Assembly: GCF_900113615.1 (NCBI RefSeq)
Contig: NZ_FOPZ01000005.1
Location: 62,001 to 126,000, forward strand
Direction of reading: 5' to 3'
Source of the DNA: Halorubrum aquaticum
GTDB lineage: Archaea; Halobacteriota; Halobacteria; Halobacteriales; Haloferacaceae
DNA length: 64,000 nt
Positions 1 to 64,000 of the stretch are shown piece by piece (within the stretch, counting starts at the first letter, position 1; each line of letters begins with the position of its first letter). The notes below the pieces were generated by a model. The model saw only the letters and a list, made by a program, of their open reading frames with translations, did not search any database and was not told the DNA's origin. A program made the translations under genes and the position numbers.

Positions 1-1
1 G

Positions 2-937
2 ACGAGCGAGCGCGACGGCGCGACCCCGGCGTTCGGAGGCGAGGACGGCGATGACGGCGATGACGACGCCGCCTCCGACGCCGCCGACTCCGCTTCCGCC
101 TCCGCGGCCGCCGTCGACGCCGATCCCGCGTCCGACCCCGACGAGGACGAGGTCGAGCCGGTCGAGCTCCTCGTCCAGCTCGCCGAGGAGGGGGAGATCG
201 AGCCGTGGGACATCGACATCGTCCGGGTGACCGACGCCTTCCTCGAGAAGCTCGACGAGACCGACCTCCGGACGACGGGGCGTGCGCTGTTCTACGCGAG
301 CGTCCTGCTCCGGATGAAGAGCGACGGGATGTTGGACGACGACGACGAGGACGACGAGCCCGAGGCGGAGCCGTGGGAGCTGGCGATGGAGGGCGGCGCG
401 GCCGACCCCGCCGACCCGGAGTTCGACCCGATCGAGAAGCTGGAGGCCGAGATGGACCGCCGGCTCGACCGCAAGAACACCCGGGGGTCACCGGAGACGC
501 TGGACGAGCTGGTCCGCGAGCTACGCGAGGCCGAGCGCGACTCGTGGTGGAAGGACTCCCGCGAGTACGACACGAGCGAGTCGCCGACCGGCTACGGTCG
601 GGGGACCCAGACGCTGGATTACCACGCCGGCGACGAGTTCCGCCGCGACGGCGAGCCGACCGCCGGGGAGGCGACCGACCGCACCCACGACGAGGACATC
701 GAGGAGGTGATAACGGAGGTGGAAGCCGCCCTCCGCCCGCACTTCGAGGGTGGGCGCGCGGAGGTGCTGTTCGCCGAGGTGGAGTCGTCGGGCGGCCGCC
801 CGTTCATGACGTTCCTCGCGCTGTTGTTCATGGCCCACCGCGGGAGCGTCAGGCTCCGACAGGACGACCTGTTCGGGGACCTGTGGATCCGGGACCCCGC
901 GGCGGCGACGGGGGAGACCGAGGCGATCGCGGACTGA
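2..937 (+). CDS. scpA: Segregation and condensation protein ScpA (5' end outside window)
   Basis: Kleisin-type partner of SMC in chromosome condensation and segregation. The open frame enters from the left edge, so the start is missing. It begins with a long Asp/Ala-rich acidic stretch (to about base 155). Then comes the ScpA N-terminal signature LLVQLAEEGEIEPWDIDIV, in which the EPWDIDI segment matches the SMC-neck-binding helix region. A variable acidic middle follows, and then a C-terminal winged-helix-like part (EVEAALRPHFEGGRAEVLF...). It stops at 935-937. In archaea scpA usually lies next to smc, which would be just upstream; this cannot be seen here. An ATG at 227 is internal to the domain and is not the start. 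Confidence 0.85.
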   Translation, partial: TSERDGATPAFGGEDGDDGDDDAASDAADSASASAAAVDADPASDPDEDEVEPVELLVQLAEEGEIEPWDIDIVRVTDAFLEKLDETDLRTTGRALFYASVLLRMKSDGMLDDDDEDDEPEAEPWELAMEGGAADPADPEFDPIEKLEAEMDRRLDRKNTRGSPETLDELVRELREAERDSWWKDSREYDTSESPTGYGRGTQTLDYHAGDEFRRDGEPTAGEATDRTHDEDIEEVITEVEAALRPHFEGGRAEVLFAEVESSGGRPFMTFLALLFMAHRGSVRLRQDDLFGDLWIRDPAAATGETEAIAD

Positions 938-985
938 GTCGTCGAGGGGCGCGGTGTCGGGCGCGACGGACGCCCGCTCGCGTCG

Positions 986-1882
986 TTACAGGTACTCGCC
1001 GAGCAGCGGCTCGACGCGTTCTCTGGTCTCCTCGGGGATCGCCTCGGTCGGCGTGTTGACCGTTCCTTCGAGCGCGGTGTGCGCGTCGCAAGCGTGGTCC
1101 TCGGGGAGCGTCCGGACCGCCTCCTCGACGGCGGCCTTGATCGCTTCCTGATTCTTTTCGGCGTTCTCGAGGACCTCCTCGAGCGTCACCTCGCTGTCCG
1201 CCTTCCAGACGTCGTAGTCGGTGACGCCCGCGATCGTCGCGTAGGCGATCTCGGCCTCGCGTGCCAGTTTCGCCTCGGGGATCGCGGTCATGCCGACGAC
1301 GTCCCACCCCTGCGACTTGTAGAACTCCGACTCCGCGCGCGTGGAGTACTGCGGCCCCTCGATACAGACGTAGGTGCCGCCCTTGACGACCTGCGTGTCG
1401 CCGTCGTCGTCCTCGCCGCCGTCGCCCTCGCTGCCGACCGCGGACTCCGCGGCCTCGGTCAGGTGATCGACGAGTTCCGGGCTGTACGGGTCCGCGAAGG
1501 GCTGGTGGACGACGACGCCGTCGCCGTAAAACGACAGGTCGCGATGTTTGGTCCGGTCGTAGATCTGGTCGGGGACGACGAGGGTTCCCGGCTCCAGATC
1601 CTCCTTGAGGCTCCCGACCGCGTTCGACGCGAAGACGTGGGTCACGCCCGCTCGCTTCAAGGCGTACATGTTCGCGCGGTACGGGAGGTCGGTTGGGGAC
1701 GCGCCGTGGTTCGAGCCGTGTCGCGGGAGGAACGCGATCTCCCGGCCCGTGTCGGCGAACTCGCCGATCGTGACCGCGTCGCTGGGCTCGCCGTAGGGCG
1801 TGTCGAACTCGACCTCGCGCACGTCGTTCAGGGGGAGCGCCTCGTAGATCCCGCTGCCGCCGATGAAGCCGATGGTGCTCAT
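986..1882 (-). CDS. mtnP: S-methyl-5'-thioadenosine phosphorylase (MTAP/PNP family)
   Basis: Cleaves methylthioadenosine with phosphate to adenine and methylthioribose-1-phosphate (methionine and purine salvage, cytosol). 298 aa. The N-terminus has the phosphate-loop signature GFIGGSGIYEAL, then FLPRHGSNH and the base-site segment YVCIEGPQYSTRAESEFY. An acidic Gly/Asp-rich insert around residues 148-162 is absent from non-halophilic relatives. A TATA-like element at 1905-1912 lies 23-30 bp upstream, so the transcript is probably leaderless. It converges on scpA. Other purine phosphorylases share the fold; the PQYSTRAE segment favours MTAP. Confidence 0.9.
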   Translation of the reverse strand: MSTIGFIGGSGIYEALPLNDVREVEFDTPYGEPSDAVTIGEFADTGREIAFLPRHGSNHGASPTDLPYRANMYALKRAGVTHVFASNAVGSLKEDLEPGTLVVPDQIYDRTKHRDLSFYGDGVVVHQPFADPYSPELVDHLTEAAESAVGSEGDGGEDDDGDTQVVKGGTYVCIEGPQYSTRAESEFYKSQGWDVVGMTAIPEAKLAREAEIAYATIAGVTDYDVWKADSEVTLEEVLENAEKNQEAIKAAVEEAVRTLPEDHACDAHTALEGTVNTPTEAIPEETRERVEPLLGEYL

Positions 1883-1904
1883 ACCCGAGGTCCGGCCGCT
1901 CGCT

Positions 1905-1912
1905 ACTTATAG
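1905..1912 (-). promoter_or_regulatory. TATA-like box of mtnP
   Basis: On the minus strand this reads CTATAAGT-like sequence, in otherwise GC-rich DNA, 23-30 bp before the ATG at 1882. This is the usual distance for a haloarchaeal leaderless promoter. Confidence 0.5.
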
Positions 1913-1995
1913 AACCTGAAGCGGTCCGACGCCGCGGTCCGTCGCCGGCGGGCCGTGACTCGGGATTGAGGCCCGGAACCCGCGATCACGACCGC

Positions 1996-2991
1996 TCAAA
2001 GCAGCGCCCGTACCGCCGCCAGCGTCAGCGCGCTCACGACGAGCAGGTGGATCAACACCACGCCGACCGGCGCGAGGCCGACCGCCCGCAGCTCGCGCAC
2101 CCGGATCGACAGCCCGAGCCCGACGAACGCGACGAGAAACAGGCCGTCGGACACCGCGGTGACGGACTCGATCGCGGCGGGAGAGAGCACCCCAGCGTTG
2201 GCGATCGCGGCGACGAGCAGGAAGCCGAGCAGGAACTTCGGGAACTCCGCCCACAGCTCGCGGGCCTCCGGCTCCGTCGCCGAGCGCGCCGCGTACGCGA
2301 CCGAGTAGGCGATCGCGACGCCGCCCAGAAGCGAGTTGCGCGCGAGCTTCGTGACGGTCGCCCACTGGCCCGCCTCGACGGAGTGGGCGAATCCCGCGGC
2401 CGCGACCGGTCCGGTCGAGAACATGCTCAGCCCCGCCCACACGCCGAACTGGCGGCCGGTGAGTCCGAGCCACTCGCCCGCGAGCGGGAACGCCACGAGC
2501 GTGACCGCGTCGAAGAGCAGGACCGTCGCGGCCGCGAACGTGAGCGCCGCCCCGCGCGCCTCCAGCACCCGGCCGACGGCGACGACGGCGGAGACGCCAC
2601 AGACGCTCGCGCCCGCCGCCAGAAGCGACGGGGTCGTCCCCTCGATCCGAAAGAGCCCGCGCGCCACCGCCTCCGAGAGCAGGAGCCCGCCGGCGACGGC
2701 GACGACCACGAGTCCGAGGACCGTCGGACCGGCGGCCACCAGCTCCTCGAGGGCGATCGCCGCGCCGAGGAGGACGATCCCCGTCTCCAACGCGAGCTTG
2801 TGGAGGGACGCCCCCGGTTCGGCGACGGCCGGAACGCCGACGGTGTTCGCCACGGCGACGCCCACGGCGACCGCGACGACGAGCGGCTGGAGTCCCGGAA
2901 CCGCCCCGCCGAGAAGCGTCGCGAACAGCGCGCCACCGCCGAGCAGGACCAGTCCGGGGACGTACGGCCGGAAGTCGTCGAGAAGCGTCAT
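1996..2991 (-). CDS. YeiH/UPF0324-type membrane protein (putative sulfate exporter family)
   Basis: 331-aa polytopic membrane protein with about ten hydrophobic helices. It matches the YeiH/UPF0324 family (Cons_hypoth698), recognisable by the central LLAAGASVCGVSAVVAVGRVL and WAGLSMFSTGPVAAAGFA segments. The family is annotated as a putative sulfate exporter, but the substrate is not established. I chose the ATG at 2991 because it overlaps the stop of the small upstream gene (ATGA), which suggests translational coupling. A longer form starting at 3042 would run through the small gene. Confidence 0.75.
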   Translation of the reverse strand: MTLLDDFRPYVPGLVLLGGGALFATLLGGAVPGLQPLVVAVAVGVAVANTVGVPAVAEPGASLHKLALETGIVLLGAAIALEELVAAGPTVLGLVVVAVAGGLLLSEAVARGLFRIEGTTPSLLAAGASVCGVSAVVAVGRVLEARGAALTFAAATVLLFDAVTLVAFPLAGEWLGLTGRQFGVWAGLSMFSTGPVAAAGFAHSVEAGQWATVTKLARNSLLGGVAIAYSVAYAARSATEPEARELWAEFPKFLLGFLLVAAIANAGVLSPAAIESVTAVSDGLFLVAFVGLGLSIRVRELRAVGLAPVGVVLIHLLVVSALTLAAVRALL

Positions 2992-3179
2992 CAGACCGGA
3001 TAGATCACGAGGTGGGCCGCGACGATCGCGAGTCCCAGACACAGCGCCTGCCAGCCGCGGTCGAGGGCCCGCCAGCGCCGGGAGAGACGCGTTTCGTCGC
3101 CGTCGGCCCCGGCAGCGACGTCGTCCGTGTCGTCGCCCGCGCCGCCCGCGATCGCGCCGTCGTCGTCCTCGTCGGTCAT
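2991..3179 (-). CDS. Small acidic protein with C-terminal membrane helix
   Basis: 62 aa, family not recognised. The first half is acidic and low-complexity (Asp/Ala/Gly). The last 20 residues (WQALCLGLAIVAAHLVIYPV) form one hydrophobic helix, so the protein could be tail-anchored with its acidic part in the cytosol. Its stop overlaps the ATG of the YeiH-type permease by the ATGA arrangement, so the two are probably co-translated. It may be an accessory subunit, but that is inference from position only. Confidence 0.6.
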   Translation of the reverse strand: MTDEDDDGAIAGGAGDDTDDVAAGADGDETRLSRRWRALDRGWQALCLGLAIVAAHLVIYPV

Positions 3180-3272
3180 ACGGAACCGGATCCGTGCGTG
3201 GGCGTCTTACGCGTGTCGCTCAGCGGGAGGATCTCCGGAACCCGTCCCCGACCCGTCGTCGAACGGGTCCGA

Positions 3273-4739
3273 TCAGTCGTCCGCCTCGACGGCGGTCGAG
3301 GCGTCCTCGGAGGGGGCCGCGTCCTCGCCGTCACCGTCGACCTCGCCGTCGCCGATCTCGTCGCCATCAGCGTCGTCGCCGTCGCTCCCGTCCTCGACGT
3401 CATCGAGTCGCGGGAAGTTGTCGATCGTCTCCGCGCGGAACGCCTCCTCGTCGAAGGAGTACTCGGCATCGAGGAACTCGAGGACCGTTCGCGTGTCGAC
3501 CATGGCGTTCTTCAGCGCGGTCGACGCGCCCGGCGAGGGAGTGATGTTGAAGAGGATGCCGTCGCCGTGGATCTTCGCTTCGCCCATGTCGAGCTCCTTC
3601 GAGTCGGTGTCGACGATCTGCGGTCGGACCCCGCCGTACCCCTTCGCGCGGTCGATGTCCTCGACGTCGACGCTCGGGACGACCTTCCGGACGTGCGGGA
3701 GGAACGTGCGCTTGCCCACGACCGGCAGGTCGTACACCAGGTTCCGGACCACGTACGGGAACAGGATCCTGTCGGCGAGGATGCTCGCGTAGCTCAGGAA
3801 CGACGACGGCGTGAACCCGAACACGTCGGCGAAGTCGCCCACCGTCGAGAGCTCCCCGCGCTCGAGCGCGGGGACGAGCTTCGCGGTCGGGCCGAACCGG
3901 GTGACGCCGTCGTCGTGGACGTCGGCGTCGCCGTGGACCGCCGCGAAGGGCAGCTTCTTCATCTGGAGGGTGTACACCTTGCCGTTCAACAGGTCGTCGG
4001 CGAGGAAGAAGCTCCCCGCGACGGGCAGAAGCGACATGTCCTCGCCGTACCCCATCTCCTGGGCGAACTGGAGGCTGTGTGACCCGGCGGCGACGGCGAC
4101 CGCGTCGGCCGCGAAGTCGCCGTCGTCGGTCTCGACGGTGAAGCCGTCGCGCCCCTCGTCGACGTTCGTCACCGTCGTTCCGAGGTGGACCGAGACGCCC
4201 TCCTCGCCGCGGGCGGCCTCGACGAACGACTCCGCGATCATGCCGTAATCGAGGACGTAGCCGTCCGGCGTCTGGAGCGCGAGCAGCTCGGTGTCGGGGT
4301 CGCGCCCCTCGACGACCTTCGGCTCGATCTCGGCGATCTCCTCGCGGCCGATGGGCTCGAGTTTGGGAAAGAGCTCGCCGAAGCCCTCGTCGTGGTAGCG
4401 CGCCTCCAGCTCCGCGACCTCCTCCTCGCCGACCGCGAGCACCATCTTGCTGCGCTTGCTGTGCATCTCGCGCTCGGGGTCGACGTTCTCGAGGTACCCC
4501 GCGAGCAGCTCCGCGCCCTCCTTGACCTCCTCGGCCTTCTCGAGCGTGTAGTTCGTCTCGATGTCGCCGAAGTGAAGCGTCTGGGAGTTGTTCGTGTGGT
4601 GGGAGTTCACCGCGGCGATCTCGGGCTCCTTCTCGATCAGCGTGACGTCCTCGACGTCGGTGAACTTCGAGACCGTGTACAGAAGCGATGCCCCGCTTAT
4701 TCCCCCGCCGATGACGATGAGGTCGGTGTGGTCGGACAT
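3273..4739 (-). CDS. mqo: Malate:quinone oxidoreductase
   Basis: FAD-dependent, membrane-associated enzyme that oxidises malate to oxaloacetate and passes electrons to quinone. 488 aa, normal for the family. The N-terminus carries the dinucleotide-binding loop LIVIGGGISGAS, followed by the highly diagnostic VNSHHTNNSQTLHFGDIETNYTLEKA region seen in epsilonproteobacterial Mqo proteins. The last roughly 50 residues are an acidic Asp/Glu tail of a halophilic kind. It stands alone, with short gaps on both sides. A related FAD enzyme such as 2-hydroxyglutarate oxidase is the main alternative. Confidence 0.82.
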   Translation of the reverse strand: MSDHTDLIVIGGGISGASLLYTVSKFTDVEDVTLIEKEPEIAAVNSHHTNNSQTLHFGDIETNYTLEKAEEVKEGAELLAGYLENVDPEREMHSKRSKMVLAVGEEEVAELEARYHDEGFGELFPKLEPIGREEIAEIEPKVVEGRDPDTELLALQTPDGYVLDYGMIAESFVEAARGEEGVSVHLGTTVTNVDEGRDGFTVETDDGDFAADAVAVAAGSHSLQFAQEMGYGEDMSLLPVAGSFFLADDLLNGKVYTLQMKKLPFAAVHGDADVHDDGVTRFGPTAKLVPALERGELSTVGDFADVFGFTPSSFLSYASILADRILFPYVVRNLVYDLPVVGKRTFLPHVRKVVPSVDVEDIDRAKGYGGVRPQIVDTDSKELDMGEAKIHGDGILFNITPSPGASTALKNAMVDTRTVLEFLDAEYSFDEEAFRAETIDNFPRLDDVEDGSDGDDADGDEIGDGEVDGDGEDAAPSEDASTAVEADD

Positions 4740-4790
4740 GCGTGAGGCTCCGTCTCAGGGAGTGTACCGTCTTGGGAGTTAATTGACTTC

Positions 4791-5519
4791 CTATTCCGCG
4801 CCGTCGGGGTCGACCTCCCCGGAATCGACTCGCTCGGGATCGACCCGCTCCGAGTCGGTCGCCTCCGGCGCGGGCTGGTCGGTCCTGACCTCCCGATACC
4901 GCTCCCGGAGTCGGTCGAAGAGCGCGCGTCCGGCGTCGGTGCGGAGCCGCGGTTCCGTCGTCGCGAAGAACTCCTCGAGCCCGTCGTACTCCGTGAAGGT
5001 CTCCGGCGTTCCGTCCGCGGGATCGTAGCGTTCCTCCCGCTCGTAGACGACCGCCTGGAGGCAGGTGTCGAGGAGGTCACACTCCTTCACGAGGACCGCC
5101 TCCGGCGTCTCGCGCGCCTCGTACTCCTCCCAGGCGTCCCGGACGCGGTCGGGAAGCGGACCGGCGAGCCCCGCCATGGCCGCGCGTTCGGTCGCCTCCT
5201 TCTCGCCGCGGTCGACCGGGTTCGCCGTCGAGTCCGCTCGAGTCGGCACGTCCCCCGTCTCCGCCTCGGCGACGTCGTGGACGACGGCGAGCCGGAGCGC
5301 GCGGTCGAGGTCGACGCCGGGCAGGTCCTCGCGAAACCGGTCGCCGAGCGCCAGCACGAGGTACGCGACCCCCCACGCGTGGGCCGCGACCGACTCCGGG
5401 TCGTCGACGCCGCGGAGCTGCCAGCCGGTCCGTCCCTCGTCCTTGAGCGCGTACGCCTCCAGAACGGCGTCGACCGCGGCGTCAGGGTCCTCCGCGTCCT
5501 CCGGGTTCCCCGCGGCCAT
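4791..5519 (-). CDS. HD-domain hydrolase, YfbR/HDDC2-like 5'-nucleotidase
   Basis: 242 aa metal-dependent phosphohydrolase. The HD metal ligands are visible: H47 in PESVAAHAW, H81-D82 in AVVHDVAEAETGDVP, and an Asp in the later KECDLLD segment. This spacing and the EAETGDVP motif are typical of YfbR/HDDC2 proteins, which dephosphorylate deoxynucleoside 5'-monophosphates. The C-terminus is an acidic tail. The start lies 3 nt after the stop of the phosphoribosyltransferase gene, so they form one operon, which fits a role in nucleotide salvage. Confidence 0.8.
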   Translation of the reverse strand: MAAGNPEDAEDPDAAVDAVLEAYALKDEGRTGWQLRGVDDPESVAAHAWGVAYLVLALGDRFREDLPGVDLDRALRLAVVHDVAEAETGDVPTRADSTANPVDRGEKEATERAAMAGLAGPLPDRVRDAWEEYEARETPEAVLVKECDLLDTCLQAVVYEREERYDPADGTPETFTEYDGLEEFFATTEPRLRTDAGRALFDRLRERYREVRTDQPAPEATDSERVDPERVDSGEVDPDGAE

Positions 5520-5522
5520 CGC

Positions 5523-6218
5523 TCACTCCGCGAGCGCCCAGGTCCCCTCGCCGACCGCCTCGACCACGCCGCGGCGCTCCATCTCCGCGAGCACCTCGTC
5601 GAGCCGGCCCGGCTGGGCGACCTCCATCTCGATGCGGCCGACCCCGTGGTCGGCCTCGAGGTGGTGACGGACCGCCTCCCGGTCGAACGTCGTCGGGTCC
5701 GCGCGCTCCATCGCGCCCTCGATGATGTCGATCATGTCCTCGATGAAGTTCCACGGGTAGACGACCCAGGTCCACGTCTCGAGGCGCTCGCCGACGAAGT
5801 CGGGCTCGAACTCGGAGGTCTCGAGCAGCTGGAGCGTCGCGGTGCGGACCGTGGCGGCGTCGCGCTCCTCGACGTACTCCTCGGCGCGGCGGATCGACCC
5901 CCCGGTGTCGGCGATGTCGTCGATGATCAACACGTCCTTGCCCTCGACGCTGCCCTCCGGCATCGGGTAGCGGATCTGTGGCTCGTCGTTCTTGTCGGCC
6001 GCGCCGACGTAGTGTTCCATCTTGAGGCTCGTGAGGTCGTCGAGCCCGAGGAAGTCGCAGGTGCAGCGCCCGGCGAACCAGCCCCCTCGGGCGAGCGCGA
6101 CGACGACGTCCGGCTCGAAGTCGGCGCGTTTCACCGCGTTCGAGACGTTCCGACAGAGCCCGTAGATGTACTCCCAGTTGGTCACGGTGCAGTCGAAGTC
6201 GTCCGGGAGCTCGCTCAT
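5523..6218 (-). CDS. Phosphoribosyltransferase (XGPRT-like, purine salvage)
   Basis: 231 aa. The PRPP-binding motif is at residues 96-108 (VLIIDDIADTGGS), and VVVALARGGWFAGRCTCDFLGL resembles xanthine/guanine-type PRTases. The C-terminal roughly 90 residues form an extra acidic domain common in haloarchaeal members. The ATG at 6218 was preferred because a TATA-like element (6240-6249) sits about 25 bp upstream and the frame further upstream runs into a tandem repeat. It is the first gene of an operon with the HD nucleotidase. The base specificity (xanthine, hypoxanthine or guanine) cannot be read from sequence. Confidence 0.8.
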   Translation of the reverse strand: MSELPDDFDCTVTNWEYIYGLCRNVSNAVKRADFEPDVVVALARGGWFAGRCTCDFLGLDDLTSLKMEHYVGAADKNDEPQIRYPMPEGSVEGKDVLIIDDIADTGGSIRRAEEYVEERDAATVRTATLQLLETSEFEPDFVGERLETWTWVVYPWNFIEDMIDIIEGAMERADPTTFDREAVRHHLEADHGVGRIEMEVAQPGRLDEVLAEMERRGVVEAVGEGTWALAE

Positions 6219-6299
6219 ACGTCGGGAGTCGCCCGCGCGAGCATAAGGGTTTGTGGAACCGCGGCCGCCCGCGGCCACCGACCACACGCGTCGTCCCGT

Positions 6300-6392
6300 C
6301 GCAGCCGATCCGTTCCGCCACCGCCGATCCGTTCCGTCGCCGCGGATCCGTCCCGTCGCCGCGGATCCGTCCCGTCGCCGCCGATCCCTCGC
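6300..6392. repeat. 19-bp tandem repeat, five units, between divergent genes
   Basis: The element gatccgt recurs at 6307, 6326, 6345, 6364 and 6383, an exact 19-bp period. The consensus is about GATCCGTYCCGTCGCCGCG, with the first and last units decayed. It fills the space between the PRTase gene (minus) and gatB (plus), just upstream of the gatB TATA-like element at 6412-6418. The 19-bp spacing (nearly two DNA turns) would put each unit on one face of the helix. Confidence 0.85.
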
Positions 6393-6411
6393 GTCCGCCC
6401 GTGCCGACACG

Positions 6412-6418
6412 ATTTAGG
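6412..6418 (+). promoter_or_regulatory. TATA-like box of gatB
   Basis: ATTTAGG lies 31 bp before the gatB ATG at 6443. It is the only AT-rich stretch in the gap, so transcription is probably leaderless or nearly so. Confidence 0.45.
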
Positions 6419-6442
6419 TGGCCCGCCCGCAACGACCCGCTA

Positions 6443-7930
6443 ATGAGCACACGGACCGCGAGCGAGGAACGGGCGGTCGTGATCGGGCTGGAGGTCCACG
6501 TCCAGCTCGAGACCGACACCAAGGTCTTCTGTGGCTGTTCGACGGAGCCGGCCGACGACGAGGAGCCGAACACGCGCACCTGCCCGACCTGTCTCGGGCT
6601 GCCGGGCGCGCTGCCGGTCCTCAACGAGGCCGCCGTCGAGGCCGCGGTGAAGATCGGGAAGGCGCTCGACGCCGACATCCCCGAGACGACGACGTTCCAC
6701 CGGAAGAACTACTACTACCCCGACCTGCCGAAGAACTTCCAGCTCACCCAGTACGACGCGCCGATCTGTGCGGACGGCGAACTCGAGGTGTCCGTCGACG
6801 GCGAGCGACGCACCATCGGGATCACCCGCGCGCACCTGGAGGAGGACCCCGGGAGCATCCAGCACGCGGGCGGCTCCATCGAGTCGGCGACGCACACGCT
6901 CGTGAACTACAACCGCGCGGGGACCCCGCTGATGGAGGTCGTCACCGAGCCCGACTTCCGGTCGCCCGCCGAGACGCGCGCGTTCCTCGCGAAGCTCGAG
7001 GAGGTCCTGGAGTACCTCGGCGTCTTCGACGCGACGCGGGACGGCAGCCTGCGGGTCGACGCCAACGTCTCGCTCGTCGACGCCGACGAGGTGACCGAGG
7101 ACGGGTCGGTCCCCGAGGCGGTGCTGGCCGACGCCAACCGCGCCGAGGTGAAGAACATCTCGAGTCACAAGGGCGCGGAGAAGGCGCTCGCCTACGAGAT
7201 CACCCGCCAGCGCAACGTGCTCCGTCGCGGCCGCGAGATCGAACAGGAGACCCGTCACTGGGACGAGGGCCGCGGCGTCACCGTCTCGATGCGCTCGAAG
7301 GAGGCCGAGAAGGACTACCGCTACTTCCGGGAGGCCGACCTGCCCGCCCTGGAGGTGTCCGACTGGAAGGACCGGATCCCGATCCCCGAACTGCCCGACG
7401 CCCGTCGAGAGCGGTTCCGTACGGAGTACGGCCTCGACGACGAGGCGGCCTCGAAGTTGACCTCGACGAAGGAGGTCGCGGACTTCTTCGAGGATGTCGC
7501 CGGCGAGTACGACCCGGAACTGGCGGCGACGTGGGTCGCCGACAACCTACTCGGCGAGCTCAACTACCGCGAGATGGAGATCACCGACGTGACCGACCGG
7601 CTCGACGAGTTCACACGCCTGGTCGAACTCGTCGACGCCGGGGAGTTGACCGTGAAGAACGCCGAGGAGGTGGTCCTCCGCGAGATGCTCGACGAGGGCG
7701 AGGACCCCGAGAGCGTCATCGAGCGCGAGGGGCTCGGGAAGGCCGAAAGCGACGAGGTCGAGACCGCGGTCGAGGCCGCCATCGAAGAGAACCCCGACGC
7801 CGTGGCCGACTACCATGACGGCGACGAGGGCGCGATCAACTTCCTCGTCGGCCAGGTGATGCAGGCGACCGGCGGGAGCGCCGACCCCGGACAGGTGAAC
7901 GGGCTCCTCCGCGAGCGGCTGGACGGGTAG
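6443..7930 (+). CDS. gatB: Asp-tRNA(Asn)/Glu-tRNA(Gln) amidotransferase subunit B
   Basis: 495 aa, the full GatB length. It phosphorylates and binds the misacylated tRNA while GatA supplies ammonia, forming Gln-tRNA or Asn-tRNA in the cytosol. The N-terminal signature VVIGLEVHVQLETDTKVFCGC and the zinc Cys residues (C-G-C and C-P-T-C) are present, followed by HRKNYYYPDLPKNFQLTQYD and LMEVVTEPDFRS. The C-terminal YqeY-like tRNA domain ends INFLVGQVMQATGG. gatA and gatC are not in the window, as is common in archaea. Confidence 0.95.
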   Translation: MSTRTASEERAVVIGLEVHVQLETDTKVFCGCSTEPADDEEPNTRTCPTCLGLPGALPVLNEAAVEAAVKIGKALDADIPETTTFHRKNYYYPDLPKNFQLTQYDAPICADGELEVSVDGERRTIGITRAHLEEDPGSIQHAGGSIESATHTLVNYNRAGTPLMEVVTEPDFRSPAETRAFLAKLEEVLEYLGVFDATRDGSLRVDANVSLVDADEVTEDGSVPEAVLADANRAEVKNISSHKGAEKALAYEITRQRNVLRRGREIEQETRHWDEGRGVTVSMRSKEAEKDYRYFREADLPALEVSDWKDRIPIPELPDARRERFRTEYGLDDEAASKLTSTKEVADFFEDVAGEYDPELAATWVADNLLGELNYREMEITDVTDRLDEFTRLVELVDAGELTVKNAEEVVLREMLDEGEDPESVIEREGLGKAESDEVETAVEAAIEENPDAVADYHDGDEGAINFLVGQVMQATGGSADPGQVNGLLRERLDG

Positions 7931-7959
7931 TCGATGGAGTCGCTCGACACACCGAACGC

Positions 7960-8187
7960 ATGGACGTGACCGTCGACGTCGTCGGCGGCGGGGAACGCGA
8001 GTGCGTCCTCGAGGACGGCGCGACCTACGCCGACCTGATCCGCGCCGCGGGCTTTCACCCGCAGGAGGCGTCCGTCCTCGTCGACGGCTCGCCCGTTCCC
8101 GGCGACCGTCCCGTCGACGCCGACCGCGTTCGGCTGCTCCGGCTGATCCAGGGCGGATCGAACGACCACCTCGAAGCCGAGGGGTGA
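7960..8187 (+). CDS. samp2: SAMP2-like ubiquitin-fold modifier with tail beyond Gly-Gly
   Basis: 75 aa beta-grasp protein. DATYADLIRAAGFHPQEASVLVDG and the terminal RVRLLRLIQGG match haloarchaeal SAMP2, which is activated by the E1-like UbaA. SAMP2 is used for protein conjugation and as a sulfur carrier in tRNA wobble thiolation. The oddity is nine further residues, SNDHLEAEG, after the Gly-Gly that normally ends the protein, so activation would need trimming by a protease. No single substitution at the expected position looks like a simple lost stop, and I see no frameshift. The next gene (acetyltransferase) begins 4 nt downstream. Confidence 0.8.
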   Translation: MDVTVDVVGGGERECVLEDGATYADLIRAAGFHPQEASVLVDGSPVPGDRPVDADRVRLLRLIQGGSNDHLEAEG

Positions 8188-8191
8188 CGCC

Positions 8192-8689
8192 GTGGCGGAC
8201 CCCGCCGACCGCGACGCTCCCGACCGCAACTCCGCCGACCACGCATCGGTCCCGGAGCGGATCGCGATCGAGCGGGCGACGGCCGGCGACCGGCTCGACG
8301 TCCTCCGCGTGCTCGACGCGGCGATGTTGGAGACCGACGCCGACGACCTCGCCGCCCGGATCGACGACGGGGACGCCCTCGTCGCCCGCTTCGAGCGGAC
8401 CGGATCCGTGGTCGGGGCGCTGGTCGTGACCCGGCCGGAGCCGGGACGACGCCACGTCGACGCGGTCGCGGTCCGCCGCGCGCGGCGCGGTCGGGGGATC
8501 GGGTCCGCGCTCGTCGCTCGTGCGGTGCGGGACGCGCGAGCGGACCCCGACGCCGATGCGGTCACCGCGACCTTCGACGCGGATCTGAGGGGGTTCTACG
8601 CGGAACTCGGGTTCGCGGTCGAGCCGGTCGAGGGAGGTCGGCTCCGCGGCCGGCGGGCGGTTGGCGGTTCCGACTCGAACGGCGGGTGA
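8192..8689 (+). CDS. GNAT-family N-acetyltransferase
   Basis: 165 aa with a GTG start. The acetyl-CoA binding motif A reads VAVRRARRGRGIGSALVARAV and is followed by LRGFYAELGFAVEP, the usual GNAT C-terminal motif B. Residues 1-25 are an acidic, probably disordered leader. The gene starts 4 nt after the SAMP2-like gene, so both are probably on one transcript. The substrate is unknown. Confidence 0.8.
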   Translation: MADPADRDAPDRNSADHASVPERIAIERATAGDRLDVLRVLDAAMLETDADDLAARIDDGDALVARFERTGSVVGALVVTRPEPGRRHVDAVAVRRARRGRGIGSALVARAVRDARADPDADAVTATFDADLRGFYAELGFAVEPVEGGRLRGRRAVGGSDSNGG

Positions 8690-8731
8690 CGGTTCGGTCG
8701 CACCGTTTCGCCTCGTACCCTTCCACGTCGT

Positions 8732-8810
8732 CCCGTAGCGATCCGTTTCGACTCCTCTCGTCCCACCTCGCCCCGTAGCGATCCGTTTCGCCCCGTACCG
8801 ATCCGTTTTA
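8732..8810. repeat. Degenerate 20-bp repeats ending in a promoter
   Basis: The 19-mer beginning CCCGTAGCGATCCGTTTCG occurs at 8732 and again at 8772. A variant at 8792 changes its last bases to TTTTA, so the final copy forms the TATA-like element (about 8806-8811) of the RDD gene at 8835. Spacings are 40 and 20 bp. A weaker relative lies near 8702. The core CGATCCGTT also occurs in the 19-bp repeat near 6300. Confidence 0.75.
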
Positions 8811-8834
8811 TCTCAAGCCGAGGGACCGATCGCC

Positions 8835-9260
8835 ATGGAACGCCCCCGATTCGGAACGGACACGAACGCAGGACTGCTCCTCCGGCGCGGGGGTGCGCTG
8901 GTCGTCGACGCGCTGCTCGTCGCGACGCTGCTCGGGCTCGCCGCAGTCGCGTTCTCCCTCCTGATCGGGACCTCCCTCCTCGCGGGACGCTTCGTCCTCC
9001 CGGTCGCGTACCTCGGCTACTACGTCGCCTTCGAGGGAACGTTCGGACGAACGCCCGGGAAGGCGCTCCTCGGGCTCGTCGTCCTCGAACGCGACGGGTC
9101 GTCGTGTGGCATCCGGGCGGCGTTCATCCGGAACCTGCTCCGCGTCGTCGACGGCGCGGTCTTCTACCTCGTCGGGGCCGTCGTCGTCCTCCTCACGGAC
9201 GGCGACCGACGCGTCGGCGACCACCTCGCGGGGACGCGGGTCGTACGGTCCGGGGAGTAG
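8835..9260 (+). CDS. RDD-family integral membrane protein
   Basis: 141 aa with three hydrophobic segments (about residues 20-45, 50-65 and 105-125). The family signature is present: R near the N-terminus in RRGGALVVDALLV, FGRTPGKALLGLVVL in the middle, and the terminal DRRVGDHLAGTRVV. RDD proteins are small membrane proteins of mostly unknown function; some bacterial members affect ion transport. The start is 24 bp after a TATA-like element, so the gene looks leaderless. Confidence 0.8.
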   Translation: MERPRFGTDTNAGLLLRRGGALVVDALLVATLLGLAAVAFSLLIGTSLLAGRFVLPVAYLGYYVAFEGTFGRTPGKALLGLVVLERDGSSCGIRAAFIRNLLRVVDGAVFYLVGAVVVLLTDGDRRVGDHLAGTRVVRSGE

Positions 9261-9305
9261 CCGATCGGTCTCGGTCGCGAGAAAGGGAACCTCGGCCGCG
9301 ACCGC

Positions 9306-9770
9306 CTACCGCTTCCCGAACCGCTCGTCGAAGAGGGCGACCACCCGCCGCTCGATCTCGTCGCGGATCGGTCGAACCTCCTCGATCGGGCGCTCGCCGG
9401 GGTCATCGAGGTCCCAGTCGTCCGTGTCGACGCCCGGTAGCTCCAGGGTCGAACACCCCATCGTCGCGACGAAGTCGGACTCCGCGAGCGTCGCCTCCGA
9501 GACGTGCTGCGGGGTACGCCCGTTCACGTCGAGGCCGACCTCGGCGAGCGCCTCGACGACCACGTCGTGGACCGCGTCCGCGGGGGCGGTCCCGCCCGTG
9601 ACGATCTCGACCCGACCCTCGAGTCCGCGCTCGCTCCGTTCGCGTTCGGCGAACGCGGTCGCCATTTGGCTGCGGCCGGCGTTCCGGACGCACATGAACG
9701 TGAGCGTCGTCGGTTCGGCTCCGTCGCCGTTCGATTCCGGGCCGTCGTCCGCGGTGTCGGTGGACGTCAT
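9306..9770 (-). CDS. Low-molecular-weight phosphatase (LMW-PTP / arsenate reductase fold)
   Basis: 154 aa. The catalytic P-loop C-X5-R is C27-VRNAG-R33, preceded by a disordered acidic leader. The general-acid aspartate would be in the DLDDPGERP segment. It follows phoU at the end of the pst operon with a 38-nt gap, so it may act in phosphate metabolism. LMW protein-tyrosine phosphatases and ArsC-type arsenate reductases share this fold and cannot be separated here. A long open frame upstream in the same phase (to 11123) is antisense-like read-through over phoU and pstB and is not part of the gene. Confidence 0.8.
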   Translation of the reverse strand: MTSTDTADDGPESNGDGAEPTTLTFMCVRNAGRSQMATAFAERERSERGLEGRVEIVTGGTAPADAVHDVVVEALAEVGLDVNGRTPQHVSEATLAESDFVATMGCSTLELPGVDTDDWDLDDPGERPIEEVRPIRDEIERRVVALFDERFGKR

Positions 9771-9808
9771 GGTGGATCGGAGTCGCCTCCCGGCGACTCG
9801 GTGGGCTT

Positions 9809-10513
9809 TCAGTAGATCAGCTCGTCGTCGTTCTCGATCATGTACAGCGCGCGGGCCGCGATGTTGACCGCGTGGTCGCCCACGCGCTCGAGGTCGCGGA
9901 CCGCCAGCAGCGCGCGGGAGACCTCGTCGAGTGCGCCGGCCAGCTCCTCGGAGTCCGGGTCCGACTCGCCGCTCCGGTTCGCCTCGACGCGTGCGCGGTC
10001 GGCCTCGAGCAGGTCGCGGACGACCGCCTCGCTGGCCTGTCGGCACCGCTCGTCGAGGTCGTCGTCCCGGGCGGCGACCGCCCGGCAGGCGTCGGGATCG
10101 CCCGCCTCGTAGGCGGCCACCGCGTCGGCGACCATCTCGCCCGCCTCGTCGCCGATCTCGCGGAAGTCGACCGCGGGGTGGAGCCCGCCCTCGTCGCCGC
10201 CGTACCCCGCGAGGTTGGTCGCGAGGTCGGCGACGCGCTCGAGGTCGGTGATGACCTTGAAGGAGGCCGTCACCAGCCGGAGGTCGCTCGCGACGGGCTG
10301 TTGGAGCGCGAGCAGCTCCGTACACTCCTCCTCGAGTTCGAGGTAGCGGTCGTTGACCTCGTAGTCGCCCTCGATGACCTCCCGAGCGAGGTCGTCGTCG
10401 CCGGTCTCGGCGGCCTCGACCGCGGCGTCGTACCGCTCCAACACGAGATCGCCCATCGAGACGACCTCCGCGCGGAGGTCCTCGAGCCGCTGTTGGTAGT
10501 TCTCTCGGGGCAT
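9809..10513 (-). CDS. phoU: PhoU phosphate-signalling regulator
   Basis: 234 aa made of two repeated three-helix PhoU bundles. The metal-cluster E/DxxxD segments are visible, for example VITDLERVADLATNLAGY (first half) and VRDLERVGDHAVNIAARALYMIEN (second half). PhoU modulates the Pst transporter and phosphate-dependent regulation at the membrane. Its start directly abuts the pstB stop. Confidence 0.92.
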   Translation of the reverse strand: MPRENYQQRLEDLRAEVVSMGDLVLERYDAAVEAAETGDDDLAREVIEGDYEVNDRYLELEEECTELLALQQPVASDLRLVTASFKVITDLERVADLATNLAGYGGDEGGLHPAVDFREIGDEAGEMVADAVAAYEAGDPDACRAVAARDDDLDERCRQASEAVVRDLLEADRARVEANRSGESDPDSEELAGALDEVSRALLAVRDLERVGDHAVNIAARALYMIENDDELIY

Positions 10514-11356
<843 letters not shown>

Positions 11357-11357
11357 G

Positions 11358-13124
11358 TTAGTTCCCCCGCTCCGCGCGGTTCCGAAGCAGTATCGCCGTT
11401 CCGTTCATGCCGACGAGGATGATCAGGAGCGTGATCACGCCGGCCGCGACGACGCCGTACCGGAAGTCCGCCTGCGGGAAGCCGGCCCACGCGTAGATCT
11501 GCATCGGCATGGCGCTGAATCGGCTGAAGAGGCTGGTCGGCGCGCTGAACACCGTCGTCGCCGCGCCGATCATGATGAGCGGCGCGGTCTCGCCTATCGC
11601 CCGCCCGAGCGCGAGGATCGTCCCCGTCAGGATGCCGGGGAACGCCTCGGGGAGGACGACGTTCTTCGTCGTCTGCCACCGCGTCGCGCCCATCGCGTCC
11701 GACCCACGCCGGAGGTCGTCCGGCACCGACCGGATCGCCTCCTGTGCGGAGATGATCGTGATCGGGAGGATGAGAAGCGACAGCGTCAACGACGCGGTCA
11801 CCGCCGTGCCGTATCCGAACCCGAGCAGGTTCGCGAACAGGCCCAATCCGAGCAGCCCGTAGACGACCGACGGGATGGCGGCCAGGTTCGCGATGTTGAT
11901 CTGGAGCAGCCGCGTCAGCGACCCGACGACGCCGCTCCCGGCGGTGTACTCCTCGAGGAAGACGGAGGTGCCGACGCCGAGCACGAACGACAGCACCGCC
12001 ACGAGCGCGATGATGATCACCGAGCCGACGATCGCCGGATACAGCCCCGCTTCGGCGGCGGTCCGTGACGGCGCCTCGGTGACGTAGCCCGGGTCGAGCC
12101 ACGGGTCCGGAGCGGGAACGCCCCACGCCTCGACGACGAGCGCGCCGACGAGGACGCCCCCGCCGATCAGGAGCGGGAGTCCGAGGCCGACCACCCCGTC
12201 CCCGCCGTCGATCACTCGGTGGACGTAGACCGCCGTCGGCACGCCCGTCAACGCGATCACGATCAGCGTGGTCGGACCGGGGAGCCCGACGCTCCCGGCG
12301 AGGAACCCGCCGGCGGTCGCGAGCGCGAGCGGAACGCCGCCGACCACGGCCGCCCCGACCCGGCTCCCGCGGGCGTCGACGAGGAACGCGCCGACGGCCG
12401 CGATCGGGACCGCGAGCGTCCAGAGGTAGATGATGAGATCCGACGGGTACGTCCCGACGACGCCACGGAGGAACACCGCGGCGACGAGCCCGACGAGCCC
12501 GACCGGGATCGCGGCCGTCACCGCCCGGTTGGCGGCGCGCCGACTGCCGTACGCGTACAGGGCCGCGGCCGGAAGGACGCCGAGCGTGTACGCGAGGAAC
12601 CACACCAGTTCGTCGAACACCAGGAACAGGGTCCCGACGGCGAGCCCGATCGCGACCCCGCCGACGAGCCGACCGAGCAGGCCGAAGCCGACCGCCCCGA
12701 CGCGACCCCGACTGCCGACGTACGCGAGGTACGCCGTGGTGGGCGCGACGACGACGAAGAGGTACGCGAGCTGCCAACTGAGTCGCGGGATCGTCACGAC
12801 GAACGCCTCGATGGCGGCGAAGGCCGCGGCGACGACGACGAGGCCGCCGCCGAGCACGCCGGCGACCCGCCGGGTCACGGCCGGGTCGCCGGCGCTGTAC
12901 AGACAGAAGAGGAGGAACGGAACGACGAGGGTCAGGAAGTACGTCAACAGCCACTCGGGACTCGCGTTCGCCAGGTCGAAGGCGTCGATCGCGACGTACA
13001 CCAAGAGGACGCCGAGCGCGACGAGTCCCGCCACGCTCGCGCCGAGCGAGAGGTATTCGAAGGCGATCCCCCGTACTCGGCTGACTTCACCGAATCCGGC
13101 CGCGTTCGAGTCGTCGGTCGCCAT
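11358..13124 (-). CDS. pstA: Phosphate ABC transporter permease PstA with long N-terminal membrane extension
   Basis: 588 aa, about twice the usual PstA length of some 300. The C-terminal half (from about residue 330) is a normal PstA permease with the EAA-loop segment [27 protein letters not shown]. The N-terminal 300 residues hold about eight further hydrophobic helices with no recognised domain. The ATG overlaps the pstC stop (ATGA), so the two permeases are probably coupled. Long PstA proteins are, to my knowledge, usual in haloarchaea. The role of the extension is unknown. Confidence 0.9.
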
Positions 13125-14098
13125 CAGTACTCCTCCCGGTAGCGTTCCGCGATGATGTCACTGAGTACGTTCATTACGAGCGTCACCACGAACAGCGCGA
13201 GTCCGAGCGCGAACATCGAGTCGTACGGTATCGTCCCGCCGGTGAGGTCGCCGCCCGCGATCTGTACCATCGCGACGGTGATCGTCATCCCGGAGTCCAA
13301 GAGCACGTCCGCCGGGTTGAAATACGGGATCCCGAAGAGCGTCTCGCCGACCGCCGGCATCCGCGCCTGTGCGCCCATCGCGACGACGACGATCATCGTC
13401 TCGCCGATGGCGCGCGAGACGGCGAGGATGTACGAGGAGGCGATCCCCGAGATCGACGCGGGGACGACGATCCCGGTCGAGACCTCGAACTTCGTCGCGC
13501 CGAGGCCGTAGCCGGCCTGCCGCAGGTCGTCGGGGACTGCGCTCATCGCGTCCTCGGAGATGGACGACACCATCGGGATCGTCATGATCCCGACCATGAT
13601 CGACGCCGACAACGCGTTGAAGGTGCTTATCTCCGGAAACAGGGTCGCCTTCAGCGCCGGCGTGACGTACACCAGCGCGAAGTAGCCGTACACGACCGTC
13701 GGGATGCCGGCGAGGATCTCCAAAAGCGGCTTGAGGATCGAGCGCGCGTTCGGGGTCGCGTACTCGCTGAGGTAGATCGCGGTCAACGTCCCGGTCGGCA
13801 GCGCGATGAACGCCGCCGTGACCGTAACCACGATCGTCCCGATCAGGAGGGGGACGATGCCGAACGACTGCCCGCCGCCCGCCGGATTCGGGCTCCAGTT
13901 GGTGCTGGTCAGGAACTCGGCGATCGGTACCTCCGAGAAGAACACCACCGCGTCCGACAGGAGGGTCACGAAGATCGCGACCGTCGTGAGCAGGGTGACC
14001 GCCGCGCACGCGGCGAAGAAGCCGCCGTAGGTTCCTTCCTTCAGCCGTCTGAGCCCGCTCCGACGCTGGAGATCGGGGCTTTCGGTACTATCTGTCAC
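13124..14098 (-). CDS. pstC: Phosphate ABC transporter permease PstC
   Basis: 324 aa with six membrane helices and the EAA loop in SAVPDDLRQAGYGLGATKFEVSTGIVVPAS. It pairs with PstA to form the inner channel for phosphate from PstS. It lies 56 nt after pstS, and its stop overlaps the pstA start by 4 nt. Confidence 0.93.
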   Translation of the reverse strand: MTDSTESPDLQRRSGLRRLKEGTYGGFFAACAAVTLLTTVAIFVTLLSDAVVFFSEVPIAEFLTSTNWSPNPAGGGQSFGIVPLLIGTIVVTVTAAFIALPTGTLTAIYLSEYATPNARSILKPLLEILAGIPTVVYGYFALVYVTPALKATLFPEISTFNALSASIMVGIMTIPMVSSISEDAMSAVPDDLRQAGYGLGATKFEVSTGIVVPASISGIASSYILAVSRAIGETMIVVVAMGAQARMPAVGETLFGIPYFNPADVLLDSGMTITVAMVQIAGGDLTGGTIPYDSMFALGLALFVVTLVMNVLSDIIAERYREEY

Positions 14099-14154
14099 AA
14101 CCGGTCGGGTATCGCACGCTGTCGTAAATCAATACACCGATTCATCACGGGGAG

Positions 14155-15183
14155 TTACCCCTGTGCCTGCTCGATCGCGTCCTCGAGCTTTTGACTCTGC
14201 TCCTCCTGGGTCTCCTCGGTCGCCGGGACGTACCCCACGTCGCCGGCGACGAGGTCCTCGTTCGTCGTCTGCTCGACGAAGTAGCGGGCGAACTCGGCGA
14301 CGTGTTCGTTCCCGAGCGACTCCATCGAGGGGTAGGTGAAGAGCGGGCGGGAGAGGGGTGTGTACTCGCCGTTGGACGCCGTTTCGAGGCTCGGCTCGAC
14401 GGGCCCGTCGCCGGAGTCGATCCCGAGCGCCTTGAGCTGGTCGGGGTTCTGGAAGTAGTACGCGAAGCCGAAGTACCCGATCGCGTACTCGCTGCCCGCG
14501 ACGCCGGTGGCGATGTTGTTGTCCTGTTCGGTCGCCTGGTAGTCGCTGGTGTGACCGCGCTCGCCGAGGACGGACTCGATGAAGTAGTCGTACGTCCCGG
14601 AGGTGTCGGCGGCGCCGTACCGCTCGATCTCCTCGTTCGGGAACTCGTTGCGGACCTCGTCCCACGTCTCGACGGCGTCGGACTCCCAGATCGTCGCGAG
14701 CTCCTCGACCGTGAGCGAGTCGATCCAGTCGGCCTCGGGGTTGACGACGACCGTGAGCGCGTCCGTCGCCGCGATCAGTTCGATGTACTCGACGCCGTTG
14801 TCCGCACAGAGCTGTTCTTCCTCCGGCTGGATGGGTCGACTCGCGTTGTTGAAGTCCGTCTCGCCGACACAGAAGTAGTTGGAGAAGCCCCCGCCGGAGC
14901 CGGTCGAGCTGATGGTGGGGTCGATGCCTGGGTGTTCCTCGGCGAAGTCTTCCATGACCGCGCTCATCAGCGGGAACACGGTACTCGATCCGGCGATGTT
15001 GATCGAACCGGAGAGCGAATCTCCGCCGTCTCCAGAACCGTCGCCGGAACCGTCACCGCCGGAGCCACCGTCCCCCGAGCTCTGTGTACAACCCGCGAGC
15101 GCCAACGCACCGGCACCGGCGAGCGCCGCGAGCGATCTCCGTCGCGTGATTCCCTCCGCCTCCAGGTTCTGGCTGGGTGCCAT
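14155..15183 (-). CDS. pstS: Phosphate-binding lipoprotein PstS (Tat-exported)
   Basis: 342 aa from the ATG at 15183. A Tat motif R14-R15-R16-S-L precedes the hydrophobic core and the lipobox LAGC with Cys32, so the protein is anchored outside the membrane. A Gly/Ser/Asp linker follows. Phosphate-site segments include IAGSSTVFPL, STGSGGGFSNYFCVGETDFNNASRPI and GAADTSGTYDYF. This is the first gene of pstSCAB-phoU. A TATA-like element at 15207-15213 lies 24-30 bp upstream. Confidence 0.93.
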   Translation of the reverse strand: MAPSQNLEAEGITRRRSLAALAGAGALALAGCTQSSGDGGSGGDGSGDGSGDGGDSLSGSINIAGSSTVFPLMSAVMEDFAEEHPGIDPTISSTGSGGGFSNYFCVGETDFNNASRPIQPEEEQLCADNGVEYIELIAATDALTVVVNPEADWIDSLTVEELATIWESDAVETWDEVRNEFPNEEIERYGAADTSGTYDYFIESVLGERGHTSDYQATEQDNNIATGVAGSEYAIGYFGFAYYFQNPDQLKALGIDSGDGPVEPSLETASNGEYTPLSRPLFTYPSMESLGNEHVAEFARYFVEQTTNEDLVAGDVGYVPATEETQEEQSQKLEDAIEQAQG

Positions 15184-15401
15184 CACCGGATCGTGGACGA
15201 AGACCACGTAAATACGATGCTATGAGGAATATACGACGGGGTGTAGTGAACGATAGTGCTATATATGACTATGATACCTATATATCTCGAACTCAGGGCG
15301 CGCCGAACGCCGACGATCCGGCTACGGGACGTCCAGTCGACGATCCATATATAGCCGTATGGCCCTCTATACCGGACGATATACGCCACATATAATCGAT
15401 T
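15184..15401. promoter_or_regulatory. AT-rich divergent control region between pstS and a DUF7260-like gene
   Basis: 218 bp that is strikingly AT-rich in a GC-rich genome. The octamer CTATATAT occurs near 15260 and again near 15280, spaced about two DNA turns. A further CATATATA lies near 15347, and GATATAC-type elements near 15377. The part next to 15183 contains the pstS TATA-like box. The layout (repeated AT boxes between a phosphate-uptake operon and a divergent gene) fits phosphate-responsive control, but no known haloarchaeal P-box could be assigned by eye. Confidence 0.55.
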
Positions 15402-16298
15402 ATGCCCGATCAACGTATCTCGGGAGACATGGCGACGATCGATCCCGGGAACGGCTCCGATCCCGACGGCGCGGAGCGACTACGTAGCGCCGAGTCCCTT
15501 CTGTGTGCCGCCCGCGACGCCCTCCGCGTCGAGCGCCGGCGGACCGTCGACGAACGGGAGGCCTTCGAGGCGTTTCGGTCGCGCGTTCGAGGGATCTCCG
15601 CGGAGGCGACGGCGACGACGGGAGCGGGACCCGCCGCGGAAGCCGGGACGGTGACCGCCGCGGCCCCGGATCCGTCGCGGCTCCGGGGCACGACGGGAAC
15701 CACCGGTCCGGGACTCGTCGCGATCCGGAACGCCTACGAGGAGACGGTGATGTCCGTACCCCACTACGACGAGGAGTACAACGACACGTACGAACGCAGC
15801 CTCGCGGAGGAGTTCGGCCCGGAGCTCGCGCTCGCGCTCACCCGAGAGCCGACGCTACACGAGCGGTACCGGTCGTCGCTTCTGGCGAAGACGACGGAGG
15901 CGATACGGCGGCGGGACGAACTCGTCGGGATCGTCGAGTCCGAGTCGTCGTCGGTCTCCCGCGCCCGCGAGGACCTCTCCCCGATCGTCGAGGAGGTCGA
16001 GACCGTCTCACGGCGGGAGTTCGAGGCCGAGCGGTTCGGCGCGCTCGACGCGTATCGCGCTCGGTTGAACGTCCTCGCCGGGACGTGCGACGAGATCGCG
16101 GCCCGTCGGCAGGAGGAGCGGATCGACGGGGAGCGGTCGGCGAACGTCGCCGGGATCGTCTCGGACGTACAGGCGTACCTCTACCGGGAACTGCCGGTCA
16201 CGTATCCCGTCCTCGCGGCCGTCGCCGCGGTCGGCGGCCGGATCGAGTCGGTTCGGCTCGACGTCGAGCGAGCGATGATCCACGCCGAGTCGTCGTAG
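15402..16298 (+). CDS. Haloarchaeal helical protein, possibly DUF7260
   Basis: 298 aa, function unknown. It is mostly charged helix, with possible coiled coil near the N-terminus (residues 20-65) and in the last 140 residues. There is no signal peptide or membrane helix. The central NAYEETVMSVPHYDEEYNDTYERSLAEEFG block is the most conserved-looking part and recalls the uncharacterised haloarchaeal DUF7260 group (from memory). It is divergent from pstS across a shared AT-rich control region. Confidence 0.65.
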   Translation: MPDQRISGDMATIDPGNGSDPDGAERLRSAESLLCAARDALRVERRRTVDEREAFEAFRSRVRGISAEATATTGAGPAAEAGTVTAAAPDPSRLRGTTGTTGPGLVAIRNAYEETVMSVPHYDEEYNDTYERSLAEEFGPELALALTREPTLHERYRSSLLAKTTEAIRRRDELVGIVESESSSVSRAREDLSPIVEEVETVSRREFEAERFGALDAYRARLNVLAGTCDEIAARRQEERIDGERSANVAGIVSDVQAYLYRELPVTYPVLAAVAAVGGRIESVRLDVERAMIHAESS

Positions 16299-16307
16299 GG
16301 AGGCCGC

Positions 16308-16547
16308 TCACTCCTCGACGTGTTCGGCGAGGAGCCGCTCGGCGTGCGCCTCCGAGTCGGCCGTCTCCCATCGGACGCGGGTCGCGTCGCCGTAGGCGAG
16401 CGCCTCCTTCAGCTCGTCGCGGAGGACGCCCGTCCCGAACCCGACGGTCTCCTTCCCGTCGTCGCCGAGCTCGTAGAGGCCGTATCGGTTCGGCGCGCTC
16501 CCGACGGTCGAACGGTCGAGGTCGCGCCAGGGTTTCGCGAGGCTCAC
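16308..16547 (-). CDS. Small conserved haloarchaeal protein
   Basis: 79 aa, cytosolic and acidic. The sequence SAPNRYGLYELGDDGKETVGFGTGVLRDELKEALAYG looks like a compact domain; the closest label I can recall is DUF7508, which I could not verify. It lies 6 nt after the DUF5796 gene and is probably its operon partner. No function can be assigned. Confidence 0.6.
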   Translation of the reverse strand: MSLAKPWRDLDRSTVGSAPNRYGLYELGDDGKETVGFGTGVLRDELKEALAYGDATRVRWETADSEAHAERLLAEHVEE

Positions 16548-16553
16548 GGTCGG

Positions 16554-17012
16554 TCAGCGGTGGGCGTCGAGGCCCTCCTCGGGGCCCGCGACGATCTCGT
16601 AGCTCTCCTCGGTCCAGCCGTCCTCGACGAAGACGAACACCCGACCGCCGGCGACCTCCGGGTCGGCGGTCACCCGGTTGCGCTGGCCCTCGCGGCCGAC
16701 GATCACGCCGGGGAACACCTCGTCAGTCTCGTCGGAGTCGACCACGACGCGGCCGACGCCGGAGTCGCGGAGGATGTCCTCGCCGGTGTTGTAGTCGTTC
16801 ACGTACGTCATCACGCCCTCGGTCTCGGTCGGGTCGGTGACGAGCACGTGCGTCTCCTTGCCCGGTCCGGCGGTGACCGTCCCCTCCATGGACTCGGGGA
16901 CGCCGCGGTACAGCGTGGTTCGACCGTCGAGGTACTCGACGACGACGCCCTCCTCGCGGAGGTCGACGCCGATCGAGGTCGGCGGGACGTCGCCGGGTGC
17001 GGATGCGGACAT
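16554..17012 (-). CDS. DUF5796-family protein
   Basis: 152 aa, beta-rich, no membrane segment. VTDPTETEGVMTYVNDYNTGEDIL and RVFVFVEDGWTEESYEIV match the haloarchaeal DUF5796 family, whose function is unknown. It is the first gene of a two-gene unit and is divergent from the shikimate kinase gene, with 119 bp between starts. Confidence 0.7.
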   Translation of the reverse strand: MSASAPGDVPPTSIGVDLREEGVVVEYLDGRTTLYRGVPESMEGTVTAGPGKETHVLVTDPTETEGVMTYVNDYNTGEDILRDSGVGRVVVDSDETDEVFPGVIVGREGQRNRVTADPEVAGGRVFVFVEDGWTEESYEIVAGPEEGLDAHR

Positions 17013-17131
17013 GTCGGTCGCTCCGGCCGCCGACGTGAAAAGGACCGCGCTCGCGGGGGACGACGGGACGGTACCCTCGCAGGCTCGCCGCGACCGCTAA
17101 CCCTTTGAGGACCCTCGTCGCGAGTGCGTGT

Positions 17132-18076
17132 ATGGAGGGACGGGCGGCCGCGCTCGGCGCGGGAACCGTGTTGAACGCCCTGGCGACGGGGACGGGTGCG
17201 GCCTTCGGGCTCGACGTCGAGACGCGCGCGACCGTCGATCTCGACCCCGGAACCGACGCCGTCGAGGGAACCATCGCGGAGGACCCCGACGGCGACACGG
17301 CGCTCATCGAGCGCTGCGTCGCGCTCGCGACCGAGCGATGGGGCGACGGCGAGGGCGGGACCGTCCGAACCGACAGCGACGTGCCGCTGGCGGCGGGTCT
17401 CAAGAGCTCCAGCGCGGCCGCCAACGCGACCGTCCTCGCGACCTGCGACGCGCTCGGGTTGACGGTCGGCGACGCCGGCGATCCGGCGGCTCCCGACTCG
17501 GCGGCCTCCGACCCGGAGACCGGCGGGACGGCCGTCGACGTGACCCGGCTCGACGCCTGTCGACTCGGCGTGCGCGCGGCCCGCGAGGCCGGCGTCACCG
17601 TCACCGGCGCGTTCGACGACGCGGCCGCCTCGATGCTGGGCGGCGTCTGTCTCACCGACAACGGCGAGGACCGCCTCCGCGCCCGCGACCCGGTCGACTG
17701 GGACGTCCTCGTCTGGACGCCTCCCGAGCGGGCCTACAGCGCCGACGCCGACGTCGAGCGCTGTGCGGCCGTCGCGCCGATGGCCGACCTCGTCGACGAC
17801 CTGGCCGCGGACGGGCGGTACACGGAGGCGATGACCGTCAACGGGCTCGCCTTCTCGGCCGCGCTCGGCTTCGACACGGACCCCGCCGTCGAGGCGATGC
17901 CCCGCGCGTCGGGGGTGTCGCTTTCGGGGACCGGCCCGAGCGTCGTCGCCGTCGCGGACGCGGCCGACCCCGACGCCGACCTCGACGCCCTCGCGGAGCC
18001 GTGGGGCGACCGACCGGGAACCCTTCGACGGACGACGACGCGAAACGACGGCGCGTACACCGGTGATTCACCATGA
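17132..18076 (+). CDS. aroK: Archaeal shikimate kinase (GHMP superfamily)
   Basis: 314 aa. It phosphorylates shikimate on the chorismate pathway. This is the archaeal GHMP-type enzyme, unrelated to bacterial AroK. The N-terminus MEGRAAALGAGTVLNALATG is characteristic, the phosphate loop is DVPLAAGLKSSSAAANA, and the C-terminal motif is VSLSGTGPSVVAVAD. A halophilic acidic insert lies around residues 120-140. The ATG at 17132 fits the family start. The stop overlaps the chorismate mutase ATG (ATGA), so the two are coupled. Confidence 0.9.
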   Translation: MEGRAAALGAGTVLNALATGTGAAFGLDVETRATVDLDPGTDAVEGTIAEDPDGDTALIERCVALATERWGDGEGGTVRTDSDVPLAAGLKSSSAAANATVLATCDALGLTVGDAGDPAAPDSAASDPETGGTAVDVTRLDACRLGVRAAREAGVTVTGAFDDAAASMLGGVCLTDNGEDRLRARDPVDWDVLVWTPPERAYSADADVERCAAVAPMADLVDDLAADGRYTEAMTVNGLAFSAALGFDTDPAVEAMPRASGVSLSGTGPSVVAVADAADPDADLDALAEPWGDRPGTLRRTTTRNDGAYTGDSP

Positions 18077-18369
18077 GCACTGACACATCCGACCCCGAAG
18101 AGATGAGCCTCGACGAACTCCGCCGGGAGATCGAGGACATCGACCAAGAGATCGTCGAACTGATCGCCCGCCGGACGTACGTCGCCGACACGGTCGCGCA
18201 GGTGAAAGAGAAGCGGGACCTCCCGACCACCGACGAGTCACAGGAGGCCCGCGTGATGGACCGCGCCGGCGAGAACGCCGAGCAGTTCGACGTCGACGTG
18301 AACCTCGTGAAGGCGATCTTCAGGCTGCTGATCGAGTTGAACAAGGCCGAACAGCGGGAGAGCCGGTAG
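18073..18369 (+). CDS. aroQ: Chorismate mutase (AroQ class)
   Basis: 98 aa all-helical enzyme turning chorismate into prephenate for Phe and Tyr synthesis. It has LRREIEDIDQEIVELIARR, then VKEKRDLPTTDESQEARVM, and ends FRLLIELNKAEQRESR. It is translationally coupled to shikimate kinase. A degenerate copy of its last codons lies 670 bp downstream (19042-19083). Its stop is 1 nt from the convergent toxin stop. Confidence 0.92.
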   Translation: MSTDTSDPEEMSLDELRREIEDIDQEIVELIARRTYVADTVAQVKEKRDLPTTDESQEARVMDRAGENAEQFDVDVNLVKAIFRLLIELNKAEQRESR

Positions 18370-18370
18370 C

Positions 18371-18724
18371 TCAGTCGAGGCCGAGACTCAGCTGTAACGC
18401 CTCGTCGACTTCAGCCATCGTAGGTCCGTCGAGTGAACCGACGACCGAGTGGATCCGTTCCGGAACCGAGACGGTTCGAATCTGGTCGAGCCGGATCGAC
18501 GAATCCTTTTCGAGCGGTGACCCGTCCGCCTCGACGAACACCTCGAACGGATACTCGCGGTAGGTCCCCGTGACGGGCGCGACGATGGTCGTACTGGAGT
18601 TCCGGTTTCCGATATCGTTTTGAACGACCACGGCCGGGCGCGTCTTCTTCATCTCGTGTCCTTCGGCGGGGTCGAATCGAACGATAACCACGTCGCCCCG
18701 TCGCACGTCCGTGCCGTCACTCAT
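18371..18724 (-). CDS. MazF/PemK-family toxin, module 1
   Basis: 117 aa, predicted endoribonuclease of the MazF/PemK fold. The family opening DVRRGDVVIVRFDPAEGHEMKKTRPAVVVQND and the TIVAPVTG strand are present. Its start overlaps the antitoxin stop by 8 nt (18717-18724). It is a clear paralogue of the toxin at 19080-19433, sharing RRGD-VIV, VVQNDIGN, YPFEV and EVDEAL-SLGL blocks. Confidence 0.85.
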   Translation of the reverse strand: MSDGTDVRRGDVVIVRFDPAEGHEMKKTRPAVVVQNDIGNRNSSTTIVAPVTGTYREYPFEVFVEADGSPLEKDSSIRLDQIRTVSVPERIHSVVGSLDGPTMAEVDEALQLSLGLD

Positions 18725-18953
18725 CGAGGCGTTCCCACGCTTCGTCGGAGGCTTCGCTCCACTCCTCGGCGAGTGCCTCCGCGCTCTCGGAGGCCTCTCG
18801 ATAGGCGGCTGCCAGCTCGTCGTCGTCCGGCCGGTCGGACTCCACCTCGACGACTGCGACGGTCACGCGCTTGTTCGCGTACTCGGTGCCGAGGTAGACT
18901 CGACCTCGGTCGTCCGTCTCGTTCGTTTTGAGGTCTGTCGCGTCGACTTTCAT
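18717..18953 (-). CDS. Antitoxin of module 1
   Basis: 78 aa. The N-terminal part (DRGRVYLGTEYANKRVTVAVVEVE) is probably a small DNA-binding beta domain, but not the standard AbrB sequence seen in module 2. The C-terminal DELAAAYREASESAEALAEEW helix resembles the C-terminus of the module 2 antitoxin (EELAEGYRRRAAESETLAEEM), so the toxin-binding part appears shared while the DNA-binding part differs. The ATG at 18953 was chosen over an upstream in-frame codon at 18974. Confidence 0.7.
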   Translation of the reverse strand: MKVDATDLKTNETDDRGRVYLGTEYANKRVTVAVVEVESDRPDDDELAAAYREASESAEALAEEWSEASDEAWERLDE

Positions 18954-18985
18954 CGACGAACGGTACGGACCCACCGCGGATATGT

Positions 18986-19004
18986 GTTACCCACTATTAC
19001 CCAC
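18986..19004. promoter_or_regulatory. Possible operator of toxin-antitoxin module 1
   Basis: The octamer TTACCCAC occurs at 18987-18994 and again at 18997-19004, a 10-bp period of one DNA turn, 34-51 bp upstream of the antitoxin ATG. This suits autoregulation by the antitoxin. Confidence 0.4.
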
Positions 19005-19035
19005 AGATTTCCCCGTAGCGGGTACGGGATTTATT

Positions 19036-19083
19036 AAGGATTTCAGCTGCCTGAACAAGGCGGAGCAAAGAGAGAGTCGCTAG
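19036..19083 (+). pseudogene. Remnant of a chorismate mutase 3' end
   Basis: In frame, 19042-19083 reads F-S-C-L-N-K-A-E-Q-R-E-S-R-stop. The last ten residues LNKAEQRESR plus stop are identical to the end of the intact chorismate mutase (stop at 18369). The DNA uses different codons (caa, aga, agt), so it is diverged and not a recent local copy. Three codons are missing relative to the intact gene. The TAG shares bases with the convergent module 2 toxin stop. Confidence 0.85.
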
Positions 19084-19433
19084 AGTTCTCGCAGACCGAG
19101 GCTGTATTCGAGTGCCTCGTCGACTTCCTCCATACGGGACGCCGGCACGGAGCCGAGACTGGTGTTAATACGGTGCTCGATGGACACCGTACGGACCTGA
19201 CTACAGAGAGCGACCGAGTCCTCTCGGAGCGGAGACTCGGCAGCCGAGACGAGTACCTCGAACGGGTACAGTTCGTCTCCTCGCGAGGTCGTGAACGGGA
19301 CGACGATGGTCGTCGGTGCGTTCTCGTTCCCGATGTCGTTTTGCACGACTAGACACGGTCGTGTTCCTCGTTGCTCTGACCCCTCTGTCGGGTCAAGCTC
19401 GACGATGACGATGTCTCCGCGGCGAACGTCCAT
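19080..19433 (-). CDS. MazF/PemK-family toxin, module 2
   Basis: 117 aa with the same fold and block order as the module 1 toxin (DVRRGDIVIVELDPTEG, TRPCLVVQNDIGN, TIVVPFT). It starts 3 nt after the antitoxin stop. Its stop codon interlocks with that of the chorismate mutase remnant (CTAG), the same convergent layout as module 1 beside the intact gene. Base composition is somewhat less GC-rich than the neighbours, in line with acquisition. Confidence 0.88.
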   Translation of the reverse strand: MDVRRGDIVIVELDPTEGSEQRGTRPCLVVQNDIGNENAPTTIVVPFTTSRGDELYPFEVLVSAAESPLREDSVALCSQVRTVSIEHRINTSLGSVPASRMEEVDEALEYSLGLREL

Positions 19434-19436
19434 CGA

Positions 19437-19703
19437 CTACCACTCGGGAACGTCACCGAGGTACTCGTCGGCCTCGCGAGACACACCGTCCATCTCCTCC
19501 GCGAGGGTTTCGGATTCTGCTGCGCGTCGTCGGTACCCCTCAGCGAGTTCCTCACGCGACAGTGGTTTTTCGATGGTGATCTTCCCGTCCTCTTCGTGAA
19601 CCAGTACCTCGTCCCCGCCGTGGATACCCAGTTTCTCTCTCAGTTCTTTCGGGAGGGTGACTTGCCCCCGTTCACCGACCTTACGTTCCTCGCTCCGGAC
19701 CAT
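19437..19703 (-). CDS. AbrB/MazE-type antitoxin, module 2
   Basis: 88 aa. The N-terminal SpoVT-AbrB swapped-hairpin domain reads RKVGERGQVTLPKELREKLGIHGGDEVLVHEEDGKITIEKP. The C-terminal helix EELAEGYRRRAAESETLAEEM should bind the toxin. It is first in its operon and is preceded by an AT-rich direct repeat. Confidence 0.88.
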   Translation of the reverse strand: MVRSEERKVGERGQVTLPKELREKLGIHGGDEVLVHEEDGKITIEKPLSREELAEGYRRRAAESETLAEEMDGVSREADEYLGDVPEW

Positions 19704-19707
19704 ACCT

Positions 19708-19727
19708 ATTCATATCATATTCATATC
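19708..19727. promoter_or_regulatory. Probable promoter/operator of toxin-antitoxin module 2
   Basis: The nonamer ATTCATATC occurs at 19708-19716 and 19719-19727 (11-bp period), followed by CATATG at about 19728. It begins 5 bp before the antitoxin ATG and would overlap the promoter, so occupancy by the AbrB-type antitoxin would block transcription. Confidence 0.5.
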
Positions 19728-19933
19728 CATATGCGTTTCGTTCGGAGATGAGCTGAGAGGGGACGGGCCTCCGGCGACATGCGTAACTTTCGTTCAGGGT
19801 GCGATGTAACTCCCTCACGGCCACTGACTCTTTTGAGTGGAACGGCCGTATCCACCCGTATGGTCTCCGTAACCGACGCTCGTGTGGTCGCGCTCGGCGT
19901 GCTCACGCGCCGAGTGGCATCGACTTCTGAGAG

Positions 19934-21049
19934 TCACGCAGTCGACCCCTCCCGGTTCGGTCGCCCACCCAACGCGACGTCGAGCGGGTCCTCGATCTCG
20001 CCCATCACCGCCTCGAGGGCGTCGGTCGCGGTCACCAGTCCCACGACGTTCTCGCCCTCGCCGTCACCCTCGTCGCTACCCTCGCCGCCACACACGAGCG
20101 CGAGCTCCTGGTGTTCCTCCTGGAACCGGTCCACGACCTCGCTTATCGGCGTGTCCTCGCGGATCGTCATCGGTTCCGCGGCGACGTCCTCGAGGCTCGC
20201 CGTGGCCTCCCGCAGGGCGTCGATCCGGTCGACGACCGCGGGCACGTAGACGATCCCGCGGAAGTCGGTCGGGTCGTCGCCGATCAGCGGGAACCGCGTG
20301 TGCGGGCTCCCGCCGATCCGGTCGAGGTTCTCCTCGACGGACGCGGTCGTCGAGAGGAACACGACCTCGTCGCGGGGGGTCATCACCTCGCTCACGGGAC
20401 GCTCGCCGACGGTGAGCGCGTTGAGTATCTCGGTCTTTCGCTCCTCCGGGAGGCCACCTCGATCGAGGACGGAGCCGAGCCGATGTCTGAGCTCCGCCCG
20501 CGACTCGATCCGGTCGGACTCGGCCTCGAGCCACGCGCCGGTCATCTCGACCCCGAAGAGGCCGAGCGTCCACTTGGCGACGCCGTCGCCGATCGCGATC
20601 ATCGGGGAGATGAGTTTCGCGAACCAGTACAGCGGCGTCGCGCCGTAGCGGGCGACGAACTTCGTCCGCTCCACGCCGAGGTACGTCGGCGTCTGCTCGC
20701 CGTGCGTCAAATGGAGCAGGTTGATGATGAGGAAGCCGACGATCCCGCCGGCCCCTATCGACGCCAGAAGCGTGTTCTCGAAGACCGGTTCGATCAGCGT
20801 CGCCAGCGCCGGCTCCGCGACGATCCCGACGGCGATGCTCGTCGCGGAGATCCCGACCTGACAGCTCGTGAGGTAGATCTCGAGGTCCTCGGTCATCTCC
20901 CAGGCCCGTCGCAGTCCCGGCGTGTCGAACGCCGACTCGGGGTACTGCCGGACGCGGGTCAGCGCGAACTCGATCGCGACGAAGAAGCCGTTGGCCAGGA
21001 TGAGCAGGATCCCGGCGAGCAGTCGGAGGCCGATCTCGAGTCCGTTCAC
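19934..21049 (-). CDS. CNNM/CorB-type transporter (DUF21 plus CBS pair)
   Basis: 371 aa with a GTG start. The DUF21 membrane domain occupies residues 1-190 with three or four helices (ILANGFFVAIEFALTRVR, LTSCQVGISATSIAVGIVAEP). A linker follows, then two CBS domains (EVMTPRDEVVFLST and EDVAAEPMTIREDTPISEVVDRF...NVVGLVTATDALEAVMGEIEDP). The small CorC_HlyC C-terminal domain of longer relatives is absent. Homologues export Mg2+ or other divalent metals or regulate such transport. It stands alone. Confidence 0.85.
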   Translation of the reverse strand: MNGLEIGLRLLAGILLILANGFFVAIEFALTRVRQYPESAFDTPGLRRAWEMTEDLEIYLTSCQVGISATSIAVGIVAEPALATLIEPVFENTLLASIGAGGIVGFLIINLLHLTHGEQTPTYLGVERTKFVARYGATPLYWFAKLISPMIAIGDGVAKWTLGLFGVEMTGAWLEAESDRIESRAELRHRLGSVLDRGGLPEERKTEILNALTVGERPVSEVMTPRDEVVFLSTTASVEENLDRIGGSPHTRFPLIGDDPTDFRGIVYVPAVVDRIDALREATASLEDVAAEPMTIREDTPISEVVDRFQEEHQELALVCGGEGSDEGDGEGENVVGLVTATDALEAVMGEIEDPLDVALGGRPNREGSTA

Positions 21050-21174
21050 GCGTCGAGGATCTCTCGAGCGGTCCCAAGACCTTTTCCGTCGATCTCGTCC
21101 GGCTCCGTCCCGTCCCGTGGCAGCGTCGCGACTACGTCGGAGTCATCGTCGACCGAGTCACGTCGCCGACGGCG

Positions 21175-21552
21175 TCACTTCGCGGTCGGCGTCACGTCGC
21201 CGACGGCGTCCATGACCTGGATCGCGGCGCTCGCGGCCAGTCCGCGAGCGACCTCGTCGGCGTCGGAGTCGGCGATCCCGGCCTCGAGCTCGTCGAGGTC
21301 CGGGGTGAACCCCGCGGTGACGGGGTGGCCGGCCGGCGGATTGACGGCGACGGTCGCCTGGGGCCCGTCGGTTCCGACCGAGAGCTCCGATCCGACCGCG
21401 TAGCCGTCCGGGAGATACGATTCGGTGCGGGAGACGATCCCCGCCACCGTCCGCCTGAGTCGCCGTTCCTGTTCCGGGGAGAGGTCGACCGGTGCGGGTT
21501 CGCCCGCGTCGGTCACGCCCGGCGGTCCGGCGTACGGGTTATTGCCGTTCAT
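21175..21552 (-). CDS. DUF5811-like haloarchaeal protein
   Basis: 125 aa from the ATG at 21552. It opens MNGNNPYAGPPGVTDAG and ends with DEVARGLAASAAIQVMDAVGDVTPTAK, a pattern I associate with the haloarchaeal DUF5811 family of unknown function. It is soluble and acidic. It is probably transcribed independently of its neighbours. Confidence 0.65.
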   Translation of the reverse strand: MNGNNPYAGPPGVTDAGEPAPVDLSPEQERRLRRTVAGIVSRTESYLPDGYAVGSELSVGTDGPQATVAVNPPAGHPVTAGFTPDLDELEAGIADSDADEVARGLAASAAIQVMDAVGDVTPTAK

Positions 21553-21612
21553 CGAAGACACCCGGTGTACGCGGACCCGAGTCAAAAAGGCGTCGGCGAC
21601 GGCGATCCCCCC

Positions 21613-22956
21613 TCATGGGGCCAACACGCGCCACAGCACGCCCGGCCGCAGCAGCGAGGTCGGCTCCCGTTCGAGCCGGAACACGCGGTAGTAGGCGTCC
21701 GTCACCCGTCCGTCGTCGTGTGCCGTCGAGACGAGTCGATCGACGTACCGGTTGAACGCGTCGGTCCCGGTCGGCTTCGGCCCCGCGGTCGCCTCGAACG
21801 CGAAGTCGGCCCCGACGGCGACCCGCCAGACGGCCTCGACGATCCCCGCCGTGCGGTCGAAGAACCGCGGAGCCAGGTCGTCGAGCCCGCCGGTCGCGAG
21901 CGCGTGGTGAAGCGCCAACGCGTCCAGCGCCGCCACGGACATCCCCTGCCCGTAGATCGGGTTGAAGCTCGCGATCGCGTCGCCGGTGACGACCAGCCCG
22001 TCGGGGAACCGATCGAGCCGGTCGTACCGGCGGCGCACGCTCGAGGGGAACGGGTAGTGGTGGACCCCCTCCTCGGTCCACTCGCGATCGCGGACGAGTT
22101 CGGCGACCTCCGGGACGGGGAAGCTCTCGGCGAAGGCGACGAGTGCTTCGGGATCCGTCGGCGCGTCGTCGCCGTGGACGCCCTGGAGGATCACCTCCCA
22201 GCGGCCGCCCTCGATCGGGATCGCGGCGGCCCCGCGCGTCCGCGGCGGGTCCGGCGGGACGACGAGCGTGTGTCGCGCCGATCCGGGGCGTTCGACCCGG
22301 ATCGTGCTGTAGGTCACGTCGACCTCGACCGACTCGGTCGGAGGCGGCTCGTACCCGTTCGCCTCGAGCCACGAGGAGGTTCGGCTTGCGCGGCCGGTCG
22401 CGTCGACGACGAGGTCCGCCGGGAGGGTCGTCACCCCTCCTCGATCGTCGCGGAACTCGACGCCCGCGACGCTCCCGTCGTCGTCGGTCTCGTAGCTCGT
22501 GAACACACGGTCCCCGCGCTGCGTGACCGACGGTAGCCGCTCGATCCCCTCACGGATCGCGTGCTCGAAGAGCGCCCGGCTCGCACAGTACATCGGGAGT
22601 CGCTCGGGCGGGTCCGCGAGGAAGTCGCCGCCGTCGTAGTAGCGCATCTCGCGGGAGGCGTCGAGAAGCAGCCCGCCCGCCTCGAGGAGGCGCTCGCCGA
22701 AGCCGGGAAACAGGTCCTCGATCGTCGCCCGGCCGGCCTCCAGCATGGCGTGCGGGTGACGCGTCTGTGGCGCGCCGTCGCGGGGACTCGGGGTCTCCGG
22801 GATCCGGTCCCGCTCGATCACGACCACCTCCTCGAAGGCGTCCGCGAGCACGCGCGCCGCACACAACCCGGCCACGCTCCCGCCGAGGACGACCGCCCGG
22901 CTCCCGAGCGTCGACGCCCGATCCCGGTCGTACCGCGTCACCTTCTCGAGCACCAT
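21613..22956 (-). CDS. FAD-dependent oxidoreductase / monooxygenase-like
   Basis: 447 aa. The N-terminal FAD loop is AVVLGGSVAGLCAARVLADAFEEVVVIERD. The second FAD motif is FPDGLVVTGDAIASFNPIYGQGMSVAALDAL, typical of the p-hydroxybenzoate hydroxylase / geranylgeranyl reductase group. No partner genes suggest a substrate. The C-terminal 100 residues are helical and variable. Confidence 0.78.
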   Translation of the reverse strand: MVLEKVTRYDRDRASTLGSRAVVLGGSVAGLCAARVLADAFEEVVVIERDRIPETPSPRDGAPQTRHPHAMLEAGRATIEDLFPGFGERLLEAGGLLLDASREMRYYDGGDFLADPPERLPMYCASRALFEHAIREGIERLPSVTQRGDRVFTSYETDDDGSVAGVEFRDDRGGVTTLPADLVVDATGRASRTSSWLEANGYEPPPTESVEVDVTYSTIRVERPGSARHTLVVPPDPPRTRGAAAIPIEGGRWEVILQGVHGDDAPTDPEALVAFAESFPVPEVAELVRDREWTEEGVHHYPFPSSVRRRYDRLDRFPDGLVVTGDAIASFNPIYGQGMSVAALDALALHHALATGGLDDLAPRFFDRTAGIVEAVWRVAVGADFAFEATAGPKPTGTDAFNRYVDRLVSTAHDDGRVTDAYYRVFRLEREPTSLLRPGVLWRVLAP

Positions 22957-23009
22957 CGATTCTCGTCGTAGTCGGATACCGGGTCGACGCCAATCAATCT
23001 TGGTGGGCC

Positions 23010-23555
23010 TCAGAGGATCGGCTCGGACTCGCCGTACGCCGCGACGGTGACCGCCGTGGTGTACCGGCCGGGCTCGGCCGTCGCGGTCTCGACGCGGGTC
23101 TCGCGGTCGGGCAGGTCCCAGTCGCGAAGCGACGACCCGGCGTCCAGCCCCGCGTGGATCCGGTCGCGGACCGCCTCGGGGTCCTCGCCGGTCACCTCGT
23201 AGAAGATCCCCGGGCCGGGTCCGGTCGCCCAGCCGAGTCCCGCGGCGACGTCCGGTCGGCGTCGGGGCGCGCGCTTGTCGGCGGCCTCCTCCGCGCCCGC
23301 CCGTCCGCCTTCACGAAAGTCGACCTCGTCGCCCGGTCCGACCGTCCGGCGCGCCTCCACGACGGTGAGGGCGTTCCCCGCCGGGCCGAGGTCCGGCGCT
23401 CTCTCCACGCGCTTCACGGTCGCCTCCGCGGGGACCACCGAGGAGACGGCGACGAGGTTGTAGTTGTGGAGGTTCGCGTCCGCCAGCGCGGCGTCGTAGG
23501 AGGCCATCGCCGTGTCGGCGACGCCGACGCCGCCGGCGACGTGGATGGTGTTCAT
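23010..23555 (-). CDS. pdaD: Pyruvoyl-dependent arginine decarboxylase
   Basis: 181 aa. Self-cleavage between S38 and S39 in NLVAVSSVVPAEATV would generate the pyruvoyl group on the larger chain. GPGPGIFYEVTGEDPEAVRDRIHAGL is typical of the second half. It makes agmatine from arginine; agmatine is needed in archaea for agmatidine in tRNA-Ile2 and for polyamines. A Gly/Arg/Lys-rich loop (about residues 84-102) is longer than in methanogen enzymes. A dispersed repeat begins 50 bp upstream. Confidence 0.85.
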   Translation of the reverse strand: MNTIHVAGGVGVADTAMASYDAALADANLHNYNLVAVSSVVPAEATVKRVERAPDLGPAGNALTVVEARRTVGPGDEVDFREGGRAGAEEAADKRAPRRRPDVAAGLGWATGPGPGIFYEVTGEDPEAVRDRIHAGLDAGSSLRDWDLPDRETRVETATAEPGRYTTAVTVAAYGESEPIL

Positions 23556-23604
23556 CGACGTGGAGTCGACGACGCTCGATGGAAGGTGTTACGAACCGAC
23601 CGCG

Positions 23605-23784
23605 GTGGCGCGCCTCCGAGTGCCCGGAGGGCGCGAGGAGCCCGCGAGGGACGCCGCGAACGCTTGGAAAGCGTGAGCGGCAGCGAGGCGCTCCGCGCCT
23701 CTGGCAACCGGCGCGAAGCGCCGGTGACGAGGTTGGGGAGGCGTGAGATGCGGGGCGGCTGGGGCTTTGGAGGCGTTCTCCGCG
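23605..23784 (+). repeat. Dispersed structured repeat, copy A
   Basis: About 180 bp with a head (CCTCCGAGTGCCCGGAGG hairpin, then GAGGAGCCCGCG), a middle, GAGGTTGGGGAGGCGTGAG, and a tail (GGGGCTTTGGAGGCGTTCTCC). The middle folds into perfect small hairpins: GAGGCG-CTC-CGCCTC-like at about 23685-23702 and CCGGCGC-GAA-GCGCCGG at about 23707-23723. Head and tail match copies B and C, while the middle hairpins differ. It lies between the pdaD start and the 3' end of the PAN gene. Confidence 0.8.
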
Positions 23785-23855
23785 TCAACGGCAGCAATTC
23801 CACACGAACGAACGGTTGGTACCTCAAAAACGACCGCCCGAAAACCGGCCGCCGC

Positions 23856-25079
23856 TCAGTACTGGTAGTTGATGACCTGCTCGTCGGTACCCTCGGCGTC
23901 GTGGAGCTTGTCGCGGGCTCGCTCGAAGTCGGCCTGGACCACCTCGGTGCGGTCGTCGCGGATCGCGAACATCCCGGCTTCGGTCGCGATCGAGGCGATG
24001 TCCGCACCGCTGTAGCCCTCCAGGTCCGCCGCGACCTCGCTCACGTCGACGTCGTCGGCGACGTTCATCTCCTGGGTGTGGATCTCCAGAATGCGGGCCC
24101 GGCCCTCGGTATCGGGCTCCGGCACCTCGATGAGCCGGTCGAAGCGGCCGGGCCGGAGGATGGCCTCGTCGAGCATGTCGAAGCGGTTGGTGGCGGCGAT
24201 GATGCGGATCTCCCCGCGCTCGTCGAAGCCGTCCATCTCCGAGAGCAGCTGCATCATCGTCCGCTGGACCTCGGCGTCGCCCGAGGTCTTCGAGTCCGTC
24301 CGCTTGGATGCGACCGCGTCGATCTCGTCGATGAAGATCACCGCGGGCTCCCGCTCGGCGGCGAGCTCGAAGAGGTCGCGGACGAGCCGCGAGCCCTCGC
24401 CGATGAACTTCCGCACCAGTTCGGAGCCGGCCATCTTGATGAACGTGGCGTCCGACTCGTTGGCGACCGCCTTCGCCAGCATCGTCTTGCCGGTCCCCGG
24501 CGGGCCGTGAAGGAGGACGCCGCTCGGCGGTTCGACGCCGACCGCCTCGAACTGCTCGGGGTTCTCCAGGGGGTCCTCGACGGCCTCGCGAACCTCGCGG
24601 ATCTGTTCGTCGATCCCGCCGATGTCGGCGTACTCGACCGCGGGCGACTCCGTGACCTCCATCGCCTGCGCCCGCGAGTCGGTCTCGTCGTCGAGGGTCT
24701 GTTGGATCGCGAAGGAGTCGTTGATCGCGACGCGGTCGCCGGGACGGAGGTCGGCGTCCAGCCGGGTCGCCGCCTGCGTCAACACCTCTTGGTTGTTGCC
24801 GTGCTGTTTGATGACGACGCCCTCGTCGGTGATCTCCTCGACGGACGCGATGTACAGAGAGGAGGTCTTCAACACCTCGTTCTCGCGTTTCAGCTCGTCG
24901 ACGTCGGCTTTGAGGTCGCCCCGGCGTCCCTGCGCGTCCTCGAGGCGGTCCTCGAGTTCGTCGTTCACGTGGACGATCCGCCGGTAGTGTTGCCGGATCG
25001 CCTCGAGCCGTTCCGCCTCGCTCATCTCCGGATCGAGCTCGAGACGGGGGCGGTCCGGCAGTGAGGGGCTATGAGACAT
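23856..25079 (-). CDS. pan: Proteasome-activating nucleotidase (PAN), AAA+
   Basis: 407 aa. Hexameric unfoldase that feeds substrates into the 20S proteasome. It has an N-terminal coiled coil (residues 20-70), an OB domain (about 75-135), Walker A GPPGTGKT at 192-199, Walker B FIDEID at about 249-254, and the second region of homology ATNRFDMLDEAILRPGRFDR. The protein ends N-Y-Q-Y, so Tyr is at positions -1 and -3, not at -2 as in a canonical HbYX tail. Haloarchaea carry two PAN paralogues; which one this is cannot be told. Confidence 0.92.
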   Translation of the reverse strand: MSHSPSLPDRPRLELDPEMSEAERLEAIRQHYRRIVHVNDELEDRLEDAQGRRGDLKADVDELKRENEVLKTSSLYIASVEEITDEGVVIKQHGNNQEVLTQAATRLDADLRPGDRVAINDSFAIQQTLDDETDSRAQAMEVTESPAVEYADIGGIDEQIREVREAVEDPLENPEQFEAVGVEPPSGVLLHGPPGTGKTMLAKAVANESDATFIKMAGSELVRKFIGEGSRLVRDLFELAAEREPAVIFIDEIDAVASKRTDSKTSGDAEVQRTMMQLLSEMDGFDERGEIRIIAATNRFDMLDEAILRPGRFDRLIEVPEPDTEGRARILEIHTQEMNVADDVDVSEVAADLEGYSGADIASIATEAGMFAIRDDRTEVVQADFERARDKLHDAEGTDEQVINYQY

Positions 25080-25308
25080 TCGTTGTCCCCGATATGGTAC
25101 GCGCGTAAATGTGCCTTTGGGTCACGGCGGTTCGACGGCCGCGCCGAGAGGGTTTTCCGACCACGAGTCCAATTATCAGAAAAGATATCAGCCCGGCGGG
25201 TTTTATGTCTCTCTGGTTCGTATCGGCGGACATGAGCGGACGAACCGTTTCACAGCGCGCCGCGTCGACGGGGACGGAGCGGGATCGCCTCGACGCGCCC
25301 GTTCGACC

Positions 25309-25905
25309 ATGACCGACGGAGCGTCCGACGACGGGCCCACCACCGACGAACGCGTCCCCACCGTCCCCACCGTCCTCGCCGTCGACGACGAGCCCGACCT
25401 CGCCGAGCTGTATCGCGTGTACCTCGACGGACGCTACGACGTCCGACTCGCCACGAGCGGCGAGGAGGCGCTCGCGGAGATGGACGACGACGTCGACGTG
25501 GTGTTACTCGACCGGCGGATGCCGGACCTCTCCGGCCACGAGGTGCTCTCCGAGATCCGGGCGGCGGGATACGACGCCCGGATCGCGATGCTGACCGCGG
25601 TCGAGCCCGACGTCGACATCGTCGACATGCCGTTCGACGACTACAAGACCAAACCCGTCACCCGCGACGACCTCGTCGCGCTCGTGGAGGTGCTCTTGGA
25701 GCGCGCCGCCTTCGACGAGCGGAGCCAGCGCTTCTTCGCGCTCGCCTCGAAGAAGGCCGCACTGGAGGCCTCGGGAACGACGAACACCGAGGAGTACGAC
25801 GAACTCGTCGAGCGGATGGAGGCCGTCCGCGCGGAGGTCGACGAGACGCTCGACCGACTCTCGGCGAAGGACGCCTTCGCCGAGATCTCGACGAACGTCC
25901 CCTGA
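25309..25905 (+). CDS. HalX-domain response regulator
   Basis: 198 aa. The receiver domain has the acidic pocket in AVDDEPD, phospho-acceptor Asp in VVLLDRRMPDLSG, and Lys in FDDYKTKPV. The C-terminal HalX domain (about residues 130-190, FALASKKAALEASGTTNTEEYDELVERM) is a haloarchaeal helical output module of unknown mechanism. The start was set at the ATG at 25309; the frame stays open upstream but lacks receiver-like sequence. No histidine kinase is adjacent. Confidence 0.88.
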   Translation: MTDGASDDGPTTDERVPTVPTVLAVDDEPDLAELYRVYLDGRYDVRLATSGEEALAEMDDDVDVVLLDRRMPDLSGHEVLSEIRAAGYDARIAMLTAVEPDVDIVDMPFDDYKTKPVTRDDLVALVEVLLERAAFDERSQRFFALASKKAALEASGTTNTEEYDELVERMEAVRAEVDETLDRLSAKDAFAEISTNVP

Positions 25906-25935
25906 CGGAGCGACCGAACCGCACCTTCTCCGACG

Positions 25936-26220
25936 CTACTCGATCTCGAGTTCGTTCCCTCCCTCGCCACCGGCGTCCCCTTCGTCCCACTCGAGTTCGA
26001 ACTCGACGCTCAACTCGCCGGGACCCTCGGCCGGCCCCTCCCGCTCGGCTTTCACCTCGAAGGTCGGCCGCGCGGGCGGCGCCATCGTCACCGACTGCTC
26101 GCCGCGGGTGAGCGTGATCGCGTTGCCGGCGTCGAGCGAGTCCGCGACGGTCCGGAGATACGCGGCGATCTCCTCGCGGCTCCGTCGGCTCTCCGACTCG
26201 AAGAGGACTTCCTCGGGCAT
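25936..26220 (-). CDS. Amphi-Trp domain protein
   Basis: 94 aa. The sequence EEVLFESESRRSREEIAAYLRTVADSL, ITLTRGEQSVTMAPPARPTFEVKAERE and SVEFELEWDE matches the amphi-Trp domain, a small beta-rich domain of unknown function. The acidic tail ends GGNELEIE. It converges on the HalX gene. The upstream in-frame extension past 26220 is arginine-rich and unlikely to be coding. Confidence 0.78.
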   Translation of the reverse strand: MPEEVLFESESRRSREEIAAYLRTVADSLDAGNAITLTRGEQSVTMAPPARPTFEVKAEREGPAEGPGELSVEFELEWDEGDAGGEGGNELEIE

Positions 26221-26432
26221 GTCTCCCCATAGGCGACGTTGCCGGATAAACGTATGCGCCGTGTCAGGTCGCCGAGGCGGGGCCCACACACGAACCGTCC
26301 GTCCTCGGCGACGGTCCGGACGCCGGCGCGGGCGTCGCGGACGAGCATCCGGACGGTCGAGCCGCCGATGAGCGGCGACGGACTCCCCGTCGCCTACCCG
26401 TTGTACGCCGACGCGCCGCCGGCGGATCCGAC

Positions 26433-26756
26433 TCACTCCAGCCGCTCGGAGACGAACGTCAGAAGCGCTTCGGTCCGGTCGTCGCCGCGGTAGGCGACGT
26501 AATCGCGCCCCCGGTCGTACTCGATCACGTCCGCGTCCGCCAGCATCGGCAGATGCGTGTGGCGCAGTTCGATGGCCGTCCGGTCGTCCTCGGCGTCGAT
26601 CGGTCGTCCGTGCGATTCGAGTGCCGCCGTGAGAGCGTCGACGTCGACTGCGCGGCTATCGGTCCGGTTCAGGTGGCGGAGTATCGCTCGACGCTTCGGG
26701 TCCGCGACGACTCGGAGAAGTGTTTCGGTCGAGACGGCCTGTGTGTTTGATTGCAT
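26433..26756 (-). CDS. Winged-helix regulator (DUF7344-like)
   Basis: 107 aa from the ATG at 26756 (an alternative ATG is at 26771). LLRVVADPKRRAILRHLNR is a standard winged-helix opening, and IELRHTHLPMLADADVIEYDRGRDYVAY is the wing typical of the haloarchaeal DUF7344 group. No membrane helices. Probably a DNA-binding regulator at the left edge of the accessory block; its target is unknown. Confidence 0.72.
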   Translation of the reverse strand: MQSNTQAVSTETLLRVVADPKRRAILRHLNRTDSRAVDVDALTAALESHGRPIDAEDDRTAIELRHTHLPMLADADVIEYDRGRDYVAYRGDDRTEALLTFVSERLE

Positions 26757-27086
26757 TAGTTGTCCCACCATGTTCGGACGGGACACTCGCTCGAAGGAAC
26801 ATGGATACGTGATCATTCGCTCGTGGACGGATAACGTGGGTCGTTTACTCCGATCGTCACACACCTCCTTCCTCTGGCGGTTTCGTTTTTTTTTTCGAAT
26901 GCGACATCGCTATCGGAAGTTACGCGTCCCGTGGCGGAACTCCGGCCCTCCGGATCGCTCGTCCCTCGCCGCTGGAGCCGAGTCCCATCGATCGCGACGA
27001 TAGGTCGTGCCTACCCGGCCGTTCCGCATCGAGGGGAGCCGGTTGTCACCGCTTAACAAAGGTTTGACTCGGATTACGGTAGCGTC
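26757..27086. other. 330-bp gap without a recognised gene
   Basis: The interval holds a run of ten T at 26886-26895, useful only as a possible termination site on the plus strand, and a TATA-like CTTAACA near 27052 that probably drives the leader ORF and phnM. Frames open here are arginine-rich and show no family resemblance. Confidence 0.5.
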
Positions 27087-27179
27087 ATGGAGTGCCCTTC
27101 AACCGATGCGAACGCGACGGGGGTTCCGACGATCGGGACGCGCCCGACGGGCGGGACGAGGGAGGTGACCGAGCCATGA
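27087..27179 (+). CDS. Possible 30-codon leader ORF coupled to phnM
   Basis: Begins ATG at 27087, 35 bp after the TATA-like element, encodes M-E-C-P-S-T-D-A-N-A..., and ends TGA at 27177-27179, overlapping the phnM ATG (ATGA). If transcription is leaderless, ribosomes would load on this ORF first and reach phnM by coupling. It could be a regulatory leader peptide or chance; no family match is known. Confidence 0.4.
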   Translation: MECPSTDANATGVPTIGTRPTGGTREVTEP

Positions 27180-28354
27180 CCGGCATCGCGGAGATCGGAA
27201 ACGCTCGGGTCGTCACGCCCTCGGGAGTCGTCGACGGCGGACGCGTCGTGATCGCCGGCGATCGGATCGTCCGGATCGACCGGGTGAGCGTGAACGACTC
27301 CTCGAGGTCGACGACCGTCGACGCCGACGGCCGCGTCGTGATGCCCGGGATCGTCGACCTCCACGGCGACGACATCGAGCATCACCGCTCCCCGCGGTCG
27401 AACGCCGGCGTCGACACCCGAACCGCCCTCACGGCCGCCGACCGCGCGAACCTGCTCAACGGCGTCACGACCAAGTTCCACGCGGTCGCGTTCGAGGAGT
27501 CGCCGGACGACGGTCGAACCCTCCGGACCGCCGAGACGGTCGCCGCCGAGATCGGGCGCGAGGAGTACACCCTCGGCGACAACCGGCTACACGCCAGGTG
27601 CGAGCTGGCGGACGAGAGCGCCGACGCCGTCGAGGGCGTCATCGAGCGATTCGGCATCGACCTCCTCTCGGTGATGCACCACGCCCCCGGCGACGGCCAG
27701 TACGACGACGAGGAGTTCGAGCGCCACTACGTCGAGGACCGAAACTGGCCGGCGGAGACCGTCGACGCCGTCGTAAAGACGCGGCAGTCGCTGGACCGGG
27801 CGGACCGCGACGACCGCATCCGCCGGATCGCCGAGCTCGCGCGTCGCGCCGGCGTGCCGCTGGCGTCCCACGACGACGAGTCCGCGCGCGACGTGGAGCG
27901 GATGGCGAACCACGGCACCGACATCAGCGAGTACCCGCTCACCCGCGAGGCCGCACGGCGCGCGAGCGACCTCGACCTCGTCACCGTGATGGGAGCCCCG
28001 AACCTGGTCCGCGGCGGGAGCCTCTGGGACAACCTCAGCGCGCGCGAGGCGGTCGACGACGGGCTCGTCGACGTGCTGTGTGCCGACTACCACCCGCCGT
28101 CGTTGCTCGCGGCTCCGTTCGTCGACACCGACGAACCGCTCTCGACGCGCGTTAACCGCGTCACCCGTAACCCAGCGGCGGCTGCCGGGCTCGACGACAG
28201 GGGGCGGATCGAGGTCGGCGCGCGCGCGGACCTGATCGTGGTCGACCCGGACGGGACGCCGACCGTCGAACGCGTGTTCGTCGCCGGCAGGGAAGCCGTC
28301 CGGACCGGCCACACCGCGACGACCGAGCGCCGAACGCCGCCCGCCGGTTCGTGA
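27176..28354 (+). CDS. phnM: PhnM-like phosphonate metabolism amidohydrolase
   Basis: 392 aa. PhnM hydrolyses alpha-D-ribose 1-methylphosphonate 5-triphosphate to the 5-phosphate and pyrophosphate in the C-P lyase pathway. Metal-site motifs of the amidohydrolase fold are visible: VMPGIVDLHGDDIEHH, MHHAPGDGQY, LASHDDES and LCADYHPPSLL. The C-terminus RIEVGARADLIVVDPDG is typical. No phnG-L genes occur in the window, so the gene is orphaned here; a different amidohydrolase role is possible. Confidence 0.82.
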   Translation: MTGIAEIGNARVVTPSGVVDGGRVVIAGDRIVRIDRVSVNDSSRSTTVDADGRVVMPGIVDLHGDDIEHHRSPRSNAGVDTRTALTAADRANLLNGVTTKFHAVAFEESPDDGRTLRTAETVAAEIGREEYTLGDNRLHARCELADESADAVEGVIERFGIDLLSVMHHAPGDGQYDDEEFERHYVEDRNWPAETVDAVVKTRQSLDRADRDDRIRRIAELARRAGVPLASHDDESARDVERMANHGTDISEYPLTREAARRASDLDLVTVMGAPNLVRGGSLWDNLSAREAVDDGLVDVLCADYHPPSLLAAPFVDTDEPLSTRVNRVTRNPAAAAGLDDRGRIEVGARADLIVVDPDGTPTVERVFVAGREAVRTGHTATTERRTPPAGS

Positions 28355-28774
28355 GCCCGACCGGCTCGCGGCCCTGCGGGTCCCGTCCGAGCTCGCGCCC
28401 GCCGGTATCGCGACGACCGGTCGGCTTCTCCGGCGCGGGTGCTCGAGGGAACTGAACTGAACCGTACCGTCGAAGGGCGAGGACCGGTACCACAGCGGAG
28501 GCGGGTCGTCCGGGGTCAGGGACGTTCACGTCCGACTGCGGTACGACCTCCCATCGTACCGGGGAGGACTTTAGTATATGACTGCTAAACCCGCTAAGTA
28601 GTACTTATCAGGTAACGAACGGCGAGCGGCCGCTCCGACGCCTCGTCGGCCGACCCGCTCTCGACCGATCCGACCTCCGGTCGTCGGTCCCGTGCGTCGC
28701 TCCGTCCGGAACGCGACGGTTCGAGGAACGAGCCTCGGGGATGGCCGGTCCGACCCGCGGGCGGATCGACACTA
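28355..28774. other. Gene-poor gap with an isolated promoter-like AT island
   Basis: No convincing ORF. At 28570-28607 a short AT-rich island contains TTTAGTATATG and a perfect odd-length palindrome TAAGTA-G-TACTTA (28595-28607). No coding frame begins within 200 bp on either strand. An unannotated small RNA on the plus strand is possible. Confidence 0.4.
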
Positions 28775-28782
28775 TTTATAAA
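28775..28782 (+). promoter_or_regulatory. TATA box of the first HalOD1 gene
   Basis: TTTATAAA, an archaeal consensus TATA box, 42 bp before the ATG at 28817. Confidence 0.6.
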
Positions 28783-28816
28783 ACTGAACCACTATCCTCT
28801 ACAAGACATCCATCTC

Positions 28817-29116
28817 ATGACTTCTTCCGACGCGGAACGTCGACACACGCCGGCCGGGAACGTCGAGTCTCGGGTTGCCCGGGTTCCGGTGGAGACCGAG
28901 ACCTCCGCGACCGTCGCGGTCGTTCGAGCCGTCGCCGAGGCCGAGGACGCGTCCCCGGGCGATCTCCCCCTGTTGAGCGACGTGATCGACCCCGAGGCGT
29001 TCGACGACCTGTTCGACGACGACCGCGTCGGGCGGTCCGGCGTCAGCCTCTCGTTCGACTACTGTGGCTACGTCGTCACGGTCACCGACGACGCGGTCAC
29101 GCTGGACGCCCGGTGA
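28817..29116 (+). CDS. HalOD1 output-domain protein 1
   Basis: 99 aa. TSATVAVVRAVAEAEDASPGDLPLLSDVIDPEAFDDLF...VSLSFDYCGYVVTVTDDAVTLD is the haloarchaeal HalOD1 output domain as a stand-alone protein. HalOD1 occurs at the end of sensory and response regulators and is thought to be a signalling output. Three single-domain copies lie in this window. A consensus TATA box precedes this one. Confidence 0.8.
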   Translation: MTSSDAERRHTPAGNVESRVARVPVETETSATVAVVRAVAEAEDASPGDLPLLSDVIDPEAFDDLFDDDRVGRSGVSLSFDYCGYVVTVTDDAVTLDAR

Positions 29117-29384
29117 CGACGCACGCGGTTCGAGCGGCCGTCTTCCCGCACTTCTCCCGTCGCCCCGCATCCGATCGGTAGGGCGGTCCTAACGGATCCG
29201 TCCGGGTCCGGCGTGGACCCGATCCGGGGTACGTCGACCGAAAGGTTCCGCATTACAATGGCCGCCGGCGTCACAGGCAGGGCATGGTTCGACCTTATGC
29301 CGGAGCCCGTCACCGTAACCGGGTATCCGTTCGTACCGTGGACGCCGATCGCTCGCGGACGATCCGGGGGATCGCATCGCGCCC

Positions 29385-30563
29385 ATGAGCTCGTTCGAGC
29401 AGGCGGTCGTCCTCGCGGCGGGCGAGGGGAGTCGCATCCGGCCGCTGACCCGGTATCAACCGAAGCCGATGCTCCGCGTCGCGGGACGGCCGATACTGGA
29501 GTACCCGCTCGACGCCCTCGCGGCGTTCGGCGTCGAGGAGGTCGCGATGGTCGTCGGCCACGCGAAGACGCGGATCCAGAACCACTTCGGCGACGACTAC
29601 CGCGACCTCGACCTCACGTATCTGACCCAACAGAGCCAACTGGGGAGCGGCCACGCGCTCCAGGTCGCCGCGGGTCACGTGGGCGACGACTTCCTCGTCG
29701 TGAACGGCGACAACGTCATCGACGAGGCGATGGTGCGCGGAACCGCGACGCGATACACGGAGTCGAACGCGACCGCCGCCCTCGCCGTGGCCTCGGCGAG
29801 CGACTCGACGGAGTACGGCACCGTCGGCGTCCGCGACGGCCTCGTGGACCGAGTCGACGAGGGCGATCACGGCGAGTCCGGCCGGGTCAACACCGGGGTG
29901 TACGCGTTCGACGAGTCGATATTCGGGGCGCTGGACCGGACCGAGTTCGAGAACGGCGAGCGACCGCTCACCGGGGCGATCGCCGAGCTGGAGGGCCCCG
30001 TGGTCGCGGCCACGCCGAACGGCGTCTGGTTCGATTCCTCGTACCCGTGGGACCTACTCGAGACCAACGAGACGCTTCTGTACTCCCATCCGGACCTCGT
30101 CGCCGCGGACCGGCCCGTGGACGACTCCGCGCGGGTCCACGAGTCGGCGGTGATCGGCGACCACGTCCTCGTCGGCCCCGACTGTAAGGTCTCGGCCGGC
30201 GCGGTCGTCCGGAGCGGGACGTGCCTCCACGCGAGCACGACCGTCGGGGAGAACGCCGTTCTGGAGGGGTCCATCGTCGGTCCGGACGCCCGGATCGGCA
30301 CGGGCTCGGTCCTGCGGGACACGATCGTCGGCGGCGGTGCGACGATCGGGGACGGGACGGTCTCGCCCGGCCGCTCGGCGACGCTCGTTCTGGACGGCGT
30401 CGAGTACACCGACCGCCGGCTCGGCGGCATCGTCGCGGACCGCGCGACGGTGGGTGCGAACGTCACGATCACGCCCGGCTGTCGGGTCGGACCGCGCGCG
30501 ACGGTCGGGTCCGGCGTCGCGCTCAGACACGACGTTCCCGAGGGCGCGGAGGTGATGGGCTGA
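29385..30563 (+). CDS. glmU: Bifunctional sugar-1-phosphate nucleotidylyltransferase / acetyltransferase (GlmU-like)
   Basis: 392 aa. The N-terminal nucleotidyltransferase carries LAAGEGSRIRPLTRYQPKPML and VVNGDNVID; the C-terminal left-handed beta helix has hexapeptide repeats (VIGDHVLVGPDCKVSAGAVVRSG, SIVGPDARIGTGSVL). It should convert GlcN-1-P with acetyl-CoA and UTP to UDP-GlcNAc. The TGA overlaps the glmS ATG by one base (TGATG), so the two are coupled. The beta helix is somewhat short compared with bacterial GlmU. Confidence 0.85.
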   Translation: MSSFEQAVVLAAGEGSRIRPLTRYQPKPMLRVAGRPILEYPLDALAAFGVEEVAMVVGHAKTRIQNHFGDDYRDLDLTYLTQQSQLGSGHALQVAAGHVGDDFLVVNGDNVIDEAMVRGTATRYTESNATAALAVASASDSTEYGTVGVRDGLVDRVDEGDHGESGRVNTGVYAFDESIFGALDRTEFENGERPLTGAIAELEGPVVAATPNGVWFDSSYPWDLLETNETLLYSHPDLVAADRPVDDSARVHESAVIGDHVLVGPDCKVSAGAVVRSGTCLHASTTVGENAVLEGSIVGPDARIGTGSVLRDTIVGGGATIGDGTVSPGRSATLVLDGVEYTDRRLGGIVADRATVGANVTITPGCRVGPRATVGSGVALRHDVPEGAEVMG

Positions 30564-32374
30564 TGTGCGGCATCACCGCCCGCGTCGGGACGGGCGACGC
30601 GGTCGAGGAGCTCCTCTCGGGGCTCCGAAACCTCGAGTACCGCGGCTACGACTCCGCCGGGATCGCCACCGTCACCCCGGACGGGCTCGACGTGATCAAG
30701 CGCTCCGGCGAGATCGACGCGCTGTGTGAGGCGGTCGAGGCGACCTCGATCCGCGGCGCGACCGGGATCGGTCACACTCGGTGGTCGACCCACGGACCGC
30801 CGACGGACGCGAACGCCCACCCGCACACCGACTGTTCGGAGCGGGTCGCGGTCGTCCACAACGGGATCATCGACAACTACTCCGAGTTGAAGGACGAGCT
30901 CTCGAGCCACGAGTTCACGAGCGACACGGACACCGAGGTCGTGCCGCACCTGATCGAGGAGCTCCTCTCGGCCGGCTACTCGCCGGAGCAGGCGTTCCGT
31001 CGGGCGGTCGACGGGCTCTCCGGGAGCTACGCGATCGCCGCGGTCTTCGAGGGAAGCGACGCCGTGTACGGGACCCGATCCGGCTCCCCGCTGGTGCTCG
31101 GCCGGTCCGACGACGGCTGTTACCTCGCGAGCGACGTTCCGGCCTTTCTGGAGTACACGGACGAGGTCGTCTACCTCCAGGACGGCGACGTCGTCGTCAT
31201 GGACCGGGACGGCTACGAGGTCACCGACACCGAGGGCGTCGCCGTCGAGCGCTCGGTGGAGACGGTCGACTGGGACCCCGACGACGCGGGGAAGGGCGGC
31301 TACGACCACTACATGCTCAAGGAGATCTACGAGCAGCCGACCGCGCTCCGACAGTCGATCCGGGGACGGAGCGACCCGCTCGAGGGGCGCGCCGACCTGG
31401 AGGAGCTCCCGGACGGGACCTTCGAGGGGATCGAGTCGGTCCACCTCGTCGCGATGGGCACCTCGTACCACGCGGCGCTGTACACGCAGGCGCTTCTCGC
31501 CGACCGGGGGATCCCCGCGCAGGCGTTCCTGTCGGGCGAGTACGGGTCGAACCCGCCGCCGACGGACGACCGAACGCTCGTGATCGCGGTCACTCAGAGC
31601 GGGGAGACCGCCGACACGCTCTCGGCGGTCCGGAGCATTCAGGGGACTGGCGCGCGCACGCTGGCGGTGACGAACGTCGTCGGATCGACGATCACCCGCG
31701 AGTGCGAGGACACGGTGTACATCCGTGCCGGCCCGGAGATCGGCGTGGCGGCGACCAAGTCGTTCTCCTCGCAGGTCGCGACGCTGATCCTGTTGAGCGA
31801 GCGGCTGAGCCACGACGTCGTCGGCGGGACCCCGCGGGCGACCGCGGAGCTCCTCGAGGCGCTCTCGGTGCTGCCGGACGACGTCCAGCGCGTCCTCGAC
31901 GAGTCGACGGCGGAGGCCGTCGCCGCCGAGTACGCCGACAGCGACTCGTACTTCTTCATCGGCCGGGGAGTCGGGCATCCGGTGTCGATGGAGGGCGCGC
32001 TGAAGTTCAAGGAGATCACCTACGACCACGCCGAGGGGTTCTCGGCGGCGGAGCTCAAACACGGTCCGTTGGCGCTCGTCACCGGAAACACGCCGGTGTT
32101 CGCCGTGTTCACCGGACGGGACGACACCAAGACGCTACACAACGTCAAGGAGATACGCGCCCGCGGCGCGCCCGTGGTCGCGGTGGCCACCGAGGGAACC
32201 GCCCGGATCGAGGAGTACGCCGACCACGTCCTCGGGATCCCGGACACGCACCCCGACGTGGCGGGCGTCCTCGCGAACGTCCAACTCCAGCTCGTCTCGT
32301 ATCTCGCCGCGAACGAGCTCTCCCGGCCGATCGACAAGCCCCGGAACCTCGCGAAGAGCGTCACCGTCGAGTGA
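30563..32374 (+). CDS. glmS: Glucosamine-fructose-6-phosphate aminotransferase
   Basis: 603 aa, full length. It makes GlcN-6-P from fructose-6-P and glutamine. The glutaminase domain begins M-C-G-I with catalytic Cys2 and has LRNLEYRGYDSAGIA and HTRWSTHGPPTDANAHPH. Two SIS sugar-isomerase domains follow (MGTSYHAALY, TQSGETADTLSAV, then GRGVGHPVSMEGALKFKEITYDHAEGF), and it ends DKPRNLAKSVTVE. It is coupled to glmU. A phosphoglucosamine mutase is not present here. Confidence 0.95.
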   Translation: MCGITARVGTGDAVEELLSGLRNLEYRGYDSAGIATVTPDGLDVIKRSGEIDALCEAVEATSIRGATGIGHTRWSTHGPPTDANAHPHTDCSERVAVVHNGIIDNYSELKDELSSHEFTSDTDTEVVPHLIEELLSAGYSPEQAFRRAVDGLSGSYAIAAVFEGSDAVYGTRSGSPLVLGRSDDGCYLASDVPAFLEYTDEVVYLQDGDVVVMDRDGYEVTDTEGVAVERSVETVDWDPDDAGKGGYDHYMLKEIYEQPTALRQSIRGRSDPLEGRADLEELPDGTFEGIESVHLVAMGTSYHAALYTQALLADRGIPAQAFLSGEYGSNPPPTDDRTLVIAVTQSGETADTLSAVRSIQGTGARTLAVTNVVGSTITRECEDTVYIRAGPEIGVAATKSFSSQVATLILLSERLSHDVVGGTPRATAELLEALSVLPDDVQRVLDESTAEAVAAEYADSDSYFFIGRGVGHPVSMEGALKFKEITYDHAEGFSAAELKHGPLALVTGNTPVFAVFTGRDDTKTLHNVKEIRARGAPVVAVATEGTARIEEYADHVLGIPDTHPDVAGVLANVQLQLVSYLAANELSRPIDKPRNLAKSVTVE

Positions 32375-32626
32375 GTCGATCCCGGCTTCCAGTAGGTTAA
32401 TACCGCTAGCCGGCGAAGGTGGTTCCGGGACACCGGTCGCAAAACCGCAAACCAGTTTGTGTGCCAGCACCTGCGTTTTGCAGCGTCCGTGTCCCTTTTC
32501 GAACGCCGAGCGGCCGCCACGCCGCTCGCCGCGGCCGACGAGCCCGACGCGGACTCCGTCGAACTCCCGATCTCCCCCGAAAGGCACCGCCTACTAAACC
32601 GAGCGTCGGGTCAACCGGGAGCCGTC

Positions 32627-33559
32627 ATGGACGCACAGCGTGTGCTCGTTACGGGAGGCGGCGGATTTATCGGCGGCGCGCTCGTCGACTCGCTCCGCGG
32701 CGACGCCGAGGTGGGCGTGCTCGACGTGGACACGGGGACCGACGTGCCGGACGACGTTCGGGCCATCGAGGGCGACGTCCGGGACCGGGAGGTCCTCGAC
32801 GAGGCGGTCGCCGGGGTCGACGTGGTGTTTCACCAGGCCGCCCTCGTGAGCGTCGCCGACTCGGTGGCCCGTCCCCTGGAGAGCCACTCCGTCAACGCGA
32901 CCGGCACGCTGCGCGTGCTCGAGGCCGCCCGGGCCCACGACGCGCGCGTCGTTCTGGCGTCGAGCGCCGCGATCTACGGCGACCCCGACCGCGTCCCCGT
33001 CCCGGAGACGGCGACGCTCGACCCCACCTCGCCGTACGGGCTCCAGAAGCTCGCGTCCGACCACTACGCCCGGCTGTATCACGAGCTATACGGCGTCGAG
33101 ACGGTCGCGCTCCGGTACTTCAACGTGTACGGCCCCGGCCAGACCGGCGGCGACTACGCCGGCGTCATCGACGCGTTCCTCGAACAGGCGCGACGCGGCG
33201 ACCCCCTGACCGTCCACGGGGACGGCGAACAGACCCGCGACTTCGTCCACGTCGACGACGTCGTCCGGGCGAACCGCCTCGCGGCCGAGACCGACGCCGT
33301 GGGGACGGGGTACAACGTCGGCACGGGCGAGTCGGTGACGATCACCGAACTCGCCGAGCGCGTGCGGGAGGCCGTCGGGAGCGACTCGGAGATCGTCCAC
33401 ACCGACGCCCGCGAGGGCGACGTCCGGCACAGCCGGGCGGACGTCTCTCGTGCGCGAGAGCGACTCGGCTACGAGCCGACCGTCGACCTCGCGGCGGGAC
33501 TCGACACGCTCGCCCGGAACGAGGAGGCCGGGTTTCCGGACGGCTCATCGAGTCCGTAG
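32627..33559 (+). CDS. NAD-dependent sugar-nucleotide epimerase/dehydratase (GalE-like)
   Basis: 310 aa extended SDR. The NAD loop is VLVTGGGGFIGGALVDSL, the catalytic Ser lies in LASSAAIYGD and Tyr-X3-Lys in SPYGLQKLASDHY. RYFNVYGPGQ and DGEQTRDFVHVDDVV are typical of UDP-sugar 4-epimerases. The ATG at 32627 fits the usual few residues before the NAD loop. The specific sugar cannot be determined; it follows glmS by 252 bp and probably acts on UDP-GlcNAc or UDP-Glc. Confidence 0.82.
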   Translation: MDAQRVLVTGGGGFIGGALVDSLRGDAEVGVLDVDTGTDVPDDVRAIEGDVRDREVLDEAVAGVDVVFHQAALVSVADSVARPLESHSVNATGTLRVLEAARAHDARVVLASSAAIYGDPDRVPVPETATLDPTSPYGLQKLASDHYARLYHELYGVETVALRYFNVYGPGQTGGDYAGVIDAFLEQARRGDPLTVHGDGEQTRDFVHVDDVVRANRLAAETDAVGTGYNVGTGESVTITELAERVREAVGSDSEIVHTDAREGDVRHSRADVSRARERLGYEPTVDLAAGLDTLARNEEAGFPDGSSSP

Positions 33560-33909
33560 CGATCCCCTCGAGAGCGGTACGCCGGAACGGTGACACGCCG
33601 CGTCCGATCGGGGCGGGCGATCGCCCCGACCACGAATCCACACCTCGCCTCGATCCATCCCTCGATCCACACCTCGCCTCGATCCACCGACGGCCGGCCG
33701 CCCTCGACCGATCAACGGATCGGCCGAGGGCGGCCCGCCGAACGACACGCGACCGGGTGAATCGATACGGACCGACCCACACACCGGTCGGTCGAACTAC
33801 GTACTACGGACGACCGTTCAACGCCGGTCGACCCTCTCATTTATGAGAAATAATCCGTGCTCTCGTGGGTGGACCGCACCTAGAGATCGTCCACCTAGCG
33901 GTCGTCCAC
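33560..33909. other. 350-bp gap with short repeats
   Basis: No credible ORF. A 22-bp unit beginning ATCCACACCTCGCCTCG occurs at 33636-33657 and 33665-33686 (29-bp period). Near 33882-33915 the element CGTCCACCTAG recurs with a 15-bp period, merging into the 3' end of the PRC-barrel gene. Confidence 0.5.
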
Positions 33910-34155
33910 CTAGAAGTCGTCCTTGAGTCGAACCTCGTCGTCGGTCACCGTGTGGATGCGGTTCTTCTCGAGGGGATAGTCGTCCTGGTCGGCGTCGGCC
34001 CACCCGAGTTTCGAGCGGATGGTATCGGTGATCCCCGGGTCCGCGTTCACGTACGCGGTACCGGATTTGACCTCCGAGATCATCCCGATCTTCTGCCCGA
34101 GGGAGTCGACTACCGCCTTGCCTTCGTCGTCATCGGTTACGTGGTCTCGTTCCAT
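33910..34155 (-). CDS. PRC-barrel-like small protein
   Basis: 81 aa from the ATG at 34155. VVDSLGQKIGMISEVKSGTAYVNADPG is a PRC-barrel type beta strand set, and IHTVTDDEVRLKDDF ends it. Such small beta-barrel proteins often bind RNA or partner proteins; the function here is unknown. An AT-rich promoter region (GTTAAC, GTATAAC) lies 30-55 bp upstream. Confidence 0.65.
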   Translation of the reverse strand: MERDHVTDDDEGKAVVDSLGQKIGMISEVKSGTAYVNADPGITDTIRSKLGWADADQDDYPLEKNRIHTVTDDEVRLKDDF

Positions 34156-34269
34156 GGCATCTCGATGACTCCCTCGCGTGTATATCGTTATACGGACGAT
34201 AGTTAACCGTCTCCCGGGGTATGTGAATGCTGGCTCCGGTTCCATGCCGCAACCGTCGGTCGGACGGGG

Positions 34270-35187
34270 CTAACGGTCGCGGACGCCGTCGGGCGAGGTC
34301 GCGTCATCGACCGGACTCAGCCGTTCGACTATCGAGTCGAGATGGTCGATACCGACCACGGCGACGGTGTCGCCCTCCTCGCGGAGCCGGACGAGCCGAG
34401 CGGCCATCTCCTCCTCCCTGGCCGCGTCTTCGAGCCGGGAGGCCTGCGAGCGACTCGCGGTCCGAAACGCGTTCATGAACGAGCGGGACCGACGAACCTG
34501 CGTGCGCTCGTCGCGTGCTTGGTCGTCGGCTGCGTCGGCCGGCCCGACGTCGTACGCGATCGGCGAGTCGACCTCCAGTCGGACCGAGGTGCGTGCGCCG
34601 ACGGCCGCCGCGGCACGGCAGGTGATCGCGTGTTTCGTCGTCTCGACGGCGTCCGAGACCACGTTCCGAACCGTCCGTAGCGGCGGTCGTTCCCGAAGCA
34701 GGACCCGTCCCAGTCGTCGGAAGAAGCCGACGGTCGGTCGGTCGATGCCGACGGTAGTGGCCGTGGCGGCGGCCTGGATCGCCGCACTCATTTCGCCGCC
34801 GAAGACGGGCGGGGATCGATCGGCGTTCGCGTACTGCTCGAACAGGGGGATCGACACCGGCGGCAGTTCCAGCGCGAGCACGTCCGGATCGAGTCCCGTG
34901 ATCACCCGTCGAACGCGGTACGTACTCGCCGGATGGTCGTGGACGACGCCGACGAGCGTCAGCGTTCCGGCGGCACTCGACACCTGACGCACGTACTCGC
35001 CGGTTACGCGGGGATCGGAGTCGATATCGACGTTCCCCTCGGCGCCGGCGTCGGGGTTTCGCCCCTGGGCCGCGCCCGTGTCGTTCGGGTCGCCCTCGAC
35101 GCTTCCGAGTCCGTCGTCGTGCGTCAGGTGCCCCAGCATGAAGCCGTCGAGGCCGTCGTCGCCGGGGTCGACGCTGATCACGAACAC
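34270..35187 (-). CDS. TraB/GumN-like protein, N-terminus uncertain
   Basis: 305 aa if the GTG at 35187 is used; an ATG at 35139 is an alternative. From about residue 70, GTLTLVGVVHDHPASTYRVRRVITGLDPDVLALELPP and the terminal TVAVVGIDHLDSIVERL resemble the TraB (pheromone shutdown) / TIKI-type fold. The first 70 residues are acidic and low-complexity. About 95 bp further upstream lies an ATG cassette also found before the Tat protein gene at 48798, so the true 5' end of this gene may be rearranged or frameshifted. Confidence 0.55.
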   Translation of the reverse strand: MFVISVDPGDDGLDGFMLGHLTHDDGLGSVEGDPNDTGAAQGRNPDAGAEGNVDIDSDPRVTGEYVRQVSSAAGTLTLVGVVHDHPASTYRVRRVITGLDPDVLALELPPVSIPLFEQYANADRSPPVFGGEMSAAIQAAATATTVGIDRPTVGFFRRLGRVLLRERPPLRTVRNVVSDAVETTKHAITCRAAAAVGARTSVRLEVDSPIAYDVGPADAADDQARDERTQVRRSRSFMNAFRTASRSQASRLEDAAREEEMAARLVRLREEGDTVAVVGIDHLDSIVERLSPVDDATSPDGVRDR

Positions 35188-35355
35188 GTTTCTCCCGTCG
35201 TTGCCGCCGCCGTACTCGGTCCGACTTCCTTCCCCGTCGCCGTGGACCGGTCGCTACCGCCGTCGTGTGCCAGCTTGTGTGCCATCGCGGGTGGTAATCA
35301 CCCGCTAACCGGCATAAGTGTATCGTTGCTTATATTTTCATCATCCGATGACTGT
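35180..35355 (-). promoter_or_regulatory. Shared promoter/start cassette, copy 1, with short ORF
   Basis: On the minus strand the ATG at 35285 opens a 35-codon ORF beginning MAHKLAH and ending TGA at 35178-35180. The first seven codons and about 75 bp upstream (a GAACAGTCATC(G)GAT block, an AT-rich stretch, GCCGGT, GATTA, CCGC) match the region before the gene at 48798. A perfect inverted repeat GCGGGTG-N5-CACCCGC lies at 35287-35305, right against the ATG. It feeds the TraB-like gene. Confidence 0.55.
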
Positions 35356-35565
35356 TCGGATCGTCAACCGAACGGGAGAACGACGATACCGGCCTCGAGC
35401 CGTCGTTTCGCGGGCGGATCGGTCGTACCTGTGGTGCCGTTAGGACGCCGTTAATGGAGGTGTATCCCGCTTCGAGCCCGCGTCGTGGTCCGTCTCGTGG
35501 CGTTCGGATACGTCGTCTACGGTCGGATCACGGCCGTCATCCGGGAACGGCGACTCACCACGATA

Positions 35566-35886
35566 TCATTCGGAACGCGCCGGGTCCGGGTCGACCTCTA
35601 TCGTGCCGCCGCTGTCGACCCAGACGTACGCCCCGTCGTACGTGAACGAGACCCCGACGTTGCCGTGTGCCCCGTCCCGGTCGGCGGTCAGGAGCCCGTC
35701 CAGCGCCTCGGCGTCGAGGGTGTCGTACAGGGGAGGCATCTCCAACGGCTCCCGTCCGTTCGCGCTCGCGACCGCCTCGACGACGGCCGTACTCGGGAGA
35801 TCGGAGCCGTCCCAGGCGGCCCCAACGGTCTCCGACGACTCTCCGGCCCCCGCGTCTTCCGTCAGGTTCGTGTCATCGAATGTCAT
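35566..35886 (-). CDS. HalOD1 output-domain protein 2
   Basis: 106 aa. TAVVEAVASANGREPLEMPPLYDTLDAEALDGLL...VSFTYDGAYVWVDSGGTIEV is a single HalOD1 domain with an acidic leader of 25 residues. It stands alone. See the copies at 28817 and 40186; sequence identity between them is low, so they are old paralogues. Confidence 0.78.
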   Translation of the reverse strand: MTFDDTNLTEDAGAGESSETVGAAWDGSDLPSTAVVEAVASANGREPLEMPPLYDTLDAEALDGLLTADRDGAHGNVGVSFTYDGAYVWVDSGGTIEVDPDPARSE

Positions 35887-36023
35887 GCTCTATCCGAGTG
35901 CTGAGGCCGGTCGGACGCTCCGTTCGGCTCGTTGCCGGTCGTGGCGTGATCAGTCACTGTAGTCACACTACATCGTCGACGGGGAAGAACGTTTGTGAGG
36001 ATCCGGGTGACGGACTGTGGCTC

Positions 36024-36815
36024 TCACTCGCGGCCGCCGTTGAGCCACGCGAACATCGCTTTCAGCACGACCACGAGGCTGTTGTTCTCGCCGGCACCCC
36101 AGATCGCCGTCTCGTCGCGCGCGTCCGGCGGGTGCTCTCCGTCGCCGTCCACCAGCACGCTCGCGAGCGTCCGACGCCGGTCGACCATCAGGAGCCGCCC
36201 GGCGGGGACCCCGCTCCACGCCCGGGAGGACTCGAATCCGCACCCGTCAGGTAGCCGATCGATGTCCCCCTCGGTCGCCGAGAAGTCCATTCCGGACACC
36301 CGGACCGTGACGCCCCGGTCGATGGCGGCCCGGACGGCCGCGAGGACGTCGTCGGTCAGGAGCGTTTCGAGCGTCACGAGCACGACCTCCTCGCTCGCGC
36401 CGCCGACGAACTCGACGACCCGGTCCGACACCATCTCCCGCCCCGTGACCGTCCAGACGCCGCGCTGTTCCGCGTTCGGCGACGCGGGTTCGATCTCGTC
36501 GAGCGCGTTCGTCAGCAGGTCCGCCCGTCGCGTGTACTCCCGGCGGAACCGCCGACCGGTCGTCTCCGCCGACACCGCGGTGAACCGCTTCGGCGTGGAC
36601 TGCTGGACGTCGACGAGGCCGTACTCCCGGAGTTCGGCGGTGGCGTCGTAGACGCGCGTGCGGGGGACCTCGGCCAGCGCGCTCACGTCCTTGGCCGTCC
36701 CCTCGCCGAGACTCGCCAGCGCGACGAACGTTCTGGCCGCGTAGGTACTCAGACCGAACGCTTCGAGCTGGTCGACGGCGGTCGACCGCGGATCGTCCGA
36801 GTCGTTACGGGTCAT
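36024..36815 (-). CDS. TrmB-family transcriptional regulator 1
   Basis: 263 aa. The N-terminal winged helix is LEAFGLSTYAARTFVALASLGEGTAKDVSALAEVPRTRVYDATAELREYGLVDVQ, typical of TrmB. The C-terminal half is a PLD-like or sugar-binding region. TrmB proteins sense sugars and control sugar genes, fitting the surrounding block. It is divergent from a second TrmB gene at 37209 and is a clear paralogue of it. Confidence 0.82.
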   Translation of the reverse strand: MTRNDSDDPRSTAVDQLEAFGLSTYAARTFVALASLGEGTAKDVSALAEVPRTRVYDATAELREYGLVDVQQSTPKRFTAVSAETTGRRFRREYTRRADLLTNALDEIEPASPNAEQRGVWTVTGREMVSDRVVEFVGGASEEVVLVTLETLLTDDVLAAVRAAIDRGVTVRVSGMDFSATEGDIDRLPDGCGFESSRAWSGVPAGRLLMVDRRRTLASVLVDGDGEHPPDARDETAIWGAGENNSLVVVLKAMFAWLNGGRE

Positions 36816-37208
36816 TTGAGGAGGCGTCGTCTCGATCGAGAACTACCCGAGGGTAGTCGGGCACGCGGGTACAGAGTGGTTGGGACCCGGTCCGTCCCCG
36901 CGTGCCATCGATCACTCCGTGCTCCCGGGATATATTCTTATTGTGATTATCCGAGTGAACGGCTGTCGGATCGACGGCTCCACGACCTCGCCGAGCCGAT
37001 CCTCGATGTCGATCGGGAACCGGTCCTCGTTCCCCCCCCCCCAAATACCCGAATCGGAGCCTGATTCGAGGCGAACGGCGGTCTGAGGTTCTCCCCGCTC
37101 GCGGCTCGATGTCGACGGGTGAGGGGGGAAGAAGGGGAAGTGATTTTCACGTGGGGGCTCAAACCCGCAGTAGCTACCGAATTGTCAGTAGCGGAATGGT
37201 TGGGACCC
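36816..37208. promoter_or_regulatory. Divergent control region between two TrmB genes
   Basis: 393 bp without a gene. The 12-mer TGGTTGGGACCC occurs at about 36876 and again at about 37197, each close to one of the two starts. An AT-rich stretch near 36930-36950 (ATATATTCTTATTG) could hold a promoter. A run of eleven C is at 37032-37042. Confidence 0.5.
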
Positions 37209-38024
37209 ATGAACGATCTATCGAATCACGAACGGGCGATCGAATTGCTTCAGGAGCTCGGGCTCAAGGAGTACGAGGCCAAGGCGTTCGTCGCGCTCAC
37301 TCGGCTCCCGCAGGGGACCGCGAAGGAGATCAGCGAGATCTCCGAGGTCCCCCGCACGCGCGTCTACGACGCCGTCCGAGTTCTGGAAACGAAGGGATTG
37401 GTCGAGATCCAGCACGCGAGCCCCCAGCGGTTTCGCGCCGTCTCCATCGACGAGGCGGCCGAGACGCTCAGACGCGAGTACGAGGAGCGCGCCGATTCGC
37501 TCCGGACGACGCTCCGGGAGGTCGAGCCCGCGATCCCGACCGAGGAGACGGAGGTCACCCACGAGGTGTGGGCGCTGTCCGGGGCCTCGGGGATAACCAG
37601 CCGGACCCAACAGCTGGTCGACGAGTCGGACCGCGAGGTCATCCTCGTGATCGGCGACGAGTCGGCGTACACGCCGGAGCTACGGGAACGCCTGCGTGCC
37701 GCCGAGGACCGCGGAGTCAGCGTCGTGATCGGGATCACGGAGGAGTCGCTACGGGAGCGCGTCGAACGCGATCTCCCGGACGCGAAGGTGTTCGTCTCCG
37801 GATTGGAGTGGCTGAGCAGTTCCGTCGAGACCGGCGACGAGACGGTGATCGGCCGGCTCCTCCTCGTCGACCGCAACACGATCCTCGTGAGCTCCTTCCA
37901 CGAGGCCGTGGGGGACGGCCACGACCACGAACAGGCGGTGTTCGGGCGCGGGTTCGACAACGGGCTCGTCGCGATCGTCCGCCGGCTGATGTCCACCGGG
38001 CTCCTCTCGAACGTGGACCCGTGA
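37209..38024 (+). CDS. TrmB-family transcriptional regulator 2
   Basis: 271 aa from the ATG at 37209. The winged helix reads LQELGLKEYEAKAFVALTRLPQGTAKEISEISEVPRTRVYDAVRVLETKGLVEIQ. The C-terminal half includes EVILVIGDESAYTPELRERL and GRLLLVDRNTILVSSFHE, the effector region. It is followed closely by the aglF-like gene, whose promoter carries the shared GTTAR-GTATAC motif, so it is a candidate regulator of the sugar genes. Confidence 0.85.
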   Translation: MNDLSNHERAIELLQELGLKEYEAKAFVALTRLPQGTAKEISEISEVPRTRVYDAVRVLETKGLVEIQHASPQRFRAVSIDEAAETLRREYEERADSLRTTLREVEPAIPTEETEVTHEVWALSGASGITSRTQQLVDESDREVILVIGDESAYTPELRERLRAAEDRGVSVVIGITEESLRERVERDLPDAKVFVSGLEWLSSSVETGDETVIGRLLLVDRNTILVSSFHEAVGDGHDHEQAVFGRGFDNGLVAIVRRLMSTGLLSNVDP

Positions 38025-38080
38025 CGGCGGACCCGTGAGCGCCGGCTCCCGATCGCGGGATCGCGATCGGTCCGGCGCGC

Positions 38081-38096
38081 GTTAGGCGGCGTATAC
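38081..38096 (+). promoter_or_regulatory. GTTAR-N5-GTATAC promoter motif, site 1 (aglF-like gene)
   Basis: GTTAG at 38081, GTATAC at 38091, and the ATG at 38126, 35 bp after the second box. The same boxes with identical spacings precede the genes at 40684 and 47517. The GTATAC part is at TATA-box distance. Confidence 0.6.
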
Positions 38097-38125
38097 CCTT
38101 CCCCCGACGATCCGATCGGGGACGC

Positions 38126-38902
38126 ATGCAAGCAGTCGTGCTGGCGGCAGGCAAGGGGACCAGACTCCGACCGCTCACGGACGACAAGCCGAAGGTGCTC
38201 GTCGAGGTCGACGGCACGCCGCTGATCGAGGACGTCTTCGACAACCTGATCGACGCCGGCGCCACCGAACTCGTCGTCGTCGTCGGCTACAAGGCCGAAC
38301 AGGTCATCGACCGCTACGGCGACGCGTACCGCGACGTGCCGATCACCTACGCACACCAGCGCGAGCAGCTCGGACTCGCACACGCCATCCTCCAGGCGGA
38401 ACCGCACGTCGACGGCGACTTCATGCTGATGCTCGGCGACAACGTCTTCCGCGGGAACCTCGTGGACGTGGTCGACCGCCAGCGGGAGGACCGCGCCGAC
38501 GCCGCGTTCCTCGTCGAGGAGGTCCCCCGGCAGGAGGCGTCCCGGTACGGCGTGTTGGACACCAACGAGTACGGCGAGGTCGTCGAGGTCGTCGAGAAGC
38601 CCGACGACCCGCCGAGCAACCTCGTGATGACGGGCTTCTACACGTTCACGCCCGCGATCTTCCACGCGTGTCACCTCGTCCAGCCCTCCGACCGCGGCGA
38701 GTACGAGCTCCCCGACGCCATCGATCTGCTCATCCAGTCCGGCCGCACCATCGACGCCGTCCGGCTCGACGGCTGGCGGATCGACGTGGGCTACCCGAAG
38801 GACCGCGAGGAGGCCGGCGAGCGGCTCGCCGAGCGGGTCACGGTCGACGGGTCCGACGCGGACGACGCGGTCGACGATGCCGAGGAGCCGGTCGACGGCT
38901 GA
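38126..38902 (+). CDS. aglF: Sugar-1-phosphate nucleotidylyltransferase (AglF-like)
   Basis: 258 aa. MQAVVLAAGKGTRLRPLTDDKPK is the nucleotide loop, and ITYAHQREQLGLAHAIL with FMLMLGDNVF is very close to haloarchaeal AglF, a UTP:glucose-1-phosphate uridylyltransferase used in S-layer N-glycosylation. It lacks a C-terminal beta helix, unlike the glmU-type protein at 29385. The last 25 residues are an acidic tail. The symbol is by similarity only. Confidence 0.8.
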   Translation: MQAVVLAAGKGTRLRPLTDDKPKVLVEVDGTPLIEDVFDNLIDAGATELVVVVGYKAEQVIDRYGDAYRDVPITYAHQREQLGLAHAILQAEPHVDGDFMLMLGDNVFRGNLVDVVDRQREDRADAAFLVEEVPRQEASRYGVLDTNEYGEVVEVVEKPDDPPSNLVMTGFYTFTPAIFHACHLVQPSDRGEYELPDAIDLLIQSGRTIDAVRLDGWRIDVGYPKDREEAGERLAERVTVDGSDADDAVDDAEEPVDG

Positions 38903-38961
38903 GGCGACTCCGGTTACGAATGGCATTACGATGCCCACCCGACTCGCACCCACGGATACAG

Positions 38962-39141
38962 ATGACGACGACCGGGGAACCCGACCACCACGAACCGCCG
39001 ATCCGGGCGACGATCGTTCGGTACGACGACCACGCCGACGAGTGTACCCTCCATCCGGCGGACCTCGACGAGGACAGCCGGCTGACGGAGTGGATCTCCG
39101 CCGAGTCCGGGGACTACTTCGCGCTCACGTCCTGTCGCTGA
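38962..39141 (+). CDS. Small DUF7511-like protein
   Basis: 59 aa. PIRATIVRYDDHADECTLHPADLDEDSRLTEWISAESGDYFALTSCR matches the pattern of small haloarchaeal proteins labelled DUF7511 (from memory). Function unknown. It is soluble with two Cys. It is 59 bp after the aglF-like gene on the same strand. Confidence 0.65.
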   Translation: MTTTGEPDHHEPPIRATIVRYDDHADECTLHPADLDEDSRLTEWISAESGDYFALTSCR

Positions 39142-39153
39142 CCTCCCGGGGGC

Positions 39154-39960
39154 TCACGGGGCGCGATCGGCACTCGACCCGTCGGTGACGACGTTGACGA
39201 CCGCGCCGAACAGCACCGCGAGCGCGCCGAAGTAGAGCCACAGGAGGAACAGCAACACGATCCCGAGGAAGCCGTACGCCCGGTACTGGCCGGCGACCGT
39301 CGCGTACAGGTGAAACAGGAACTCCAGAACGACCAGCCCGACGACGGCGGTGACGGTGCCGGGAAGCACCTCCCGAAGCGACACGCGCCGGGGCGGTAAG
39401 ACGTAGTAGACCGGCAACAACGCGACCAGAAGCCCGCCGAAAAGCACCGCGACGCCGACCGCCCTCGACGGGACGAACGGTTCGACGGCCGGGAGACCGA
39501 GGACCAGCTGTGCGGCCACGAGCAGGACGCTCCCGACCCCGATGGTCGCCATCACCGCCGTCGCGTTGAGGATCTGTCTCCCCAGCGGCGTCACCGCGCC
39601 CGAGCCGTATATCCGGTCGAACGCGAGGTCGATCGCCCGAAACACCTTGAGCGCGCTCCAGACGAACGCGAGGGTCCCGACCGCCGTGGCGCCCGCGATC
39701 CCGGTCCGGTCGGTGAGCGCCGAGCTGACGACCGTCGCCCCCTCCTCGGAGAGGTAGGACTCGAACAGCGCGAGCACGCCCGCGGCGAACCGTTCGCCCC
39801 CGACCGCGGACCCGACCGCGACCGCGAGGACGAGGGCGGGAACGACGGAGAAGAACGCGAAGAAGGCGATGCTCCCGGCCAGAAACGACAGCTCGCGCTC
39901 CCGTCCGAGCGCGACGATCGACCGAACGGTCTCGATGACGTGAGTCGCGTGGCGTCGCAC
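39154..39960 (-). CDS. YihY/virulence factor BrkB-family membrane protein
   Basis: 268 aa, six hydrophobic helices. SFLAGSIAFFAFFSVVPALVLAVAVGSAVGG is the family opening, FVWSALKVFRAIDLAFDRIYG the central motif, and YRAYGFLGIVLLFLLWLYFGALAVLFGAVVN the last helices. The family (UPF0761) has no established function, despite an old RNase BN label. It stands alone. Confidence 0.82.
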   Translation of the reverse strand: MRRHATHVIETVRSIVALGRERELSFLAGSIAFFAFFSVVPALVLAVAVGSAVGGERFAAGVLALFESYLSEEGATVVSSALTDRTGIAGATAVGTLAFVWSALKVFRAIDLAFDRIYGSGAVTPLGRQILNATAVMATIGVGSVLLVAAQLVLGLPAVEPFVPSRAVGVAVLFGGLLVALLPVYYVLPPRRVSLREVLPGTVTAVVGLVVLEFLFHLYATVAGQYRAYGFLGIVLLFLLWLYFGALAVLFGAVVNVVTDGSSADRAP

Positions 39961-40073
39961 GGTCGTCGGAGGCGTGCGACGGGTATCGTTAGGCGGGGCG
40001 TAGCCGAACGGACGCGTCGACGGCCTCCGGACCGCGGGGTATCGGAGTCATAACGAAACCGGTCGGGGGCGGA

Positions 40074-40179
40074 TCACGCGTGCCCGTCGACCCACGTCGG
40101 TTCCTTCCGGAACCGATAGCCCGGACACTCGTGCGCCGACGGGGAGTTCTGTAACTCGACTCGTCCGTCTCGAGGATCG
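40074..40179 (-). pseudogene. Possible coding relic downstream of HalOD1 gene 3
   Basis: One minus-strand frame, ending TGA at 40074-40076, reads ...DGRVELQNSPSAHECPGYRF-RKEPTWVDGHA. It looks protein-like (mixed hydrophobic, aromatic and charged residues), but no ATG or GTG precedes it in frame before an upstream stop. It could be the decayed 3' end of a small gene or chance. Another frame over the same bases is arginine-rich and less likely. Confidence 0.25.
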
Positions 40180-40185
40180 CCGCCG

Positions 40186-40440
40186 TCACGCGGCGTCGAC
40201 GGCGACGAACCCGTCGCTTTGAACGGTCACGTCGTATCCCGCGTGGACGAACGAGACCGTGACCGGCGTCGACGCGCTCGTACAGAGGTCGTTGAGCGAC
40301 TCCGGGTCGACCGTCTCGGCCAGCGTCGGAACCGCGGCCGGCTCGACGTCGTCGGCGTCGCTCAGCGCCTCGACGACGCCCACCACGGGAGCGACCTCGT
40401 CCCAGTCGTATCGCCTGCTGACGACGTGGTCCTCGCTCAT
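40186..40440 (-). CDS. HalOD1 output-domain protein 3
   Basis: 84 aa from the ATG at 40440 (an in-frame alternative is at 40452). WDEVAPVVGVVEALSDADDVEPAAVPTLAETVDPESLNDL...VTVSFVHAGYDVTVQSDGFVAVD is a single HalOD1 domain. Third stand-alone copy in the window; divergent from the epimerase gene at 40684. Confidence 0.78.
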   Translation of the reverse strand: MSEDHVVSRRYDWDEVAPVVGVVEALSDADDVEPAAVPTLAETVDPESLNDLCTSASTPVTVSFVHAGYDVTVQSDGFVAVDAA

Positions 40441-40638
40441 GTCGGCGACCACTCGATCCGGCTCGAAGTGAAGATGACTCGTCTCGCGTATCGTCCCACG
40501 ATACTAGCGGAAGGGTATCGAGAAAAAAAGGTGTGACGAATCTCTCTCGGTCCTCCGAGGGAGTCCGTCGATGCCGCTCCGCCCGGCCGGTCGGTGATCC
40601 GCCGTCGGACGCTCCACACCCCGAGACGTGCTGTCCCA

Positions 40639-40654
40639 GTTAACCGCCGTATAC
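40639..40654 (+). promoter_or_regulatory. GTTAR-N5-GTATAC promoter motif, site 2 (epimerase)
   Basis: GTTAA at 40639, GTATAC at 40649, and the ATG at 40684, 35 bp after the second box, identical spacing to sites 1 and 3. Confidence 0.6.
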
Positions 40655-40683
40655 CATAGTGCGCGTCCGGTGAACGACGATCC

Positions 40684-41628
40684 ATGCGGAACAAACGCGT
40701 GTTAGTGACGGGCGGGACCGGGTTCATCGGCTCGAACCTGGCGAATCGGCTCGCGGCGGACAACGAGGTGACGGTGGTCGACAACGGGTATCTCGGCACC
40801 GAGGAGAACGTCGGTCCCGGCGTTCGCTGTCTCCGGCGCGACGTCCTGGAGGCGGACCTCCCGACCGACGTCGACGTGGTGTTCCACCTCGCGGCGCGCT
40901 CCTCCTACGCGATGCACGAGGAGGACCCGACTGCGGGCGCGCGGATCAACGTCGACGGGTTCGTGAACACCGTCGAACAGGCGCGCGAGCAGGGCTGTGA
41001 CACCGTCGTCTACGCGTCGACGTCCTCGATCTACGGCAGCCGGACGGAGCCGTGTCCGGAGGACATGCCGGTCACGGTGAACACGGGGTACGAGGCCTCC
41101 AAGCTCTCGCGGGAACGCTACGCGGAGTACTTCTCGAACCACTACGGGCTCTCGATGGCGGGCATGCGGTTCTTCTCGGTGTACCAGGGGTACGGCGGTG
41201 CGGAGGAACACAAGGGCGAGTACGCCAACGTGATCGCGCAGTTCGCCGACGACGTGGCCCACGGACGCCCTCCGAAGCTGTACGGCGACGGCGCCCAGAC
41301 GCGGGACTTCACGCACGTCGACGACGTCGTCGCCGCGATGATCGCCGCGGCCGAACACGAACTGGACGGCGTCTACAACGTGGGGACCGGGGAGGCCCAC
41401 TCGTTCAACACGGTCGTCGACCTCCTGAACCGCGCGCTCGACGCCGACGTCGACCCGGAGTACGTCGAGAACCCGATCCCGGAGCACGTGTACGTCTCGG
41501 ACACCTGTGCGGACGCCTCCAAGCTTCGGGAGGCGACCGAGTGGGAGCCCGCCGTCGACTTCGAGTCGGGGATCGACAGGGTGTGTGAGCCGTACCTGTC
41601 GTCCGAGCGATCGTCGCCGTCCTCGTAG
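40684..41628 (+). CDS. NAD-dependent sugar-nucleotide epimerase/dehydratase
   Basis: 314 aa extended SDR. NAD loop VLVTGGTGFIGSNLANRL; catalytic region VYASTSSIYGSRTEPCPEDMPVTVNTGYEASKLSRERY with Tyr-X3-Lys; YGDGAQTRDFTHVDDVV. It is close to UDP-glucose 4-epimerase-like enzymes of archaeal glycan clusters. A paralogue of the enzyme at 32627, with a different substrate region. It carries the shared promoter motif. Confidence 0.83.
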   Translation: MRNKRVLVTGGTGFIGSNLANRLAADNEVTVVDNGYLGTEENVGPGVRCLRRDVLEADLPTDVDVVFHLAARSSYAMHEEDPTAGARINVDGFVNTVEQAREQGCDTVVYASTSSIYGSRTEPCPEDMPVTVNTGYEASKLSRERYAEYFSNHYGLSMAGMRFFSVYQGYGGAEEHKGEYANVIAQFADDVAHGRPPKLYGDGAQTRDFTHVDDVVAAMIAAAEHELDGVYNVGTGEAHSFNTVVDLLNRALDADVDPEYVENPIPEHVYVSDTCADASKLREATEWEPAVDFESGIDRVCEPYLSSERSSPSS

Positions 41629-41727
41629 CGTTTTCCGAGCCCCCCGGCCGATCGCCGTACGACCCGGTCGAACGACGCGAGAGGACGGAGAGCGGACGGG
41701 TTTCGAGGGACGGACGCCGGAGCCGAC

Positions 41728-43035
41728 TCAGACCCGCCGGACGGAGAAGCCGGCGTCCCGCCACCGGTCCAACTCGAGGATCCCGGTCGCGTCCACGACG
41801 TTCGGCTCCGCCATCCGTCCCGCCAGTTCGACGGGGTCGAGGTCGGCGAACTCGTCGTGGTCGGTGACGACGGCGATCGCGTCGGCGTCCCGCGTCGCGT
41901 CGCCGAGGTCCCGCAGGTCGAGCGTCGCGTCCGCGACGTGCGGGTCGTGGACGGCAACGCTCGTCGCCCGGGAGACGTTCTTCGCCTCGGAGACGCCGCC
42001 GTCGGTGGCCGGCGCCGTCGCCTCCGGACCGTGCTGGAGCTCCCGCGCGAGCGCGAGCCCCGGGCTCATCCTGGTGTCGTCGACGTTCCCCTTGTAGGCC
42101 GCGCCGAGGACGGCGATCCGTTTCCCGTGGAGTTCGGACACCAGCTCGCGGAGGAGTTCGACGACGAACCCGACCATCCCGTCGTTCACCCGGCGCGCGG
42201 TCGAGATCAGGTCGAGGGCGTCGGAGCCCTCGCCGAGGAACCACGGGTCGATCGGGAGGCAATGGCCGCCGACGCCCGGTCCGGGCCGGAGGATGTCCAC
42301 CCGCGGGTGGCCGTTCGCCATCTCGATCGCCTCGCGGGAGTCGATCCCGTAGTCGTGGGCGATCCGAGCGATCTCGTTCGCCAGCCCGACGTTCACGTCC
42401 CGGGCCGTGTTCTGGATGAGCTTGACGAACTCGGCGGTCGTCGGCCCGTCGGTCACGCGTATCTCTCCGTCGACGAACGACTCGTACAGCGCCACCGACG
42501 ACGCCGTGGCCGCGTCGGTCATCCCGCCCACGATGCGGTCGTTCGCCCGGAGCTCCGCGATGATGTTGCCGGGCAGGACCGTCTCCGGACAGTGGGCCAG
42601 GCCGAAGTCCCCGTCCGCGCTCAGCCCCGACTCCTCCAGGATCGGCCGCATCTGCGACCGGGTCGCTCCGGGCGGGACCGTCGACTCGAGGACGACCGTG
42701 TCCCCCTCGCGGAGGACGGGGCGGATCGCCCTCGACGCGGCTCGGACGTACGCGAGGTCCGCCCGACGCTCGGCCGCGTCGAAGGGCGTCGGGACGCAGA
42801 CGAGGTGGTACTCGGCGGGCCGGACCTCGTCGACGATCGTCAGGCTGCCGTCGTCGAGCGCGCGCGCCACGAAGTCCGCGAGCCCCGGCTCGTCGAGGCC
42901 GACGTCGCCGTCTCGGAGGGACGCGACGAGCTCGTCGTCGACGTCGTACCCCCGGACGTCGTGCCCGGAGTTGGCGAGCATCGCGGCGGTCGGCAGCCCG
43001 ATGTAGCCCAGCCCGTGGACGCAGACGGTGCTCAT
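41728..43035 (-). CDS. wecC: UDP-N-acetyl-D-mannosamine dehydrogenase
   Basis: 435 aa. It oxidises UDP-ManNAc twice to UDP-ManNAcA. The NAD loop is VCVHGLGYIGLPTAAMLANSG; VVLESTVPPGATR and LAHCPETVLPGN are family motifs, the Lys in AEFVKLIQNTARDVN is catalytic, and the active Cys is in GPGVGGHCLPIDPWF. The ATG overlaps the wecB stop (ATGA). It closes the operon GT2-wecB-wecC. A UDP-glucose dehydrogenase is excluded by HCLPIDPWF and context. Confidence 0.9.
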   Translation of the reverse strand: MSTVCVHGLGYIGLPTAAMLANSGHDVRGYDVDDELVASLRDGDVGLDEPGLADFVARALDDGSLTIVDEVRPAEYHLVCVPTPFDAAERRADLAYVRAASRAIRPVLREGDTVVLESTVPPGATRSQMRPILEESGLSADGDFGLAHCPETVLPGNIIAELRANDRIVGGMTDAATASSVALYESFVDGEIRVTDGPTTAEFVKLIQNTARDVNVGLANEIARIAHDYGIDSREAIEMANGHPRVDILRPGPGVGGHCLPIDPWFLGEGSDALDLISTARRVNDGMVGFVVELLRELVSELHGKRIAVLGAAYKGNVDDTRMSPGLALARELQHGPEATAPATDGGVSEAKNVSRATSVAVHDPHVADATLDLRDLGDATRDADAIAVVTDHDEFADLDPVELAGRMAEPNVVDATGILELDRWRDAGFSVRRV

Positions 43036-44132
43036 TGGGGCACCTCCTCCGGTTCGGGGTCCAACGGAAGCGCCCGCAGGATCCGGTCGGCGGCGTCGCC
43101 GTCGCCGAACGGGTTCTCCCAGCCGCCGGCTCCGATCATCGCCGCGACGCTCCGCTCGATCCGCGCCGGGTCACAGGAACTGAGCCGGTTCGCCCCCACG
43201 TCGACCGTCTCGGGGCGCTCGGTGTTGTCCCGCATCGTCACGCAGGGGACGCCGAGGATGCACGCCTCCTCCTGGACCCCGCCGGAGTCGGTCAGGACCA
43301 GGTCGGCGGACGCCGTCGCCTGGAGGAAGTCGAGGTACTCAAGCGGCTCTACGCCCCGGACGCGCGGCGGGAGGTCGATGCCGAACTCCTCGAGACGGTT
43401 CCGGGAACGAGGGTGCATGGGATAGATCACGTCGACGTCGTGGGCGTCGCCGGCCCGCTGGGCGCCTGCGAGAAGGCCCTCGAACCGTTCCTCGTCGTCG
43501 ACGTTCTCCGCCCTGTGGGCCGTCATCAGGAAGAATCGCGAGCCGTCGAGGCCGAGGTCCGCGAGGACCGTGCTCTTCTCGCGGGCGATGTCGAGGTTCC
43601 GTTCTATCGCGTCGACCACGGTGTTTCCCGTGACGGTGATCCGGAACTTCGAGATCCCCTCGCGGAGGAGGTAGCCCTTGCTGCGGTCGGTCGGCGCGAA
43701 GTGGTAGTCCGCGGCGTGGTCGGCGAGCACCCGGTTCGTCTCCTCGGGCATCCCTCGATCGAAGCTCCGGAGACCCGCCTCGACGTGGCCCAGTTCGGTG
43801 TCCATCTTGCTGGCGGCGAGCGCGCCGGCGAGCACGCTGTTGGTGTCCCCCTGAACCAACACGACCGCGGGTTCGGTCTCGGTGACGGCGCGCTCGACGC
43901 CGACGAGCATCTCCGCGGTCTGTTTTCCGTGGGACCCGGAGCCGACGGCCAGGTCGTAGTCGGGGTCCGGCAGGTCGAGCTGGTCGAAGAACACCGAATC
44001 GAGGCTGTCGGAGTAGTGTTGTCCGGTGTGGACGATGGCGTACTCGAGGTCCGCCCGCTCGCACGCCTGAACGACGGGAGCGAGCTTGATGATCTCGGGT
44101 CGCGTTCCGAGGACGAAGGCCACGTCGGTCAT
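43032..44132 (-). CDS. wecB: UDP-N-acetylglucosamine 2-epimerase (non-hydrolysing)
   Basis: 366 aa. It interconverts UDP-GlcNAc and UDP-ManNAc. FVLGTRPEIIKLAPVVQACE, HTGQHYSDSLDSVFFDQL, HVEAGLRSFDRGMPEETNRVLADH and LTDSGGVQEEACILGVPCVTMRDNTERPE are all diagnostic. It overlaps the genes on both sides by 4 nt (ATGA), so the three are tightly coupled. Confidence 0.95.
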   Translation of the reverse strand: MTDVAFVLGTRPEIIKLAPVVQACERADLEYAIVHTGQHYSDSLDSVFFDQLDLPDPDYDLAVGSGSHGKQTAEMLVGVERAVTETEPAVVLVQGDTNSVLAGALAASKMDTELGHVEAGLRSFDRGMPEETNRVLADHAADYHFAPTDRSKGYLLREGISKFRITVTGNTVVDAIERNLDIAREKSTVLADLGLDGSRFFLMTAHRAENVDDEERFEGLLAGAQRAGDAHDVDVIYPMHPRSRNRLEEFGIDLPPRVRGVEPLEYLDFLQATASADLVLTDSGGVQEEACILGVPCVTMRDNTERPETVDVGANRLSSCDPARIERSVAAMIGAGGWENPFGDGDAADRILRALPLDPEPEEVPQ

Positions 44133-45232
44133 TCGGACTCCCCCTCCGTCGGCCGGGTAACCTCACCGCCGTCCTGAAACACGGGGAGCCCCCGCTCGTT
44201 CCCGATCTCTCGGTCGGCTCCCATCTCCGGCTCCGGAGGCTCGGGGACGGACCGGACGAGGCCGTCGTTCTCCGAGACGTCGAACCACATCCCTAGGGTC
44301 AACAGCAGCCCGCCGAGGGCCCCGACGGAAACCGACATCATGCCGCCGAGGAACGCGTCGACCCCCGCCGATGCGAGGGTGTAGGCTCCCCCGAAGATCC
44401 CGGTGAGCGTGACCGTCGCTCCCAGCACGTAGCAGACGACCAACGGATGGAACCGCCGGAGGACGTACGACCGTCCGATGCGTTCGACGAAGTTTCGGGC
44501 CAGAAGTGCCGAGAGCCGCGGCACGAACGTCGAGTACCGGATGGTGCTCGTTTCGTCCCCGTACACGGACGGATGAGCGATGTCGGCGATCTCCTCGCGG
44601 TCGAGGTTAAGCGCGAAGAGGAGGTGGTTGAGGAAGCCGTACTCGTCGTAGAGCCGGTCGAACCGAACCCGCTGGAGTCCGCCGTTCGAGATCGCGGTGA
44701 AGCCGTTCTGTGGGTCCGAGACCTCCCAGTACCCGCTGGAGATGCGGGTCAGGAGGGTCAAGACGACGTTCCCGAACAGCCGCCAGCGCGACATCCGTTC
44801 GTAGTCCCGTCGGGAGCTGAGCCGGTTCCCCTTCGCGTAGGTCACGTCGCCCGCGGCGACGGGGTCGACGATCCGTTCGAGGTGGGTCGGGTCCATCTGT
44901 CCGTCGCCGTCCATCACGGCGATGACGTCGACTCCGTCCTCGAGCGCGCGGGAGTAGCCGGTCTTGACCGCCGCCCCCGCGCCGCGGTTCCGCTCGTGCT
45001 GGATCGTGACGACGCGCGCCGCGCCGAGACCGTGGTCGGACGACGACTCGGCGACGCGACCGTTGACTCGCCGGGCGGCTTCGCGGACCTCCGTCCACGT
45101 CCCGTCGGTCGACGCGTCGTCGACCGCGTATATCCGGTCGACGTATTCGGGCATCGTCTCGATCACCTCGCCGACGTGTCCCGCCTCGTTGTACGCGGGA
45201 ACGACGACCCCGACGCTCCGTCCGTCGTACAT
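44129..45232 (-). CDS. Family 2 glycosyltransferase with C-terminal membrane helices
   Basis: 367 aa. The GT-A domain has VGVVVPAYNEAGHVGEVI, YAVDDASTDGTW and the metal-binding DxD in AVMDGDGQMDP. Two or three helices follow (about residues 255-325), and the tail is acidic. It resembles dolichyl-phosphate sugar transferases, so it may load a sugar on a lipid carrier for surface glycans. First gene of the wecB-wecC operon; a 32-codon ORF (45235-45333) precedes it by 2 nt and may be a leader. Confidence 0.82.
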   Translation of the reverse strand: MYDGRSVGVVVPAYNEAGHVGEVIETMPEYVDRIYAVDDASTDGTWTEVREAARRVNGRVAESSSDHGLGAARVVTIQHERNRGAGAAVKTGYSRALEDGVDVIAVMDGDGQMDPTHLERIVDPVAAGDVTYAKGNRLSSRRDYERMSRWRLFGNVVLTLLTRISSGYWEVSDPQNGFTAISNGGLQRVRFDRLYDEYGFLNHLLFALNLDREEIADIAHPSVYGDETSTIRYSTFVPRLSALLARNFVERIGRSYVLRRFHPLVVCYVLGATVTLTGIFGGAYTLASAGVDAFLGGMMSVSVGALGGLLLTLGMWFDVSENDGLVRSVPEPPEPEMGADREIGNERGLPVFQDGGEVTRPTEGESE

Positions 45233-45539
45233 CGTCAGGTCCTCCCCCCGTCGCGGATCGTGGCCGGCCCGGTCCGTCGGGTCCGGAACTGTCGTCGGCG
45301 TCCGAAGGCGGCTCTGACGTTGAATGCGGTCATGGATTGAGTGATGCCCCCGCGTGCGAGCCCCGACGCGACGCGGAGTGGCTGGTCGGATACCCGTCCG
45401 AAACGGGCTTCGTTATACACCGCATCACGCGGTCGTCGTTCCGACCCGACGGCCCCTCCGCGTTCGGTTCCGATCCGACGGACGCCGCGGCGGCCGCTCG
45501 TCGATCCGACGCTCGGGCAGCCGCTCGTCGAACTGGAGG
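45233..45539. other. 307-bp gap upstream of the glycosyltransferase operon
   Basis: It contains one short minus-strand ORF (45235-45333, M-T-A-F-N-V-R-A-A-F-..., Arg-rich), ending 2 nt before the glycosyltransferase ATG, and an inverted repeat ACCGC-ATCAC-GCGGT near 45418-45432 next to GTATAAC on the minus strand, a possible promoter. Nothing else is seen. Confidence 0.4.
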
Positions 45540-45824
45540 TCATAGGTCCACGTACCGGTTCTCCCACTCCCGACGCGCCCGGACTCCCTCGAACCCCTTC
45601 TCGGTTACCCGATAGAGGTTGGTCCGGCGGTCGATCTCGCCCTTCTCGACGTATCCCTTCTTCACCAGGGTGTCGAGGTTCGGATACAGCCGTCCGTGGG
45701 TGAACTCGCCCATCTCCGTCTCGAGCTCGGTTTTGATCTCCTGGCCCGACGGGTCCGTTTCTCCCACGACCACGTAGAGGAGGTCCCGCTGAAAGCTGGT
45801 CAGCTCGAAAAGGGGATCGGTCAT
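45540..45824 (-). CDS. PadR-family transcriptional regulator
   Basis: 94 aa from the ATG at 45824. FELTSFQRDLLYVVVGETDPSGQEIKTELETEMGEFTHGRLYPNLDTLVKKGYVEKGEIDRRTNLYRVTEKG is a full PadR winged helix with the GRLYPNLDTL recognition segment. PadR proteins usually repress nearby genes. It could regulate the glycosyltransferase operon downstream of it; that is inference. Confidence 0.85.
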   Translation of the reverse strand: MTDPLFELTSFQRDLLYVVVGETDPSGQEIKTELETEMGEFTHGRLYPNLDTLVKKGYVEKGEIDRRTNLYRVTEKGFEGVRARREWENRYVDL

Positions 45825-46101
45825 GTCGTGACAGTGGACCACCCAAGAGTTTCGTTATGTACGCGTGAACGAACGCCAAGGGGGTCCACAGCGATCGAAC
45901 GCGGCCGCGATGGCCGCACCCGGGACGACGACGGAAACGACGACCGACGAAACGGGAGACGACCTCCTTTCACGGCGATCCGTCGACCGGTTACCCCCCG
46001 ATATGGACGTGATAACAAATTGAGTGAGGCGTCAGATCTATGCTATCCGCCCGTCCCCCCGAGAGGGGGCGAAAGCCGCCGTCCGACCACGAGACCACCC
46101 A

Positions 46102-46623
46102 ATGAACTCGACGGAGGAACTCACGAAAGACCAGGTGTTCGAGGTATTGAGCAGTTCACGGCGTCGACAGATCCTGTATCACCTCCATCGGCGGGGTGGG
46201 CGTGCGGACCTCCGTTCGTTAGCCCGCGACACGGCGGCGGACGAGACGGACGAGCCGGTCGATAGCGACGTGGTAAAGCGGTTCTACATCTCGCTGTACC
46301 AGACGCACGTGCCGAAACTGGAGCAGGTCGGACTGGTGGTGTACGACGGCGACGACAAGACCGTCACGCTCACCGATCGGGTCGAGGACGTCGCTCGCGT
46401 GTTAAACGAAGACGTCCGAACGGACCGCAGCTGGGCGGTCTACTACGGCGTGCTCGCGGTGGTCGGCGTGGCGATCGGCGTCGGTCAACTCCTGAGTTCG
46501 CTCTCGGCGCTTCCGAGTCTGGCCTTCGCCGGGGCCGTCATGTCGCTGGCGGCGTTCCAGTACTACGAGACGGCCGTCAAACGCGGGGAGTACTCGTTTC
46601 TCGAACGGTTGGTGATCGACTAA
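46102..46623 (+). CDS. DUF7344 winged-helix membrane protein 1
   Basis: 173 aa from the ATG at 46102. DQVFEVLSSSRRRQILYHLHRRGG...DVVKRFYISLYQTHVPKLEQVGLVVYDGDDKTVTL is the DUF7344 winged helix. Two membrane helices follow (about residues 113-155), so it may be a membrane-bound transcription regulator. It faces a paralogue at 46656-47288 tail to tail. Confidence 0.8.
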   Translation: MNSTEELTKDQVFEVLSSSRRRQILYHLHRRGGRADLRSLARDTAADETDEPVDSDVVKRFYISLYQTHVPKLEQVGLVVYDGDDKTVTLTDRVEDVARVLNEDVRTDRSWAVYYGVLAVVGVAIGVGQLLSSLSALPSLAFAGAVMSLAAFQYYETAVKRGEYSFLERLVID

Positions 46624-46655
46624 CCGGTTCGACGGGGCGGGAGCGGCGACCGCGA

Positions 46656-47288
46656 TCATCCCATGTATTGGACCCCGACGATGGCGAGGATCCCGGCGAC
46701 ACACAGTACCGTCCAGGCGACCGCCGGCACGGCCGAGAGGGCACCGATCCCGAGCGTCCCGACTCCGACGACGGCGACGACGACGCCGGCGATCGCGGGC
46801 ACGAGCCAGGTCCGCTCGAGGTCCGCTTTCCGCTCGGTGTCCACGTCCTCGTCGTCCTCGTCGATGGGGTCCATGTAGACCAGCAACTGGGATACCGACT
46901 CCTGTAGCTCGATCGTCCCGCGGTTCTTGTCGTACTCGACGACCCCCAGCGTGTCCATCTTCGGGAGGTGACACTGGTAGAGGCCGATGTACACCCGCTT
47001 CCGCTGGTCGGAGGAGAGCTCCCTGACCGTGATGTCGTTCTCGTCCGCCGCGATGTGCTCGGCGACGTCGTTGAGCTCCGCGTACCCGTCGTGCGCGCGG
47101 AGGTACTGGATGATGCTGCGCCGACGGCTGTTCTTCAGGAGGTCGAAGATCTCGCCCTTCTCTAGGTTCGACCCGTTCGACCGGGACGTCTTCCCGATCT
47201 CCTCCAGGTTCGATACGTCGTCAGTCGATGTCTCGGGATCCGACCCGAGTTGATCCCCGCTAAGCGACCCCGAATTTCCCGCGCTCAT
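46656..47288 (-). CDS. DUF7344 winged-helix membrane protein 2
   Basis: 210 aa from the ATG at 47288. An acidic leader is followed by EIFDLLKNSRRRSIIQYLRAHDGYAEL...RKRVYIGLYQCHLPKMDTLGVVEYDKNRGTIEL (DUF7344) and two C-terminal helices (TWLVPAIAGVVVAVVGVGTLGIG and AVAWTVLCVAGILAIVGV). Same architecture as the convergent gene at 46102, so the pair arose by duplication. Function unknown; regulation of the neighbouring glycan genes is plausible. Confidence 0.8.
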   Translation of the reverse strand: MSAGNSGSLSGDQLGSDPETSTDDVSNLEEIGKTSRSNGSNLEKGEIFDLLKNSRRRSIIQYLRAHDGYAELNDVAEHIAADENDITVRELSSDQRKRVYIGLYQCHLPKMDTLGVVEYDKNRGTIELQESVSQLLVYMDPIDEDDEDVDTERKADLERTWLVPAIAGVVVAVVGVGTLGIGALSAVPAVAWTVLCVAGILAIVGVQYMG

Positions 47289-47471
47289 GGAACGTCCCAC
47301 ACGGTACACTCTCTTAGATATAATGAAGTTAACGTGTTCTAACAATTCAGGAACGTGCGGAATCGGCCGACGGCACGGCCCACCGCCGATCGGGGGCTCG
47401 ATCGACCCCTACACCTCCGTTTCCCGACTGATGTGTGCCGTGTTTCGGCCGTTTCGGCGACCCACGGCTCC

Positions 47472-47487
47472 GTTAGCAGACGTATAC
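47472..47487 (+). promoter_or_regulatory. GTTAR-N5-GTATAC promoter motif, site 3 (Gfo/Idh gene)
   Basis: GTTAG at 47472, GTATAC at 47482, and the ATG at 47517, 35 bp after the second box. This spacing supports 47517 over the in-frame ATG at 47508. Confidence 0.6.
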
Positions 47488-47516
47488 TATTCTTTCGTCC
47501 TCGTGTGATGGCTATA

Positions 47517-48665
47517 ATGACATACCGTGTCGCGATGATCGGGACCGGCGAGGACCCGGAAACGCGGGATAGAGACGGGTTCGCGATGGCATACCGCCAC
47601 GCGTCCGGGTATCAGCGCCTCGAGTCGTGTTCGCTCGTGGCCTGTGCGGACATCGTTCCGGAGAACGCGGAGGCGTTCGCCGAGCACCACGGACTCGACG
47701 CGGTCTACGAGGACCACGAGGTCATGCTCGAGGAGGTCGAGCCCGACATCGTGAGCATCTGCGTGCCCCCGGCGGTTCACGCCGACCTCGTCGTCGACAG
47801 CGCGTCCGCGGCGTCGGTCGACGCGGTCCACTGTGAGAAACCCATGGCGACGACGTGGGGCGACAGCCGACGAATGGTGGACGTCTGCGACCGCGAGGGC
47901 GTCCAGTTGACGATCGACCACCAGCGCCGGCTGGCCGAGCCGGTCCTGCGGGCGAAGGAGCTGCTCGACGACGGGGAGATCGGCGAGCTCGAACGACTGG
48001 AGTGGTCCGAGGTGAACCTCTTCGACGCCGGCTCGCACCTCTTCGACCTCTGTGACCTCTTCGTGGACGGCGCGCGCGCGGAGTGGGTGCTCGCGGCGAT
48101 CGACTGCTCGCACGAGAACCGGTGGTTCGGCGCGCTCAACGAGACGCGGTCGATCGCCCAGTGGCGGTACGCGGACGGCACCCTCGGGGTCGCGTCCACG
48201 GCGGAGGACGGCGTGACCAGCGTCGACGCCTACCTCCGGGTCGTCGGCGAGGACGGGACCATCGAGATCCAAACGGACGACGGGACGGCCCTTCGGGTGC
48301 GAACCGACGGGAAGTGGCGGACCGTCGACACCGACGAGAACGTCTACGGTCCCAAGCTCGGGATCGTCCGCGCAGCCCTCAGTAAATCCACCGAGCTCCT
48401 GCCGGGGCCGACGTGGCCCGCGGACCCGCCGACCCACTACGAGAAGGCGATCGAGCACCTCGTCGACTCGCTGTCGGCCGGGACGGAGCCGGTCTTCTCC
48501 GGTCGGCGCGCGCTCCGCGGCACCGAACTGGTGTTCGCGAGCTGGGAGTCCGCGCGGCAACGCGGCCGCGTCCACCTCCCCCTGGAGCTGGAGGGGAATC
48601 CTCTCGAGGAGATGTACGAAGCCGGACAGCTCGGCGGATCTGCGGACTGGCCCGACGACACGTGA
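47517..48665 (+). CDS. Gfo/Idh/MocA-family sugar dehydrogenase
   Basis: 382 aa. The NAD(P) fold begins VAMIGTG and continues SCSLVACADIVPENAEAFAEHHGL; the catalytic-region motif is VHCEKPMATTWGDSRRMVDVC (EKP). ITIDHQRR-like sequence (LTIDHQRRLAEPVL) follows. The C-terminal half is an alpha/beta substrate domain. Substrates are usually sugars or UDP-sugars. It shares its promoter motif with two other sugar genes here, so a UDP-sugar role is likely. Confidence 0.85.
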   Translation: MTYRVAMIGTGEDPETRDRDGFAMAYRHASGYQRLESCSLVACADIVPENAEAFAEHHGLDAVYEDHEVMLEEVEPDIVSICVPPAVHADLVVDSASAASVDAVHCEKPMATTWGDSRRMVDVCDREGVQLTIDHQRRLAEPVLRAKELLDDGEIGELERLEWSEVNLFDAGSHLFDLCDLFVDGARAEWVLAAIDCSHENRWFGALNETRSIAQWRYADGTLGVASTAEDGVTSVDAYLRVVGEDGTIEIQTDDGTALRVRTDGKWRTVDTDENVYGPKLGIVRAALSKSTELLPGPTWPADPPTHYEKAIEHLVDSLSAGTEPVFSGRRALRGTELVFASWESARQRGRVHLPLELEGNPLEEMYEAGQLGGSADWPDDT

Positions 48666-48719
48666 TCCGGCGCAGTCTACCGATTCCTCGGCGCCACGAC
48701 CGGTTTCGGAACCGGTCCA

Positions 48720-48818
48720 CCGTCGGAACAGTCATCCGATAACGGATATATCACGATCCAAATACTTATTGCCGGTAATGGGAGATTAACGGCCGCAATG
48801 GCACACAAGCTGGCACAC
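48720..48818 (+). promoter_or_regulatory. Shared promoter/start cassette, copy 2
   Basis: GAACAGTCATCCGAT, an AT-rich stretch ending CTTATT, GCCGGT, GATTA and CCGC, then the ATG at 48798 with codons for MAHKLAH. The order and most bases match the minus-strand cassette at 35270-35355, including identity over the first seven codons. Confidence 0.6.
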
Positions 48819-49229
48819 GGACTGCAGTCGACGGGAGACGGACCGCCCGACGCCGATCGCGACGGGGACGGTTCCACACGGATCACGCGTCGGAGATACG
48901 CTCGCCTCGGCGGGGCGGCGGTCGCGACGGTCGCGACGATCGCGGGTCGGATGAACGGGCTCGTCGCGGCGTCGACGGACGACGACGATCCCGAACGTCG
49001 GATCCGGATCCACGGGTCGGGCACCCCGTCCACGTACGAGGTGACCGTCGGCGGGGAGCTCGTTCCGGACGGGGGATCGAGCCGGGACGCCGGCCACGTC
49101 TCCGGGTCCACCGCGGAGGGCGTGGTCACGAACGACGACCGCGGCTACCGGTTCCGCGGCGAGCTCCACGACGTCACCGTCGACGGCGACGCCGAGATAT
49201 CGCTCGACGGGGAGCCGTTCGAGGGGTAA
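48798..49229 (+). CDS. Tat-exported small beta-rich protein
   Basis: 143 aa, no recognised family. After a 28-residue leader the Tat motif RRRYARLGG precedes a short hydrophobic core (AAVATVATIAG). The mature part (RRIRIHGSGTPSTYEVTVGGELV...VVTNDDRGYRFRGELHDVTVDGDAEISLDGEPF) looks like a small beta sandwich. It is probably an exported surface protein. The first seven codons belong to a cassette shared with another locus. Confidence 0.65.
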   Translation: MAHKLAHGLQSTGDGPPDADRDGDGSTRITRRRYARLGGAAVATVATIAGRMNGLVAASTDDDDPERRIRIHGSGTPSTYEVTVGGELVPDGGSSRDAGHVSGSTAEGVVTNDDRGYRFRGELHDVTVDGDAEISLDGEPFEG

Positions 49230-49344
49230 CCGCATCGCGCGGAGGCCCGGTTTCGGCTCCGATACCGATCCCGGCCGCGTCGGTGGGGACGGATCCCTCG
49301 GTACCCCGTTCATAACTACCCCCGACCGACGGGTCCGTCGTCAC

Positions 49345-49938
49345 ATGTGGCCCTGGGAGCACGTGCTGTTCGCCTACGTGTGTTACTCGACGTACGTTCA
49401 CGGCAGGTATCGGTCGCGACCCGGGGACGCACCCACGGTCGCGCTCGCGTTCGGCGCCGTGCTCCCGGACCTGATCGACAAACCGCTCGCCTGGGAGTTC
49501 AACGTGTTCACCACGGGGTACGCGGCGGCTCACTCGGTGTTTCTCGGCGTTCCGGCGGCGATCGCCGTGTACGCGCTCGCCGAGCGCCGACGCGCGGGAG
49601 CGGTCGGCGGCGCCTTCCTGACGGGGTACGTGCTCCACCTGGTCGGCGACGTGGTCCCGGCGTCGCTGTCGCACGGGCGACTGGCGCTCTCCCCGGTTCT
49701 GTGGCCGATCGCCGATCGGATGCCACGGCCCGACCGCGGGTCCTTCGTCGACGGCGTCTCCGGACTGCTCACCGAGTACGTCGCGCGACTGCTCACCCTG
49801 GAGCTCTCCGCGGTCATCGCGCTCCAGCTCGGATCGGTCGTGTTCGGGGTCACGCTGTGGCTGGTCGACGGACGCCCCGGCCTCTCGCTGGTCACGGGCC
49901 CGATCCGACGGGTGATCAGGCGAGTTCGGGCTGGATAG
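49345..49938 (+). CDS. YdjM-like membrane-bound metal-dependent hydrolase
   Basis: 197 aa with four or five hydrophobic helices. PWEHVLFAYVCYSTY, AFGAVLPDLIDKPLAW and HLVGDVVPA carry the His/Asp residues of the YdjM (DUF457-type) family. The function is unknown, despite the hydrolase label. It stands alone, downstream of the Tat protein. Confidence 0.75.
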   Translation: MWPWEHVLFAYVCYSTYVHGRYRSRPGDAPTVALAFGAVLPDLIDKPLAWEFNVFTTGYAAAHSVFLGVPAAIAVYALAERRRAGAVGGAFLTGYVLHLVGDVVPASLSHGRLALSPVLWPIADRMPRPDRGSFVDGVSGLLTEYVARLLTLELSAVIALQLGSVVFGVTLWLVDGRPGLSLVTGPIRRVIRRVRAG

Positions 49939-49976
49939 CCGCCGATCAGACCGGATTCAGACAGGCCGGGCGGAAC

Positions 49977-50030
49977 GGGCCGTTCGGGCCTGCTCGGGGC
50001 CGTTCGAGCCTGCTCGGGACCGTTCGGTCA
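49977..50030. repeat. 20-bp tandem repeat, 2.5 units
   Basis: GGCCGTTCGRGCCTGCTCGG occurs with a 20-bp period (phases at 49981, 50001, 50021), in the convergent gap between the YdjM-like gene and the sugar isomerase gene. Confidence 0.7.
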
Positions 50031-50037
50031 TCGACGG

Positions 50038-50934
50038 TCAGTCGGTCCGATCGAGCGTCGCCAGACCGCGATAGACCGCCGCTTCGGGGTCCGACGGGTG
50101 GTCGTCCTCGAACACGAGCCAGTCGACGCCGGTCTCGTGTGAGGCCCGCAGCACCCGTTCGAGGTCTAAGATCCCCTCGCCGGGCGGGACCGACCGGAAC
50201 GCCGGCGGGAAGCGACGCGTTCGCGCGACGTCGGCGACGTGGATCAGCGACAGGCGATCGCCGAGCAGTTCGAAGGCGTCGACCGGGTCGTACCCGCCCG
50301 CGGAGACCCACCCGACGTCGACCTCGAACGTGAGGTCGTCCGTGCGGGACACGAGCCGACCGAACCCGGTCGCCTCCAGGGTTCGGTCCGTCCCGCGAAC
50401 CGTCAGATCGATCGCTTCGGCCACCTGCTCCCAGACGATGCTCGGCGACGGGAGGTTCGCGGGGACGCCGAGCCCGAACCGGTCGAGAAGCGGGAGGAAC
50501 GGGTCCTTCGAGGTGTGATACGAGAGCCGGAGTCCGTGGCCGGCGATCCGACTCGCGAGGCCGTCGAGCCGGGTCGCCAGCGCGTCGACGTGCGTCGTCG
50601 TGCGGAAGTAGCCGGCACCGAGGTGCGGGATGACGAGGTGGTCACAGCCGACGTGACGACAGCGGTCGACGACCGACTCCAGGTCGCTCTCCAGGGTGCG
50701 CAGGTCGACGTGTGCGGCCACGGGCTCGACGCCCGTCTCCTCGAGGGCCCTCCGGACCGCGTGGGGGTCCGCCTCGAGGAACGCGCCGGCGAACTCGACT
50801 CCCTCGAATCCGGCCTTCGCCACCCGGCGGATCGTTTCCGGTAACGACTCCTCGATGTTCCGGAGCGTGTATAGCTGTATCGCCGAGCGCGGACGCGACT
50901 TCGCCGCTCGTTCCGCTGGTTCTGACCGAATCAT
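50038..50934 (-). CDS. Sugar phosphate isomerase/epimerase (AP endonuclease 2 family TIM barrel)
   Basis: 298 aa from the ATG at 50934. AIQLYTLRNIEESLPETIRRVAKAGFEGVEFAG opens the TIM barrel, HVGCDHLVIPHLGAGYF and LRLSYHTSKDPFLPL provide metal ligands, FEVDVGWVSAGGYDPVDAFELLGDRLSLIHVAD and WLVFEDDHPSDPE close it. Such enzymes act on sugars or inositols. Its placement at the edge of the glycan block, near the Gfo/Idh gene, suggests a shared pathway. The frame stays open upstream but without barrel sequence. Confidence 0.82.
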   Translation of the reverse strand: MIRSEPAERAAKSRPRSAIQLYTLRNIEESLPETIRRVAKAGFEGVEFAGAFLEADPHAVRRALEETGVEPVAAHVDLRTLESDLESVVDRCRHVGCDHLVIPHLGAGYFRTTTHVDALATRLDGLASRIAGHGLRLSYHTSKDPFLPLLDRFGLGVPANLPSPSIVWEQVAEAIDLTVRGTDRTLEATGFGRLVSRTDDLTFEVDVGWVSAGGYDPVDAFELLGDRLSLIHVADVARTRRFPPAFRSVPPGEGILDLERVLRASHETGVDWLVFEDDHPSDPEAAVYRGLATLDRTD

Positions 50935-51116
50935 TGTCCGGATTCCGACCCCTCGGTCGGAAGTAATGGGCCGCATATCGCCGTGTGGCGATCCGAACTC
51001 GACCCGTCTCGGGAACGACCCCGACCGGATCGCTCCCTCGGTTCGGGTCGTCACCCTCAGTCCGGGTCGGCGATCAGCACGCCGATCGACCAGCGGTCGT
51101 TCGTGAACGGCCCCGG

Positions 51117-51319
51117 ATGGCGCGCGTCGCCGCCTCGGTCGTTTCGCCGCCCTGTGGTACGTGGCGTTCGCGACGGGTCCGGCTCCGCGCGTCACGCTCC
51201 TCGTGTCGGTTCCGTCGGGTGCCCCCGTGTACTTCGCGGTCGCGTTCCTGCTCGAACGACGGTCCGACTGGGGGATCGAGCGGAACCTGCGCGTGATCGG
51301 CGACGGGGTCGGGAGCTAG
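51117..51319 (+). pseudogene. Possible frameshifted small membrane protein gene
   Basis: The frame ending TAG at 51317-51319 reads ...RFAALWYVAFATGPAPRVTLLVSV-PSGAPVYFAVAFLLERRSDWGIERNLRVIGDGVGS, two hydrophobic segments and a charged tail, which looks real. No start precedes the ALWYVA segment in that frame except an internal GTG at 51161. An ATG at 51117 lies in another phase (M-A-R-V-A-A-S-V-V), so one frameshift would restore a full gene. The stop interlocks with the aminopeptidase stop (CTAG). Confidence 0.35.
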
Positions 51320-52395
51320 AACCCGTCCTCGAACACGAACGTGCCGTTACGCTGGACGACCTCCCCGTCGACCTCGATGACCGAGTCCTCGCTCATGTCG
51401 ACGATCATGTCGACGTGCTCGGCCGACTCGTTGAGTTCGTTCTCCTCCCCGACGGTGTCGGGGTAGGCGGACCCGACCGCCATGTGGACGGTGTCTCCCA
51501 TCTTCTCGTCGAACAGCATGTTGTAGGTGAACCGGTCGATCTGGCGGTTCATCCCGATCCCGAGCTCGCCGAGGTGCCGCGACCCCTCGTCGGTGTCGAG
51601 GATCCCGGTCAACAGGTCCTCGTTGCGCTCGGCGGCGTGTGAGACCACCTCGCCGTCCTCGAACCGCAGCCGGACCCCGTCGATCTCGCGGCCGTAGCGG
51701 TACAGCGGGAGGTCGAAGTGGACCTCGCCCTCGACGCCGTCGCGGACGGGGGCCGTGAACACCTCGCCGCCCGGGAGGTTCGCCTCGCCCTGGTCGTTGA
51801 GGGCGGTGTTGCCGGCGAGGTTCATCGTGAGGTCGGTCTCCTCGCCCGAGCGGATACGGAGCTCCTCGGCGTCGTTCAGGATGTCGACCATCCCCGCCTG
51901 GAACTCGCGTTGGGCCTCCCAGTCGAGCGAGACGGCGTCCCACACGAAGTCCTCGTACGCCTCGGTGCTCATCCCCGCGAGCTGGGCGTGTCCGGAGGTC
52001 GGGTACTGCGTGAGACACCACGTCTTCGAGAGGCGCTCGCGTTTCACCTCCTCCATCGCGCGGTTGTACGCGGCGTTCGTCTCGGGGTCCACGTCGGCGT
52101 CCTCAGTGACGTTGAGCCCGCCGCGGGCGATCACGAAGACGTCCGTCTCCTCGTAGAGCGCGCGCCGATGACCGGGCTCCGAGAAGCCGTCGGCGGCGCG
52201 TTTGAACGCGCGGTCCGACCGCTTCGAGTAGTTGAGATACACCGGCTTCGCCCCGCGGTCGCCGCAGATCTCGTGGAGCGCGACCGCGAGGTCCTCGGCC
52301 TCCTTCGGGAGCTGGATGACGACGTTATCGCCGGCCTCGATGCCGGTCGAGTGGTTGGCGATGATCTCCGCGTGTTCGCGAACGCGTGGGTCCAT
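51316..52395 (-). CDS. M29-family aminopeptidase
   Basis: 359 aa metallopeptidase. It begins MDPRVREHAEIIANHSTGIEAGDNVVIQLP and contains NLAGNTALNDQGEANLPGGEVFTAPV and GIGMNRQIDRFTYNMLFDEKMGDTVHMAVGSAYPDTVG, where the Glu, His and Asp ligands of the M29 (AmpS/PepS, thermophilic aminopeptidase) family lie. It removes N-terminal residues from peptides, probably in the cytosol. A TTTAAT box 40 bp upstream is flanked by direct repeats of TTCTCYCCCGRGGGGATT (52406-52448). Confidence 0.85.
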   Translation of the reverse strand: MDPRVREHAEIIANHSTGIEAGDNVVIQLPKEAEDLAVALHEICGDRGAKPVYLNYSKRSDRAFKRAADGFSEPGHRRALYEETDVFVIARGGLNVTEDADVDPETNAAYNRAMEEVKRERLSKTWCLTQYPTSGHAQLAGMSTEAYEDFVWDAVSLDWEAQREFQAGMVDILNDAEELRIRSGEETDLTMNLAGNTALNDQGEANLPGGEVFTAPVRDGVEGEVHFDLPLYRYGREIDGVRLRFEDGEVVSHAAERNEDLLTGILDTDEGSRHLGELGIGMNRQIDRFTYNMLFDEKMGDTVHMAVGSAYPDTVGEENELNESAEHVDMIVDMSEDSVIEVDGEVVQRNGTFVFEDGF

Positions 52396-52405
52396 GGACC
52401 CGCCT

Positions 52406-52448
52406 TCTCCCCCGGGGGGATTAAATCCGCTTTCTCTCCCGAGGGGAT
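52406..52448. promoter_or_regulatory. Promoter with flanking direct repeat before the M29 aminopeptidase
   Basis: TTCTCCCCCGGGGGGATT and TTCTCTCCCGAGGGGATT flank the short AAATCCGC spacer. The minus strand carries TTTAAT at TATA distance from the ATG at 52395. Each repeat contains a palindromic CCCCNGGGG-type core. Confidence 0.45.
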
Positions 52449-52505
52449 TCGCCGCCCCTCCATCGCGACACCACCGGTTTTGTTCCTGCGACGCGTACGG
52501 CGCGC

Positions 52506-53468
52506 ATGGCCCGGATCGCCTTTCGGTTCGCGACGGCGACCGTCGGCCTCGTCCTCCTCGCGGGGTACCTCGCCGCGGCGCTGCTCGTCTTCGAGGCGCT
52601 CCGCGCGCTGTGGGCGCTTCGACCGGGGACCGCCGAACTGGTCGTCCTGCTCGCCGCCGCCACGCTCGGGTCCGCGTACCTGAGCTACCGGTTCGGGACG
52701 GCGCGGCTGCTCGCCGCGCTCGAGGCCGACCCGATCCCCCGGGCACACGCCCCGGAGCTTCACCGCCGGCTCGACGCGCTCGTCGCTCGAATGGACGTCG
52801 ACCGACCGACGCTGTACGTCTCGGACGCGCGTGCGCCGAACGCGTTCGCCGTCGGCGGGTCCGGCGGCGGCTCGCTCGTGATCGACCGGTCGCTCTTCCG
52901 GCTGTTGTCGCCGCCCGAACTCGAGGGGATCCTCGCACACGAGCTCGCGCATCTCGAGACGAACGACGGGCTCGTCGCCGCGCTCGTCGACGGCCTCGCG
53001 CGAACCGTCGTCGGGGTCGTCACGCTCGCGACGCTTCCCGCCCTGCTGGCGCTGTCCGGACTGGCGGGCGGGTCGGCGTGGATCCGGGGACGACCCGGCG
53101 ATCGCTCGGGCGTCTTCGCGCGGCTCCACCGCCTCCTCGCGGGCGGGGTCGTCGCCGCGTTCGTCCTCGCCACGTTGCTCGCACGCACCCGGTCCCGCAG
53201 GCGGGAGTTCGCGGCGGACGACCGGGCTGCGGCAGTGACCGGCGACCCCCTGGCGCTCGCGCGGGCGTTGCGTCGGATCGACCGCGCGAGCGACCCGTCC
53301 TGGCCGTTCGCTCCCTTCTCCTCTCACCGCGACACCGGCGACCCGCTGGAGCGCTGGCTCTCGACGCACCCCCCGACCGCCGAGCGGGTCGAGCGGTTGC
53401 GGCGGCGCGCCGAGGCGGGGTCGGCCCGTCGCGGCCGTGAGGGCTGGACCGGCGTGCCGGTTCGGTGA
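52506..53468 (+). CDS. htpX: HtpX-like M48 membrane metalloprotease
   Basis: 320 aa. Two N-terminal helices (residues 10-30 and 43-62), the zinc motif HELAH at 145-149, a long hydrophobic region (about 158-230) and the third ligand in REFAADDRAA. APNAFAVGGSGGGSLVIDRSL is the family strand before the active site. It degrades misfolded membrane proteins. The C-terminal part STHPPTAERVERLRR is typical. Confidence 0.88.
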   Translation: MARIAFRFATATVGLVLLAGYLAAALLVFEALRALWALRPGTAELVVLLAAATLGSAYLSYRFGTARLLAALEADPIPRAHAPELHRRLDALVARMDVDRPTLYVSDARAPNAFAVGGSGGGSLVIDRSLFRLLSPPELEGILAHELAHLETNDGLVAALVDGLARTVVGVVTLATLPALLALSGLAGGSAWIRGRPGDRSGVFARLHRLLAGGVVAAFVLATLLARTRSRRREFAADDRAAAVTGDPLALARALRRIDRASDPSWPFAPFSSHRDTGDPLERWLSTHPPTAERVERLRRRAEAGSARRGREGWTGVPVR

Positions 53469-53481
53469 GACCCCTTTCGGC

Positions 53482-54150
53482 TCACCCGACCAGCACCCAC
53501 ACGCCGAGCAGGAGCAGGATCCCGCCCGCGACCCGGTCCAGCCGGCGGCCGGTTTCCGCGGACTGAAGCACCCCCGCGGCCCCGTCGGCGGCGATCGCCA
53601 CGCAACCGAGATAGACGGCAGTGAGCCCGGCGTAGGTCGCTCCGAGGAGCGCGATGGCTCCGCTCTCGGCGCTGAATCCGCCGAGCGCGCCGCCGCCGAC
53701 TCCGCCGCCACCTGCTCCTCCACCGACGTCGCCACCCCCGACGAACCCGGGCAGGAACGCGAGGAAGAACAGCGCGACCTGCGGGTTGAGCGCGTTGACG
53801 AGGAAGCCCTCGCGGATGCCGTCGCCCCCCGTCGGCGGCGCGTCGTCGCCGGCGGATCGGAGCGTGTCGACGCCCAGATAACAGAGGTAGATCCCGCCAG
53901 CGACGCGGACGACTCGCTCCGCGCCCGGGACGGCGCGGTACACCGCGGCGACGCCGACCACGACGAGCGCGGTGTGAAACAGGATCCCCGCCGTGACGCC
54001 GAGCGCGGCGCGGAGACCGGCTGCGCGGTTCTCGAGGCCACACGAGAGCACGAAGAGCGTGTCGGGACCCGGCGTGACGATCAGCGTCGCCGCCGCCAGC
54101 ACGAACAGCGCGTACGTCGGCGGAGCGAGCGGGAAGCCGGCGGCGACCAT
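53482..54150 (-). CDS. LysE/RhtB-family exporter
   Basis: 222 aa with about six helices. LIVTPGPDTLFVLSCGLENRAAGLRAALGVTAGI is the family opening and REGFLVNALNPQVALFFLAFLPGFV the central motif. A glycine-rich loop (GGGDVGGGAGGGGVGGGALGG) is unusually long. It probably exports amino acids or related small molecules; the substrate is unknown. It converges on htpX. Confidence 0.85.
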   Translation of the reverse strand: MVAAGFPLAPPTYALFVLAAATLIVTPGPDTLFVLSCGLENRAAGLRAALGVTAGILFHTALVVVGVAAVYRAVPGAERVVRVAGGIYLCYLGVDTLRSAGDDAPPTGGDGIREGFLVNALNPQVALFFLAFLPGFVGGGDVGGGAGGGGVGGGALGGFSAESGAIALLGATYAGLTAVYLGCVAIAADGAAGVLQSAETGRRLDRVAGGILLLLGVWVLVG

Positions 54151-54301
54151 CGTATACGAGAGAACTCGCGGCGGATAAAAACCGATCGGCGGCGGAGCCG
54201 ATCGACGCCGTCATCGACCGGGGCGGGCGAGGCGACCGCTCGGCCGACCGCGGGTGCCGTGACCGCCTCGTTTTTATCCGTGGGGCCGGGACGGTAGGGG
54301 G

Positions 54302-55693
54302 ATGACGACGGAGCCCGATCTGGACCCGAACGACTTCGGCTTCCCCGAGCCGGCGACCGACCAGTCGTTCGAGAACGCCCTCTCGAAGGCCCGCGACGGG
54401 GTCCGACTCTCCGTCGACGACGCGACGGAACTGCTCGCGACCGGAACCGACGTCGACGGGATCGACCCGGTCCGCAAGGAGGCCGTCTTAGAGCTCGCCG
54501 ACCGCCGCCGCGCCGAGGAGGTCGGCGACGAGGTCACCTTCGTCGCCAACCTCAACAACAACGTCACCACCGCCTGTAACACGGGCTGTCTGTTCTGTAA
54601 CTTCAAGGACAGCGCGCACGCCTTCGAGGCCGAAAGCGACGTCGAGCACGCGGGGTTCACGAAGACGCCCGCGGAGTCGCGGGCGGTGGTCGAGGACGCC
54701 CTCGGGATGGGGATCTACGAGGTGTGTTCGGTCTCCGGGCTCCACCCGGCGTTCGCGTTGAACGACGAGCACCACGAGGTCCTCGCCGCCCACGACGACC
54801 CCGCGAGCGACGTGAACTACAAGCCGCCCGAGGCGTACGCGACCGATCCGGGAACCTACCTCGAGCAGATGGCGGCGATGTCGGTCGGCGGCGTCCACCT
54901 CCACTCGATGACGCCGGAGGAGGCCTATCACGCCAAACGCGGCACCGACTGGAGCTACGAGTCCGTCTACCGCGAGTTGGCCGACGCCGGGCTCGACTCC
55001 GCGCCCGGCACCGCCGCCGAGATCCTCGTCGACGAGGTGCGCGACGTGATCTGTCCGGGAAAGATCCGCACCGACGACTGGGTGGCCGCGATGGAGGGCG
55101 CGGCCGCGGCCGGCCTCGACGTCACCTCGACGATGATGTACGGCCACGTCGAGACGGTCGAACACCGCGCGGAGCACCTGAAGGTGATCCGCGACCTTCA
55201 AGAGCGGACCGGCGGGATCACGGAGTTCGTCCCGCTCTCGTTCATCCACGGAAACACGCCGCTGTACCGGCAGGGCGTCGTCGACTCCGGCCCCTCCCGC
55301 GACGAGGACGAGCTCGTCGTCGCCGTGGCGCGACTCTTCTTGGACAACGTCGAGCACGTCCAGGCGTCGTGGGTCAAGTCCGGCGACGAACACGGGCTCA
55401 AACTGCTCAACTGCGGCGCGGACGACTTCATGGGGACGATCCTCTCGGAGGAGATCACGAAGCGCGCGGGCGGCGAGTACGGCGAGTACCGCTCGTTCGA
55501 CGACTACGTCGAGATGATCACGGCGATCGGCCGCACGCCCGTCGAGCGCTCGACCGACTACCGGACGCGCCGGCGGATCGACCCCGACGACGGCCCGCAC
55601 GGGCCGACGCTCGGCCCCCGCGCCGACGGCAGCCCCATGCTCCCGAACGGAACGGGAGCCGGCGACGGCGACCCCGCGAGCGCGGACGACTGA
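54302..55693 (+). CDS. cofH: FO synthase subunit 2 (CofH), radical SAM
   Basis: 463 aa. CofH joins 5-amino-6-ribitylaminouracil and tyrosine for the deazaflavin chromophore of coenzyme F420, working with CofG. The radical-SAM cluster Cys are C92, C96 and C99 (CNTGCLFC), preceded by VANLNNNVTTA. GIYEVCSVSGLHPAFAL, LHSMTPEEAYHAKRGTDWSY and PGTAAEILVDEVRDVICPGK follow. A TATA-like GTTTTTA lies about 30 bp upstream, suggesting leaderless transcription. cofG is not in the window. Confidence 0.92.
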   Translation: MTTEPDLDPNDFGFPEPATDQSFENALSKARDGVRLSVDDATELLATGTDVDGIDPVRKEAVLELADRRRAEEVGDEVTFVANLNNNVTTACNTGCLFCNFKDSAHAFEAESDVEHAGFTKTPAESRAVVEDALGMGIYEVCSVSGLHPAFALNDEHHEVLAAHDDPASDVNYKPPEAYATDPGTYLEQMAAMSVGGVHLHSMTPEEAYHAKRGTDWSYESVYRELADAGLDSAPGTAAEILVDEVRDVICPGKIRTDDWVAAMEGAAAAGLDVTSTMMYGHVETVEHRAEHLKVIRDLQERTGGITEFVPLSFIHGNTPLYRQGVVDSGPSRDEDELVVAVARLFLDNVEHVQASWVKSGDEHGLKLLNCGADDFMGTILSEEITKRAGGEYGEYRSFDDYVEMITAIGRTPVERSTDYRTRRRIDPDDGPHGPTLGPRADGSPMLPNGTGAGDGDPASADD

Positions 55694-55711
55694 GCGTCCG
55701 GTGGCCGGTTT

Positions 55712-55777
55712 GAGCCCTCGTTCGGGCCGGTTCGGTCCTTCGTTCGGGCCGCCTCGAGCCCTCGTTCGAGCCGCCTC
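55712..55777. repeat. 22-bp tandem repeat, three units
   Basis: Units start at 55712, 55734 and 55756 with consensus about GAGCCCTCGTTCGGGCCGCCTC. They fill most of the gap between cofH and etfB, upstream of the etfB promoter. Confidence 0.85.
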
Positions 55778-55824
55778 GGAACGGTTCCGAAAACCATTAC
55801 CTCCCGACCGCCGGAGGAAGGTCC

Positions 55825-56613
55825 ATGAAAGTCCTCGTGACCGTGAAGGAGGTCGGGGAGGCGGACGACGACTTCGAGATCGAGGGGACCGACATCGCGT
55901 CGTCGGACCTCGAGTACGACCTCAACGAGTGGGACGACTACGCCATCGAGGCGGCCGTTCAGCTCGCCGAAGCCGGGATCGCGGAGGAAGTCGTCGCCGT
56001 CACGATCGGCCCCGAGCGCGCCGAGGAGACGATCCGGATGGCCCTCGCGAAGGGTGCCGACCGCGCGGTCCGCGTGTGGGACGACGCCTTCGAGGGGACC
56101 TTCGCCGACGTCTCCTCGAAGGTCGACGTCTTCGAGGCGGTCGTCGACGAGGAGGAACCGGAACTCGTGTTGAGCGGCGTTCAGGCCGCCGACACCGCGT
56201 TCGGCGCGACCGGCGTCGCGCTCGCCGAGCGGATCGGCTTCGATCACGCCGCGGTCGTCAACGACCTCGATCTCGACGCCGACGCCGGCGTGGCGAACGT
56301 CCACCGCGAGCTGGAGGGCGGGATCGAGGAGCTGACCGAGGTCGACTTGCCCGCCGTGTTGACCGTCCAGACCGGGCTCAACGAGCCGCGGTACGCCAGT
56401 CTCCGTGGCATTCGACAGGCCCAGCGCAAGGAGATCGCCGCGACGGACCTGGCCGACCTCGGGCTCACCCCCGCCGACGTCGAGAGCACGCTGACGCTGA
56501 CGGAGATGTACGAGCCGGAGAGCGACTCCGACGCGGAGCTCATCGAAGGTGACGCCGGCGAGGCCGCGGGACGGCTTGCCGAGGTCCTGCGGGAGAAGGG
56601 GGTGGGCGCGTGA
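55825..56613 (+). CDS. etfB: Electron transfer flavoprotein subunit beta
   Basis: 262 aa. MKVLVTVKEV, DLNEWDDYAIEAAVQLAEAG, RMALAKGADRAVRVWDD and SGVQAADTAFGATGVALAERIGFDHAAVV are EtfB features, the last near the AMP/FAD site. It forms a heterodimer with EtfA and carries electrons from acyl-CoA or similar dehydrogenases. Its TGA shares a base with the etfA ATG (TGATG). Confidence 0.92.
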   Translation: MKVLVTVKEVGEADDDFEIEGTDIASSDLEYDLNEWDDYAIEAAVQLAEAGIAEEVVAVTIGPERAEETIRMALAKGADRAVRVWDDAFEGTFADVSSKVDVFEAVVDEEEPELVLSGVQAADTAFGATGVALAERIGFDHAAVVNDLDLDADAGVANVHRELEGGIEELTEVDLPAVLTVQTGLNEPRYASLRGIRQAQRKEIAATDLADLGLTPADVESTLTLTEMYEPESDSDAELIEGDAGEAAGRLAEVLREKGVGA

Positions 56614-57566
56614 TGAGCGACGTGCTCGTCGTCTCCGAACACCGTCGCGGGGAGCTGCGTGACGTCTCGTTCGAACTGCTCACCGCCGGCCGGGAGCTCG
56701 CGGACGCGCTCGGCGGCGACCTCCACGTCGGCGTCGTCGCGGGCGACGTCGAGCGGTTCGCCGACGATCTGAACCGACCCGGCGTCGACCGGATCCACGC
56801 CGTCGCGAACGGCGAGGAGTTCGACCACACGGTCTATACGGCCGCCGTCGAGGCGCTCGTCGATCGAATCGACCCGGCCGCGGTGCTCACGCCGAATTCC
56901 GTCAACGGCCTCGATTACGCGCCCGCGGTCGCCGAGCGGCTGGACCTCCCGCTCGTGGCCGACGTCCTCGGCTTCGAGTACGACGCGGACGACGGTCTGA
57001 CGGTCACTCGCGAGATGTACGGATCGAAGGTGGAGACGGCCGTCGCCGTCGAGGGCGACCGCTTCTGTCTGACGCTCCGCGGCGGCGAGTTCGTCCCCGC
57101 CGAGGGGGTCGGCGACGCCGAGATCGAGCCGGTCGAGATCGAGGCACCCGAGTCGGGCGCGCGGGTCAAGGGCTTCGAGGAGGTCGGCGGCGGCGACGTC
57201 GACATCGCGGACGCCGACGTGCTCGTCTCGGTCGGACGCGGGATCGGCGAGGAGGAGAACCTCGAACTCGTCGAGGAGCTCGCGGACGCGCTCGGCGCGA
57301 CGCTCTCCTCGTCCCGGCCGATCGTCGACAACGGGTGGCTCCCCAAGAACCGCCAGGTCGGTCAGAGCGGGAAGGTCGTCACTCCCGACGTGTACATCGC
57401 GGTCGGGATCTCCGGGGCGGTCCAGCACGTCGCCGGCATGAAGGGTTCGGACACGATCGTCGCGATCAACACCGACCCGAACGCGCCAATCTTCGACATC
57501 GCCGACTACGGGATCGTCGGCGACCTCTTCGACGTCGTCCCCGAACTGGTCGCCGAGTTCGAGTAG
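56613..57566 (+). CDS. etfA: Electron transfer flavoprotein subunit alpha
   Basis: 317 aa from the ATG at 56613 (one-base overlap with etfB; a GTG 3 nt earlier is possible). The C-terminal FAD domain is standard: [104 protein letters not shown]. No ETF dehydrogenase or acyl-CoA dehydrogenase is nearby. Confidence 0.95.
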
Positions 57567-57686
57567 AGCCGCGGACTCGGTGAACGCCGAGCTCGAGCGA
57601 GGACGGCGCGGGACCGAAGGAACCGGCGAGTCCCATTCACTCCGCTCGACGAAAGTCATATAATCCCCGTTCCGGATCCCTTGGAT

Positions 57687-57929
57687 ATGCCACATATACG
57701 GGGGACGATCCACGGCACCGCGGCGATGGTGACGCTCGTGGTCGGGTCGGTACTGACGAACACGATCCAGGAGGAGTTCGAGATGTTCGCGCAACTCGCC
57801 ACGACGACGACGCGGCTCCTCATCGACGTCGCCGAACTGCCGATCTCCGAGGAGGTCGCCGAGGTCGTCGTCCCCGTCGGCGTGTTGATGGGGATCTGGG
57901 TGTTCGCCTACGAACTCCAGCGGCTCTGA
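57687..57929 (+). CDS. Small membrane protein
   Basis: 80 aa from the ATG at 57687, no recognised family. Two hydrophobic segments (HGTAAMVTLVVGSVLTNTI at about 9-27 and VVVPVGVLMGIWVFAYELQ at about 60-78) flank an amphipathic middle. It may be a helical-hairpin membrane protein. A TATA-like CATATAATC is at about 57656-57664. Confidence 0.6.
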   Translation: MPHIRGTIHGTAAMVTLVVGSVLTNTIQEEFEMFAQLATTTTRLLIDVAELPISEEVAEVVVPVGVLMGIWVFAYELQRL

Positions 57930-57983
57930 CGGGTCGGACGACGACGACGGCCGAGGTCGTGATCGCCGCCGTCGCACCCCACT

Positions 57984-58033
57984 ACCGCCCCACTACCGCA
58001 CCGTCACCGTCGCACCGCCCCACTACCGCACCG
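57984..58033. repeat. Short direct repeat
   Basis: The 20-mer ACCGCCCCACTACCGCACCG occurs at 57984-58003 and 58014-58033 (30-bp period), just upstream of the DUF5995 gene. Confidence 0.7.
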
Positions 58034-58112
58034 CCGCCAGCGTTTTCGGGTCCGGCCGTGTACCCGGATCCGAGGACGGTCCTCGACGACGTGTCACAGC
58101 ACATCACACCAC

Positions 58113-59066
58113 ATGTTCCCGATCCGCGCCACGTTTCCCACGACCGCCGAGACACGGGCGCTTCTCGCCGCCTACCGGCGGGGTACCGGGGTGGACGCCG
58201 AGGCGATCGCCGCGGAACTCGACGACGAACCGGACTCGACGCTGCTCGATCTCGTCGCTGACCCCTTCTCCTCGGTCGAGGACGTCTCCGACCGGCTGAC
58301 CCGAACCGAGGCGTACCTCCGCGAGCGCGACGACCGGCGCGCGGTGTTCCTCACGGTGTACTCCCGGATGACGGAGGCGGTCGGGGACGCGATCGAGGCG
58401 GACTTCTTCGCCGACCCCGAGTGGGTCGAATCGTACCTCGTCGCGTTCGCGGAGCGCTATCGGCGGGCGCTCGTCGCCTTCGAGCGCCGGGAGTTCGACC
58501 CGCTCCCCCGCGCGTGGCTGCTGGGGTTCGCCGCCGCCGTCCGCGGCGAGAACCTCGTCCTCCAGGACGCCCTCTCGGGGGTCAACGCCCACATCACCTA
58601 CGACCTCACGTACACGCTTCGAGACGTGGGGATCGACCCGGACCGCGGCCGCAAGCGGGCGGACCACGACCGGATCAACGACGTCCTCGCCCGGCTCGTC
58701 GCGGCCGTCCAGGAGGCGCTCGTCGCGGTGTACGACGCCGCGGGCGTCGCCGGGGCGGACGCGCTTTCGGACCCGTTCGACGACCGACTCGCGCTTCTCG
58801 GACTGGAGGAGGTCCGGGAGTTCGCGTGGCGCAACGCCGTGCTGCTCGCCGACCTGCCGTCGTGGGCGGGCGATCCCTACGTCGACTGGCGGGCGCGGAC
58901 CGTCTCGACCGGGGCCGCCGCGCTCGTGCTCGCACCCCGGATCGACCCGGAGACGCGCCGCAGGCTGAGGGAGGCCGAGGACGACGTGCTGACGCTTACG
59001 GCCTTCCACGACGAGTTCCGGCGGCGGTTCCCCTCGTCGATGCCGAGCGAGCGAGTGAGTGAGTGA
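58113..59066 (+). CDS. DUF5995-family protein
   Basis: 317 aa, mostly helical, soluble. [40 protein letters not shown] and [38 protein letters not shown] match DUF5995, an uncharacterised family of archaea and actinobacteria. The conserved His in GVNAHI may bind a metal. It is followed by rfcS with a 67-bp gap. Confidence 0.72.
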
Positions 59067-59133
59067 GAGCGGATCGTCTCCCACCGTCGGGTTCTCGGTT
59101 CGTTTATCACCCCGCCGACCCTCCGATCGAGCA

Positions 59134-60120
59134 ATGAGTGAGGCCGACGAGCAGCCGGCTGCGACCGCGACGGGACGCGAGATCTGGATCGAGAAGTACC
59201 GCCCGCAGTCGCTATCGGACGTCCACGGACAGGAGGAGATCGTCGAACGCCTCCAGAGCTACATCGACCAGGACGACGTGCCGCACCTCCTTTTCAGCGG
59301 TCCTGCCGGTGTAGGAAAGACGACCGCCGCCACCGCCATCGCCCGCGAGATCTACGGCGAGGACAACTGGCGCGGCAACTTCCTCGAACTCAACGCCTCC
59401 GACCAGCGCGGCATCGACGTGGTCCGCGACCGGATCAAGGGGTTCGCGCGGTCGTCGTTCGGCGGCGACTTCCGGATCGTGTTCCTCGACGAGGCCGACA
59501 GCCTCACGGATGACGCCCAATCGGCGCTCCGCCGGACGATGGAGCAGTTCTCCGACAACACCCGCTTCATCCTCTCGTGCAACTACTCGTCGAAGATCAT
59601 CGACCCGATCCAGTCGCGGTGTGCGGTCTTCCGCTTCTCGCCGCTGTCGGACGAGGCGGTCGCCGCGCAGACCCGCGAGATCGCGGCGGCGGAGGGGATC
59701 GAGGTGACCGATGCCGGCGTCGACGCCCTCGTCTACGCCGCCGACGGCGACATGCGCCGCGCGATCAACTCGCTTCAGGCCGCGGCGACGACCGGCGACG
59801 TGGTCGACGAGGAGGCGGTATACGCGATCACGGCGACCGCGCGCCCCGAGGAGATCGAGTCGATGGTGACCGATGCGCTGGCGGGCGATTTCACCAAGGC
59901 GCGTGCGACGCTCGACACCTTACTCACCGACACCGGGATGGCCGGCGGCGACGTGATCGACCAGCTCCACCGGTCGGTCTGGGAGTTCGACCTCCACGAG
60001 CGCGAGGCCGTCCGACTGATGGAGCGGATCGGCGAGGCCGACTACCGGATCGCGGAGGGCGCGAACGAGCAGGTCCAACTCGAGGCGTTGCTGGCGGCGC
60101 TGGCGCTGCGCGAGGACTAG
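59134..60120 (+). CDS. rfcS: Replication factor C small subunit
   Basis: 328 aa AAA+ clamp loader subunit, opening PCNA on primed DNA. Walker A GPAGVGKT at 56-63, Walker B FLDEAD at 117-122, the RFC box NASDQRG, sensor 1 [24 protein letters not shown]. No intein interrupts the P-loop, unlike some archaeal rfcS genes. The ATG at 59134 follows a TTTATC box by 32 bp. Confidence 0.95.
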
Positions 60121-60141
60121 GGCCGCGGGTCGGAGACGGGA

Positions 60142-60831
60142 TCAGAACTCGTCGAGGCCGGACTGTTCCGCGGCCGCGAGCACGTCCGCACACGTCGACC
60201 ACGACCGCCGAGCGTGCGGCGGGACGTCACCGTGGTCGGCGACGTACTCGCGGAGGAACGTTCGCGTCGTCGGGTCGCTCGGGTAGCCGCTGCCGACGCC
60301 GTCGTAGTCGGGATACGCCGCGTCGATCGCGGCGACCCGCGCGTCGCGGGCCACCTTCGCGACGACGCTCGCCGCGCCGACGACGGGGTCCGACTCGTCC
60401 GCGCCGTGGGCGGCGTCGACGTCGACGGAGTCGACGGCATCAGTGTCGGTCACGAACTCGCGGAGCCGCCGCGCGAACCGCGCCTCGGAGGTGTCGCCCG
60501 CGTCGGCGACGACGCGGTCGCCGGCGCGGACGACGGCCTGGACCGCCCGCGCCTGTCCGCGGACGGTGAGCGTGTTCATGTCCGTGTCGGGCGCGTCGAT
60601 CTCGGCGGTCTCGACGGTCGCGACCGCCACGTCGACCGCGTCGCTCGCGCGGAGTTCGGCCGCGATCTCCCGCCGTCGCTCGGGGGCGACGCGTTTCGAG
60701 TCGTCGACGCCGGCCGGCAGGCTCTCCGGGTCCGCACGCACCGCCGCGGCGACCATCGGCCCGATCACGGGCCCCTTTCCGGCCTCGTCGACGCCGACGT
60801 ACACGTCTCGACCGGGGACGGGAACGGACAA
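60142..60831 (-). CDS. rnhB: Ribonuclease HII
   Basis: 229 aa if it starts at the TTG at 60831; a GTG at 60804 is the alternative. It removes RNA from RNA-DNA hybrids. The active site DEAG is in VGVDEAGKGPVIGPMVAAAV, with AASVVAKVARD and the Tyr-rich GVGSGYPSDPTTRTFL. No ATG is near the family start. The frame stays open far upstream only because it runs antisense through repeat copy B, so the 308-residue version is not real. Confidence 0.88.
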   Translation of the reverse strand: MSVPVPGRDVYVGVDEAGKGPVIGPMVAAAVRADPESLPAGVDDSKRVAPERRREIAAELRASDAVDVAVATVETAEIDAPDTDMNTLTVRGQARAVQAVVRAGDRVVADAGDTSEARFARRLREFVTDTDAVDSVDVDAAHGADESDPVVGAASVVAKVARDARVAAIDAAYPDYDGVGSGYPSDPTTRTFLREYVADHGDVPPHARRSWSTCADVLAAAEQSGLDEF

Positions 60832-60869
60832 ATAGCTTGAGATCGGTCGGTATCGATGGACCGAAAGCG

Positions 60870-61061
60870 GTCGGCGCGTGCCTTCGAGTGCCCGGAGGGC
60901 ACGAGGAGCCCGCGCGAGGGAGGTGGCGGGCCGGAGCGGCTCGCCCGCGACGGTCCGTCCACCGAGGCTGGGGAGGCGTGAGGCGCGGTGCTGGGGGTTT
61001 CGGTTCGGGTGGGATTCAAAGGGGCAGTCGCGAGGCTGGGGCTTCGATGGTGTTCTCCCCG
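60870..61061 (+). repeat. Dispersed structured repeat, copy B
   Basis: About 192 bp. The head (CGAGTGCCCGGAGGGCACGAGGAG-type), a middle with hairpins GCGGGCC...GGCTCGCCCGC and GACGGTCCGTC, GAGGCTGGGGAGGCGTGAG, and the tail GGGGCTTCGATGGTGTTCTCC. Its first 120 bp are almost identical to copy C, whereas copy A has different hairpins. It starts 40 bp upstream of rnhB and ends before the S8e stop. Confidence 0.85.
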
Positions 61062-61208
61062 TCGACAACTGCGTACAGCCGAGCGGCTAGGGAGTGAGAG
61101 ACGGACCTCGCGACGATAACGACGGGAAATAAAGCGTCTACATCACCGTAGAGAGTCGAGACTACGGACCCACGAAAATTCGGAAAACCGGCGTCGCCGA
61201 AGTCGAGT

Positions 61209-61580
61209 CTACTCGATCAGGACGGCGTTGACCTGGCCGGTCTGGCCGGGTCGGGAGGTGACGCGGGCGCGGCCCTCCGAGGTCTCGATGACGGCGCCCT
61301 TGGTGACGATGTTCCGGCGGACGTAGTTGACGTTCGAGGGGTTCTCGACGACGTCCTCGATGTCGGCTTCGACGACCTCGCCGCCGTCGGCGACCTGCGC
61401 GACGTTCGTCGCGAGCGCGCGGACCTTCCGCTCGTTGCCGCGGGAGTCGATGTACTGAACGCGGGTCTCGCCGACCGTCGTCTCGGCGGGCTCGCGGCCG
61501 AGCTGGTGGCGCTTCTTGTTCGAGGCGTGTTTCAGTCGGCCGCCGGTTCGCTTGCGCGTGGAGCGTCCCTGGTCTTTCAT
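61209..61580 (-). CDS. rps8e: 30S ribosomal protein S8e
   Basis: 123 aa, normal archaeal length. RSTRKRTGGRLKHASNKKRHQLGREPAETTVGE is the S8e N-terminus, and NPSNVNYVRRNIVTKGAVIETSEGRARVTSRPGQTGQVNAVLIE the C-terminus. A TATA-like stretch at 61601-61610 is 21-30 bp upstream. Confidence 0.95.
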   Translation of the reverse strand: MKDQGRSTRKRTGGRLKHASNKKRHQLGREPAETTVGETRVQYIDSRGNERKVRALATNVAQVADGGEVVEADIEDVVENPSNVNYVRRNIVTKGAVIETSEGRARVTSRPGQTGQVNAVLIE

Positions 61581-61730
61581 GTCCGTACGAACAGCCAGCG
61601 AATACTTGAACCGTTCGACTCCGGACGGGGCGGCGTCTCGCGGCCGATCCCGACCGATACGGCCCCTTCGTCGGCCCCGGCGGGCCGCGCGACCGACAGA
61701 CGAAAGTCCCGCCGGGACCGAACGACGGGT

Positions 61731-62141
61731 ATGAGCGACGAGCGCGGGACCGGAGCCGACGGCGGCGCGGACGACGGCCGGAACGAGGCCGGCGACGGAT
61801 CGGCGGCGACGGACGGCGGCGTCCTCTCCGCGAGCGACATCGGCGGCGAGGGGCCGCCGGTCGAGGAGAAGCCGTACAAGATCGTCTTCGAGGCGAACAA
61901 GTGCTTCGGCGCGGGCAAGTGCGCGGAGGTCGCCGACAACTGGGAGATGGACGTGGTGAGCGGGATGGCGAAGCCGCGGACCTACTACATCGGCGAGGAC
62001 GACTTAGCCGAGAACGTCCGGGCCGCCGAGGTGTGTCCGGCGAAGAAGGAGCGCGGGGTCATCCACGTCGTCGACCGGCGGACCGACGAGGAGATCGCGC
62101 CGGACCCGCACGGCGACGGGACGCTCTCGGTCGACTGGTAG
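61731..62141 (+). CDS. Ferredoxin (3Fe-4S/4Fe-4S type, single cluster)
   Basis: 136 aa. A 45-residue acidic Gly/Asp leader precedes the fold. Cluster ligands are C-FGAGK-C (spacing C-x5-C) and the later Cys of EVCPAKKERG, the pattern of small single-cluster ferredoxins in which the second Cys of a 4Fe motif is replaced. It may serve a P450 or other oxidoreductase; no partner is adjacent. Confidence 0.8.
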   Translation: MSDERGTGADGGADDGRNEAGDGSAATDGGVLSASDIGGEGPPVEEKPYKIVFEANKCFGAGKCAEVADNWEMDVVSGMAKPRTYYIGEDDLAENVRAAEVCPAKKERGVIHVVDRRTDEEIAPDPHGDGTLSVDW

Positions 62142-62208
62142 GGATCGGCCGGTGGAGGCGGGCCGTATCCGAAAGGGGTTTGACCGCGCCACCGGAAGCG
62201 GGGAGTGC

Positions 62209-62293
62209 GCGGGGGTGGCTGAGCCTGGCCAAAAGCGGCGGACTTAAGATCCGCTCCTGTAGAGGTTCGAGGGTTCGAATCCCTTCCCCCGCA
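62209..62293 (+). tRNA. tRNA-Leu, anticodon UAA
   Basis: 85 nt. The acceptor stem GCGGGGG (62209-62215) pairs with CCCCCGC (62286-62292), discriminator A at 62293, CCA not encoded. The anticodon stem GCGGA/TCCGC encloses loop CTTAAGA with TAA at 62244-62246. A long variable arm (CTCCTGTAGAGG-like) fits class II. The T arm contains GGTTCGAATCC. No intron is evident. Confidence 0.95.
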
Positions 62294-62347
62294 TACCTGC
62301 GGCGAGCACTTCGCGAGCCGCAGGTATCTGACCGGAAGGGATTCGAA
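62294..62347 (+). other. Inverted repeats immediately 3' of tRNA-Leu
   Basis: TACCTGCGGC (62294-62303) and GCCGCAGGTA (62317-62326) form a perfect 10-bp stem directly after the tRNA, a likely processing or termination structure. Further on, GGAAGGGATTCGAA (62334-62347) is the exact reverse complement of the tRNA T-arm segment 62274-62287, so the tRNA 3' end lies inside a larger inverted repeat. Confidence 0.7.
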
Positions 62348-62458
62348 GCAGGGAGCGGGAGGTGAGCGAGCCGCGACGCGGCGAGCGAACGGGAGCGACC
62401 GTGGTTCGAATCCCGTCCCTCACGGTTCCGTGATGCGCTACTCGCGAGCGACGGGAGC

Positions 62459-62662
62459 CACAACACGCCCTCCGAAGCCCCGCCCGGCTCGACCGACCCT
62501 TCGAATCCCGCCCCCACCGCGTTCCGCGGCCGCAACCGCCCCGCACCTCAGGCCTCCCCAGCCTCGGTGGACGGACCGTCGCGGGCGAGCCGCTCCGGCC
62601 CGCCACCTCCCTCGCGCGGGCTCCTCGTGCCCTCCGGGCACTCGGAGGCACGCGCCGACCGC
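62459..62662 (-). repeat. Dispersed structured repeat, copy C
   Basis: About 204 bp on the minus strand. The first 120 bp match copy B almost base for base (head, GCGGGCC hairpin, GACGGTCCGTC hairpin, GAGGCTGGGGAGGC), then diverge (GGGCGGGATTCGAAGGG), and the tail GGGGCTTCGGAGGGCG resembles the other tails. It lies between tRNA-Leu and the menB stop. Confidence 0.85.
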
Positions 62663-62683
62663 AGCGACATTCGTGACGTTCGA

Positions 62684-63595
62684 TCAGTAGTGCCAGGGAT
62701 AGTCGCCGAACTCCGGATCGCGCTTCTCGAGGAAGGCGTCTCTCCCCTCCTGGGCCTCCTCGGTCATGTACGCGAGTCGGGTCGCCTCGCCGGCGAACAC
62801 CTGCTGGCCGACCATGCCGTCGTCGGTCATGTTGAACGCGTACTTCAGCATCCGCATCGCGGTCGGCGATTTGCTCGTCATCTCCTCGGCCCACTCGAGC
62901 GCGACGGCCTCCAGTTCCTCATGCGGGATCGCCTCGTTGGCCATCCCCATGTCGACGGCCTCCTCGGCGGAGTAGGTCTTCCCGCGGAAGAACACCTCGC
63001 GGGCCTTCTTCTGTCCCACCTGTTTCGCCAGATAGGCGGAACCGAACCCGCCGTCGAAGGAGGCCACGTCCGGGTCGGTCTGGAGGAACTTCGCGTGCTC
63101 GTCGCTCGCGAGCGTGAGGTCACAGACGACGTGGAGCGAGTGGCCGCCGCCGACCGCCCAGCCGGGGACGACCGCGACCACCGGCTTCGGCATGAACCGG
63201 ATCAGCCGCTGGACCTCGAGGACGTGGAGCCGACCGGCCTTCGCCTCGCGCACGAGGGGGTCGTCCGCCTCGTCCGCCTCGTCGTCGTCGCGGTACTCGT
63301 AGCCCGAGCCGCCGCGCACGGACTGGTCGCCGCCGGCACAGAACGCCCAGCCGCCGTCCTTCTCCGAGGGACCGTTGCCCGTGAGGAGGACGCAGCCCAC
63401 GTCGGCCCGCTTGCGGGCGTGGTCGAGCGCGGCGTACAGCTCGTCGACGGTTCCCGGGCGGAACGCGTTGCGGACCTCGGGCCGGTCGAACGCGATCCGG
63501 ACGACCGGCGCGTCGCGGGCGCGGTGGTACGTCACGTCCTCGAACTCGTCGGTAACCGGCTCCCACGCGTCGGGGTCGAAGATCTCCGAGACCAT
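62684..63595 (-). CDS. menB: 1,4-dihydroxy-2-naphthoyl-CoA synthase
   Basis: 303 aa crotonase-fold enzyme of menaquinone synthesis, the main haloarchaeal respiratory quinone. VRIAFDRPEVRNAFRPGTVDELYAALDHAR, GWAFCAGGDQSVRG and VVPGWAVGGGHSLHVVCDLTLAS with DPDVASFDGGFGSAYLAKQVGQKKAREVFF are MenB hallmarks, and it ends PEFGDYPWHY. The ATG at 63595 fits the family start. An acidic insert (DDDEADEADD) sits near residue 105. Confidence 0.93.
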   Translation of the reverse strand: MVSEIFDPDAWEPVTDEFEDVTYHRARDAPVVRIAFDRPEVRNAFRPGTVDELYAALDHARKRADVGCVLLTGNGPSEKDGGWAFCAGGDQSVRGGSGYEYRDDDEADEADDPLVREAKAGRLHVLEVQRLIRFMPKPVVAVVPGWAVGGGHSLHVVCDLTLASDEHAKFLQTDPDVASFDGGFGSAYLAKQVGQKKAREVFFRGKTYSAEEAVDMGMANEAIPHEELEAVALEWAEEMTSKSPTAMRMLKYAFNMTDDGMVGQQVFAGEATRLAYMTEEAQEGRDAFLEKRDPEFGDYPWHY

Positions 63596-63840
63596 GGCGG
63601 AGGGTGGCGCGCGGGCGACATAAACGGCGGCGAGTCGAGGCGGGAGGTCGACGGCGATCCGACGGATCTCCGAGACCGGCAATCCTTACGGCTATCGGGA
63701 ACGCGACGGATCGGACGGATCGGTGGAGAACCCGGTCGAGCGTCGGACATCGAACGATATCCGGATACCGTCGCGTCACCGGTACGGTCGGCGATTGCTG
63801 GTGGCGCGAGGGTATTGATCCCCGATCCCCTTGGATCGAC

Positions 63841-64000
63841 ATGAACCAGCGAAACGCGGGAGTCTCACGGCGGTCCTTTCTCGCGACCGCGGGCGGAACC
63901 GCGACCGTGGGACTCGCCGGATGTCTCGGCGGCGACGGCGGCGGACTCGAGGAGCTGACCGTCGCACACATGCCGATCTACCCGGACCTCCAGTGGTACG
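63841..64000 (+). CDS. Tat-exported lipoprotein, probable ABC transporter substrate-binding protein (3' end outside window)
   Basis: The first 53 residues are visible. SRRSFLATAGGTATVGLAGC is a Tat motif followed by a lipobox with Cys at residue 28. A Gly/Asp linker leads to LEELTVAHMPIYPDLQWY, which resembles the first strand of SsuA/NMT1-type substrate-binding proteins (sulfonate, nitrate or thiamine precursor). The substrate cannot be told from this fragment. Confidence 0.7.
   Translation, partial: MNQRNAGVSRRSFLATAGGTATVGLAGCLGGDGGGLEELTVAHMPIYPDLQWY

Follow-up and report, generated by a model that had tools for sequence, protein, structure and literature searches.

We find it quite likely that the SAMP2 ubiquitin-like modifier encoded in the window, by which we mean the whole stretch of 64,000 nucleotides of Halorubrum aquaticum DNA that was analysed, is made as a precursor, which is cut by the JAMM1 desampylase behind its Gly-Gly and is then used by UbaA. 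More generally, haloarchaeal SAMP2 is probably often a precursor with JAMM1 as its maturase, much as eukaryotic ubiquitin is matured. The need for a SAMP maturation step had been open, because the H. volcanii modifiers that have been studied end at Gly-Gly.

The samp2 reading frame lies at 7960-8187 on the plus strand, opens with ATG, closes with TGA (8185..8187), and encodes 75 amino acids ending in LLRLIQGG-SNDHLEAEG. Residues 1-66 (7960..8157) form a SAMP2 beta-grasp domain that closes with Gly65-Gly66, encoded by GGC GGA at 8152-8157, and the nine residues that follow, SNDHLEAEG (8158..8184), form a C-terminal tail, or putative propeptide. The NCBIfam model NF041919 assigns residues 1-66 to the SAMP2 equivalog over its full profile (1-66/66), with 101.6 bits against a cut-off of 70; the Pfam family PF21965 also matches, with 99 bits against a cut-off of 27, and a PDB sequence comparison finds the H. 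volcanii SAMP2 structures 2l32 and 4hrs. An AlphaFold2 model, based on 12 genus sequences, is confident for the beta-grasp up to residue 65 and falls below a pLDDT of 50 at residues 66-75. When that model is submitted to Foldseek, the two H. volcanii SAMP2 structures come out on top, followed by SUMO and ubiquitin chains; the RMSD to the two SAMP2 entries is high (7.8 and 11.8), and the search confirms a ubiquitin/SAMP2 fold and nothing beyond it. The sequence-only reading had described a SAMP2 homologue that runs nine residues past Gly-Gly, and the reading frame, NF041919 and PF21965 bear this out.

The window's protein shares with H. volcanii SAMP2 (HVO_0202) an orthologous beta-grasp and the same conserved RLI-x-GG end. 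The H. volcanii protein, however, is described as stopping at Gly-Gly and as having lysines at positions 58 and 64 (PMC4048286), whereas the window's has its nine-residue tail and no lysine. Lysine is absent from the whole of 7960-8157, positions 58 and 64 being Arg and Gln, and nine of the 49 genus copies are likewise lysine-free in the stretch read. Since H. volcanii SAMP2 chains are linked through Lys58, chains of that type cannot form from the window's SAMP2; a lysine-less SAMP2 variant nevertheless retained conjugation in H. volcanii (PMC4048286).

Within the genus, SAMP2 is matched in 49 of 52 genomes, with one match each, and in the translated copies Gly-Gly is followed by a variable stretch of 2-25 residues, or of 155-170 in two fusions. 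The sequence-only reading had implied that the window's copy is exceptional, which is wrong: the comparison of C-termini among relatives that it proposed makes the tail the rule in the genus (49/49), and finds residues past Gly-Gly in 120 of the 303 genomes of the order whose C-terminus was read. The exact tail SNDHLEAEG recurs in one other species (L002; L031, Halorubrum cibi DSM 19504), and the tails of the other genus copies differ. Gly-Gly itself is invariant across the genus and is written with eight synonymous codon pairs among the 49 copies, so that the residues, and not merely the DNA, are conserved. The two fusions, L006 with 155 and L009 (L034, Halorubrum sp. 48-1-W) with 170 residues past Gly-Gly, owe their length to a downstream GNAT gene that follows in frame with no intervening stop. 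One record (L033/G011), named Halobellus captivus ZY8, has a Halorubrum-like tailed SAMP2 and appears to group with Halorubrum genomes, in conflict with its name.

Across the sampled order SAMP2 is found in 386 of 392 genomes, and in the window's family (f1 in our numbering of families) in 156 of 170. We read the C-termini of 153 of those 156 (G054, G064 and G158, being weak or unlisted, were left out) and of 150 other genomes of the order. These 150 comprise 69 best-scoring or hand-picked rows, 77 genomes from a range of genera, selected for having or lacking JAMM1, and 4 that were added; possession of a tail was never a criterion. The selection that gave the 77 also contained three f1 genomes. 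None of the 303 tabulated copies has lost Gly-Gly (296 were classed by pattern and seven, which fell outside the pattern, by eye before the permutation statistics), nor has any of the 30 copies of a later set. The tailed copies come from 28 genera in nine families. The window's SAMP2, with nine further codons, and these 120 orthologues lack a stop directly after Gly-Gly; judged from the reading frames, such a stop is a variable and not a defining trait of the SAMP2 family. A modifier domain with a kept Gly-Gly and a variable C-terminal extension is, at the level of these sequences, what a precursor looks like.

The tails range from a single residue to whole domains, and many consist of two residues only. 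We looked for a conserved sequence within them and saw none; length and letters differ among the tails read, which makes it unlikely that the tail holds a recognition motif. Proline never directly follows Gly-Gly (0/120 tails), as compared with 6.7% proline at the following tail residues, a count that is inflated by the kinship of the sequences; its absence would fit a peptide bond that needs to be cleaved. In 23 of the 120 tailed copies the extension has at least 100 residues. Fifteen of these we read as SAMP2-GNAT fusions, with genus g18 supplying 12 (each of its copies that we read), Halorubrum two and family f13 one, and eight as SAMP2-redoxin fusions with an AhpC/TSA-type peroxiredoxin, found in g15, g17 and g28 (f1) and in g44 (f17); a Pfam scan of six of the 23 fusion proteins returned GNAT or AhpC-TSA, and the remainder were assigned by reading the sequence. 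In two of the g44 fusions (L222, L267) the redoxin CxxC is lost, though it is present in L221. In f7 (L177-L220), many SAMP2 copies have low-complexity sequence inserted past the second strand, which varies and reaches about 30 residues at most, with the other parts of the fold conserved.

The window's own genome encodes two JAMM proteins, a JAMM1 desampylase (C11:75010-75489; NF041370, 152.6 bits against a cut-off of 130) and a JAMM2-like protein (L245). The JAMM1 motif E...H-x-H-x7-S-x2-D is intact, with its Glu in EVCGVL and the remainder in HSHPAGPPRPSETD. There is also one E1 gene of the ThiF/UbaA type, on whose product the conjugation of SAMP2 to lysines, or its thiocarboxylation, would depend. 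JAMM1 is patchy in the order: NF041370 matches (E <= 0.001) in 298 of 392 genomes, of which 273 pass the cut-off, and the window genome's own JAMM1 is matched in 156 of the 170 family genomes. Seven genomes of the genus (G006, G014, G019, G024, G028, G043, G045) have two or three JAMM1 matches each. JAMM1 status was assigned by a single-protein search in f1 and by NF041370 elsewhere, and a genome with only a weak match (E >= 3e-6) was scored as JAMM1-negative.

Tails occur in 118 of the 229 JAMM1-positive genomes, as compared with 2 of the 74 JAMM1-negative ones (Fisher p = 1.5e-16, with kinship ignored). Both exceptions are incomplete assemblies: in G129 (79% complete) SAMP2 is fused to a GNAT and the search for JAMM1 gave nothing, and the SAMP2 of G187 (63% complete) ends in GGGG. 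Since 111 of the 229 JAMM1-positive genomes are tail-less, JAMM1 permits tails and does not impose them. The contrast within f1 is 95 of 140 with JAMM1 against 1 of 13 without, or 46 of 91 against 1 of 13 once the window's genus is removed (p = 0.005). Outside f1, counting pattern-matched rows only, it is 21 of 86 against 0 of 57, and within f4 it is 1 of 11 against 0 of 32. Both traits cluster by family, with JAMM1 loss in f4, f5 and parts of f7, and tails in f1. Because genomes are not independent, the fair p-value is the family-stratified one (0.002-0.007): permuting JAMM1 status among genus units within each family gives p = 0.007, and the same permutation gives p = 0.0018 after removal of eight genomes that we ourselves picked for their low completeness. 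In the later set of 30 JAMM1-negative genomes, whose SAMP2 ends we looked at only after the set had been fixed, no tail was found (0/30); this set adds only modestly, because it comes mostly from f4, where tails are rare even with JAMM1. The best reading of these patterns is that, in lineages that lack JAMM1, the stop codon must sit directly behind Gly-Gly.

The maturation that we propose would run as follows. The window's SAMP2 would be translated as an inactive precursor; the cell's JAMM1 would cut the Gly66-Ser67 peptide bond and free SNDHLEAEG; and UbaA would then adenylate the exposed Gly-Gly carboxylate, leading to isopeptide conjugation and to sulfur transfer for tRNA thiolation. That the cut falls exactly behind Gly-Gly we infer from the genetic association and from the published activity of HvJAMM1 on SAMP1 fusions. 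HvJAMM1 cleaves linear SAMP1-MoaE precisely after Gly-Gly in vitro, and cleaves it in vivo as well, and uncut SAMP1-MoaE is inactive and does not support molybdopterin-dependent growth (PMC4443979). In Caldiarchaeum, SAMP precursors are cut by CsJAMM, and the nine-residue tail of CsUb by CsRpn11 (PMC6043591).

It is important to ask whether the association between tails and JAMM1 could be an accident of descent, with some clades having lost JAMM1 and others having gained tails without any causal link. The clustering of both traits by family and the weak contrast in f4 are what such an accident would produce, yet the contrast holds within f1, also outside the window's genus; the family-stratified permutation of genera retains it; and its direction agrees with the published enzyme activity. 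We regard an accident of descent as unlikely. There is also a small chance that the tail is removed behind Gly-Gly by a protease other than JAMM1, such as a carboxypeptidase, the proteasome, or JAMM2 with partners. The window's genome does contain a JAMM2, a protein for which a part in SAMP2 recycling has been proposed in H. volcanii (PMC4895103), and exopeptidases could trim tails of two residues. However, tails track the presence of JAMM1, HvJAMM2 alone is reported to be inactive (PMC4895103), and tails that are whole folded domains demand an endopeptidase that halts exactly at Gly-Gly.

The tail might instead be retained, in which case SAMP2 would take no part in conjugation or sulfur transfer, and would act non-covalently or be decaying. 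As encoded, the Gly-Gly carboxylate is indeed blocked, and a protein without lysine forms no Lys58-type chains (PMC4048286). We give this reading only a very small chance: Gly-Gly is invariant despite the synonymous variation of its codons, SAMP2 is kept as a single match in nearly all genomes of the genus (49/52), a UbaA-type E1 and JAMM1 are both present, and a SAMP2 variant stripped of lysine can still be conjugated in H. volcanii (PMC4048286). The sequence-only reading had offered lost conjugation as one of two branches, and that branch goes unsupported because a dead C-terminus would be expected to drift; its other branch, a precursor cleaved by a JAMM-type protease, gains support from the invariant Gly-Gly with variable tails, from the intact JAMM1 and E1, and from tails that occur almost only with JAMM1. 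A sequencing or assembly error that moved the stop codon has next to no chance of explaining the tail and was rejected, given that another species shares the exact tail and that all 49 genus copies are tailed. A second, normal-ended SAMP2 was also considered and rejected: the window's copy is the sole match (E <= 0.001) in its genome.

Returning to maturation by JAMM1, we favour a neutral origin of the tails: where the protease is present, the stop codon may drift. The stop would be free to drift, or to merge into the downstream gene, only where JAMM1 exists. In the window, the gene downstream of samp2 is a GNAT acetyltransferase (8192..8689, plus strand; PF00583/PF13673/PF13508) with a GTG start; as it begins only 4 nt past the samp2 stop, fusion is a short step. 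In related genomes (loci L006 and L009, and g18) it is a GNAT that SAMP2 is joined to in frame, and many of the genomes read have a GNAT gene close to samp2. Tails or fusions may also have a useful role. We lean, with some reserve, towards a wider proposal: that JAMM1 doubles as the obligatory SAMP maturase across haloarchaea, which would free the stop of samp2 (and of samp3), would split SAMP2-acetyltransferase and SAMP2-peroxiredoxin fusions into two working proteins, and would make JAMM1 necessary for sampylation and tRNA thiolation in tailed species, while lineages without JAMM1 keep the stop at Gly-Gly.

The other modifiers were compared across 30 sampled f1 genomes, 19 JAMM1-positive and 11 JAMM1-negative. 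SAMP3-type proteins in this sample end in tails such as GGA, GGHV, GGVNGCER and GGAPGRAR, or continue in frame into a second domain, presumably TBP-like, a label that follows the naming in PMC2948915. The SAMP3 of the window's own genome (L246/L348; C2:83060-83731, minus strand) has an internal Gly-Gly, an acidic linker, and then an in-frame second domain that ends in Ala-Gly-Gly; SAMP3 and the putative second domain are encoded as separate genes in other genomes. No strong SAMP3 match was seen in any of the 11 JAMM1-negative genomes sampled (G097-G100, G108-G110, G112, G073, G159, G160), nor in G153 among the 19 JAMM1-positive ones; JAMM1 and SAMP3 may have been lost jointly. SAMP1, taken as a negative control, ends in VSGG followed by the stop, both in the window's genome and in ten SAMP1-type proteins of genomes that gave no strong SAMP3 match (nine JAMM1-negative genomes and the JAMM1-positive G153). 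Among the proteins read in the 30 genomes, it is to SAMP2 and SAMP3 that tails attach.

Eukaryotic polyubiquitin and ubiquitin-ribosomal protein precursors carry a C-terminal extension or a fused carrier, are cut past Gly-Gly, and are matured by cysteine deubiquitinases. In haloarchaea, by comparison, the maturase of SAMP2 would be a metalloprotease, and the tails vary fast; SAMP2 fusions, if they are split by JAMM1, would be the counterpart of ubiquitin-ribosomal protein genes. The SAMP/ubiquitin precursors of Caldiarchaeum subterraneum, the substrates of CsJAMM and CsRpn11, likewise have a tail past Gly-Gly and are cut there by a JAMM protease (PMC6043591); that lineage is distant, however, and the haloarchaeal tails vary by species, include whole fused domains, and can be compared with loss of the protease. 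In Ubl-MoaE and SAMP1-MoaE, too, an enzyme is fused behind an internal Gly-Gly and is released by JAMM1, but the natural Ubl-MoaE fusions are those of other organisms and haloarchaeal SAMP1-MoaE was engineered (PMC4443979), whereas SAMP2-GNAT, SAMP2-redoxin and the short tails are natural in haloarchaea. Thaumarchaeal Ubl-Cgi121 is another natural archaeal Ubl fusion, with a different partner and in a different lineage (PMC2948915). JAMM maturation of archaeal ubiquitin-like precursors and Ubl-MoaE fusions are already known. Haloarchaeal SAMP2 tails and natural fusions of SAMP2 go unmentioned in excerpts of PMC2948915, PMC6043591, PMC4443979, PMC4048286, PMC8305020, PMC4895103 and PMC4500146, and the open-licence papers searched yielded neither variable SAMP2 tails nor natural SAMP2-GNAT or SAMP2-redoxin fusions in haloarchaea, nor their connection with JAMM1. 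If our reading is true, then the haloarchaeal order is a natural experiment, in which precursor, ready-made and fused modifiers are sorted by the retention of one protease. It also predicts that Halorubrum cannot do without jamm1, which is dispensable for making a SAMP2 that already stops at Gly-Gly, and it would supply ready substrates for studying how JAMM proteases shifted between cutting conjugates and making modifiers.

Upstream of samp2, on the same strand, lies a reading frame at 6440..7930, which from its sequence is a candidate for a GatB-like Glu-tRNA amidotransferase; the listed frame opens at 6251, and its start codon is ambiguous. The intergenic stretch 8730-8800, past the GNAT gene, contains repeats of a short motif resembling GTAGCGATCCGTTTCG, and similar repeats seem to occur also at about 6250-6420, ahead of the upstream gene.
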